35,358 bases of DNA from a virus. Under the pieces are notes generated by a model that saw only the letters and a program-made list of their open reading frames with translations, made no database searches and had not been told where the DNA came from. Both the position numbers and the translations under genes were made by a program. Where the stretch lies: IMG/VR virus record IMGVR_UViG_3300009164_000018, positions 1 to 35,358 of that record; one strand, 5' to 3'. Positions 1-35,358 of this stretch are shown one piece after another (position 1 is the first letter of the stretch; every line of letters starts with the position of its first letter).

Positions 1-123
1 CTTGTGTTTACTTCTCCACCTTATTGGAAAGTTGAAAAATACCAAGGCGAACTATCATCTTTTAAGAAGTACCCAAAGTTTGAAGATTGGTTAGAAAACT
101 TTCTTTTTGCCATGCTGGATAAC
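1..123. repeat. terminal direct repeat, left copy (circle overlap)
   Basis: Bases 1-123 are identical to 35236-35358. The methyltransferase reading frame continues in phase from the right end into position 1, so the repeat is the same genomic stretch read twice, as expected for a circular assembly of a circularly permuted phage genome. Its odd, short length looks like an assembler overlap rather than a biological terminal repeat, though a short true repeat cannot be excluded from sequence alone. Confidence 0.95.
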
Positions 124-336
124 TGTTTGTCGGTATTGCGCCCAAATGGTCACATGGTCATAAATGTTAGTGATGTATATGCCAACCACACATACAACCG
201 CATAGTTCAGCCAGTTCTTGAATACTTAAAAGATAAAAACCCGTATGTCATGGGTTACAGAATGGCAAAGCGGGTTAACTCTAAATCGCTTTCCAATGGA
301 ATATTTTGTGAACCAATGATTGTGGTGAAAAAATGA
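1..336 (+). CDS. DNA methyltransferase, C-terminal part (continues from 34585)
   Basis: These 111 codons are the C-terminal third of the methyltransferase that begins at 34585. The first residues include LVFTSPPYW, the catalytic motif IV of N4/N6 amino-methyltransferases, in which the SPPY residues bind the target amino group. A GTG at position 4 could be mistaken for a start, but on the circle the frame is open upstream for 217 further codons. The stop overlaps the next start (ATGA at 333-336), indicating translational coupling with the nin-like operon downstream. The rest of the segment (LRPNGHMVINVSDV region) matches the C-terminal strands of the Rossmann-like fold. Confidence 0.85.
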   Translation, partial: LVFTSPPYWKVEKYQGELSSFKKYPKFEDWLENFLFAMLDNCLSVLRPNGHMVINVSDVYANHTYNRIVQPVLEYLKDKNPYVMGYRMAKRVNSKSLSNGIFCEPMIVVKK

Positions 337-572
337 CCAAAAGTGAAGCCCATGCAATCCTTGACAAAATCAGAGATGGAATGTCCGTGGCTGGCGCAAC
401 TCAAGCCTTGGAACGGACAGGGGACTTATGTCGACCATTTGGCGAACCACTATGCGTTGATGGCAATGAATCCAGCAACTATCGACCACGCTCGGTATAT
501 GTCAAAAGCGCTGAAGTCGGATTTTCCTACTCTCGGTATCTTGATTGTTCAACGACTGAAAGTATTAAATGA
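333..572 (+). CDS. small phage protein, hypothetical
   Basis: This 79-residue ORF is coupled at both ends by ATGA overlaps, with the methyltransferase upstream and rusA downstream. Its first 32 residues (MTKSEAHAILDKIRDG, ending near RTGDL) look like a recurrent small phage protein that starts with a T-K-x-E-A-H helix and ends in TGDL. From residue about 33 on the sequence is Ser/Arg-rich and unlike that family. In that stretch the same DNA encodes a much more protein-like sequence in another frame (376-597). The coupling supports expression; the role is unknown. Confidence 0.55.
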   Translation: MTKSEAHAILDKIRDGMSVAGATQALERTGDLCRPFGEPLCVDGNESSNYRPRSVYVKSAEVGFSYSRYLDCSTTESIK

Positions 573-597
573 GCCTAGTAGTGACATTCACAGTTGA
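376..597 (+). CDS. hypothetical protein, overlapping the preceding ORF in another frame
   Basis: This 73-residue ORF starts at an ATG (M-E-C-P-W-L) and could extend up to a GTG at 343. It runs in frame +1 relative to the 333-572 ORF and overlaps it by 197 bases. It also overlaps the first 29 bases of rusA. The composition is that of an ordinary folded protein (YVDHLANHYALMAMNPATID, then a DFPTLGILIVQRLK helix), more so than the competing frame. No good ribosome binding site lies before 376, so expression may depend on coupling or on frameshifting from the upstream ORF. The function is unknown. Confidence 0.5.
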   Translation: MECPWLAQLKPWNGQGTYVDHLANHYALMAMNPATIDHARYMSKALKSDFPTLGILIVQRLKVLNEPSSDIHS

Positions 598-991
598 CGG
601 AGACCCCGTTCCAAAGGGCAGGCCACGCTTTGCTCGCAGAGGTCAGTTTGTCCAAACCTACACAGATGCCAAGACAATCGACTACGAAACCCATGTAGCA
701 ATGCGAGCCAGACACGCAATAGGCGCAACAGAGCCATTAAAAGGCGCTTTAAGCGTGTTTTTATACCTCAGATATACCATACCAGCGTCATACTCAAAAA
801 AACGCAAGGAAGCCTGTTTAGCAGGTCTGGAGTATCCCAAGCGAATAGACATTGACAATGTTTACAAAAGCATTACCGATGCAATGAATGGCATTGTTTA
901 TCTTGATGACAGCCAAATAGTCGAAGCGCACATCAAAAAGGTGTATGCCGAAACTGCTGGCGCGAATATCATGGTGCAAGAGTGCGAGTAG
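569..991 (+). CDS. rusA: RusA-family Holliday junction resolvase
   Basis: The 140-residue length is close to the family norm of about 120. RusA is a dimeric, Mg-dependent endonuclease that cuts four-way DNA junctions symmetrically and here would resolve recombination or replication intermediates before packaging. The family start V-x-G-x-PVPKGRPRF is at residues 9-21. The acidic catalytic cluster is complete: D94 and D96 in KRIDIDN, D104 in SITDAMNG, and D113-D114 in YLDDSQI. The start overlaps the previous stop (ATGA). The gene heads a nin-like block with ninB, a PD-(D/E)XK-like gene and a Ref-like nuclease, as in lambdoid phages where such genes follow the replication genes. Confidence 0.93.
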   Translation: MSLVVTFTVDGDPVPKGRPRFARRGQFVQTYTDAKTIDYETHVAMRARHAIGATEPLKGALSVFLYLRYTIPASYSKKRKEACLAGLEYPKRIDIDNVYKSITDAMNGIVYLDDSQIVEAHIKKVYAETAGANIMVQECE

Positions 992-1392
992 AACTAACCA
1001 AAGACAACGCCACCGCGCTGATGGCAGGCTTATGGCCAAAAGTAAAAGAGGCACTAGCGTCTGGCAAAGAACTAACGCTAGAGATAAAGGCGGCAAACAA
1101 AAGCCGTGACCAAGAGGAAAAGTACCACGCAATGATTGGTGAGATAGCCAAACAAGCCCAACACTTAGGGGCAAAGTGGGATGCTGAATCTTGGAAACGA
1201 TTGTTAGTAGAAGCCTTTTGCAAAGATATTGGGCTAAAAACAGGCGCAGTTATCCCTAATTTGGCTGGCGATGGTATTGTGCAACTAGGGATGCAAACAC
1301 GCAAATTTACTAAGGAACAAGCCTCAGAGTTTGTGGAATGGCTAAACGCTTGGGGTGCAGAACACGGGGTGACTTATGAAGTTAATGAATAA
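982..1392 (+). CDS. ninB: NinB-like recombination mediator (lambda Orf family)
   Basis: This 136-residue protein begins at a GTG overlapping the end of rusA by 10 bases. The lambda NinB/Orf family (about 146 residues) binds single-stranded DNA and SSB and helps load recombinases, substituting for RecFOR. Family features visible here are a short N-terminal strand followed by a helix, the basic segment AANKSRDQEEKYHAMIGEIA (about residues 34-53), and the later WKRLLVEAF helix. Its place between rusA and other nuclease genes matches the lambda nin region. The GTG start is supported by the overlap and by the family N-terminus beginning at the first strand. Confidence 0.82.
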   Translation: MRVELTKDNATALMAGLWPKVKEALASGKELTLEIKAANKSRDQEEKYHAMIGEIAKQAQHLGAKWDAESWKRLLVEAFCKDIGLKTGAVIPNLAGDGIVQLGMQTRKFTKEQASEFVEWLNAWGAEHGVTYEVNE

Positions 1393-1738
1393 CCCATACG
1401 CCACGCACATAGACTTTTTCCGCTTCAAGGGGTTTTTCAAAAAGAACCCAAACGCCACGCCAAGCAATCTGGACATGATTTTTGAGCGTAAGGGCAAATT
1501 CTTGGTGGGAGAGTGGAAGCGCCCCAACGAAAAGATAAGCAAAGGGCAAGAAATCCTATTGAAAAGCCTAGCAAAGCAAGAGAACTTTGTGGTTTTGATA
1601 GTCCAAGGCGACACCGATAGAGAGATGGTGGTTAATAAGTTTTGGCGCGTCAAAGATGACAAATGCACCTTACAAGGCGAGTCGGCAGACGACTTAAAAG
1701 AGTTTATGAACCAATGGTACGAGTGGGCAGATGAATAA
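1376..1738 (+). CDS. PD-(D/E)XK-like nuclease, putative
   Basis: This 120-residue protein has an ATG preceded by GGGGTG and overlaps ninB by 17 bases. I do not recognise a named family with certainty. The core reads S-N-L-D-M-I (D33), then GEWKRP (E46, K48), then KGQ (Q58). That spacing of D, E-x-K and a following Q is the catalytic pattern of the restriction-endonuclease-like fold, as in VRR-NUC and Hjc-type enzymes. A small nuclease of this type inside a recombination block would act on branched or single-stranded DNA. The C-terminus (WYEWADE) is acidic and aromatic. The nuclease role is an inference from motif spacing. Confidence 0.6.
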   Translation: MKLMNNPYATHIDFFRFKGFFKKNPNATPSNLDMIFERKGKFLVGEWKRPNEKISKGQEILLKSLAKQENFVVLIVQGDTDREMVVNKFWRVKDDKCTLQGESADDLKEFMNQWYEWADE

Positions 1739-1988
1739 TAAACTTTCCGTAAAAGAACGAAAACACCTAGCACAAATCAAAGAAATGAACTGTGGGGTAT
1801 GTGATGCGGCTGGCCCGAGCGATGCCCACCACATCGTCCAACACGAACAGTATCTATGTATTCCGCTCTGTAAAGACTGCCACCAAGGGGCTTTTAACGG
1901 AATTCACGGACAGCAAAGAATATGGAAGGTATACAAGAAAGACGAAATGTCCGTATTAAACGAGACTATTCGGGCTTTGGTAAACTAA
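1731..1988 (+). CDS. Ref-like RecA-dependent HNH nuclease
   Basis: This 85-residue zinc-binding HNH protein resembles the phage P1 Ref C-terminal domain (recombination enhancement, RecA-dependent nuclease). Visible metal and catalytic positions are C21-x2-C24, the paired H33-H34 in DAHHIV, C47-x2-C50-H51 in PLCKDCHQG, and H59 in GIHG. In P1, Ref cuts DNA within RecA-bound displacement loops. That activity would fit the adjacent RusA and NinB, but RecA dependence is inferred from the family only. It overlaps the previous gene by 8 bases with GAGTGGG upstream, and it is the last gene of this rightward block. Confidence 0.78.
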   Translation: MNNKLSVKERKHLAQIKEMNCGVCDAAGPSDAHHIVQHEQYLCIPLCKDCHQGAFNGIHGQQRIWKVYKKDEMSVLNETIRALVN

Positions 1989-1991
1989 ACC

Positions 1992-2087
1992 TTGATAGCC
2001 GCAATGAGGGTTAGCGCCTCATCATTCCTTGAATTGTGCAAATACCAAGGAAGTTGAACATCTCTGCTTTATGAGGGCGGCTATCAA
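1992..2087 (+). ncRNA. structured RNA element, multi-helix junction, unidentified
   Basis: A perfect 11-bp inverted repeat (TTGATAGCCGC at 1992-2002, GCGGCTATCAA at 2077-2087) closes a 74-base interior. Inside it are two further perfect stems: ATGAGG (2004-2009) with CCTCAT (2017-2022), and TTCCTTG (2025-2031) with CAAGGAA (2046-2052). CCTCAT can alternatively pair with a second ATGAGG at 2071-2076, which would stack directly on the closing helix. A short T-run (TTTTT at 2092-2096) follows. It lies in the only gap between the end of the nin-like operon and the convergent gene at 2088. It may be a small RNA, a processing or terminator structure, or a protein-binding site. The strand is chosen from the T-run and is not certain. 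Confidence 0.5.
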
Positions 2088-2255
2088 CTACTTTTTAGGA
2101 TGAGCCTTAGCCATGCTGGTTTTTTCATGCGCTTTGAGTTCTTTAGCGATAGAGTCAACCTTGCGCTGTTCGGCTTTGAATTCCCGCTCAACAACGTAAT
2201 GCTTGGGGGTTTCGTGAACTGCTTTTTCGCGGGTTAATTTAAAGTTTGTAGCCAT
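2088..2255 (-). CDS. small basic protein, hypothetical
   Basis: This 55-residue lysine-rich protein (MATNFKLTREKAVHETPKHY start) has a helical, charged C-terminal half. The start is fixed by GGAG eight bases upstream of the ATG at 2255; a longer reading from 2291 would bypass this site. It is the only minus-strand gene on this side of the genome. It is divergent from the gene at 2319 and shares with it a 63-base intergenic region containing a perfect -10 hexamer and a 12-bp palindrome. It converges on the nin-like operon, with the structured RNA lying between. The function is unknown. Its isolated position and own control region are moron-like. Confidence 0.7.
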   Translation of the reverse strand: MATNFKLTREKAVHETPKHYVVEREFKAEQRKVDSIAKELKAHEKTSMAKAHPKK

Positions 2256-2267
2256 TGAAAAAACTCC

Positions 2268-2273
2268 TATAAT
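2268..2273 (+). promoter_or_regulatory. putative -10 element TATAAT for the gene at 2319
   Basis: A perfect TATAAT stands 45 bases before the ATG at 2319. The hexamer 17 bases upstream (TTTGTA, 2245-2250) is a poor -35, so the promoter would be weak or activator-dependent. Confidence 0.45.
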
Positions 2274-2281
2274 GGTGTCGG

Positions 2282-2293
2282 CATTGTACAATG
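2282..2293. promoter_or_regulatory. 12-bp palindrome, putative operator
   Basis: CATTGTACAATG is a perfect 12-bp palindrome lying 8 bases after the TATAAT, where transcription toward 2319 would start. A repressor bound here would block that start and possibly the divergent gene at 2255. A second perfect palindrome, CCTTGCAAGG (2302-2311), overlaps the ribosome binding site of the 2319 gene. Confidence 0.4.
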
Positions 2294-2318
2294 TCGATTA
2301 ACCTTGCAAGGAAATATC

Positions 2319-2537
2319 ATGGGAAAAATGGACTCAAACAAAGGTGTGCCAAGCGTAACAGGCGCTAAAGCACCTAAAGGCGCAACATCTAGCGATAAGT
2401 CTGGCGAACGCATGGGCAAAATCGTTGGTGGAGTTGGTATGGGACGTGAAGACAAAACGGCTGGCATGGAAGGCGAGTTTAATACTGGTCGTACTGCTGG
2501 CGTTTGCTACACCCATAGCCGCGAAAACTATCGTTAA
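2319..2537 (+). CDS. small Gly/Lys-rich protein, hypothetical
   Basis: This 72-residue protein starts at the ATG preceded by AAGGA at a good spacing. The N-terminal half is low-complexity, Gly-Ser-Thr-Lys-rich and probably disordered (KGVPSVTGAKAPKGATSSDK). The middle is glycine-rich (KIVGGVGMGRED), and the C-terminus ends in CYTHSRENYR. There is no signal peptide or membrane segment, and I recognise no family. It is divergent from 2088-2255 and followed by a stem-loop at 2546, so it appears to be a single-gene transcription unit between the early and late regions. Confidence 0.65.
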   Translation: MGKMDSNKGVPSVTGAKAPKGATSSDKSGERMGKIVGGVGMGREDKTAGMEGEFNTGRTAGVCYTHSRENYR

Positions 2538-2545
2538 AAGCGAAA

Positions 2546-2573
2546 CCCCATTAGTCAGTCGGGACTAACGGGG
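2546..2573 (+). terminator. stem-loop after the 2319 gene, probable terminator
   Basis: CCCCATTAGTC (2546-2556) pairs with GACTAACGGGG (2563-2573) with one A-C mismatch and a 6-base loop. The following bases are CTTCTAA, so the T-tract is weak. It could be an inefficient terminator or an RNA-stabilising hairpin. Confidence 0.5.
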
Positions 2574-2601
2574 CTTCTAAGCACACTAAAAAGGAGTTAA
2601 T

Positions 2602-2856
2602 GTGCCTACTGAGTATTGTAAAGACTGTAAGCATTACCTAGACAACAATTCAATATTGGGTCTGTGTAGACGCTTCCCCACATATCAAAACCGCAGTCCT
2701 CAAGAGACTTGCGGTGAGTTCTTCGCAAAAGCAGTTGCCGAAGTTGCCCCCGAACCTACGGGGGATTTTTTGCCTTTGGCATACACAGAAGTTAATAAAC
2801 TAAAACCCAAGCGCATGGGCAGACCACCAAAGGTCAAGACGGAGGAAGCAGAATGA
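2602..2856 (+). CDS. small zinc-knuckle protein, hypothetical
   Basis: This 84-residue protein begins at a GTG with a good AAGGAG seven bases upstream. Four cysteines (C6-x2-C9, C22, C37) in YCKDCKHYLDNN, LCRRF and ETCGEF suggest a small Cys4 zinc-binding fold, seen in many short phage proteins. The C-terminal tail KPKRMGRPPKVK resembles an AT-hook (GRP core flanked by basic residues), so minor-groove DNA binding is possible. It overlaps the co-chaperonin gene by 4 bases (ATGA) and is probably co-transcribed with it. No specific function is assigned. Confidence 0.7.
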   Translation: MPTEYCKDCKHYLDNNSILGLCRRFPTYQNRSPQETCGEFFAKAVAEVAPEPTGDFLPLAYTEVNKLKPKRMGRPPKVKTEEAE

Positions 2857-3143
2857 TTGTCAAACCTCTGAAAGACAAAATTATTGTCAAGCCCGAACCA
2901 CGGGTCAAATCCCTAATCCTAGACACTTCGCTGATGGCAGAGGCAGACTCCATCGGTACAGTTGTTGCCGCTGGTGACGATGCCTTAAACCAAGGACTAA
3001 ACATTGGAGATACAGTTCTTTTTGGCACTTTGGGTAAAGAATACAAAGACGAATACTTAAAGTTTGAGGAACTTAACTTAAATGGTGAGCGTCACTTAAA
3101 AATGTCATGGCAAGATATTGCCGCAGTATTGGAGGAAATATGA
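2853..3143 (+). CDS. GroES-like co-chaperonin (Cpn10)
   Basis: This 96-residue protein is the length of bacterial GroES (97). It opens with MIVKPLKDKIIVKPEPR, the conserved first strands, followed by a loop region at residues 18-32 where GroES carries its mobile GroEL-binding loop. SIGTVVAAGDD and LNIGDTVLFG (about 33-58) match the GTV-x-AVG and GD-x-V-x-F signatures, and the C-terminus WQDIAAVLEE matches the final strand and helix. Phage co-chaperonins such as T4 gp31 replace or modify GroES so that host GroEL can fold the large coat protein. The nearby packaging and head genes fit that role. It is coupled by ATGA on both sides. Confidence 0.85.
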   Translation: MIVKPLKDKIIVKPEPRVKSLILDTSLMAEADSIGTVVAAGDDALNQGLNIGDTVLFGTLGKEYKDEYLKFEELNLNGERHLKMSWQDIAAVLEEI

Positions 3144-3358
3144 TTGAAGAAAAATATCACGCACAACTTGCAATGCAACACAATACAGGATACGGATTAG
3201 TAGGCGGCATTGACCATAACCCTACGGTTGAGGAAAACATTGAACAAAAGATTCGTTACCACGAGTCTGAATTGGTGCGATTAAAACAATCACGCGAAGA
3301 CCTTGCACCTTTGTTGAAAATGAGAATTCGTGACATTCGTCAAGCGATGGAGTATTAA
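3140..3358 (+). CDS. small helical protein, hypothetical
   Basis: This 72-residue protein has an ATGA start overlapping the co-chaperonin stop, with GGAGG immediately upstream; the longer reading from 3107 lacks such a site. Residues from about 35 to the end (EENIEQKIRYHESELVRLKQ and onward) have the heptad pattern of a coiled coil. No catalytic motif is visible. The position suggests a small accessory protein of the late transcript. The function is unknown. Confidence 0.7.
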   Translation: MIEEKYHAQLAMQHNTGYGLVGGIDHNPTVEENIEQKIRYHESELVRLKQSREDLAPLLKMRIRDIRQAMEY

Positions 3359-3361
3359 ATT

Positions 3362-3520
3362 ATGACTAAAGACCTAATAAATTTAAGAATTCAAGACCTA
3401 ATCAACAAAGGTAAGGAACTTGAACAACAACTACACCAGATAAATGGTGCTTTGCAACAATGCCAATGGACATTGGCTGAACTGGAGAAATCTGATGCTG
3501 AAGAAATCGACAAGCCCTAA
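3362..3520 (+). CDS. very small coiled-coil protein, hypothetical
   Basis: This 52-residue ORF begins three bases after the previous stop. The sequence (DLINLRIQDLINKGKELEQQ and onward) is an almost continuous amphipathic helix with leucine/isoleucine heptads, probably oligomeric. GGAG lies about 14 bases before the ATG, which is far. It overlaps the next gene by 26 bases. The packed arrangement with neighbours supports it being real; the function is unknown. Confidence 0.55.
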   Translation: MTKDLINLRIQDLINKGKELEQQLHQINGALQQCQWTLAELEKSDAEEIDKP

Positions 3521-3635
3521 AGCGTTTAAAGAAAACATCAAGACGGAAATAAAGGCTGGTAAACCAGTCAAGCAAGCCGTTGCGATAGCGTATTCAGAAA
3601 AGCGTGAGGCTCAAAAAGCCAAGGCAAAGAAGTGA
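3495..3635 (+). CDS. small basic protein, hypothetical
   Basis: This 46-residue lysine/alanine-rich protein starts at an ATG with GGAG upstream (a longer reading from 3444 would skip it). The pattern SPKAFKENIKTEIKAGKPVK followed by QAVAIAYS matches a widespread small phage protein family in which an alanine-rich helix ends in a basic tail (EAQKAKAKK). DNA or RNA binding is plausible from charge only. Its stop overlaps the GTG start of the methyltransferase fusion. Confidence 0.7.
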   Translation: MLKKSTSPKAFKENIKTEIKAGKPVKQAVAIAYSEKREAQKAKAKK

Positions 3636-4825
3636 AAATAACTCAAAAACTAGTCACAGAACTAATCCCTTATGTAAAAAACAGCCGCACCCACTCTGAC
3701 GAACAAGTAGCGCAGATTGCGGCAAGCATTAAGGAATTTGGCTGGACTAACCCAATACTGATAGATGGGGCTAACGGCATCATTGCAGGGCATGGCAGGC
3801 TAATGGCCGCCCGTAAGTTAGGGCATAAGGAAGTTCCCACCATAGAACTGAAAGACCTAACCGAAACCCAAAAGAAGGCATACATTATTGCCGACAACCG
3901 CCTGGCGCTAAATGCGGGGTGGGACAACGAGATGCTGACCATAGAGTTAAACGACCTATTGGCAGACGGCTTTGCCTTGGACATATTAGGCTTTGACCCA
4001 AAAGAGATAGCCGCCTTGCTAGAGCCAGAGGTGGTGGAAGGGCTGACCGATGAAGATGCCGTTCCTGAAGCGCCAGAAGAACCCAAGACCAAACTTGGTG
4101 ACATTTACCAGTTGGGCAACCATCGGCTAATGTGTGGTGACAGCACCAGCATTGACGCTGTGGATAAATTGATGGATGGGCAAAAAGCCGATATGGTGTT
4201 CACAGACCCGCCTTATGGTGTTAGTTATACAGGCGGTGCAAAGAAATGGGATGGAATCAAAAATGATTCTTTGCAAAACGAAAACTTAGTTGATTTTCTT
4301 AATTCTGTTTTTAATTGTGCAGTTATAAGCACAAAAGATAGTGCGCCATGGTATGTTTGGCACGCATCAAATACAAGTGCAGACTTTTACCAAGCACTTC
4401 AGCAAGTTGGTAAAAAACCATCGGCACAAATAATTTGGGTAAAAAACATTATGGCTGGTGGTTTTGGTGACTATCGTGGAAAGCATGAACCATGCATTTA
4501 TTGTTCTGGTGGTAAAAATGCTTGGCATGGTGGCAGAGACCAACACACAATATGGAATGTTGATAGAGAAAGAAATTACCAACACCCAACCCAAAAGCCT
4601 GTTGCATTGGCTGAAAAGGCTTTAGGTAACTCTAGTAAAAGCGGAGATATGGTTATTGATTTATTTGGTGGGTCAGGTAGCACATTGATTGCTTGTGAGA
4701 AAACAAACCGCCACGCCAGGCTAATGGAACTAGACCCCAAGTATTGCGATGTAATAGTAAAGCGGTGGGAAGACTTTACAGGCAAGAAAGCCGTATTGTT
4801 GACAGAAGTAACCGAAACTGCTTAA
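3632..4825 (+). CDS. ParB-like nuclease domain / DNA methyltransferase fusion
   Basis: This 397-residue protein has a GTG start overlapping the previous stop. Residues 1-130 form a ParB/Srx-like domain (IIAGHGRLMAARKLG at 50-64, then ADNRLAL at 87-93). An acidic linker follows. Residues 155-390 are an amino-methyltransferase in the beta order: the catalytic DPPYG motif at 192-196, a variable target-recognition region, then the SAM-binding DLFGGSGST at 343-351. Such fusions are common in phages and prophages and methylate DNA, possibly at sites located by the ParB-like domain. The target-recognition part (bases 4235-4690) is visibly more AT-rich than both flanks, suggesting replacement by recombination. 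It may protect phage DNA or control packaging. Confidence 0.9.
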   Translation: MKITQKLVTELIPYVKNSRTHSDEQVAQIAASIKEFGWTNPILIDGANGIIAGHGRLMAARKLGHKEVPTIELKDLTETQKKAYIIADNRLALNAGWDNEMLTIELNDLLADGFALDILGFDPKEIAALLEPEVVEGLTDEDAVPEAPEEPKTKLGDIYQLGNHRLMCGDSTSIDAVDKLMDGQKADMVFTDPPYGVSYTGGAKKWDGIKNDSLQNENLVDFLNSVFNCAVISTKDSAPWYVWHASNTSADFYQALQQVGKKPSAQIIWVKNIMAGGFGDYRGKHEPCIYCSGGKNAWHGGRDQHTIWNVDRERNYQHPTQKPVALAEKALGNSSKSGDMVIDLFGGSGSTLIACEKTNRHARLMELDPKYCDVIVKRWEDFTGKKAVLLTEVTETA

Positions 4826-4852
4826 ATAATAACGAGTTCCCCTTTATAAAAG

Positions 4853-5203
4853 ATGCCAGTAATTCCACAAGAGGCTCACAAGCCAACCGATGAAACCCGC
4901 AAGATGGTTGAAAGCACCAGCGGGTTAGGCTTGCCCCACGAGCAAATAGCCATATTGGTGGGCATAGACGATAAAACTTTGCGGAAGTATTACCGCACCG
5001 AACTGGACACGGGTAAGGCTAAAGCCAACGGGCAGATAGCCAAGACGCTGTTTAGCAAAGCCGTGGCGGGAGATACGACTAGCCTTATTTGGTGGACAAA
5101 AAGCCAAATGCGCTGGTCTGAAACTGTTAAGCAAGAAGTTACGGGTGCAGATGGTGAGCCACTAACAGGGATTACTGTTTCCTTTGTGAAACCGAATGAG
5201 TGA
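4853..5203 (+). CDS. terS: terminase small subunit
   Basis: This 116-residue protein recognises the packaging site on phage DNA. The N-terminal half contains a helix-turn-helix (LPHEQIAILVGIDDKTLRKY, about residues 27-46). A helical middle (GKAKANGQIAKTLFSKAVAG) and the WWTKSQMRWSET segment are typical of this terS family, followed by a C-terminal strand that contacts the large subunit. Identification is strengthened by the large-subunit gene overlapping by 8 bases downstream. No strong ribosome binding site is visible before the ATG. Confidence 0.85.
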   Translation: MPVIPQEAHKPTDETRKMVESTSGLGLPHEQIAILVGIDDKTLRKYYRTELDTGKAKANGQIAKTLFSKAVAGDTTSLIWWTKSQMRWSETVKQEVTGADGEPLTGITVSFVKPNE

Positions 5204-6461
5204 CACCAACGCACAGTTTCCCGTCAAGATGGCGAGCCTGTTTGATAAGGCGCGTTACAAAATCTACTACGGAGGCAGGGGCGCAGGCAAGTCGCACAGC
5301 GTAGCCAAGGCGTTACTTATATTGGCGGCAAAAAGCCCCGTTCGCGTTCTTTGCGCTCGTGAGTATCAAACTTCAATCAAAGATTCTGTCCACAAGTTAC
5401 TGTGCGACCAAATAGAGTTGCTGAATATGCACTCCATTTATGAGGTAACTCAAAACAGCATACGGGGCAGAAATGGCTCGGAGTTCGCCTTTGTAGGGCT
5501 GAAGAACAATGTCGCTAATGTAAAAAGTTATGAGGGAATAGATATCTGTTGGGTGGAGGAAGCCCAAACTGTAAGCCGTATGTCTTGGAATACGCTAATC
5601 CCTACTATCCGTAAAGAGCAGTCTGAAATATGGGTCACATTCAACCCAGAACTGGAAACGGATGAAACCTACCAGCGTTTTGTTGTAAAACCACCAGAAC
5701 ATGCCGTAGTGCAAAAAATTAACTGGTCTGATAACCCGTGGTTTCCTGAGACGCTAGCACTAGAGAAGGATGCGCTCAAAAGCCGTGACCCGTCAGCCTA
5801 CCAAACAGTCTGGGAAGGCTTGTGCCGCCTGACAGTAGATGGCGCTATTTTCGCTAATGAGATGCAAGTAGCAGAATTAGATGGGCGCATAACCAAAGTC
5901 CCCTACGACCCGACAAAACCAGTTCATGCCATCTTTGACCTTGGGTGGGCAGACTCTACGGCCATCTGGTTCTTGCAGTTTGTAGGCATGGAAACACGGC
6001 TTATTCGTTATCACGAAGATAGCCAAAAGACTATTAGCCATTACCTAGCGCTGATGCAGACCTACGGGTATATGTATGACACGCTCTGGTTGCCGCATGA
6101 CGCACAGAATAAAACCTTGGCAAGCAACGGCAAGTCCATCGAGGAAATTGTCAGGGCGGCAGGCTACAAGACACGGATTATTGAGAGAACACCTATTGCG
6201 GATTCTATAAATGCGGCACGAACTATATTCAGAAATTGTTGGTTTGATAGAGAAAATTGTTACGATGGTCTACAATGTTTGCGTCACTATCGCTTTGAGG
6301 TAGACCCTGAGACGGGTCAATTTAGCCGAAATCCTTTGCACGACCAGTACAGTCATGGCGCAGATGCCTTTCGGTACATCGGGCTAATGATTAACGAGCC
6401 AAAGCCTAGACGCAGAGTGCAAAATCAACATTACGGGCAACCTTTAGGTTGGATGGGATAA
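5196..6461 (+). CDS. terL: terminase large subunit (PBSX/Terminase_3 type)
   Basis: This 421-residue packaging motor has both ATPase and nuclease domains. Walker A is GGRGAGKS at residues 26-33, Walker B with its catalytic glutamate is IDICWVEEA at 116-124, and the coupling segment WVTFNPE is at 147-153. The RNase H-like nuclease domain starts with the acidic motif FDLGWADS (248-255) and ends with the HGADAFRY region, which supplies later acidic residues. It would cut concatemers and translocate DNA through the portal encoded next. The type fits headful packaging and so fits the circular permutation inferred from the contig ends. Confidence 0.95.
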   Translation: MSDTNAQFPVKMASLFDKARYKIYYGGRGAGKSHSVAKALLILAAKSPVRVLCAREYQTSIKDSVHKLLCDQIELLNMHSIYEVTQNSIRGRNGSEFAFVGLKNNVANVKSYEGIDICWVEEAQTVSRMSWNTLIPTIRKEQSEIWVTFNPELETDETYQRFVVKPPEHAVVQKINWSDNPWFPETLALEKDALKSRDPSAYQTVWEGLCRLTVDGAIFANEMQVAELDGRITKVPYDPTKPVHAIFDLGWADSTAIWFLQFVGMETRLIRYHEDSQKTISHYLALMQTYGYMYDTLWLPHDAQNKTLASNGKSIEEIVRAAGYKTRIIERTPIADSINAARTIFRNCWFDRENCYDGLQCLRHYRFEVDPETGQFSRNPLHDQYSHGADAFRYIGLMINEPKPRRRVQNQHYGQPLGWMG

Positions 6462-6463
6462 AT

Positions 6464-8566
6464 ATGGATGACTTTGACCCAGTAATTACCGAGGCGATAC
6501 AGTTCCTCAAGTTCTGCAATGACGCAGACACTATGAACCGCCAAGAGGCGTTAGAAGACCTAAAGTTTGTATCTGGCGACCAATGGCCAGTCGAGTTACA
6601 GAACTCACGTAACCTCGAATCACGCCCAGTTCTGACTATTAACAAACTAGATGGCTATTGCCGTCAGGTTGCCAACCAACAGCGCCAGCAACGCCCACGT
6701 ATCAAAGTTCACGCTACCAATACGCACGAACAGATGGTGGAAGCCCAAGACATTCAAGGCATCATTCGCCACATTGAGGTTAATTCCAACGCAGACCACG
6801 CCTATGACAACGCCTTTGACTATGCTGTTCGCATGGGTTGGGGCTTTATGCGTGTTCGCACAGACTACGTAAGCGAAGATTCGTTTGACCAAGAAATCTA
6901 CATCGACCCTGTGGATAACCCGTTCACAGTCTATTTTGACCCTAACTCTGTACTGCCAGACGGCTCAGACGCTGAGAAATGCTTAATCACCACAATGATG
7001 AGCAAAGAGGTGTTTCGCTCGCTCTATCCATCAAATGATGACGGCACATCGTTTACCCAACGTGGTACGGGTGACAGCCAGTCGGAGTGGATTACTAAAG
7101 AGGATATTCGCCTAGCCGAGTATTACTACACAGTACGCGAAAAGGCAAAACTCTATCTTTTGAGCGATGGTTCGGCTACTTTTGCTGATGACAAAGACTT
7201 TTTTAACCGCCTACAAATGGCTGGCATTACAGTCATTGACACCCGTGAGTCTTTCAAAAAGACCATTAAATATAAGAAATTGACCGCCATCGAGGTAATT
7301 GAGGAACGCGATTGGCCAAGCCGTTACATTCCCATCGTGCCTGTGTATGGTCGCCACGTTGTGATTGGTGACAAGCGTAAGAAGTTTGGTATGGTGCGCT
7401 ACGCCAAAGACAGCCAGAGAATGTATAACTTCTGGCAAACCTCTATCACCGAATCCATCGCTCTTGCACCGAAAGCCAAGTGGGTTATGGCAGAGGGTCA
7501 AGACGAGGGACACGAAAACGACTGGGCGCAAGCCAACATCAAGTCATTCCCTCTGTTGCGCTACAAGCAGACAGACATTGAGGGCAGAACAGCGCCACCT
7601 CCACAACGCCTGCAACCAGAGCCACCGCCCCAAGGCACGATGATGGCGGCTGGTATGGTGTCTGATGACATAAAAGCCATTATGGGTATCTTTGACCCTG
7701 CCCAACTAGGTCAAGGCAACATCTCAGGCAAGGCGCTAAATGGTCAGCAACAGCAAGTTGACCTAACCAACTACGACTATTACGACAACCTGACCCGTTC
7801 AATCTCCCATGTGGGCAAGATTATTTTGGACTTAATCCCCAAAATCTACGACACAGCGCGTGTTTTGCGAATCATTGGGGAAGATGGCAAGCCAGATATG
7901 CTCAACATCAACCAACGCGATGCCGTGGGCAACATCTTGAACGACACATCCATCGGTCAATACGATGTGGTGATGGAGACAGGGCCAGGCTACAACAGCA
8001 AGCGCCAAGAAGCCGTAGATGCCATGATGCCTCTACTGTCTAAGCCAGAACTGTTCAATGTTGCTGGTGACTTGGTGTTCCGTAACATGGACTTCCCAGG
8101 CGCTGACGTAATCGCTGACCGCTTGGCGGCTATGAACCCAATGAGCCAGATTGACGAGAAATCTGACATTCCTCCTCAAGTTCAGATGCAAATCATGGCG
8201 GCTAAGAAGCAAGTCGCTGATATGCAACAGCAAATGGAAGCCATGCAGATTCTCATTAAACAGCGTCAAGACATTGAGCAAGTTAAGCAAGACGCTGAGA
8301 CTAAGCGTGAATTGCTACGTCAAACTGGCAAGGCGCACAACACCGAGACAATGGCAGAAGTTAAGGTCAACGACCAGAATACTCGCGCTATTACCTCACA
8401 GAACAAGATTGAGATTGAAGCGATTACGGACTTGCTGTTGCACCACATGGACACAGCCCGTCTTAACGCTGAGATTGACAAGCGAAACATGGAACAAGAT
8501 AGGGCTATGCAATTCGCGGCTCAAGATATTGCCGACCAAGGCAATCCTTTGACACAGCAACAATAA
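6464..8566 (+). CDS. portal protein, P22-like
   Basis: This 700-residue protein starts at MDDFDPVITE; an in-frame TTG at 6449 would overlap terL but is a poorer start. Length (P22 gp1 is 725) and order (terL, portal, scaffold, coat) agree with a P22-type dodecameric portal. The N-terminal RQEALEDLKFVSGDQWP and RPVLTINKLDGYCRQV segments, followed by QRQQRPRIKVHA, are typical of this family. Near the end, residues from about 570 form a long glutamine-rich helix (MAAKKQVADMQQQMEAMQIL), as expected for the barrel or C-terminal coiled coil. It forms the DNA entry channel and connects to the gp4-like ring. Confidence 0.92.
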   Translation: MDDFDPVITEAIQFLKFCNDADTMNRQEALEDLKFVSGDQWPVELQNSRNLESRPVLTINKLDGYCRQVANQQRQQRPRIKVHATNTHEQMVEAQDIQGIIRHIEVNSNADHAYDNAFDYAVRMGWGFMRVRTDYVSEDSFDQEIYIDPVDNPFTVYFDPNSVLPDGSDAEKCLITTMMSKEVFRSLYPSNDDGTSFTQRGTGDSQSEWITKEDIRLAEYYYTVREKAKLYLLSDGSATFADDKDFFNRLQMAGITVIDTRESFKKTIKYKKLTAIEVIEERDWPSRYIPIVPVYGRHVVIGDKRKKFGMVRYAKDSQRMYNFWQTSITESIALAPKAKWVMAEGQDEGHENDWAQANIKSFPLLRYKQTDIEGRTAPPPQRLQPEPPPQGTMMAAGMVSDDIKAIMGIFDPAQLGQGNISGKALNGQQQQVDLTNYDYYDNLTRSISHVGKIILDLIPKIYDTARVLRIIGEDGKPDMLNINQRDAVGNILNDTSIGQYDVVMETGPGYNSKRQEAVDAMMPLLSKPELFNVAGDLVFRNMDFPGADVIADRLAAMNPMSQIDEKSDIPPQVQMQIMAAKKQVADMQQQMEAMQILIKQRQDIEQVKQDAETKRELLRQTGKAHNTETMAEVKVNDQNTRAITSQNKIEIEAITDLLLHHMDTARLNAEIDKRNMEQDRAMQFAAQDIADQGNPLTQQQ

Positions 8567-8589
8567 AGTGGTAAATTTGCCATCAAACC

Positions 8590-8613
8590 TTACCAGTTAG
8601 GTTAACTGGGTAA
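8590..8613 (+). other. intergenic stem-loop before the scaffold gene
   Basis: TTACCAGTTA (8590-8599) and TAACTGGGTAA (8603-8613) pair over 10 bp with one bulged G and a 3-base loop. There is no T-run, so it is not a standard terminator. It sits in the 64-base gap between portal and scaffold genes, where an RNA-processing or translation-control structure would separate their expression levels. Confidence 0.45.
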
Positions 8614-8630
8614 ATCCGTAGGGACACGTA

Positions 8631-9512
8631 ATGTCTGACAAAGAAGCAAGTCAAGTTTTGACTAGCGAAAACTCGGCAGAGTTTTATGCAAATAGATTAG
8701 GTTTAGCCGACCAACCCGAAGTTGAGGCCGCACCAGCGGAGCCGACAGAGGCAGAGGAACGGAGTGAACCAGAAATCGAAGAAAAAGAGCAAGAGGAAAA
8801 GCCTAAAGCGAATCCGAAACTCGAAAGACGTTTTTCTGAGATAACCAAGCAACGTGAAGAAGCGCGTAAAGAAGCGCAACAAGAGCGTCAAGCAAGGGAA
8901 GCCTTAGAAGCCCGTTTAGCGGCACTTGAGAGACAGCCAGCGCAACAAGCGCCTAAAGTCGATGAAGAGCCACAACCTAGCCAATTCAACGATGCGTTTG
9001 AATATGCGAAGGCTCTAGCAGAGTACACAGCAGACAAGCGAATCGGTGAAATGAAACGGCAAGAAGCCGAGGCAAAGCAAGAACAAGAACGCCAAAAAGT
9101 CATAGAGACTTGGGCAAGTAAGGTACAAGCCGCCAAAGCATCATTGCCAGACTTTGATGACATAGTAGCGTCTAGTGATGTGGTCGTAAATGATGACATT
9201 CGAGATGCGATTCTTGAGAGCGATGTGGGGCCACAAATCCTCTACCATCTGGCTGAGAATGACGATGTAGCAAAGCGCATTGCAGGGTTGTCTGCTAAAC
9301 AAGCGTTAAGAGAGATAGGTAAGTTAGAGGCAAGGTTCGAGGCAAAGGAAACAGCGCCAGAAGCCAAACCGATTGTTCGTAGTAAAGCACCAGCGCCAAT
9401 CCAACCGCTAAGAGGGTCTAGTCCTGCTGATGTACCGCTATCCACCAATGGTGAGTGGCATGGAACATTTCAAGCATGGAAAGAGGCTCGCAAAGCAGGG
9501 AAGATTCGCTAA
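8631..9512 (+). CDS. head scaffolding protein, putative
   Basis: This 293-residue, highly charged protein is rich in Glu, Lys, Gln and Ala. Residues about 30-65 are acidic (PTEAEERSEPEIEEKEQEEK), followed by a long predicted coiled coil to about residue 165. Scaffolds of P22-like phages (about 300 residues) are elongated helical proteins placed between portal and coat genes, exactly as here. The C-terminus is basic (WKEARKAGKIR), consistent with the P22 scaffold's positively charged coat-binding helix-turn-helix. Identification rests on position, size and composition rather than a conserved motif. Confidence 0.85.
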   Translation: MSDKEASQVLTSENSAEFYANRLGLADQPEVEAAPAEPTEAEERSEPEIEEKEQEEKPKANPKLERRFSEITKQREEARKEAQQERQAREALEARLAALERQPAQQAPKVDEEPQPSQFNDAFEYAKALAEYTADKRIGEMKRQEAEAKQEQERQKVIETWASKVQAAKASLPDFDDIVASSDVVVNDDIRDAILESDVGPQILYHLAENDDVAKRIAGLSAKQALREIGKLEARFEAKETAPEAKPIVRSKAPAPIQPLRGSSPADVPLSTNGEWHGTFQAWKEARKAGKIR

Positions 9513-9545
9513 ACCTAATCTTTTTTAAACTTTTAAGGAAATGAA

Positions 9546-10802
9546 ATGGCTAATAATTTATTGACCATCTCCAAGATTACCAACGAAGCGTTGATGGTCT
9601 TGGAAAACGAGTTGACCTTCACTTCAGAAGTAGACCGCAACTATGACGACCAATTTGCCGTAGTTGGCGCAAAGATTGGTAACACAGTTAACGTTCGCAA
9701 GCCTGGCCGTTTTATCGGTACAACTGGCCCCGCGTTGAACGTTGAAGACTTTAACGAGACTTCAGTCCCCGTTACCTTGGCTACACAATTCCACGTTGAC
9801 ACACAGTTCACTACACAAGACTTGGCTTTGAGCCTTGATATGTTTAGCGACCGCGTGTTGAAGCCTGCTGTTGCCGCTATCGCCAACAAGATTGACCGCG
9901 ATGGTTTGGCTATGGCTACTTTGCAGACCGCCAACATCGTTGGTACTGCTGGTACACCACCCACAGGTTTGATTACCTATTTGACCGCTGGCGCGTACCT
10001 CGATTCTGAAGGCGCACCACGTGATGGTCGTCGTTCATGTATCGTTGAACCCTTCACATCTGCAACTATCGTTGACAGTTTGAAAGGTTTGTTCGTACCA
10101 CAAGAAGCGATTAGCGAGCAATACCGCAAGGGCTTGATGGGTCGTGACTCTGGTGGCATGAACTGGAAACTTGACCAAAACGTTGTTGCTCAGACCTTCG
10201 GTTCTAACAGCACAACTACTGTGACTGCTTCTGTTGCTACTACTACTGCTACTGGCTTCTTGACCTCTGGTTGGGCATCCTCTAGCACTATTACTGTGAC
10301 TGCCGCTAACACAGGTACTTTGAACCTCAACGCTGGTGACACTTTCACCATCGCTGGTGTGTACGCCGTCAACCCACAGAACCGCCAAGCCTACGGCTCA
10401 AACAAGTTGCGTAACTTCGTTGTTAAGCAATCTGTTGCCATCGCTTCTGGTTCTTCTGCCTCTGTGATTGTGTCTCCCGCTGTGATTACTTCGGGTCAGT
10501 TCCAGAACGTGTCTATCCCGACTACTTCTGCTTCTGCCGCTGTGACTCAGTTCAACAGCACAGGCGTGGTTTCTCCACAAAACATCATCATGCACCGCAA
10601 TGCCTTTACGTTGGCCGTGGCCGATTTAGAGTTGCCAGAAGGTGTCCATTTTGCTGGTCGTGCTTCCGACAAGGAAATCGGTCTGTCAATGCGTGTTGTG
10701 CGTCAGTACACCATCAACAACGACTCAATCCCAACCCGTTTGGATGTGTTGTATGGATGGGCGCCTCTGTACCCAGAACTCGCTTGCCGTGTTGCCGCTT
10801 AA
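9546..10802 (+). CDS. major capsid protein, P22 coat-like
   Basis: This 418-residue protein is close to P22 gp5 (430) and has a strong AAGGAA upstream. The N-terminus ANNLLTISKITNEALMVLEN, the DRNYDDQFAVVGAKIGNTVN segment and the RKPGRF loop are characteristic of the P22 coat protein family, an HK97-fold shell protein with an extra inserted domain. Residues about 220-340 are Thr/Ser/Val-rich and may be the surface-exposed insertion domain. It should be the most abundant virion protein. The co-chaperonin encoded at 2853 may assist its folding. Confidence 0.93.
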   Translation: MANNLLTISKITNEALMVLENELTFTSEVDRNYDDQFAVVGAKIGNTVNVRKPGRFIGTTGPALNVEDFNETSVPVTLATQFHVDTQFTTQDLALSLDMFSDRVLKPAVAAIANKIDRDGLAMATLQTANIVGTAGTPPTGLITYLTAGAYLDSEGAPRDGRRSCIVEPFTSATIVDSLKGLFVPQEAISEQYRKGLMGRDSGGMNWKLDQNVVAQTFGSNSTTTVTASVATTTATGFLTSGWASSSTITVTAANTGTLNLNAGDTFTIAGVYAVNPQNRQAYGSNKLRNFVVKQSVAIASGSSASVIVSPAVITSGQFQNVSIPTTSASAAVTQFNSTGVVSPQNIIMHRNAFTLAVADLELPEGVHFAGRASDKEIGLSMRVVRQYTINNDSIPTRLDVLYGWAPLYPELACRVAA

Positions 10803-10832
10803 TCATTAACTCTTTTTTAAGGAAACCTAATC

Positions 10833-11273
10833 ATGGCAAATCCAGGCCCAGCAACCACAGTCAGCAATCACCCACAAAACTTGGCATCAAACCAAGCCTT
10901 GCGTCTGATTGCTTCCGCTCAATCCGTAAACCTCTCTGTTGCTGGTGATACAGCATCGGTAGTTTTGGATGTAAGCAAATTTGTGCCAACCAGCGTTGTC
11001 ATCACTAACGGCTTGAACTCTAGCGGTGCTACCACCACTATTGCAACCGCTACTGTTGGCGTGTACACAGGCCCCGCACAAACAGGTTCGACCATTTTGA
11101 CCACCGCGGCTTTAACTAGCAACACGGGTGGCCCTTATGTGACAATCTCTGCCGCTACCAACCTAAACACAGCAATCTCTAACCCAACTAACATTTATGT
11201 GAATGTGGGTACAACTATTGCCGCAACTTGCGATGTGTTTGTTTACGGCTACGACCTCACATTCTTACCCTAA
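10833..11273 (+). CDS. capsid-associated structural protein, putative decoration protein
   Basis: This 146-residue protein has AAGGAA upstream, 30 bases after the coat gene. The sequence is Thr/Ala/Ser/Val-rich with alternating beta pattern (VVITNGLNSSGATTTIATAT) and lacks charge clusters. It lies directly after the coat gene and before a strong terminator, so it shares high coat-level expression. That is the usual place for a decoration or head-stabilising protein. I recognise no family signature, so the decoration role is inferred from position and composition. Confidence 0.6.
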   Translation: MANPGPATTVSNHPQNLASNQALRLIASAQSVNLSVAGDTASVVLDVSKFVPTSVVITNGLNSSGATTTIATATVGVYTGPAQTGSTILTTAALTSNTGGPYVTISAATNLNTAISNPTNIYVNVGTTIAATCDVFVYGYDLTFLP

Positions 11274-11294
11274 TCTGTGAGTAAATAAAGGAAG

Positions 11295-11323
11295 AAGCCA
11301 CTCTCAAAAGGGGTGGCTTTTTT
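11295..11323 (+). terminator. strong intrinsic terminator after the coat operon
   Basis: AAGCCAC (11295-11301) pairs with GTGGCTT (11313-11319), extended by further G-C and G-T pairs. Six T follow from 11318. It would end most transcripts from the head genes, keeping coat messages abundant relative to downstream genes. Confidence 0.85.
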
Positions 11324-11365
11324 CGCTTTTACGATACAATCAATTCATTCTGCAAAGGAATTCTC

Positions 11366-11692
11366 ATGTCATCTACGACTGTTACCCGTGGCAACGTCCG
11401 CGAAACCTTCTACATCGGCCCCACACTCGCACCAGCCGCAGTAGCCGCTTATACCTCTGCTGTACAGACATTTAGTGTCCCTGGCTTGTTGACCACCGAT
11501 TTAGTGCAAACTATTGGTGCTACTGGAGTTCAAACCGCAGGCATTTTGCCAGGCGAGTCTGACTGTTACACCAATGGCGTGTTGTCAATCCAGTTTCTGA
11601 ATGTGACTAACGCTAGTGCCACACCAGCACAAGGCGTGTACGCTATTTCAGTTACTCGCGTTGAAGGCCCATTACCCGCTAATGCGGCTTAA
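11366..11692 (+). CDS. virion structural protein, hypothetical
   Basis: This 108-residue beta-rich protein (VRETFYIGPTLAPAAVAAYT near the start) has AAGGA before its ATG. It lies just after the coat-operon terminator, so a promoter may lie between 11324 and 11365; TACAAT at 11335-11340 is a possible -10 without a clear -35. No charged catalytic cluster is present, and the Thr/Ala/Val composition matches neighbouring structural proteins. The role may be head decoration or head-tail assembly. The exact function is unknown. Confidence 0.6.
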   Translation: MSSTTVTRGNVRETFYIGPTLAPAAVAAYTSAVQTFSVPGLLTTDLVQTIGATGVQTAGILPGESDCYTNGVLSIQFLNVTNASATPAQGVYAISVTRVEGPLPANAA

Positions 11693-11695
11693 ATC

Positions 11696-12040
11696 ATGGC
11701 AGGCTCATCTGTTTTACGAACTGCTGGTCAAACAGTAGCGTTATCGGTCACTTCTACGGCTCACTCCGCAGTTTTGGTCAATGACTCTACTAATGACCAA
11801 GTGAACTACACCGCTTTTCTCAATACGGGTGCAAGCCCTATTGCGGTGAGGTGGGGGCCAACCGACCCAGGCGCGCCCGTGTTCCCTGTTGATGGCACTA
11901 ATGGAGACTTTGTTTTGCCTGCTGGCATGACACAGCCTTTAATTGTTGCTACTTCAGTATCACCATACTACATAACAGCAAAATCCAATTCTGGTACTGC
12001 TGGCATCTTGTATGTAACACCCTCTGTTTATCAAAGTTAA
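11696..12040 (+). CDS. virion structural protein, hypothetical
   Basis: This 114-residue protein starts 4 bases after the preceding stop. A repeated short-strand pattern with a central WGPTDPGAPVFPVDGTNGDF loop and a C-terminal SGTAGILYVTPSVYQS strand suggests a compact beta sandwich such as those of head fibres and decoration proteins. It is co-transcribed with the 11366 gene and precedes the long fibre gene. No enzymatic motif or membrane segment is seen. I would class it as a minor structural protein without further assignment. Confidence 0.6.
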   Translation: MAGSSVLRTAGQTVALSVTSTAHSAVLVNDSTNDQVNYTAFLNTGASPIAVRWGPTDPGAPVFPVDGTNGDFVLPAGMTQPLIVATSVSPYYITAKSNSGTAGILYVTPSVYQS

Positions 12041-12049
12041 AGGGGCGTT

Positions 12050-14440
12050 ATGGCGAACCCTGCCCAGACTGTTGACCAAAATCTTCTTCCCGTTCAAGCG
12101 TATTTTGCACTTGACGGAACTTTTCAGACATTCATAGGGCAGGGTCAGCCTTTTACTGCAACCATCAGTCCATATCAATCTGGTCTGATAATCACCAATA
12201 GCACGATAGATTCTTCTACTATCGGTGCGACTACTCCTTCAACGGGAGTTTTTACCAACATCACTACAAACACAGGCACGATATACACAACGCCTGCTAG
12301 TGACACGGACATAGCAAACAAGGCTTATGTTGACGCTACAACCCAAGGTTTAGCGTTTAAAGCGCCTGCAAACTACACAACAACTGGAAACATCACGCTT
12401 TCTGGTTTAGGCACTCAGGGTGGTGGCGATTGGCCAGTCGCTTTGACTGCTGGTATGAGGGTTTTGGCTAAAAACCAAACTGCAACTGCTGATAACGGCA
12501 TTTATGTGGCGGCTTCTGGCGCTTGGGCGCGGTCTGCCGATGCAAACACATGGAACGAAATCGTTGCCGCTTACCTATTTATCACTTCGGGTACTGTTTG
12601 GGCTGGCTCATCGTGGGTCGACACAAACGAACAAGGTGGAACACTCGGAACTACACCGATTACCTTTGTTCAGTTCTCGAATAACGCAACATATACCGCT
12701 GGAACGGGTTTAACCCTTGCTGGCTACCAGTTCAGCATCACTCCCGTGGGTACTGCGGGAACTTATGGTTCGGCTACACAAACACCAGTTTTCGTTACTA
12801 ACGCAAGCGGTCAAGTAACTAGCGTCACAAACACAACAATAACGCCAGCAGTCGGCTCAATTACTGGTTTGGGTACTGGTGTGGCCACATGGCTTGCAAC
12901 GCCCTCTAGCGCCAATTTAGCGTCTGCTGTAACTGACGAAACTGGTAGCGGTTCATTGGTGTTTGCGACAAACCCAACCTTGGTTACGCCTATTTTGGGA
13001 ACGCCACAATCTGGCAATTTCTCATCAGGCACATTTACTTGGCCAACTTTTAACCAAAACACCACGGGCAATGCGGCTACGGCTACATCGGCTACAAGCG
13101 CCACAACTTCGACTAATCTGGCAGGCGGTGCGGCAGGCTCATTGCCTTATCAAAGCGCAACGGCAACAACTGCAATGCTTGCGGCTGGCTCAAATGGGCA
13201 AGTTCTGACGCTTTCTGCTGGTATACCTTCATGGGCAACACCCACAACGGGAACAGTCACTTCGGTAAGTTTTACTGGTGGATTGATTTCTGTTGCTAAT
13301 GCAAGCACGACTCCTGCGCTAACAGTAGCAGGCACTTCGGGTGGTGTTGTTTACTTCTCTAGCGCATCTACATGGGCATCTTCTGCTGTTTTAGCGGCTA
13401 ATGCTTTGATGGTGGGCGGTGGCGCTGGTACTGCACCATCAACTATTACAACTGGAACTGGTGTTGTAACTGCCTTGGGCGTAGCGGTTGGTTCTGCTGG
13501 CGCTTTTGTAGTAAATGGCGGTGCTTTGGGTACTCCATCATCGGGAACGCTGACAAATGCAACTGGCTTGCCTTTGACAACTGGCGTGACTGGAATACTT
13601 CCTACCGCAAACGGGGGTACAAATGGAACGGCTACTCCTACTGCTGGTGGCATTGCCTATGGTAGCGGTACTGCTTACGCATTTACTGCTGTTGGGTCAT
13701 CAGGTCAGGTTCTAACCTCTAACGGCTCTGGCACACCTACTTGGGCAACGCCAGCATCGTCAATCACGCTAAGTGACGATACAACTACCAACGCTACACG
13801 CTATCCATTGTTTGCTAACGCAACAAGCGGAACAGTAAGCACAGAATATGTTTCCTCTACTAAGTATCAGTTTAACCCTTCAACGGGCGTTCTGACCTCC
13901 ACATCGTTTAGCGGTGCGGGTACGGGTCTAACTGGTACGGCTTCTAGCCTGTCTATTGGTGGCAATGCGGCAACCGCCACAAGTGCCACCACAGCGACTA
14001 ACTTAGCGGGTGGGGCTAACGGCTCTGTGCCTTACCAAACTGGCTCTGGTGCTACAACATTCTTGGCGGCTGGCACTAACGGCTATGTAATGACTTTATC
14101 GGGTGGTGTGCCTACATGGGCGGCCGCGGCATCTTCTGGCATCACGATTTCAGACGATACGACCACTAACGCAACCCGCTATCTAACATTCACAAGCGCC
14201 ACATCTGGTTCGATTACATCTGAGAATGTCAGTTCTACCAAACTGAAATACAACCCAAGCACAGGCGAACTAACCGCGCCAGTTCAAATCGCATCTAACG
14301 GCATAAACATTAACTCCACTACTGTTAGCGCAAGTTACACGATTGCTAGTGGTAACAATGGATTCTCGGTAGGCCCGATAACTGTGGCAAGCGGAATTGC
14401 TGTAACTATTTCTAGCGGTCAACGCTGGTTGGTACTATAA
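12050..14440 (+). CDS. long tail fibre protein with repeat modules
   Basis: This 796-residue, Gly/Thr/Ser/Ala-rich protein has almost no charged stretches. Residues about 85-220 form a module recurrent in phage fibres (KAYVDATTQGLAFKAP, RVLAKNQTATADNGIYVA, ending TPITFVQFS). Next come SGLGTGVATWL-like and GNAATATSAT-like tail-repeat segments. A module beginning I-T-x-S-DDTTTNATRY occurs twice, at about residues 569 and 696, each followed by VSSTK and NPSTG. The C-terminus ends GQRWLVL, like short fibre ends in other environmental podoviruses. It probably forms a trimeric fibre; there is no peptidase-type intramolecular chaperone domain. Host attachment is inferred. Confidence 0.85.
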   Translation: MANPAQTVDQNLLPVQAYFALDGTFQTFIGQGQPFTATISPYQSGLIITNSTIDSSTIGATTPSTGVFTNITTNTGTIYTTPASDTDIANKAYVDATTQGLAFKAPANYTTTGNITLSGLGTQGGGDWPVALTAGMRVLAKNQTATADNGIYVAASGAWARSADANTWNEIVAAYLFITSGTVWAGSSWVDTNEQGGTLGTTPITFVQFSNNATYTAGTGLTLAGYQFSITPVGTAGTYGSATQTPVFVTNASGQVTSVTNTTITPAVGSITGLGTGVATWLATPSSANLASAVTDETGSGSLVFATNPTLVTPILGTPQSGNFSSGTFTWPTFNQNTTGNAATATSATSATTSTNLAGGAAGSLPYQSATATTAMLAAGSNGQVLTLSAGIPSWATPTTGTVTSVSFTGGLISVANASTTPALTVAGTSGGVVYFSSASTWASSAVLAANALMVGGGAGTAPSTITTGTGVVTALGVAVGSAGAFVVNGGALGTPSSGTLTNATGLPLTTGVTGILPTANGGTNGTATPTAGGIAYGSGTAYAFTAVGSSGQVLTSNGSGTPTWATPASSITLSDDTTTNATRYPLFANATSGTVSTEYVSSTKYQFNPSTGVLTSTSFSGAGTGLTGTASSLSIGGNAATATSATTATNLAGGANGSVPYQTGSGATTFLAAGTNGYVMTLSGGVPTWAAAASSGITISDDTTTNATRYLTFTSATSGSITSENVSSTKLKYNPSTGELTAPVQIASNGININSTTVSASYTIASGNNGFSVGPITVASGIAVTISSGQRWLVL

Positions 14441-14449
14441 GGAAGAACA

Positions 14450-15508
14450 ATGCCATACGGAACAGTAAATGCAGACTTGATGACCACTTCAGACGGAGTA
14501 AGTTCGTCTGGTTTGTATGGGTTTAAGAACCGCATCATCAATGGTGCGCAAATAATTAATCAAAGAAATGCAACAGTAACAACAGCATCAACTTTTGTAA
14601 CAGACCGTTGGCAAGTAGATAACCTAACCACATCTGGTGCTGTTTCGTTTGCTCAAAATTCAACTGCTCCTGCGGGTTTTACAAACTCATTAAAAATTAC
14701 TGTAACTACAGCGGATGCGGCTGTTGCTTCTTCAGACCTTGTGGAATTTAGACAATGGATTGAAGGATACAACACGGCTGACTTTAATTTTGGTAGCGCA
14801 AGTTCTGGAACATTTACTATTTCATTTTGGGTAAATTCTAGTGTTACAGGAACTTATGGAGTTTCATTTAGAAATTCTGCATCCGATAGAGTTTATGTTT
14901 CAACATACACCATAAATGCTTCAAACACTTGGGAACAAAAAACCATTACTGTTGCTGGTGATACATCTGGTACTTGGTTAACAGACAATGGTCGTGGTTT
15001 AGGTATTGCATTTTGCGTAATGGGTGGCTCTGCTGTTCAAGGTACTGCGGGTTCATGGGGTTCTACAAACAACAGAACTACTAGCGCACAGGCCAACTTA
15101 CTTGCAACTATAAACAACACCTTCTACATCACAGGCGTACAACTAGAAAAAGGCAGTACCGCAACATCGTTTGATTACAGACCTTATGGTACTGAGTTGC
15201 AGTTATGTCAGAGGTACTATGAAAAGAGTTACAACATAGATGTTGTTCCTGCAACATCAACAGCATTAGGCGTATTATCTTTATCACAATTTACCAATGA
15301 ATTAGTTGGATTTAAATTTGTTACTACAAAAAGAAGTCAGCCTACTGTAACTTTATATGCAACTGGTGGAAACATAAATCAGTTAGATGGAAATACAAAT
15401 ACGGCAACAGCGCAATATATTGGAACAAGTGCTGTTGGATATATATCCAGAACTGCCGCATCAGGAAGTTATTATTTTGGGCATTTCACAGCATCTGCGG
15501 AGTTATAA
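14450..15508 (+). CDS. tail fibre / receptor-binding protein, carbohydrate-binding-like
   Basis: This 352-residue protein begins nine bases after the long fibre gene, with AAGGAAG upstream. The N-terminus GLYGFKNRIINGAQIINQRN followed by TFVTDRWQV is a recurrent opening of phage fibre tips. The middle (about 60-240) has jelly-roll-like strands ending in ITGVQLEKGSTATSFDYRPY, the same closing motif found in many carbohydrate-binding virion modules. Residues after about 250 form a distinct C-terminal beta domain. DNA in this gene is more AT-rich than in the head genes. It is followed by a tiny overlapping partner gene, as are the next two fibre genes. Confidence 0.75.
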   Translation: MPYGTVNADLMTTSDGVSSSGLYGFKNRIINGAQIINQRNATVTTASTFVTDRWQVDNLTTSGAVSFAQNSTAPAGFTNSLKITVTTADAAVASSDLVEFRQWIEGYNTADFNFGSASSGTFTISFWVNSSVTGTYGVSFRNSASDRVYVSTYTINASNTWEQKTITVAGDTSGTWLTDNGRGLGIAFCVMGGSAVQGTAGSWGSTNNRTTSAQANLLATINNTFYITGVQLEKGSTATSFDYRPYGTELQLCQRYYEKSYNIDVVPATSTALGVLSLSQFTNELVGFKFVTTKRSQPTVTLYATGGNINQLDGNTNTATAQYIGTSAVGYISRTAASGSYYFGHFTASAEL

Positions 15509-15664
15509 ATGTATAAATTGTTAAAAGATAAAGATGGAGTTGTTAGGTCTGTGTTTAAGGTTGAATTTGGTGTCATCCCATTTGACCCCGCTAACACCGA
15601 CTACCAAGCCTATTTAGCGTGGGTTGCTGAAGGCAATCAACCAGAACCCGCAGAGGAACAATAA
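15509..15664 (+). CDS. tiny fibre-associated protein, hypothetical
   Basis: This 51-residue ORF starts directly at the stop of the fibre gene and ends in a TAATG overlap with the next one. The sequence (YKLLKDKDGVVRSVFKVE, then IPFDPANTDYQAYLAWVAEG and a proline/glutamate tail) resembles small proteins that follow fibre genes in many phages and may aid fibre assembly or cap it. The DPANTDYQAYLAW motif is the most family-like part. The assembly role is inferred from position. Confidence 0.65.
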   Translation: MYKLLKDKDGVVRSVFKVEFGVIPFDPANTDYQAYLAWVAEGNQPEPAEEQ

Positions 15665-16209
15665 TGGCGGCACTAATCCCATCAGCAAGCGCAACAGGGT
15701 CAGGAACAATGACCTTGGCTGGCCCTTCTACAAACTCTAATCAGACTATCACGATTCCAGACGCTACGGGAACAATGATGGTTAGTGGCAATATGCCAGC
15801 GTTTAGTGCTTACAAAAGTGGTTCTCAATCTATTACAAGTGCAACATTTACAAAAATAACATTTGACACGGAAGAATTTGATACAAATAATAATTTTGCA
15901 TCTAACAGATTTACCCCAACTGTGGCTGGTTATTATCAAATAAGTGGTGCTTTTTCTAGCGAAGATAGCACTGGTGGAATTACAAGACTAATATGTACCA
16001 TATATAAAAATGGAAGTGAATTTAAAAGAGGAAATGATTTAACAACAGGTGCTGGATTGGGATATATGCCAATAGTAACTTCTTTAATTTATTTTAATGG
16101 CACAACAGATTACGTTGAACTTTATGCTTATTTAACTGGTATAGGGCCAGCAATTCGAGGAAATCAACAACAAACTTGGTTTCAAGGTGCATTAGTGAGG
16201 TCTGCATAA
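15664..16209 (+). CDS. C1q/TNF-like fibre head protein
   Basis: This 181-residue protein has a TAATG start. After an N-terminal segment with a TIPDATGTMMVSG motif (about 30-43, often seen in virion attachment modules), residues about 45-180 read as a C1q/TNF-like jelly roll. The signs are FSAYKSGSQSI, FTPTVAGYYQISGAF, CTIYKNGSEFKRG, then YVELYAYLT and WFQGALV at the end. The C1q fold forms compact trimers and in phages serves as a receptor-binding knob. This is the second of three fibre and partner pairs. The gene is AT-rich relative to the head genes, suggesting recent exchange. Confidence 0.75.
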   Translation: MAALIPSASATGSGTMTLAGPSTNSNQTITIPDATGTMMVSGNMPAFSAYKSGSQSITSATFTKITFDTEEFDTNNNFASNRFTPTVAGYYQISGAFSSEDSTGGITRLICTIYKNGSEFKRGNDLTTGAGLGYMPIVTSLIYFNGTTDYVELYAYLTGIGPAIRGNQQQTWFQGALVRSA

Positions 16210-16370
16210 TGTACGAAAAAATCATAAACATTTACCCTGAGTTAGCAAATTTTGATTTTGCTAGTGGTGTTATAACACTTCAAAACGATGGTGATGGCGA
16301 TTACATAGCCAAGTGGGAACATCCCACCTATACCAAGCCCACAGACGCACAACTAGCGGAGATTAACTAA
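16209..16370 (+). CDS. tiny fibre-associated protein, hypothetical
   Basis: This 53-residue ORF has TAATG overlaps on both ends (16207-16211 and 16368-16372); a reading from 16176 is unnecessary. The sequence begins MYEKIINIYPELANFDFASG and ends YTKPTDAQLAEIN, a proline-plus-helix tail reminiscent of fibre assembly proteins. It is the partner of the C1q-like fibre gene. No membrane segment or catalytic motif is present. Confidence 0.65.
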   Translation: MYEKIINIYPELANFDFASGVITLQNDGDGDYIAKWEHPTYTKPTDAQLAEIN

Positions 16371-16849
16371 TGGCACTCGTTTTGGATGGCAGTTTAGGGG
16401 TCACATTCCCAGTAACAGCGGGTAGTGCTTCTGCGGTGCAAGCATCTTCTGGTAGGGTGTTGCAAGTGGTAAATGCGGGTTCTAATGGAACTAGCACTAC
16501 ATCTACTTCTTTTGTTGATACAGGATTAACTGCAAGCATTACTCCATCAAGTTCATCTAGCAAGGTGTTTGTAATGGTTAATGGTGTTTCTAGAGCAACA
16601 AATGCAAGAGCGGGTTTTGCAATAGTTAGAAATTCAACTCAGTTAGTTGGATTAACAGAAGTCAATGGAACAAATGCACAAATTCCTTACTATTTTAGTT
16701 ATTTAGATTCTCCAACAACCACATCTTCTGTGACTTATAAATTACAAATCGCATCAAATACTTCTGGGCAAACTGTAAATAATAGTGATGCTGGAACTGT
16801 GTCTTCTGGCAATATAAATTACATCACACTTATGGAGATTGCGGCATGA
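16370..16849 (+). CDS. small fibre / lectin-like structural protein
   Basis: This 159-residue protein opens MALVLDGSLGVTFPVTAGSA, an N-terminus repeatedly seen in small environmental-phage fibre proteins. It continues as a beta sandwich (VLQVVNAG, SFVDTGLTASITPS, KVFVMVNGVS, YKLQIAS) closing with INYITLMEIAA. This layout is that of short trimeric tip proteins. It is coupled upstream by TAATG and downstream by a 4-base overlap (ATGA). It is the third fibre of the cassette series; the receptor role is inferred. Confidence 0.7.
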   Translation: MALVLDGSLGVTFPVTAGSASAVQASSGRVLQVVNAGSNGTSTTSTSFVDTGLTASITPSSSSSKVFVMVNGVSRATNARAGFAIVRNSTQLVGLTEVNGTNAQIPYYFSYLDSPTTTSSVTYKLQIASNTSGQTVNNSDAGTVSSGNINYITLMEIAA

Positions 16850-17103
16850 ACAAACATCAAGCAATTTACGCAACGCATAGCAATGTCGTTACTATCCGTG
16901 GTGACGATGCTTTTGACGCTAACGGCAACCCCGTCACTTATGACGAAACAGCAGTCCAAGCCTACATTGATGCTCATGCCTACATAGCAAAACGCCAACA
17001 AGCCTATCCAAGCATTGCAGAGCAGTTAGATTTAATCTATCACCAAGGGCTAGACGCTTGGAAATCGGCTATACAAGCAGTAAAGGAAGCAAATCCAAAA
17101 TGA
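16846..17103 (+). CDS. fibre-associated protein, hypothetical
   Basis: This 85-residue protein overlaps the previous gene by ATGA. The C-terminal half RQQAYPSIAEQLDLIYHQGL followed by DAWKSAIQAVKEANPK is a very common ending of small tail-associated phage proteins, sometimes annotated as tail fibre assembly. The N-terminal half (TIRGDDAFDANGNPVTYDE) is a short beta segment. It is the partner of the 16370 fibre gene, completing the third cassette. Function as an assembly chaperone is possible but unproven. Confidence 0.7.
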   Translation: MNKHQAIYATHSNVVTIRGDDAFDANGNPVTYDETAVQAYIDAHAYIAKRQQAYPSIAEQLDLIYHQGLDAWKSAIQAVKEANPK

Positions 17104-17417
17104 TTACCCACAAATGGAAAATACACGACATTGACGCTACTGACGGACTGATTACAGAGGTCAAGTACAGCGTTTTAGCCAAGGAACTAGACACCACAGT
17201 AGAGACTGAGGGCTATTGGCGCTTTGGTGACCCAGTTTTGCGTAAGCCTTTGCTAGAAGTCAAAGAAGAAGATGTAATCGCTTGGGTTAAGGCTGACTCT
17301 ATGCGAGAAGGCGTAAATATCATAGAATCACGCTTAGAGGAACAACTTGCTAATCTTGCCAAAGACAAGGTTAAATTGCCATGGGTTCCCCAAGTTTTTA
17401 CAATAAATCTTGGATAA
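17100..17417 (+). CDS. conserved phage protein, hypothetical
   Basis: This 105-residue protein starts at ATGA overlapping the previous stop. The pattern MITHKWKIHDIDATDGLITE, then VKYSVLAKE and TEGYWRFGDP, ending in a helix EEDVIAWVK, is a recurrent small phage protein located near fibre and tail genes. The predicted fold is a beta sheet followed by a helical C-terminus. No enzymatic motif is visible. A structural or assembly role is suggested only by location between the fibre cassettes and the gp4-like gene. Confidence 0.7.
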   Translation: MITHKWKIHDIDATDGLITEVKYSVLAKELDTTVETEGYWRFGDPVLRKPLLEVKEEDVIAWVKADSMREGVNIIESRLEEQLANLAKDKVKLPWVPQVFTINLG

Positions 17418-17420
17418 ACC

Positions 17421-18401
17421 ATGACTGTTCCATACGACATTATTAGCAGAGCGTTAAAAGACATAGGCGCACTAGAGGCGGGTGAGACACCCACTTCGGA
17501 TGCCGCCACAGACGCTTTTGATATGCTAAATGACCTTATAGACCAATGGTCTAACGAGGACATGATGGTTTTCAACGTGACTGAAATCATCTTTCCCGTG
17601 ATAGCGGGTCAGACCCAGTACACGATTGGCCCCGTAGCCTCTACCGCTAACTTCATTGGCGCATCGTTCACAGGCTCAATTACTGGCGATGTGCTTACTG
17701 TTACCGCTATTGGCTCTGGCGCTGTGGCACAAGGGCAAACCCTAAGTGGTTCTGGCATCACCTCTGGAACGAAGATTGTGGACTTTCTAACGGGCGCTGG
17801 CGGTAACGTCAATGAGGTTGGAACATACAAACTCAACATTAGCCAGACAGTAGCCTCCACCACGATTACTGCTTACTACGAAAAGCCATTGCAGATTAAC
17901 TCGGCTTTTGTGCGTATTAACACCACCTCTAATGGTCAGCCTATCCTTAACGGGGGGTTGGACTATCCCATTTCTGTGCTTGCCTTGCAAGATTACGAGA
18001 TGATTGGTTTAAAAACGCTAAACGGCCCGTGGCCAAAGGCGATTTACTACAACCCAGGCGCTGATACGGGTAACCTCTTTGTGTGGCCAAACCCCTCTCA
18101 GGGCGAAATGCACTTGTTTGCCAACACCATTTTTAGCCGTTACAACACTTTGTACGACTCTATTGTGTTGCCACAAGGCTACTCAATGGCTCTTAGATGG
18201 TGTTTAGCCGAGCGTTTAATGCCTATGTATGGCAAAGCCTCACCAGTTCAGATTCAAATGATTAACGCTTATGCGGCACAAGCCAAAGCGACTATCAAAC
18301 GTAACAATATGAGTCCGCTACAAGTGGCAAGATATCCAGATGCTTTGATGAACACAAGAGCCAAAGACGCAGGCTGGATTCTTACGGGCGGATTCGTATG
18401 A
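17421..18401 (+). CDS. gp4-like head-to-tail adaptor with inserted beta domain
   Basis: This 326-residue protein resembles the P22 gp4 family (tail accessory factor that binds below the portal). The helical N-terminus ([20 protein letters not shown], then [16 protein letters not shown]) and the late segment [13 protein letters not shown] are typical of that family. P22 gp4 has about 166 residues; here residues about 77-152 are an extra Gly/Thr-rich beta domain ([13 protein letters not shown], then [14 protein letters not shown]). That domain is repeated twice in the gp10-like protein at 18987. The rest would pack at the portal ring. Start overlaps and spacing fit the late operon. Confidence 0.82.
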
Positions 18402-18994
18402 TGATTGAAGATAAAGCAGAAAAGAAACGTGCTTATGCGCGTGAATATGCTCGCAAACGCAGAGCAGAAGACCCTGCTTTTTTAGAAAAATGTCGTATTG
18501 CTGGTAGGAAAGCAAGATTAAAAAGAATAGATAAGGCTCGTCTAGAAGTTATTGAATGGCGTAAAAATAATCCAGAAAAAGCCAAGGCATACAGAGCCAA
18601 ATACAACAAAGAAAATCGTCAATATTTGACAGAGTTATCTTGTAAATACAATAAAGAACGCAGAAAAACTGACCCTACATATGCTTTAATGCGTAGAGAA
18701 AGAGTGCGCGTTTATGATGCTTTAAAAGGTATACGCAAATCTGCAAAAACAGAAACATTACTAGGTTGCTCATACGAGTTCTTTAGACATTACATTGAAG
18801 GTTTGTTTACTGAAGGAATGGGCTGGCATAACATGGGTGAATGGCATATAGACCACATTAAACCTTTGGCTTCTTTTGATTTAACAAAGAAAGAAGAACA
18901 GCACATTGCTTTTAATTACAAAAATCAGCAACCTTTATGGGCAAAAGACAATTTAGCCAAAGGCGCAAAATATATTGAGGTGGCGCATGGCTGA
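18398..18994 (+). CDS. HNH homing-type endonuclease
   Basis: This 198-residue protein has a long basic N-terminal half ([18 protein letters not shown] and further Lys/Arg repeats, perhaps DNA-binding helices). The C-terminal HNH region contains [14 protein letters not shown] and [15 protein letters not shown], matching the H-I-D-H-I and N-x2-PLW-x4-N pattern of free-standing phage HNH nucleases. It interrupts the gp4-like and gp10-like genes, which are adjacent in P22, and overlaps both (4 and 8 bases). It is more AT-rich than its neighbours. It probably spreads by cutting related genomes lacking it. Confidence 0.85.
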
Positions 18995-20873
18995 TTTTGG
19001 TTTTGTCGGGCCTTCATATCCTGCGGCATCTGTATATGTCGACAGCAACGAGTGCATTAACTTCCTTCCCGAAGTTGACCCACTTAAACAGCCTGGCGAC
19101 CGAGGCGTGGTGGCGCTTTATCCAACGCCTGGTCTAACAATTAAAGCCATTCTTCCTAATCAGCAAGAGGTTCGTGGGCTTAGAACGCTTTCTGGTGGAA
19201 CGCAAATGTTGGCTGTGTGTGGCGCGTATGTATATGTGCTTAACAGCCTTTTGACCCCTACGATGATTGGGCAGTTAAACACTACAACTGGTCGTGTCAC
19301 TATTTCTGACAACGGCATCAACGCTTATATCGTAGACGGAACATATAGGTACACATGGCGTATTGCTACTGTAACTGCCGCTGTGTTTACAGGCTCTACT
19401 TCTGGAACGACTTTGACTGTTACTTCGGTTAAATCTGGCACTATTGCTGTTGGTCAAAACCTATTTGCTGTTGGCGCGTTACAAGAGACAGTTATAACGG
19501 CTCTTGGGACTGGAACAGGTGGAACTGGTACATACACCATTGGTCTATCCCAATCCATCGCTTCTAGCCAGATGTACACATCGAGTCCAGGCGCGGTGGT
19601 GACTGCCGCTATAACTGGCACAACCCTAACTGTTGCTTCAGTAACTAGCGGTACTTTGTATGTTGGTCAGACCATCCAAGGCGCTGGCATTACTACTCAG
19701 ACCATCATTACAGCACTCGGAACGGGTAGCGGTGGTGCTGGTACTTACACAGTAAATAACTCACAGACAATCGCATCTATCACGATGTACGCCCTAAATT
19801 GGACTGTATTGCCGTCAAGCGATGGCGCTTTCACAGGGGGCGAGACTTGTGACATTGTTGACAATTACTTTGTATATAACCGCCCTGCATCTCAGCAATG
19901 GGGTGCATCTGGCGTTTTATCCCCTATTTCTGGCTCTACTTCATTTTCTAGCAAAGATGGTTCGCCAGATAACTTAGTGGCACTTATTGTCGACCACCGA
20001 GAAGTTTACCTAATGGGTGAGAACTCATCGGAGGTGTGGACAGATGTGGGCGCTGTGCCTTTCCCTTTCCAGCGGATACCAGGCACTAACACCCAACACG
20101 GCATTGCGGCTAAATTCTCCGTAGCCCGTTTTGGTGACTCATTCTGTTATGTTTCCCGTAACAACCGAGGTCAAGCGCAGATTATGCAGATGAAGGGCTA
20201 TGTGCCTACTCGCATATCTAACCATGCGGTTGAAAACTCCATCACCAATCAATATGTGGACAACGCTATTGCTTGGACTTACCAGTTAGAGGGTCACGAA
20301 TGTTATGTCGTGTCTTTCCCTAGTTTAGAGTTAACTTGGGCGTATGACTTAGCCTCTGGAATGTGGCACAAGTGGCTATATACCGAGAATGACGGCACAT
20401 ATACCCGTCACAGAGGTAATTGCTGTGCTGTGTTCCAAGGTCTAGTTTTAGTGGGTGACTACGAAGACGGCTCTATTTACGAAATAGACAAAAACAACTA
20501 CACCGACAATGGGCAAAATACACGTAGGTTAAGACGCGCCCCGCACCTAGTTGCTGACCTACAACGGCAGTATTTTGACGAACTACAAATCCAGTTCCAG
20601 CCTGGCGTTGGTTTGACTGGCATCACCACACCTTTGAATGACGAAGTGGTGGGTGCTGACCCACAAGCCATGCTTAGATGGTCAAACGATGGTGGTTCTA
20701 CATGGTCTAGCGAGCATTGGACTTCCATCGGCAAGATAGGAAAATACAAGAATCGTGCTATTTGGCGCAGATTGGGTTGGTCTAGAGATAGGGTGTTTGA
20801 GGTGGTTGTAAGCGACCCCATCAATGCTGTGATTATCTCGGCTAACCTAAAAGCAACGGCAGGGGAGAACTAA
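18987..20873 (+). CDS. gp10-like tail hub / packaged DNA stabilisation protein
   Basis: This 628-residue protein begins [20 protein letters not shown] followed by [12 protein letters not shown] and [14 protein letters not shown], a clear P22 gp10-type N-terminus. P22 gp10 (472 residues) forms the hexameric hub under gp4, holding DNA in the head. The extra length is explained by two tandem beta domains at about residues 132-197 and 205-268, both of the TLTV...GTGTYT...SQ-IAS type also found in the gp4-like protein. Removing them leaves about 490 residues. The start at 18987 has an AGGTGG-like site; an upstream in-frame start at 18975 adds only four residues. Confidence 0.87.
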
Positions 20874-21109
20874 TGGCTACTGGCATTTCCAATACCTCGC
20901 AGTTAAACCCATATCCTCAGACCGAGTTCTTGGACGGACAGACTAAGCGACCAACAAGGGCTTGGCAACAGTTCTTCCTTAATCTGCTCAACTTCAGTTC
21001 AGCGGCTACGGCTACTGCTGGTTCGGCTACCTTGCCTGCAAACCCCGTAGGCTTCATAAACATCACGATAAATGGTGTGCCATACAAAGTGCCATATTAC
21101 AATGTCTGA
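20873..21109 (+). CDS. small virion-associated protein, hypothetical
   Basis: This 78-residue protein starts on the last base of the gp10-like stop (TAATG). The pattern SQLNPYPQTEFLDGQTKRPT then RAWQQFFLNLLN is a recurrent short protein found downstream of hub genes in related podoviruses, with a C-terminal strand INITINGVPYKVPYYNV. There is no membrane segment. It overlaps the cupin gene by 8 bases. It may be a minor tail component; the function is unknown. Confidence 0.65.
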   Translation: MATGISNTSQLNPYPQTEFLDGQTKRPTRAWQQFFLNLLNFSSAATATAGSATLPANPVGFINITINGVPYKVPYYNV

Positions 21110-21461
21110 TATGTCCATAGCCCAATTATTTGCTGAAAGAAAAGGCACATTTGAGTGCGACTTGGGTACTGTTCATCATTTTTCGGATGGACTGTATGCC
21201 AAAGAAATGCTAATACCAAAAGGTTATCAAGCGGGTCAACACGCCCACAAGTATTCGCATTTAAGTATTTTGGCAAAAGGTAGCGTCAAAGTCATAACTG
21301 ATGATGGCGTACAAGAGTTTAAAGCGCCAGCCTGTATAGACATTAAGGCTGGTATTCACCATGTAATTGAGGCTTTAGAAGACTCGGCATGGTTTTGTAT
21401 TCATGCAACTGATGAGACAGATGTTTCAAAAGTTGATGAAGTATTGATTAAGGAGATTTAA
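21102..21461 (+). CDS. cupin-domain protein
   Basis: This 119-residue protein is a single cupin barrel: the first motif G45-Q-H47-A-H49-x3-H53 followed by LAKGSVKVITDD, the second motif IKAGIHHVIEALED with H86-H87. These histidines would bind a metal. Cupins range from dioxygenases and isomerases to sugar-binding or structural proteins, so no reaction can be assigned. Its place between hub and ejection-protein genes, overlapping the previous gene by 8 bases, suggests a virion or assembly role, or an auxiliary metabolic gene carried on the late transcript. The start ATG at 21102 is preferred over 21072, which would overlap 38 bases. Confidence 0.75.
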   Translation: MSDMSIAQLFAERKGTFECDLGTVHHFSDGLYAKEMLIPKGYQAGQHAHKYSHLSILAKGSVKVITDDGVQEFKAPACIDIKAGIHHVIEALEDSAWFCIHATDETDVSKVDEVLIKEI

Positions 21462-21462
21462 T

Positions 21463-22269
21463 ATGCCAGTAGGATATGCAATGGCTGGTGCCAATATAGT
21501 TAGCGGAATTATGGGCGCAGATGCGGCCAAAAGCGCGGCTGACACACAAGCACAATCAGCGCGTGAAGCATTAGATTTCCAAAGACAACAGTACAACACT
21601 ATTCAACAACAGACCACGGGCGGTCGTGCGGCTGGTGCTAATGCGCTAAATACATTGGGTTCATTAGGGTCTGGCACATACCAAATGTATGACGTTAATG
21701 GCAATCCTACTGGTGCTGGCATAGGCTCTGGCTATTTAACTCAGCAATACACGCCAGAAGAATTTGCCAAAGGTATAGACCCAGGCTATCAATTCCGTCT
21801 GCAACAAGGTCAAGAAGCAACCAACCGCATGGCAAACATGGGCGGTGGAATGATTAGCGGAAACGCCCTAAAAGGCGCTCAAGACTATACTCAAGGGTTA
21901 GCATCAACCGAGTTTGGAAATGCGTTTAATCGCTTCCAAACTGGTCGGCAAAACATTTATAACACTTTGGCTGGTATTGCTGGCTTAGGTCAAAACATGA
22001 CTAACACTAGCGCAACTGCCGCAGGAAATGCCGCCAATACTATTGGCAACACAATCCAAGGTCTAGGTGCGGCACAAGCAAGCGGCACAGTAGGCGCGGC
22101 TAACGCTATTTCTGGTGGCATACAGAACGCAGGCAATCAATATTATTTGTCGCAACTATTGGCTAAGAAAAATGCAACAGAAATGCCTGTGCCAAATAGC
22201 ATTAGTTACAACGCTGGCAATCCTGGCGTCACAGCAAATCAAGGCCCAGCAGATTTTTGGGTATCGTAA
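21463..22269 (+). CDS. ejection/internal virion protein, gp7-like
   Basis: This 268-residue, Gly/Ala/Asn/Gln-rich protein has an N-terminal hydrophobic segment (GYAMAGANIVSGIMGADAAK) followed by helical AKSAADTQAQSAREALDFQR. The pattern, including ARE-x-Q-x4-QQ and the GYQFRLQQGQEATNRMANMG region, is typical of the first of three DNA-injection proteins in P22-like and other podoviruses, released from the head to extend the tail across the cell wall. It is followed by two larger similar-role genes, mirroring the P22 gp7-gp20-gp16 order. Confidence 0.8.
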   Translation: MPVGYAMAGANIVSGIMGADAAKSAADTQAQSAREALDFQRQQYNTIQQQTTGGRAAGANALNTLGSLGSGTYQMYDVNGNPTGAGIGSGYLTQQYTPEEFAKGIDPGYQFRLQQGQEATNRMANMGGGMISGNALKGAQDYTQGLASTEFGNAFNRFQTGRQNIYNTLAGIAGLGQNMTNTSATAAGNAANTIGNTIQGLGAAQASGTVGAANAISGGIQNAGNQYYLSQLLAKKNATEMPVPNSISYNAGNPGVTANQGPADFWVS

Positions 22270-22278
22270 GGAATAATC

Positions 22279-23715
22279 ATGGCAGAACCAATAGCACTTG
22301 GAGTTAAACCACCAACCCCCATGAGCCTTGGGGACATGATTAACATTGCCCGTGGCGCACAGGCTTACCAACAGGCAGAACAACTTAATCCTTTGACGGC
22401 TCAAAAAGCCCAAATGGAGATTGAGCAACTTCAGAAAACTAATCCTCTTGCGGTTAGACAACAAGCGGCTTTGGCTACCACAGCAGAAACTGGGGCAACA
22501 AAAAGCCAAGCAGAATTACAGGCTTACTACAAAGACCAAGCGCGTAAAACTTTTGGTGGTTTGTTAACTGATAAAGATTTTGACCCTTTGAATCCAAACC
22601 CAGAAGGAATAAAAATCAAACTTCAAGAGGCTGGCGATTATTTAAAAAATGTTTTGGGAGTTCCAGAACACGAAAGCAAAGCACAAGCAAAACTTTTAGA
22701 ACACATTGATAAACATGGTGTTGCTGGCGCACAAAGAGTAATTCAACAAATTGCAAATGGCGTACAACAAGCAGGAACATCATCTGAGCAGTTTGCACAG
22801 GCTAACAGAGCGCCTACCGCTATTGGTACGGGTTCATCAACTATTCTTTATCCAACATCACCATATCAAAAGAACCAAACAGTCGCAGAATTTCAGCAAC
22901 AACTTGGGCCAAATCAAATATACGAACCAACTGGCAGGGTGGATGCAAACAACGAACCTACTGCTTACATTAAAGATAAATCTGGTCGTATTCTTGGTGA
23001 AGTTGCAATTCCCGCTGGTGTACAAACAAATAATGCTGTGAACAAAGCGCCAAACAGATTACCCGCTTATGAAACACCAGACACAGTAGCAAACGCAAGA
23101 GCGCAACAGTTATCTGTACAAAAAGCCGCAAGCAATGTACAAACATCGCAATTTAACAACAACAAGATTATTCAACTTGCTGACAAGGCTTTGGTTGGTG
23201 TTGGCGCTGAAACATTAAGTAAATTGGGTGGTGGATATGCCGCTTTACCATTTACTACTGACGCAACACAAAACAGACAAATTTTGGGTCATCAATTAGC
23301 CCTTGAAACAGCAAATCTTTCTGCTTCTGCTGGTTTAAGTGGTACAGATGCCGCTAGAGGTTTGGCAGAAAAAATGTCTGGTAATACTGAATGGACACCA
23401 GAAGCAATTAAACAAACAGCCCGTATGAATCGTGCATTGTCAACGGGTACAGATATGCTTAACAGAGGTATAACTGCGGCTGTTCAAAAGGCTGGAAACA
23501 ATCCTATTGCCGCAAGAGATTTCCAATCTAAGTGGAGTAACCAAGAACAATTATTGCCAACATTGCAATTCATAGACGCATTACGTAACGCCAAAGATGA
23601 CCCTGTTGGCGCTAAAGCAATGATTGATTCTATGGGTGGTTATGGCTCTAAAGGTTATAAAGAAATGTTACAACGCGCTGGTAATTTGAATAATTTAATT
23701 ACGAAAGGCCAGTAA
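22279..23715 (+). CDS. internal virion / ejection protein, middle component
   Basis: This 478-residue protein has AAGGA before its ATG. It is Gln/Ala-rich, mostly helical at the N-terminus (IARGAQAYQQAEQLNPLTAQ, QMEIEQLQKTNPL), and shows no enzyme motif. Its place between the gp7-like gene and a 702-residue gene is that of P22 gp20. Residues from about 285 on (AQQLSVQKAASNVQTSQFNN and after) form another helical region. DNA is AT-rich relative to head genes. The ejection role is inferred from position, size and composition. Confidence 0.7.
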   Translation: MAEPIALGVKPPTPMSLGDMINIARGAQAYQQAEQLNPLTAQKAQMEIEQLQKTNPLAVRQQAALATTAETGATKSQAELQAYYKDQARKTFGGLLTDKDFDPLNPNPEGIKIKLQEAGDYLKNVLGVPEHESKAQAKLLEHIDKHGVAGAQRVIQQIANGVQQAGTSSEQFAQANRAPTAIGTGSSTILYPTSPYQKNQTVAEFQQQLGPNQIYEPTGRVDANNEPTAYIKDKSGRILGEVAIPAGVQTNNAVNKAPNRLPAYETPDTVANARAQQLSVQKAASNVQTSQFNNNKIIQLADKALVGVGAETLSKLGGGYAALPFTTDATQNRQILGHQLALETANLSASAGLSGTDAARGLAEKMSGNTEWTPEAIKQTARMNRALSTGTDMLNRGITAAVQKAGNNPIAARDFQSKWSNQEQLLPTLQFIDALRNAKDDPVGAKAMIDSMGGYGSKGYKEMLQRAGNLNNLITKGQ

Positions 23716-25823
23716 TGTCTGGATTTTCTATTGAAGAATTGGATGCGGTAGCCCGTAACATAGGCGGTGCAACTGCGACCCCAAGCGGCAAAAACAAAAC
23801 ACCTTCGCAAGAACCAACCCAAGAAGATTTAGATAAAGCAAGAAGAACAAAGGTTTTAAACCCACAGTTACAACCAGACGCTGAACCAATAGTAACTGCC
23901 CCACAGTCTGATTTTTCATTTGATATGAAGAATCTTGACAAGCAAGCATTTCAAATTGCATCTGGCAAGATTGAAACACCCAAAACAGAACCATCTTCTA
24001 TAACAAAGTTTGGGCAAGGACTAGCCGCTTTAGGTGATGTAACTGTTGGTGGTGTATTGCCTGCTATTGCTGGAACTGTTGCATATCCAATTATGAGGGC
24101 TGGTTATGGAATGATGATGCCAGCAGAAGAAGCCGCGCAAAAAGCACAAAAGGTGCAACAGGGTTTAGTTGGTGCAATAGATAAACCATTTGGTAAGGCT
24201 TTTGGAGTTACTGAAACTGCTGGTTATAAAGGCGAAGCAACTAACCAGTTAATGAATTTTATTGGTGAAAACGCGTCTAAAGGTGCTGATTGGCTTTCTA
24301 AATTTACGGGCGTACCAAAAGGTGACATAGAAAGTTACATGAACACTATTGGAATTGGTGTTGCCCCTACTACTGGAAAACTAATTAAAAAAACTGGTCA
24401 GGCTGTTGGTAAAGAAATTGGCTATGTTGGTGAAGCCGCTAAAACTGCTGTTGAACCAATGCAAAAAGCATTTGAAAAAGTCAAAGAAAAATTGCCAACT
24501 GTGCGTGTGGAAAAAGCGCCAGACACAATGAAAGGCATGGGCGCGGCAGAAGTCGATGCGGCAAGATTACGCCAAGAGCGTGGCAATGAATTGCTTGTTC
24601 CAATGGGTGATGACTTAACTAAAAGTCAAATTACTCGCAATCCAGCAGATGTTACTTTTGAGCGTGAAACGGCAAAAAGCCCAGAACTTGGCGCACCTTT
24701 GCAAGACAAATATGCTTTACAAAATGAAAAGTTACAGCGTAATTTACAAGCAGAGGTTGACCAAACTGGTGCTGAAATGGTTGGCATGGATGCGCCTGAG
24801 TTTGGCAAAGTGTTGTCACAAACATTTGACACATACAAACAAGGTAGAAAAGCAGAAGTTTCAACTGCTTATAAAGCCGCACAAGACGCTGGTGAAACAG
24901 CACAGCCAGTTACATACAAATCAATTACTGATTTAATTACTAAAGAAACTCAAAACAGGCCTACTAAAAAGGCTCAAAACCCTCTTTATTCGATTGTTGA
25001 AGAAGAACTTAAAGCAAACGACCCTAACGGCACAGGCATGATTAGCGTTAACGCAATGGAGGACATTCGCAAGTTAATCAATGAAGAAGCAGACCCTTCT
25101 AAAAAAGGAACTGTGCGTCTTGCTAAACAATTAAAAGAACAAATAGACGCATCAACTGAAAATGCTGGTGGTGATTTATATAAAGAAGCGCGAGCAAAAA
25201 ACAGAGAATTTGAGGCTGAGTTTCAAGACCAAACCATTATTCGTGACATAAATAGATTGAAAAAAGGTACAACTGATAGAGTTGTTCCTTTAGAAAATTT
25301 AGCCGACAAACTTATTTTTAAAGGTACAGGCGCAGATGTTAAGGCTGTGTTTGCTACTTTGGAAAAAATGGGGCCAGAGGGTCAACAGATAGCAAATGAA
25401 TTGCGTGGTTATGCGGCAGACAAAATCCGTCAAGAAGCCACAAAAAATGTTGCTAGAGACAAAAACGGCAATCCTTATGTATCTACCGCAGAACTTGATA
25501 AACAAATTAAAGCGTTAGATAAAAGCGGTAAATTAGACTTTTTGTTTGGCGCAAAGCAAGCAGAGCGATATAGAACGCTTAATGAATTTACAAAAGATTT
25601 ACAGACTGTTCCACAAGGAACTGTAAACACTAGCGGAACAACATCGACATTACTTGCCGCTCTTGGTGAAATGGCGGTAACTGGTGCGGCAACAGGCGTA
25701 CCAGCCCCATTAGCAACAATAGCAACTTATGGCGTAAACAAATATAGAACTAATCAAAAAATAAAGAAAGTTGATGAATATGCCAATCCCAAAGGCACTA
25801 AACTTTCTGATATGAAACCCTAA
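23715..25823 (+). CDS. internal virion / ejection protein, large component
   Basis: This 702-residue protein starts on the last base of the previous stop (TAATG). Two hydrophobic glycine-rich stretches (GVLPAIAGTVAYPIMRAGYG near residues 112-131, and AVTGAATGVPAPLATIATYG near 658-677) could insert into the inner membrane during DNA ejection, and the middle is long charged helix. It occupies the P22 gp16 position. I see no lytic transglycosylase motif. The charged middle (VRLAKQLKEQIDASTENAGG) looks like an extended coil. The role is inferred from context. Confidence 0.72.
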   Translation: MSGFSIEELDAVARNIGGATATPSGKNKTPSQEPTQEDLDKARRTKVLNPQLQPDAEPIVTAPQSDFSFDMKNLDKQAFQIASGKIETPKTEPSSITKFGQGLAALGDVTVGGVLPAIAGTVAYPIMRAGYGMMMPAEEAAQKAQKVQQGLVGAIDKPFGKAFGVTETAGYKGEATNQLMNFIGENASKGADWLSKFTGVPKGDIESYMNTIGIGVAPTTGKLIKKTGQAVGKEIGYVGEAAKTAVEPMQKAFEKVKEKLPTVRVEKAPDTMKGMGAAEVDAARLRQERGNELLVPMGDDLTKSQITRNPADVTFERETAKSPELGAPLQDKYALQNEKLQRNLQAEVDQTGAEMVGMDAPEFGKVLSQTFDTYKQGRKAEVSTAYKAAQDAGETAQPVTYKSITDLITKETQNRPTKKAQNPLYSIVEEELKANDPNGTGMISVNAMEDIRKLINEEADPSKKGTVRLAKQLKEQIDASTENAGGDLYKEARAKNREFEAEFQDQTIIRDINRLKKGTTDRVVPLENLADKLIFKGTGADVKAVFATLEKMGPEGQQIANELRGYAADKIRQEATKNVARDKNGNPYVSTAELDKQIKALDKSGKLDFLFGAKQAERYRTLNEFTKDLQTVPQGTVNTSGTTSTLLAALGEMAVTGAATGVPAPLATIATYGVNKYRTNQKIKKVDEYANPKGTKLSDMKP

Positions 25824-25832
25824 AGGACACAT

Positions 25833-26594
25833 ATGGCAGTCAATCTCTCCCCCATCGGTAACGGCTTTCAGTTCTTTACCATTCTTGGACAACCTCTTGC
25901 TGGTGGCAAGATATACACCTACCAAGCGGGTTCGTCTACGCCTCTTGCTACTTACACCGATAACACGGGTGCAACGGCTAATGCCAACCCTATCGTATTG
26001 GGTACTGATGGCAGACCAACTAGCGAGATATGGCTAACTTACGGCTATAACTACAAGTTCATTCTAAAAACGGCAGACGATACAACCATCCAAACATACG
26101 ACAATTTGTATGGAATTATTGGTGTACAACCTACTACTGGGGCGACTATTCCTGCTGGCATGATTGCTATGTGGTCTGGCTCTATTGGGTCTATTCCTAG
26201 TGGTTGGTATCTGTGTGACGGCTCAAACGGAACGCCTAACCTAACAGACCGATTCATTGTTGGTGCTGGTTCTACTTATGCGGTAAATGGTACGGGCGGT
26301 GCTACATCTGTAACGCTTACAACTAATAACTTGCCAGCCCACACGCATACAGCGACTTCTGTGGTGACAGACCCAAGTCACAGCCATGGTTCTACTGTTG
26401 GTAGTGGCTTTATTTCTAATGGCGGTAGTGAGCAATTAGCGGGTGGTAATAACCTAAACTTTGGTCGACCATCAACTACTGCAACAGCGTCAACTGGTAT
26501 CACAGTAGCCACTACCAACGCCTCTACTGGCTCTGGTACATCATTCTCTATTCTTCCTACATACTACGCTCTAGCGTTCATTCAGAAAGCCTAA
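25833..26594 (+). CDS. tail collar-domain fibre protein
   Basis: This 253-residue protein has an N-terminal domain (NGFQFFTILGQPLAGGKIYT, then LGTDGRPTSEIWL) that matches a virion-anchoring module used by many fibres. Residues about 105-150 are the phage tail collar motif (GMIAMWSGS, PSGWYLCDGSNGTPNLTDRF). The tip contains the histidine pattern HTHTATSVVTDPSHSHG (170-186), which in collar fibres binds metal ions, and the end SILPTYYALAFIQKA is the typical collar C-terminus. It likely is a short tail fibre, separate from the 12050-17103 fibre group. Confidence 0.85.
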   Translation: MAVNLSPIGNGFQFFTILGQPLAGGKIYTYQAGSSTPLATYTDNTGATANANPIVLGTDGRPTSEIWLTYGYNYKFILKTADDTTIQTYDNLYGIIGVQPTTGATIPAGMIAMWSGSIGSIPSGWYLCDGSNGTPNLTDRFIVGAGSTYAVNGTGGATSVTLTTNNLPAHTHTATSVVTDPSHSHGSTVGSGFISNGGSEQLAGGNNLNFGRPSTTATASTGITVATTNASTGSGTSFSILPTYYALAFIQKA

Positions 26595-26595
26595 G

Positions 26596-27141
26596 ATGGA
26601 AGATGTAGCAACACGCATAGCAGTTCACGAAGCAAAAGGGCCAGTCTCTTTTGTTGGAAAACCATTCACTAAAGAATTGGTAAGTGAATACATTACTTAT
26701 GATGCAGAAACTGGTTCTTTTGAACGCTTAAAAACATCTGGTTCACAAAAGGCTGGAAACAAAGTTGGCGTTGTAAATGACAGATATTTAATGGTAAATA
26801 TTTGTGGAAAACGGCTTAGAGGTCATCAACTTGCTTGGTTTTTAACTTATGGTTATGTACCAAAAACAATAGACCATATCAATGGAAATGGCCTTGATAA
26901 TCGCTTATGTAATTTGCGTGAAGTAACGCAACAGCAGAATGTTCAAAACATAAGAAAAGCACCAAAACACAACACATCTGGTTTTATGGGTGTTTCATAT
27001 TACAAGGCTGGTAACAAGTACTCAGCGCATATAAACTTTGACGGAAAAAAGAAACATTTAGGCTATTTCAATGAACCTCAAATTGCTCATCAAGCATATT
27101 TGACAGCAAAAAGAAAGTTGCATACATCATGCTCGATATGA
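26596..27141 (+). CDS. HNH endonuclease with AP2-like DNA-binding domain
   Basis: This 181-residue protein has the HNH core (TIDHINGNGLDNRLCNLREV at about 91-110; D93, H94, N96) preceded by a zinc-less scaffold (RGHQLAWFLTYG). A C-terminal AP2-like domain at about 135-178 (SGFMGVSYYKAGNKY, KKKHLGYF, AYLTAKRK) gives DNA binding. The nuclease proper seems to begin near residue 26 (KELVSEYITYDAETG). The first 13 residues (MEDVATRIAVHEA) look instead like the start of the neighbouring lysis-cassette protein family. It is inserted between the collar fibre and lysis genes and is AT-rich: probably a mobile homing endonuclease. Confidence 0.9.
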   Translation: MEDVATRIAVHEAKGPVSFVGKPFTKELVSEYITYDAETGSFERLKTSGSQKAGNKVGVVNDRYLMVNICGKRLRGHQLAWFLTYGYVPKTIDHINGNGLDNRLCNLREVTQQQNVQNIRKAPKHNTSGFMGVSYYKAGNKYSAHINFDGKKKHLGYFNEPQIAHQAYLTAKRKLHTSCSI

Positions 27142-27341
27142 AAATGATTAGTGAAACAGAGGCCAAGTTAATGACGCATGAACAAATTTGTGCTGAACGA
27201 TACAAAAAGATTGAGGACTCATTGAATACGGGCGAAAAGCGCATGACCAAGATTGAATATCTTTTGTATGCGGTGATGGCTTGCGTGTTGTTGGGGCCTG
27301 GCGTGGCGGCAACCATAATCCACAAACTATTCGGGGTGTGA
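27138..27341 (+). CDS. small membrane protein of the lysis cassette, putative holin
   Basis: This 67-residue protein has an ATGA overlap with the HNH stop; another ATG at 27129 is possible. An N-terminal helix (ETEAKLMTHEQICAERYKKI) is followed by one transmembrane segment (about 41-62, YLLYAVMACVLLGPGVAATI). The H-E-x2-CAERY pattern is common in short phage membrane proteins placed just before lysis genes. A single membrane span and its neighbours suggest a holin or pinholin-like role, but this is not proven. The gene may have been remodelled by insertion of the HNH gene upstream. Confidence 0.7.
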   Translation: MKMISETEAKLMTHEQICAERYKKIEDSLNTGEKRMTKIEYLLYAVMACVLLGPGVAATIIHKLFGV

Positions 27342-27363
27342 CATTGACCCTTTCTCCCTTCTT

Positions 27364-28050
27364 ATGCTTGCCCAAGGTGCAGTCTCTGCTATCAAGCAAG
27401 GCTGTGCAATGTTGCACGAAGGGCGAATGGAATTGGAAGGCGCTAAGAAAACAGTCGAAGGCGTTATCTCAGATGTCAAAGCGATTAAAGGAATCATTGA
27501 TTGGTTCATTGGGCTATTTGTTAGCAAACCTACAAAGCCTACCGAAACCAAGCCTGTGGCGCAAAAGAAAGCCAAAGAACAGTCCTACGAAGCCCTTGAA
27601 CTTGAAACCATCAAGAATGTTGGAATCCAACTTGGCAACTTCTTTGACATACAAGCACAGTTAAAAAACTACTACGCCTCTTTAGAAGCGGAATCAAAGG
27701 AACACTATGACCCTAATCAAAACACTTCTAAAAAGGCTATTGAACGCGCCTTGGTTGAACTCCAAATGGAAAACCTTGATGCAGAAATTCGGGAACAAAT
27801 GACTGTTTATGCGCCTGCTGAACTGAAGGCGATATACAGTAGATTTCTAAAGATGTATGCAAGGATTCAACAAGAACAAGAGTGGGCTAGGTCTGAAGAA
27901 GTCAAGAAGTTGCGTCAACAGCGTTGGAAACAAGAGCAAGAAGAAATCTGGTTTATTGAAGTAACAAGTGGAGTAACTGCCGTGGTATTTATATCTTTAC
28001 TATTTGGGTGGCTAATGTGGCAACTACGCGCCTTGTCGGGTGGATTCTGA
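27364..28050 (+). CDS. membrane-anchored coiled-coil protein, hypothetical
   Basis: This protein has 228 residues from the ATG; a likely true start is an ATT codon at 27343, giving seven more residues (IDPFSLL) in frame right after the previous stop, preceded by GGGGTG. The N-terminus AQGAVSAIKQGCAMLHEGRM, then a hydrophobic IKGIIDWFIGLFVSKP segment, recalls small virion or lysis-region proteins of other podoviruses. The middle is charged coiled coil, and a C-terminal membrane span lies at about 201-220 (AVVFISLLFGWLMWQ). It may be an inner-membrane lysis or spanin-like component. No enzyme motif. Confidence 0.7.
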   Translation: MLAQGAVSAIKQGCAMLHEGRMELEGAKKTVEGVISDVKAIKGIIDWFIGLFVSKPTKPTETKPVAQKKAKEQSYEALELETIKNVGIQLGNFFDIQAQLKNYYASLEAESKEHYDPNQNTSKKAIERALVELQMENLDAEIREQMTVYAPAELKAIYSRFLKMYARIQQEQEWARSEEVKKLRQQRWKQEQEEIWFIEVTSGVTAVVFISLLFGWLMWQLRALSGGF

Positions 28051-28181
28051 CTGCTGTGGCTTTGTGTCTTATTGTTGGTGCAACCTCAATGGCATACATA
28101 GAAACTCTGTACATGAAAGCCCAACTCAAACGGGAAATCAAAGAACTTCGTAGATTAAAACAGGAACTGAGGGAAAAATAA
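28017..28181 (+). CDS. 54-residue single-span membrane protein, hypothetical
   Basis: This short ORF begins at a GTG inside the end of the previous gene and ends in TAATG, coupling it to the holin-like gene. Residues about 5-26 form a transmembrane segment (RLVGWILTAVALCLIVGATS), followed by a charged helical tail (KAQLKREIKELRRLKQELRE) with heptads. The arrangement, an N-terminal span plus a periplasmic or cytoplasmic coil, resembles small spanin or holin-accessory proteins. The tight coupling strongly supports a real gene. Confidence 0.65.
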   Translation: MATTRLVGWILTAVALCLIVGATSMAYIETLYMKAQLKREIKELRRLKQELREK

Positions 28182-28663
28182 TGTTACCTTTAATTGCAGG
28201 CATCGTAGCCAACTTGATAGACAACGGGATGCACAAAGTTGCTGACCAAGTTATTGAAAAAGGCGTGGATGCCGTACAACAAAAACTAGGCATGGAACTT
28301 AAACCCCAAGGCGAAGCCACACCAGAATACAACGCTAAGTTGCAAGAGGAAGCCAATCGCCATTCTGAGTTTATGGCTGAACTTGACGAGAAATCAACCC
28401 AACGGGCAACGGATATGTATATGCACGATGAAAGCACCCGTAAGTTCACCCAATACTATGCTTGGTTCTTGACTGTTGTTTCGTTCCTTTATTTCTTTTT
28501 AGTGTCGTTCATGCCTGTGGACAACCACAATCGTGACTTCATCAACATTATTTTGGGTTTTCTGATTGGTACTGCGGTTAACTCTTTAATCCGTTTCTTC
28601 TACGGCTCAAGCAACAAGAGCCAAGAGGCGGTCGACCAGAAGATGAAGGAACAAGATAAATGA
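28181..28663 (+). CDS. putative holin
   Basis: This 160-residue protein has an N-terminal hydrophobic helix (MLPLIAGIVANLID), a charged middle, then two transmembrane segments at about 92-112 (YYAWFLTVVSFLYFFLVSFM) and 120-140 (INIILGFLIGTAVNSLIRFF), and a short charged tail. The pattern resembles 3-TM holins of the gene-transfer-agent type. It precedes and overlaps the endolysin gene by 4 bases (ATGA), the classical holin place. It would open the inner membrane so that the signal-less endolysin can reach peptidoglycan. Confidence 0.75.
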   Translation: MLPLIAGIVANLIDNGMHKVADQVIEKGVDAVQQKLGMELKPQGEATPEYNAKLQEEANRHSEFMAELDEKSTQRATDMYMHDESTRKFTQYYAWFLTVVSFLYFFLVSFMPVDNHNRDFINIILGFLIGTAVNSLIRFFYGSSNKSQEAVDQKMKEQDK

Positions 28664-29313
28664 CACCTACCATTCCACTACTGGTGGCGGCTGGTGTTAA
28701 AGACCCCGCCAAATGGTTAGATGCGGTTATAGAGACTTGTGCAGAGTTTGAGATAAACACGCCCCAAAGGGTTGCCGCTTTCCTCGCACAGACCTCCCAC
28801 GAATCTGGTGGCTACACGATGCTATCGGAGAATTTGAACTACAAAGCCGCTACGCTTGCCGCTTGTTGGCCAAACCGCTTTGCCGTGATGGGTGCAGATA
28901 AGAAACCTAAGAAAGACGAGAAGGGTAAGTTAATCCCTACTGCTGTGGCTAACGCTATCGCTGGCAAGCCTGAGTTAATCGCTAATATGGTTTACTCGGC
29001 TCGCATGGGGAACGGGCCTGCCGAGTCTGGTGAAGGGTGGGCATACCGAGGCAGAGGATTGAAACAACTAACAGGCAAATTTAATTATGAGAAATGTGGG
29101 CGTGACTTGGGTATTGATTTTGTGGGTAATCCTGATTTACTTACTGAACCTAGTTATGCCGCAAGAAGTGCAGGATGGTTTTGGAAGTCGAATTCACTAT
29201 CAACATACGCTGACAAGGGTGACCTCGAAGGTATGACCAAGAAGATAAATGGCGGTCTAATTGGCTATGCCGAACGCAAAGCCAAGTACGACAAGATAAT
29301 GGCGGTTATTTAA
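28660..29313 (+). CDS. endolysin, glycoside hydrolase family 19-like
   Basis: This 217-residue enzyme hydrolyses the glycan backbone of peptidoglycan. The catalytic region reads QTSHESGGY (E48 likely the general acid) with a second glutamate in MLSENLNY (E57). GRGLKQLTGKFNY (131-143) is the substrate-groove signature of chitinase-like GH19 lysins, and the end has GWFWKSNSLSTYAD and INGGLIGYAERKAKYDK. No signal peptide is present, so export needs the preceding holin. It is the last gene of the rightward late transcript; its stop overlaps the stop of a convergent minus-strand gene. Confidence 0.93.
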   Translation: MTPTIPLLVAAGVKDPAKWLDAVIETCAEFEINTPQRVAAFLAQTSHESGGYTMLSENLNYKAATLAACWPNRFAVMGADKKPKKDEKGKLIPTAVANAIAGKPELIANMVYSARMGNGPAESGEGWAYRGRGLKQLTGKFNYEKCGRDLGIDFVGNPDLLTEPSYAARSAGWFWKSNSLSTYADKGDLEGMTKKINGGLIGYAERKAKYDKIMAVI

Positions 29314-29414
29314 TCTTTTTCCCAAGAGCAATAAAGCACAGCGATTATCACGCCCACTCCGATGCAAACGCCAAGCATAAGCAAGGCAAATAAAGTTAGT
29401 ATGCTTTCTATCAT
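29310..29414 (-). CDS. 34-residue membrane peptide, hypothetical
   Basis: Translation of the minus strand from the ATG at 29414 gives MIESILTLFALLMLGVCIGV followed by GVIIAVLYCSWEKD. Almost the entire peptide is one transmembrane segment with a short charged C-terminus. Its ATG overlaps the stop of the upstream gene as ATGA, which argues for translation. It is the final gene of the leftward operon, and its stop interlocks with that of the endolysin. The function is unknown. Confidence 0.6.
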   Translation of the reverse strand: MIESILTLFALLMLGVCIGVGVIIAVLYCSWEKD

Positions 29415-29623
29415 GCTTGTCCCCTTGCTTTTCGCTCTAGTTTTACGCCTTCTTTGAATCCTGCTGATTCACCTATTGAATAACCATTTTGAAATGCTTT
29501 TTCTTCTACCAGTTTGGCAAAGGCTTCAAGTGCTTCATAAGTCCAAAGTCGGTAACCTTCTTCACTTGTTTCTAAATTTTTCCCAACCTGTCTAGCCATC
29601 TCAATGATTTCATCTTGTGTCAT
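29411..29623 (-). CDS. small conserved phage protein, hypothetical
   Basis: This 70-residue protein opens MTQDEIIEMARQVG, a recurrent N-terminus of short phage proteins of early operons that carry a helical LEAFAKLVEEKAF segment. It is coupled by ATGA overlaps on both sides. No cysteine or catalytic cluster is present. The fold is probably all-helical. The role is unknown. Confidence 0.7.
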   Translation of the reverse strand: MTQDEIIEMARQVGKNLETSEEGYRLWTYEALEAFAKLVEEKAFQNGYSIGESAGFKEGVKLERKARGQA

Positions 29624-29805
29624 AGTTTTGCATAGTTCCTTTTAGATGGTTTGATATTTTTAGCCAAGGCATAAACATAAAACTGTTTAGGTTTTACAGT
29701 ACGTTTAGCCATTTCTCGCTCTGCTGTTAGTGCTTGTTGGCTCTTGGAGAAATCCCAAAACTTTGGGTAATAGGTTGCAAAGAAATCAGGGTGAAATGCG
29801 TTCAT
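29620..29805 (-). CDS. small protein, hypothetical
   Basis: This 61-residue, aromatic N-terminus protein (FHPDFFATYYPKFWDFSKSQ) has a basic C-terminal half (AKRTVKPKQFYVYALAKNIK). It is coupled by ATGA overlaps to both neighbours. There is no membrane segment or known motif. It is a member of the leftward early operon; the function is unknown. Confidence 0.65.
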   Translation of the reverse strand: MNAFHPDFFATYYPKFWDFSKSQQALTAEREMAKRTVKPKQFYVYALAKNIKPSKRNYAKL

Positions 29806-29978
29806 GTTTTACTTTCTAATTTAGCCAATCGGTCACCCAGTTCGCGTATCAACATACGCGCTAGGGCTAGTTCTTCCATGATTGATTGGTATTTATCCAT
29901 TTGACGGATGCTTTCTTTTCTTACAGAACTTTGTTCCATAGCGCTAAATACTTCCCGTTCTTCTGGTGTTTCAAACAT
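29802..29978 (-). CDS. small coiled-coil protein, hypothetical
   Basis: This 58-residue protein has its start fixed at 29978 by a perfect GGAGG seven bases upstream; a longer reading from 30011 would pass over it. The second half (SIMEELALARMLIRELGDRL followed by AKLES) is an amphipathic, leucine-rich helix, probably a coiled coil. It overlaps the 28-residue membrane peptide by 8 bases. The function is unknown. Confidence 0.7.
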   Translation of the reverse strand: MFETPEEREVFSAMEQSSVRKESIRQMDKYQSIMEELALARMLIRELGDRLAKLESKT

Positions 29979-30057
29979 AGTGCCTCCAAAAATAGTAGAT
30001 AAATACCGCAAGGGTTATTTGCGCCATGAGAATAGCAAAGTCTGTAATGTGTGTCAT
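29971..30057 (-). CDS. 28-residue membrane peptide, hypothetical
   Basis: Minus-strand translation from 30057 gives MTHITDFAILMAQITLAVFI followed by YYFWRHYV, a single membrane helix with a short basic end. Its start shares a base with the previous stop (TAATG) and its stop overlaps the next start by 8 bases, so it fits exactly into the coupled operon. It is the second tiny membrane peptide of this operon. Expression is plausible but unproven. Confidence 0.5.
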   Translation of the reverse strand: MTHITDFAILMAQITLAVFIYYFWRHYV

Positions 30058-30272
30058 TAAAAGTCTATGTCGTCATCTTTAGGCTTTGGCGCGTTCATGT
30101 ACGCCCAACCCGACCAGCCGCCCTCTACGATGGGCATACAGTCAAACTTCAGCATTGGGCCGTTCTTTGTCTCGATAACCGAGCCGATACGCTGATAACG
30201 ATTCTTTTCTTGTCCGTCTTTGTTGGTGTATTTGCCTGTGATGACGCTGACTTCGTATTGTGTTTTAGACAT
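30057..30272 (-). CDS. small conserved phage protein, hypothetical
   Basis: This 71-residue protein has the pattern YEVSVITGKYTNKDGQEKNR then YQRIGSVIETKNGPMLKFDC and WSGWAYMNAPKPKDDDIDF, a recurrent early phage protein with a five-strand beta layout and an acidic C-terminal tail. Such an acidic tail is typical of single-stranded-DNA-binding or partner-recruiting proteins, and the neighbouring exonuclease would suit that, but I do not identify it as SSB. It overlaps the exonuclease gene by 8 bases. Confidence 0.7.
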   Translation of the reverse strand: MSKTQYEVSVITGKYTNKDGQEKNRYQRIGSVIETKNGPMLKFDCMPIVEGGWSGWAYMNAPKPKDDDIDF

Positions 30273-30903
30273 TGTTTACTTTCAAATTGTTTAACTTACT
30301 TACTTTTGTATCCAACTCCGCTAGGAACTGGGTAACTTCTTTCTCCAACATTGCTACATATTCGGGGTCAAATTCAACCCTTTTAACAAACAACTGAAGG
30401 TCTTGCGGCAGTCTTGGGTCAAAGGACACAAAGTCGCACCATTGGCGCTCACAGCAACGCATCTGCCATTGCATCTGGGTTATGTACTTGGTTGGAACAG
30501 ATTGAGTTAACAGCGTGTCAATGTGGGTGGCGGTATTGGGACACTTAATCTCCAACATACCAAACAAACCCACCAAGCCATCAGGACTAGCGCCAGCCTT
30601 GTCAATCTTTGGGTGCTGTACAAATCCTGTTTCCTCAACCATTAGGTCGGCATGGGCTTCATAAGCGCTTCTGGCTAAAGGCTCAGTATCCGTTCCGTGT
30701 TGCATGGCGGCATTTGTAAACGACTCCCCTTGCTGACCAGTTAACCTTTCGCAGACTAATTGAGCCATGTAGTTATCACGACTAGCAGAGTAACCAGTCT
30801 TGGTCTTGGCAATAACATCTGCCACCCGACTAGCGGTGACTTTGCCTAATCTGGCGGCAAACCATTCGGGGCTTTTTTGGATTACATCATGCAAATTGTC
30901 CAT
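30265..30903 (-). CDS. YqaJ/lambda-exonuclease-like recombination nuclease
   Basis: This 212-residue protein starts at 30903, preceded by GGAAAGAG. The family opening (SPEWFAARLGKVTASRVADV at 11-30) and the catalytic core GASPDG (D108) plus LEIKCP (E118, K120) are those of YqaJ and lambda exonuclease, PD-(D/E)XK enzymes that digest the 5' strand of double-stranded ends. The 3' single strands would be annealed by the ERF protein encoded two genes upstream, giving a Red-like pair. The longer reading to 30963 overlaps the HNH gene and lacks a site. Confidence 0.92.
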   Translation of the reverse strand: MDNLHDVIQKSPEWFAARLGKVTASRVADVIAKTKTGYSASRDNYMAQLVCERLTGQQGESFTNAAMQHGTDTEPLARSAYEAHADLMVEETGFVQHPKIDKAGASPDGLVGLFGMLEIKCPNTATHIDTLLTQSVPTKYITQMQWQMRCCERQWCDFVSFDPRLPQDLQLFVKRVEFDPEYVAMLEKEVTQFLAELDTKVSKLNNLKVNNV

Positions 30904-31378
30904 ATAACTCTTTCCTTTTTTGTTGGTAAATATTGCTTGCATCTTCTGGGTTGTCAAAAGCACCTAAATGGATTTGTTTGCCTTTATAAGAAATCCTTGC
31001 GGAAAAACTGCCAGAACAATTAGAACGAACACCCATAGGTAATTCAATTCTGCGTTTTCTAAACTTGTGATTCCAGGCGTTTTCCATAATGGTGGCTTTT
31101 CTAAGGTTTTCTGGTCTGTCATCTAGAGAATTGCCATTGATGTGGTCAAGGCATGGTTTAGGCCATTCGCCATGCGTTAAGAAATACACAAGATGCCCTC
31201 TTTTGTATTTTTTGCCGTTTATTTGAATAACCCAATAAGATTTATTTCTTTTTGTAGGTTGTGGGTTTCCAGCAAGTTTGCCAATTAAGTCATTGTGGTG
31301 TTTACTTGGTTTGACCCAAAAAAACTCGCCAGTAACTTTATTGAAACTAAGCAATTCAAGTATTTCTTGCTGTTCCAT
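30887..31378 (-). CDS. HNH endonuclease with AP2-like domain, free-standing
   Basis: This 163-residue protein has the HNH motif LDHINGNSLDDRPENLR (about 77-93) after a RGHLVYFLTHGEWP scaffold, and a C-terminal AP2-like domain (GVRSNCSGSFSARISYKGKQ, HLGAFDNPEDA). The same architecture occurs at 26596. It sits between the 31378 gene and the exonuclease with a 1-base start overlap and a 17-base end overlap, so it seems to have been inserted precisely between coupled genes. It is AT-rich relative to its neighbours. Probably a homing endonuclease. Confidence 0.88.
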   Translation of the reverse strand: MEQQEILELLSFNKVTGEFFWVKPSKHHNDLIGKLAGNPQPTKRNKSYWVIQINGKKYKRGHLVYFLTHGEWPKPCLDHINGNSLDDRPENLRKATIMENAWNHKFRKRRIELPMGVRSNCSGSFSARISYKGKQIHLGAFDNPEDASNIYQQKRKELYGQFA

Positions 31379-31614
31379 TATTCTTCCCTCGCTTTTAGCA
31401 TTCCGTTTGCGTATTTATAAGATTGTTCGCAAACATATTCGTAATCAGTTTGACCCTTTTTATGCCAAGCATTTTGAGCAAGCATCGCCATTTCTTTGTT
31501 TGATGACAAACCAGACAAAATGCCTTGCATAGCCTTTGCCGCAAAGTAATCAAGCAAAGTCATACCTCTATGCAAACTTCCATCTTCACGCGGAAATGCT
31601 GATATATCTTTCAT
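31378..31614 (-). CDS. small conserved phage protein, hypothetical
   Basis: This 78-residue protein carries the pattern GMTLLDYFAAKAMQGILSGL followed by a helix ending YANGMLKAREE. This layout recurs in small early phage proteins of Gram-negative hosts, often beside recombination genes. The N-terminus is short and polar. It is coupled to ERF by an ATGA overlap and to the HNH gene by TAATG. The role is unknown. Confidence 0.72.
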   Translation of the reverse strand: MKDISAFPREDGSLHRGMTLLDYFAAKAMQGILSGLSSNKEMAMLAQNAWHKKGQTDYEYVCEQSYKYANGMLKAREE

Positions 31615-32165
31615 TTAAGTTTCCTTTTCATTAAATCTTTTGCACCAGTAACCGCCTCAAGCCATTCTTTGTCTGTGCCTGCGGCTTTGTAGGCTTCTTT
31701 AAAACGTGTCTGAAGTTCCTCAACATTGGTTGATTCGCTAATAGCGGTGATGTGGTCTTGCATGGCGTTGTGATTAGCCTTTACTTCTTTGGGCTTTGTA
31801 GCCGCGTTGCCATCGTCATCTTCTGGGGCTTGACCAGTAGCCGCCATCAATGACGCTCTACGGATATAGGTTAGACAAGACATAAACCCTTGTGGGTCGT
31901 GTTTGGGGGCTGGAAAGAACAACTTACCGCAGTCCAAGCGTTCACCAGATTCATGCAAGAAACTTGTCTCGCAAACTATGCCGTCTGGGTGTTCTGAGGT
32001 GGTTTGGAATAGGAATATGCCGTTGGCGTTTAAAGCGCCTATAACGGATTCAACGCAAGATGCTAGGTCTACATACTTGCTACGGAAATGAGGGTTTGTA
32101 GAGGTCTTTAAAGCAGGCGCAAACTCCTTCTGCGCTTTGACCAATGCTGTGGCAATGTTTTTCAT
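31611..32165 (-). CDS. erf: ERF-family single-strand annealing protein
   Basis: This 184-residue protein has the ERF signature: an N-terminal helix (IATALVKAQKEFAPALKTST), NPHFRSKYVDLASCVESVIG (24-43), then LTYIRRASLMAATGQAPEDD (98-117). ERF proteins anneal complementary single strands and are essential in P22 for circularising terminally redundant DNA after infection. The YqaJ-type exonuclease downstream is its natural partner. The C-terminal part (KEAYKAAGTDKEWLEAVTGA) is a short helical tail. Its role in circularising a headful-packaged genome fits the permuted contig. Confidence 0.93.
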   Translation of the reverse strand: MKNIATALVKAQKEFAPALKTSTNPHFRSKYVDLASCVESVIGALNANGIFLFQTTSEHPDGIVCETSFLHESGERLDCGKLFFPAPKHDPQGFMSCLTYIRRASLMAATGQAPEDDDGNAATKPKEVKANHNAMQDHITAISESTNVEELQTRFKEAYKAAGTDKEWLEAVTGAKDLMKRKLK

Positions 32166-32363
32166 TTATTTTCCAATCGTAATAACAGCCAAGAGAAAGC
32201 CTGCACCAAAGGCAAGCGCGATATATGTCCAGAACTCAGCGTCAGGTGAGAACGCCTGCTGTTCCTCAAACCACATCCATTTATTGCGTTTCTCAATAGC
32301 GGTGGTGTTTTCTGGAAATGCCTCATCTAGAGTGCGTGGGTAGGTGCGTGTGGTTTCGTTCAT
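32166..32363 (-). CDS. small single-span membrane protein, hypothetical
   Basis: This 65-residue protein has an N-terminal polar part with the pattern TRTYPRTLDEAFP, common to short phage proteins, and a C-terminal membrane segment (FWTYIALAFGAGFLLAVITI, about 44-63). The N-terminus would face the cytoplasm. It is coupled to 32360-32623 by an ATGA overlap, and its stop directly abuts the start of erf. The role is unknown. Confidence 0.7.
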   Translation of the reverse strand: MNETTRTYPRTLDEAFPENTTAIEKRNKWMWFEEQQAFSPDAEFWTYIALAFGAGFLLAVITIGK

Positions 32364-32623
32364 GCTAGTTCCTTTTTAGACTCATAACGAGCGATAGCGT
32401 AGTCAAGTTTGTCGTTGTAAATTTGTTCTTCTACGGCTTTGGCGTACTGGCGCTCAAAGTCTTGGATAACCTTGTCGCGTAGCATTTCGCTTATCTCAAT
32501 ACCACCGACATAAGCAAACATGAGGTTTTGGGAGTATGGGTCAAAGAAGCAATCCACATCAATGATGTAGTCGTAATCGCAGACCATGCGTTCACAGTCG
32601 GTGTGTTCTTGTGCGTAGTTCAT
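32360..32623 (-). CDS. small acidic protein, hypothetical
   Basis: This 87-residue protein is preceded by a good GGAG eight bases before its ATG. It is Tyr/Asp-rich (CDYDYIIDVDCFFDPYSQNL) and followed by a charged helix (DKVIQDFERQYAKAVEEQIY). No metal-binding or catalytic motif is recognised. It lies second in the leftward operon, an early position typical of host-takeover proteins, but nothing more can be supported. Confidence 0.68.
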   Translation of the reverse strand: MNYAQEHTDCERMVCDYDYIIDVDCFFDPYSQNLMFAYVGGIEISEMLRDKVIQDFERQYAKAVEEQIYNDKLDYAIARYESKKELA

Positions 32624-32632
32624 GTTGTCTCC

Positions 32633-32908
32633 TTAATAATCTTGACCAGCGCGAGCGGGTTGTGCGCCCAAAAACTGTGAGTTGAATGGGGCGTTGTGTT
32701 TCCATGCCACATTCTTTTGCGTACTGGCAAACTCAGAAACAGTAACCAGTTTTACCAAACCTTTTTCCAAGCGGTTAAGGTAACGCGCATTGTGGATAAA
32801 TGCAGAGGCTTGTTTAAATGTGAGGGGGATAGTCAGTTCTGACCAAGTGTTGTCGTAATCGCTAAGAGCGATAACTAACCATTCTTTTTTCCATGATGTG
32901 CTTTTCAT
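32633..32908 (-). CDS. first gene of the leftward operon, hypothetical
   Basis: This 91-residue protein has AAGGAA upstream of the ATG at 32908 and lies just after the predicted leftward promoter. The core (WLVIALSDYDNTWSELTIPL, then FKQASAFIHNARYLNRLEKG) suggests a small alpha/beta fold. No family is recognised. As the promoter-proximal early gene it would be made first and most strongly after infection. Confidence 0.68.
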   Translation of the reverse strand: MKSTSWKKEWLVIALSDYDNTWSELTIPLTFKQASAFIHNARYLNRLEKGLVKLVTVSEFASTQKNVAWKHNAPFNSQFLGAQPARAGQDY

Positions 32909-32955
32909 ACTGTTTCCTTAAAAGACCGCTTGCTATTTGCTACGGCATGGATGTG

Positions 32956-32983
32956 ACTGTACATCAAATTTTGATAAAGTCAA
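32956..32983 (-). promoter_or_regulatory. predicted leftward early promoter
   Basis: On the minus strand, TTGACT (32983-32978) is followed after 16 bases by TACAGT (32961-32956), pointing to the gene starting at 32908. The -35 lies within a 15-bp palindrome (32980-32994), and the spacer contains ATCAAATTTTGAT (32963-32975), so repression by a DNA-binding dimer is likely. Confidence 0.55.
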
Positions 32984-33033
32984 CAACTTGTTGAAAATAA
33001 ATTCACAAAATGTTGACTTTCTGCAAAATGTTG
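32963..33033. promoter_or_regulatory. operator cluster between the divergent early promoters
   Basis: Four related sequences stand out: palindrome ATCAAATTTTGAT (32963-32975), palindrome TCAACAACTTGTTGA (32980-32994), and CAAAATGTTG twice (33006-33015 and 33024-33033). AAAGTCAACA (32976-32985) and TGTTGACTTT (33011-33020) are a perfect 10-bp inverted pair covering both -35 boxes. The likely ligand is the small HTH protein at 33047. Confidence 0.55.
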
Positions 33034-33040
33034 CTAAGAT
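33013..33040 (+). promoter_or_regulatory. predicted rightward early promoter
   Basis: TTGACT (33013-33018) and TAAGAT (33035-33040) are separated by 16 bases. Initiation about seven bases after the -10 would fall on or next to the ATG at 33047, giving a leaderless message, and no ribosome binding site precedes that ATG. The downstream CAAAATGTTG copy lies in the spacer. Confidence 0.6.
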
Positions 33041-33046
33041 ACAACT

Positions 33047-33229
33047 ATGAACACAGAACAACTTAACGCTGATAGAGAGTTAATTAAGCAACTTGGTGGG
33101 GCTACCGCCTTAGCCAATAGGCTTGGTTTTGCTTCTAAACAAAGAGTACATAACTGGTTGTATAGGGGAATACCCCCATCAATAAAGTTGGCGTATCCAA
33201 AACTTTTTCTTAAAAAGGCAAAAAAATGA
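33047..33229 (+). CDS. Cro/YdaS-like helix-turn-helix regulator
   Basis: This 60-residue protein contains the YdaS/Cro-type helix-turn-helix (LIKQLGGATALANRLGFASK then QRVHNWLYRGIPPSIK). This family binds operators as dimers; the RGIPP turn is typical. It lies first on the rightward transcript, beside an operator cluster, and its start coincides with the expected transcription start, as in leaderless lambda cI from PRM. It is the only HTH regulator in the genome, so it probably controls both early promoters. The basic tail KKAKK is short. Confidence 0.85.
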   Translation: MNTEQLNADRELIKQLGGATALANRLGFASKQRVHNWLYRGIPPSIKLAYPKLFLKKAKK

Positions 33230-33531
33230 TTCCATTGTGTCGTTTTTGCAACACAGAAATAGTTGGTAGGCATCATTTGGCAAAAGTTTGTTTTCCTTGT
33301 AGTGACCATAGTACCGATAAAGTTGGGGTTATATCCGCTATAAAAGCCGTTAAAAAGGCTGTTAAAGATGGATTGCTTGCGCCTGTGAAAACGCTATTTT
33401 GTGTAGATTGTGGAAAGCCTGCTGAGTGCTATGACCATCGTGATTACAACAAGCCGATTGATGTAGTTCCTGTATGTCGTAAGTGCAATTTCCGTAGAGG
33501 TTCTGCAATTTCTTTGAGTCAACAAAATTGA
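33226..33531 (+). CDS. zinc-binding HNH-like protein, hypothetical
   Basis: This 101-residue protein has two zinc sites: C5-x2-C8 with C22-x2-C25, and C59-x2-C62 with C84-x2-C87. Between the latter lies the D70-H71-R72 motif in YDHRDYNKPIDVVPVC, followed by NFRRG, a pattern found in short phage HNH-like or zinc-ribbon proteins. Whether it cuts DNA is unclear because the canonical HNH asparagine region is reduced. It is coupled by ATGA to the HTH gene upstream and followed by the structured RNA. Confidence 0.72.
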   Translation: MIPLCRFCNTEIVGRHHLAKVCFPCSDHSTDKVGVISAIKAVKKAVKDGLLAPVKTLFCVDCGKPAECYDHRDYNKPIDVVPVCRKCNFRRGSAISLSQQN

Positions 33532-33537
33532 TATATA
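33529..33537 (+). promoter_or_regulatory. possible extended -10 promoter for the RNA at 33546
   Basis: TGA directly before TATATA (33532-33537) resembles an extended -10 (TGn-TATAAT). TATACT (33534-33539) is an alternative -10 hexamer. A start near 33544 would give a roughly 108-base RNA ending at the T-run. No convincing -35 is seen. Confidence 0.35.
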
Positions 33538-33545
33538 CTTTGCAA

Positions 33546-33651
33546 AACGCTTGGCGGCGTTACTCGTAGTAGGGTTACACATGAAGTCTGCTGGTACTAC
33601 GCCAGTCCGCCAACACCGAAAGGTGAGACTTCAGGTGTAGCCCTTTTTTTT
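33546..33651 (+). ncRNA. C4-like antisense RNA / pseudoknotted attenuator
   Basis: Helix 1 pairs GGGTTACAC (33572-33580) with GTGTAGCCC (33635-33643, one G-U) and, after an A-G mismatch, TGAAGTC (33582-33588) with GACTTCA (33627-33633). Inside are a hairpin CTGG-loop-CCAG (33591-33605) and CACC-GAAA-GGTG (33614-33625) with a GNRA loop, making a three-way junction. The 7-base loop TACTACG (33595-33601) is complementary to CGTAGTA (33565-33571), and the junction segment CCGCCAA (33607-33613) to TTGGCGG (33551-33557). Eight T follow. This is the layout of the P1/P7 C4 antisense RNA, which carries two short antisense segments; here their complements lie just 5'. Family membership is inferred. Confidence 0.6.
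33572..33651 (+). terminator. intrinsic terminator formed by helix 1 of the RNA
   Basis: The 16-bp helix 1 followed by eight T (33644-33651) is a strong intrinsic terminator only nine bases before the initiator ATG at 33661. Expression of the replication gene would therefore require readthrough or disruption of the helix. Confidence 0.65.
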
Positions 33652-33660
33652 GGGCAAAAA

Positions 33661-34362
33661 ATGAGAATCAAGAACTATAAAAAGTTTCAGCATTTCAAGG
33701 ATAGGAAACCACCTTGGGTGAAGTTGTATCGTGACATTTTGGATGACTTGGAATGGCATGAACTTGACCCAAAGGCATCAAAAGTCTTGGTAATGCTGTG
33801 GTTAATTGCCAGCGAAGATGAAGGCAATATCCCACCCATCAAACAACTTGCTTTTCGGCTAAGAATGTCAGAAAAGGATACGGAAGTATGCATTATCAAG
33901 TTGTCTCATTGGCTGGAACAAGACGATATCAATGCGATATCAACACGATATCAAAGTGATAGTGTAGAGACAGAGAGAGAGACAGAGAAAGAGACAGAGG
34001 CAGAGTGTATTAGTCCACCTGTCGGTGAACTTCCAAGTTGCAACCATCAGGAAGTTATAAATCTTTATCACAAGCACTTGCCTACGCTTAGACGGGTAGA
34101 GGTCTGGAACGAAACCCGTAAGGGCTACTTACGCCAAAGGTGGCGTGAGGTGGCTGATGAACTATCCAAGACTAAGACTGTGGAGGCATCGGACATTCTG
34201 GGATGGTTTGCCGAGTTCTTTGACCACATCGGTACATCCAAATTCTTGATGGGCAAAGTCAACAGCAAAGATGGGCGGTCTTTCTATGCCGACCTAGAGT
34301 GGATTCTCAAACCAAGCAATTTCGCAAAAATCGTAGAGGGAAAATATCATGGCTCTAACTAA
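33661..34362 (+). CDS. replication initiation protein, lambda O-like
   Basis: This 233-residue protein begins MRIKNYKKFQHFKDRKPPWV followed by KLYRDILDDLEWHELDPKAS, the winged-helix N-terminus of phage replication proteins of the O type. A low-complexity acidic linker (about residues 105-117, ETERETEKETEAE) separates it from a C-terminal helical region expected to recruit a helicase or its loader (SDILGWFAEFFDHIG). No helicase gene is present, so the host one must be used. The linker-coding DNA holds CGATATCA iterons. The ribosome binding site is weak (GGG), beside a terminator, suggesting tight control. Confidence 0.82.
   Translation: MRIKNYKKFQHFKDRKPPWVKLYRDILDDLEWHELDPKASKVLVMLWLIASEDEGNIPPIKQLAFRLRMSEKDTEVCIIKLSHWLEQDDINAISTRYQSDSVETERETEKETEAECISPPVGELPSCNHQEVINLYHKHLPTLRRVEVWNETRKGYLRQRWREVADELSKTKTVEASDILGWFAEFFDHIGTSKFLMGKVNSKDGRSFYADLEWILKPSNFAKIVEGKYHGSN
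33924..34005. other. putative replication origin (iterons) within the initiator gene
   Basis: CGATATCA occurs three times at 33924-33931, 33935-33942 and 33946-33953, exactly 11 bases apart, and a degenerate fourth copy (TGATAGTG) follows at 33957-33964. A 40-base purine-rich tract (33966-34005) comes next. Repeats in phase with the DNA helix inside an O-like gene, followed by a strand-asymmetric region, resemble the lambda origin inside gene O. Confidence 0.6.
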
Positions 34363-34585
34363 TTTCAAAAGCAATGTAAAACAAGAATCAGAGTTTGACG
34401 AAGTTCAACGTCTGATGTGTTCCGTGTCTGGTTGCCCAAATCGTTGGACAGTTCACATTAGCGGTGACAAGCCCAAATGTTCCAAGCACCAATGGGAAAA
34501 GAACCCAAGCGACTACAAGCGCCCTACCCATTTCAAGCCAGTTACTCAGACTGTTCAGCAATGGTATGAGAAGGAAAACTTTTGA
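34349..34585 (+). CDS. small zinc-ribbon protein, hypothetical
   Basis: This 78-residue protein overlaps the initiator gene by 14 bases. C24-x4-C29 and C44-x2-H47 (MCSVSGCPNRWTVHI, PKCSKHQWEKNP) suggest a compact zinc ribbon. Small zinc proteins of this kind often follow phage initiator genes and may bind DNA or the loader, but nothing specific can be assigned. The stop overlaps the methyltransferase start (TGATG). Confidence 0.7.
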   Translation: MALTNFKSNVKQESEFDEVQRLMCSVSGCPNRWTVHISGDKPKCSKHQWEKNPSDYKRPTHFKPVTQTVQQWYEKENF

Positions 34586-35358
34586 TGCTTTACCAAAATG
34601 ATTTATTTGAAGAAGAAATTGTTTTTGAAACAAGCGAAATAACAAAAGAAAACAAATTTCCAATAGCGCCTGCAACCGACTATGAGGCTTTGGCTGATTT
34701 TGCTGAATTACAAAAATTTAATCCTAATTCAATTTTAAGAAGTGGCGATTGGTTTTCTAGGTCAGAGTTTGACGAAAGTCACAAAAAGCCCATTTACATT
34801 GATACCAGCAGAATTGGATTGGTTGCTTCTGATAGACACCATTGGGCGGCAAGAATGGCTTGTGATTCACTAACATCACCATCACCTATTCGCTCTTGGT
34901 ATCAAACCAAACATCGTGAAACTCTGGAAAACAGCAAGTTTTACGAAAACAGCCCTAAAACAGCGTTGGCTCTTAGAAAATACATTGCTTCACAGTTTCG
35001 CCCAACAGCCGCCCTAGCAGTCTACAAATTGTTTAATGCAACAAATGTGTATGACCCTTGTGGCGGCTGGGGAGACAGAATGGTGGCGGCTATGGCTTCC
35101 AACCTTTCCTACCATTGCAGAGATGTAAACCCATTGGTGCTTGCTGGTTACGCCTCAATGCAATATATGTATGGCGGTAATGTTTCTTTTGAATACCAGC
35201 AATCAGAGTTAAATGCGCCAGATGGCACTTATGACCTTGTGTTTACTTCTCCACCTTATTGGAAAGTTGAAAAATACCAAGGCGAACTATCATCTTTTAA
35301 GAAGTACCCAAAGTTTGAAGATTGGTTAGAAAACTTTCTTTTTGCCATGCTGGATAAC
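34585..35358 (+). CDS. DNA methyltransferase, N-terminal part (gene crosses the circle join)
   Basis: This gene starts at the ATG that overlaps the stop of the preceding zinc protein (TGATG) and is open to the end of the window. Position 35236 equals position 1, where the frame continues to a stop at 334-336, giving a reconstructed protein of about 328 residues. It has a SAM-binding motif I of the form VYDPCGGWGDR near residues 153-163, and the catalytic motif IV SPPYW follows near residue 220. This motif order and the SPPY signature are typical of N4-cytosine or N6-adenine DNA methyltransferases. No cognate nuclease is adjacent, so it is probably an orphan enzyme that protects phage DNA or marks it. 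The specificity cannot be read from the sequence. Confidence 0.85.
   Translation, partial: MLYQNDLFEEEIVFETSEITKENKFPIAPATDYEALADFAELQKFNPNSILRSGDWFSRSEFDESHKKPIYIDTSRIGLVASDRHHWAARMACDSLTSPSPIRSWYQTKHRETLENSKFYENSPKTALALRKYIASQFRPTAALAVYKLFNATNVYDPCGGWGDRMVAAMASNLSYHCRDVNPLVLAGYASMQYMYGGNVSFEYQQSELNAPDGTYDLVFTSPPYWKVEKYQGELSSFKKYPKFEDWLENFLFAMLDN
35236..35358. repeat. terminal direct repeat, right copy (circle overlap)
   Basis: This exact copy of bases 1-123 lies inside the methyltransferase gene, beginning just before its SPPYW catalytic motif. Removing one copy gives a unique circle of about 35,235 bp. Confidence 0.95.

What the first reader, a model, noticed from the sequence alone, without database searches (positions are those of the whole stretch)
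33546..33651. Pseudoknot-capable C4-like antisense RNA with terminator directly upstream of the replication initiator
Seen directly: a 16-bp helix (9 bp plus 7 bp), a three-way junction with a 7-base loop and a GNRA hairpin, and two exposed 7-base segments each perfectly complementary to segments just 5'. None of these pairings share bases with the terminator helix, so they can form a pseudoknot or act in trans. Established: P1/P7 C4 RNA is a phage antisense RNA with two short antisense segments that silence the antirepressor message. Inference: this phage uses the same architecture to gate its initiator gene, or for superinfection immunity. I noticed no second adjacent pair of targets elsewhere in the genome.
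Basis: partly seen in the sequence, partly recalled or inferred. Interest (0 to 1): 0.82.

Follow-up and report, generated by a model that had tools for sequence, protein, structure and literature searches.

The report
Permuted C4-type antisense RNA attenuator
Just in front of its DNA-replication genes this freshwater phage encodes a small folded RNA that ends in its own stop signal and is complementary only to its own leader, apparently a re-ordered version of the phage P1/P4 'C4' immunity RNA that would let the phage shut off its replication genes, and perhaps those of close relatives.

Summary
Window 33546-33651 is a leader RNA: a 5' hairpin carrying a (TTGGCGG), then b (CGTAGTA), a 17-bp helix ending in U8, a hairpin with loop b' (TACTACG), single-stranded a' (CCGCCAA) and a GNRA hairpin. 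I found 124 homologues. Both b:b' (7/7 pairs) and a:a' (three alleles, matched in 123 of 124) covary, and G-U cells outnumber A-C cells 155:9, so the + strand RNA is under selection. Rfam's C4 model does not match it. Natural C4 RNAs nevertheless carry the same junction segments in rotated order. It is therefore best read as a circularly permuted C4 relative whose open helix is an intrinsic terminator. It precedes phage early/replication operons with non-homologous initiators, one copy per genome, and has no second target. Most likely it is a self-targeting attenuator: a-b pairs with a'-b' in the nascent leader as an antiterminator, and terminated copies acting in trans block that and shut off replication genes (P4 CI-like immunity or copy control). 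Structure, pairing, terminator and location are shown; expression, antitermination and trans action are inferred. New variant of a known kind.

The parts
33534..33539 (+). -10-like hexamer TATACT; predicted start of the RNA at about 33545
   Evidence: Homologues have a -10-like hexamer 16-19 nt before a in 96 of 121 upstream regions; no full sigma-70 promoter match in the window itself.
33546..33561 (+). 5' hairpin H0 (AACGC/GCGTT) presenting a in its loop
   Evidence: Folded; 4 of 5 pairs change on both sides in homologues.
33551..33557 (+). target segment a (TTGGCGG)
   Evidence: Complementary to a'; alleles TTGGCGG, TTGGCAG, TTGACGG follow a'.
33565..33571 (+). target segment b (CGTAGTA), abutting the outer helix
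   Evidence: 7 of 7 b:b' pairs with two-sided changes, 96.9% paired.
33572..33589 (+). 5' arm of the outer (terminator) helix
   Evidence: 15 of 17 pairs with two-sided changes.
33590..33606 (+). hairpin P3, GCTGG-[b' TACTACG 33595-33601]-CCAGT
   Evidence: Shared with P1 C4 and natural C4 RNAs; stem CCGG/CCGG in L464.
33607..33613 (+). antisense segment a' (CCGCCAA), single-stranded in the junction
   Evidence: Exact complement of a in 123 of 124 elements.
33614..33625 (+). GNRA hairpin CACC-GAAA-GGTG (helix X)
   Evidence: 3 of 4 pairs with two-sided changes.
33626..33643 (+). 3' arm of the outer (terminator) helix
33644..33651 (+). U8 tract: intrinsic terminator end
   Evidence: T-run conserved in all aligned homologues.
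33661..34362 (+). replication initiation gene (O/DnaD-like) reached only by read-through
   Evidence: phrog_5810 1.2e-20 and other replication initiation families; starts 10 nt after the U-tract (median of homologues 10 nt).

Best explanation
It is a ~105-nt leader RNA of the phage replication operon: a circularly permuted relative of the C4/CI phage antisense RNAs, fused to its own target sites and its own intrinsic terminator. Transcription starts at the 5' hairpin. As RNA emerges, a and b can pair with a' and b' of the same molecule before the terminator's 3' arm is made; this closes the terminator's 5' arm in a loop and favours read-through into the initiator. Transcripts that terminate leave a three-way-junction RNA with b' in a loop and a' exposed. 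In trans this RNA pairs with a and b of later nascent leaders, including those of a superinfecting phage with the same b type, prevents the antiterminator and causes termination before the replication genes. The result is negative feedback on replication gene expression and b-type-specific superinfection immunity or incompatibility, with the logic of satellite P4's CI RNA. Shown: RNA structure, both complementary pairs and their coevolution, terminator, location, absence of other targets. Inferred: expression, antitermination, trans action, immunity.
For: Covariation of every variable helix and of b:b'; a:a' allele matching; + strand RNA selected, G-U 155 vs A-C 9; -10-like hexamer at the right place in most homologues; first ORF a median 10 nt after the U-tract, so it must be reached by read-through; non-homologous replication proteins downstream; no other target: 0 in 1.05 Mb, 1.3 expected; one copy per genome in 27 of 27; a:a'+b:b' fold is the MFE in 58 of 103 and within 2 kcal in 91 of 103 leaders before the 3' arm exists, while the terminator wins by at least 7.3 kcal/mol at full length; cognate b:b' -6.3 vs non-cognate -1.7 kcal/mol; junction segments shared with natural C4 RNAs in rotated order; P4 CI is an RF01695 RNA that turns off replication genes by termination.
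Against: No transcript, termination or trans effect was measured. The window has no full sigma-70 promoter match. Some first genes are not replication genes. At full length the antiterminator is 7-16 kcal/mol weaker, so it can only act kinetically. Pairing folds were computed with nearest-neighbour energies only. Immunity is hard to reconcile with the lack of integrase in 25 of 27 carriers, unless it acts as copy control or superinfection exclusion.
Confidence: 0.55

Rival explanations
1. Trans-only C4-type repressor: the terminated RNA is a diffusible antisense RNA that binds a-b of other leaders and acts through termination or RNA decay; the intramolecular a:a'/b:b' fold plays no role, and read-through depends on a phage antiterminator or a leaky terminator.
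For: C4 of P1 and CI of P4 act in trans; b' and a' are exposed in the finished fold and b:b' should be out of reach in cis once the helix is closed.
Against: Targets lie in the same transcript only, b abuts the helix in all elements, and cis pairing is favoured in nascent leaders; the trans-only view gives no reason for this tight spacing.
Confidence: 0.25
2. Cis-only attenuator or riboswitch-like leader: a:a'/b:b' pairing versus terminator is set by a protein or by transcription speed; no diffusible RNA is involved.
For: Nascent-leader folding; position 10 nt before the first gene.
Against: Variable b/b' types with a constant scaffold and the shared junction with trans-acting C4 RNAs point to RNA-RNA specificity; no conserved protein site is evident apart from the a/a' and P3 core.
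Confidence: 0.14
3. Ordinary terminator or replication-origin DNA structure; the extra complementarity is incidental.
For: It lies beside the initiator gene, where origins can occur, and it contains a terminator.
Against: a:a' and b:b' covary in more than 100 homologues although they lie outside the terminator helix; strand asymmetry of wobble pairs; non-homologous downstream genes.
Confidence: 0.03

Closest known systems
C4 antisense RNA of phages P1/P7 (Rfam RF01695, with upstream target motif c4-a1b1 RF03163)
   Same: Target order a then b upstream near the 5' end; b' in a hairpin loop GCYGG/CCRGT, a' beside it in a three-way junction; a1 in a small hairpin loop; junction sequences shared (P1 CTGCTGG..CCAGTCTGTCAAC).
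   Different: Junction order rotated (C4 opens helix X and caps Y with UUCG; here Y is open and X is capped by GNRA); open helix is an intrinsic terminator; b abuts the helix; no a2/b2 second target; no antirepressor gene; not matched by RF01695.
CI RNA of satellite phage P4 (an RF01695 member)
   Same: Antisense RNA from the leader of a replication operon, with complementary sites in the leader; literature function is premature transcription termination and immunity (PMC4825925).
   Different: P4 has sites on both sides of CI (seqA and seqC) and a separate terminator-like isrK hairpin between seqA and CI; here one site and the terminator is the RNA's own helix.
IsrK leader of Gifsy-1 (Rfam RF01394)
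   Same: Short terminated leader RNA with regulatory read-through form in a prophage operon (PMC4825925).
   Different: Acts on an antirepressor operon; no C4-type junction inside the terminated RNA itself.
Plasmid rep attenuators (pT181, pIP501)
   Same: RNA-RNA pairing in a rep leader decides termination before rep (own knowledge; not tested here).
   Different: The plasmid antisense RNA is transcribed from the opposite strand; here the terminated sense leader itself would be the regulator.

Membership tests
C4 antisense RNA (RF01695) | Match to the Rfam covariance model | tested here: not met
   No match at gathering or at E up to 10; 0 of 17 carriers, while P1, P4 and 85 of 200 bacterial genomes match.
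C4 antisense RNA (RF01695) | Three-way junction with one antisense segment in a hairpin loop and one single-stranded | tested here: met
C4 antisense RNA (RF01695) | Strand order: outer helix, UUCG hairpin, b' hairpin, a' | tested here: not met
   Order here is outer helix, b' hairpin, a', GNRA hairpin; natural C4 RNAs fit the segments only in rotated order.
C4 antisense RNA (RF01695) | Complementary a1, b1 sites upstream in the same transcript | tested here: met
   P1 arrangement from its record.
C4 antisense RNA (RF01695) | Second target a2, b2 at the ribosome-binding site of the regulated gene | tested here: not met
   No second pair in the window or in 1.05 Mb of flanks.
C4 antisense RNA (RF01695) | RNase P processing to a ~77-nt RNA | not testable with these tools
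   The helix-to-U-tract stretch is about 80 nt (33572-33651); cleavage itself needs experiment.
P4 CI-type immunity | Antisense RNA located in the leader of a replication operon | tested here: met
   Replication initiation or primosomal proteins downstream in many homologues and in the window.
P4 CI-type immunity | Pairing causes premature transcription termination and confers immunity | not testable with these tools
   A terminator is present; the effect of pairing needs experiment.
P4 CI-type immunity | Complementary sites on both sides of the antisense RNA (seqA and seqC) | tested here: not met
   Only the upstream site exists.

The most novel reading that the evidence does not exclude
A naturally circularly permuted antisense RNA in which target, antisense and terminator are fused into one self-targeting attenuator, giving RNA-only, modular immunity types (35 distinct b' loops seen so far) to mostly integrase-less freshwater phages and shared between non-homologous replication modules.
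Probability: 0.4. Interest if true: 0.85.

Novelty: new variant of a known kind. Interest (0 to 1): 0.68.

Why it matters
C4/CI RNAs are the classic RNA immunity factors of phages. This adds a compact version that is common in freshwater phage contigs but absent from Rfam 15. A 2023 study (PMC10085705) lists only hammerhead and twister ribozymes, 5S rRNAs and group II introns as natural RNAs with circular permutations; if the permutation is accepted, a regulatory antisense RNA joins them. The variable b/b' code makes specificity of superinfection or incompatibility predictable from sequence and testable with seven-base exchanges in a reporter.

Tried and rejected
Rfam at gathering and at E up to 10: nothing but a chance mir-87 hit at E 1.9. 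Model R1 against P1 and P4: no hit at C4, explained by the rotated order. BLAST of the element in 50,697 phage records: only MW202462/MW202544; plasmids: none. Second targets: the first count was contaminated by the element's own reverse strand; redone it gave zero. Coding explanation: the ORF annotated antisense over the element in MW202462 (UOF77143) is unlikely, because homologues differ by 1-2 base indels and compensatory pairs. Hits of the pattern in bacterial genomes are mostly chance in coding regions; only L267 (Polynucleobacter) is clearly real there. DNA-structure explanation disfavoured by G-U over A-C asymmetry. Literature searches found no description of this element, but only openly licensed papers were searchable. 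Diversifying selection on b/b' is not shown: it diverges about as fast as the neutral H2 loop.

Full report
WHAT IS THERE. The window is a virus record of 35,358 bases with P22-type portal and coat genes, lambda-like early genes (Erf, YqaJ exonuclease, RusA, NinB) and no tyrosine integrase, serine recombinase or HTH_3 hit. Between a small HNH-like gene and an O/DnaD-like replication initiation gene (phrog_5810, 1.2e-20) lies the element. From 5' to 3' it has: TATACT (33534-33539); hairpin H0 AACGC/GCGTT with a = TTGGCGG in its loop; b = CGTAGTA (33565-33571); an outer helix of 9 + 8 bp; hairpin P3 GCTGG/CCAGT with loop b' = TACTACG; a' = CCGCCAA; hairpin X CACC-GAAA-GGTG; the 3' arm; U8 (33644-33651); and the initiator ATG at 33661. 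I use P1 naming, so a/a' is the TTGGCGG pair and b/b' the loop pair.

IT IS NOT CHANCE. With a definition that ignores a and b (3' half plus outer-stem complementarity), 125 candidates were found, one a chance hit (L254). Of the 124 real ones, 123 carry an exact complement of their own a', starting about 17-22 nt before the helix. a' has three main alleles (CCGCCAA 97, CTGCCAA 15, CCGTCAA 11) and a follows: no element with a non-majority a' keeps the majority a, and 26 of 27 match exactly (the exception is L440). In an 85-sequence alignment all 7 b:b' pairs change on both sides with 96.9% of cells paired, as do 15 of 17 outer-stem, 4 of 5 H0 and 3 of 4 GNRA-hairpin pairs; the covariation score is 0.579 against 0.191 shuffled and at most 0.10 slid. 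The alignment was a plain MAFFT sequence alignment, not fitted to any structure. The P3 stem is constant there because of the search pattern, but is CCGG/CCGG in a 72-bit homologue in another genome (L464). G-U cells outnumber A-C cells 155 to 9, so the + strand RNA is what is selected.

ARCHITECTURE IN THE GENOME. A -10-like hexamer sits 16-19 nt before a in 96 of 121 upstream regions, putting the start of the RNA at the base of H0; the window itself has no full sigma-70 match. The first downstream start codon lies a median 10 nt after the U-tract, leaving no room for a promoter, so the operon must be reached by read-through. The first gene varies: DUF1376/primosomal proteins, O-like and DnaD-like initiators, Lin1244-type, but also small orphan proteins, HNH, GIY-YIG and ParB-like genes. 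Every one of 27 long carrier records has exactly one copy. No second a-b target exists in the window or in 1.05 Mb of flanking DNA (0 found, 1.3 expected). The only partner of a'b' that I could find is therefore the leader itself.

CARRIERS. The isolate-phage collection holds it only in two metagenome-assembled records (MW202462, MW202544). In bacterial genomes it occurs in a Polynucleobacter chromosome (L267/L463), next to a divergent cI-like gene and an O-like initiator, with RecT, exonuclease and NinB genes and an integrase about 17 kb away, i.e. in a prophage. In 299 genomes of that bacterial family it occurs in 2, whereas classical C4 occurs in 85 of 200; none of 17 carrier records tested has a classical C4. 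Two of 27 long carriers have a tyrosine integrase and none a serine recombinase, so most carriers, the window included, show no sign of integrating.

RELATION TO C4. P1's C4 reads CTGCTGG-TTTCACTAACG-CCAGTCTGTCAACCC with a1 TTGACAG and b1 GTTAGTGC upstream, matching our CTGCTGG-loop-CCAGTCCGCCAAC with a and b in the same order. Yet RF01695 does not match ours, and our model R1 does not match P1 or P4 C4. The reason is topology. Going round the junction, both RNAs have helix Y, then hairpin P3 (b'), then a', then helix X, then back to Y. In C4, X is the long open helix and Y a short UUCG hairpin; here X is a 4-bp GNRA hairpin and Y is the long open helix that ends in the U-tract. Thirty natural C4 RNAs from the same bacterial family plus P1 and P4 (29 distinct sequences) were compared segment by segment with profiles from our alignment. 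They fit better in rotated order than in ours (mean scores -3.8 and -13.4), and 18 of 29 exceed all 60 of their shuffles. The best (L488, L492) read GGTGAGAC-cttcgg-GTCTGCCGG-loop-CCGGTCTGCTAACGCC against our GTCTGCTGG-loop-CCAGTCCGCCAACACC-gaaa-GGTGAGAC. This is the pattern of a circular permutation. P4 itself does not fit the segment profiles, and several other C4s fit weakly, so common descent is likely rather than proven.

MECHANISM. b abuts the base of the 17-bp helix and b' lies at its other end, so b:b' should not be able to form within a finished molecule. Before the 3' arm exists, however, the a:a'+b:b' fold is the most stable in 58 of 103 leaders and within 2 kcal in 91; it encloses the terminator's 5' arm in a loop. 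After the 3' arm is made the terminator wins by at least 7.3 kcal/mol. This is the anatomy of an attenuator whose antiterminator is the a-b/a'-b' pairing. Terminated RNAs expose a' and b' and could occupy a and b of later nascent leaders, forcing termination. The known precedent is P4: its CI RNA, which is an RF01695 member, keeps replication genes off by premature termination after pairing with leader sites (PMC4825925). Between elements whose outer stems differ at 2% of sites, b/b' differs at 26%, and non-cognate b:b' pairs are rarely as strong as cognate ones (2.6%), as expected for immunity or incompatibility types; P1/P7 heteroimmunity is ascribed to c4 (PMC12197685). Divergence of b/b' is no faster than that of the GNRA hairpin, so selection for diversity is not shown. 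Structure, pairing, terminator and location are shown; expression, antitermination, trans action and immunity are inferred.

VERDICT. It should not be filed as an RF01695 member, since two tested defining features (model match and strand order) fail. It is best described as a circularly permuted, terminator-fused C4 relative that likely acts as a self-targeting attenuator of phage replication operons.

Noticed in passing
L015:4902-5028, L016:2486-2610, L034:4903-5030, L037:4905-5031, L055:4905-5029 and others: A second, different structured leader ('class B') sits before the same initiator family in sister phages: GARAC/GTTTC closing helix, GGCTA-hairpin-GAAAA, and a small hairpin loop that pairs with a segment just 3' of GTTTC near the start codon (CTCCC/GGGAG, CACCTT/AAGGTG, TACTTGTC/GACAAGTG). 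Loop and partner change together; no Rfam hit.
   Followed up: partly
L065:3724-3832 and 4296-4420: One contig carries both RNAs in a row: the C4-like element before an HNH gene, then the class B leader before the initiator, so the two are not alternatives.
   Followed up: no
L440:997: The only real element with mismatched a (TTGGCAG) and a' (CCGTCAA): two differences, possibly a recombinant between two alleles.
   Followed up: no
MW202462.1 33654-33896: Deposited ORF UOF77143 is annotated antisense across the element and is probably spurious; the initiator gene itself is left unannotated there.
   Followed up: partly
Bacterial genomes of the Polynucleobacter family, e.g. G047, G071, G109: Classical C4 RNAs occur in 10-20 copies per genome in several species, reminiscent of the multi-copy C4-like sRNAs reported in Acinetobacter (PMC5320573).
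   Followed up: no
window 3632-4825: A gene with a ParB-like N-terminal part and a DNA methyltransferase C-terminal part.
   Followed up: no
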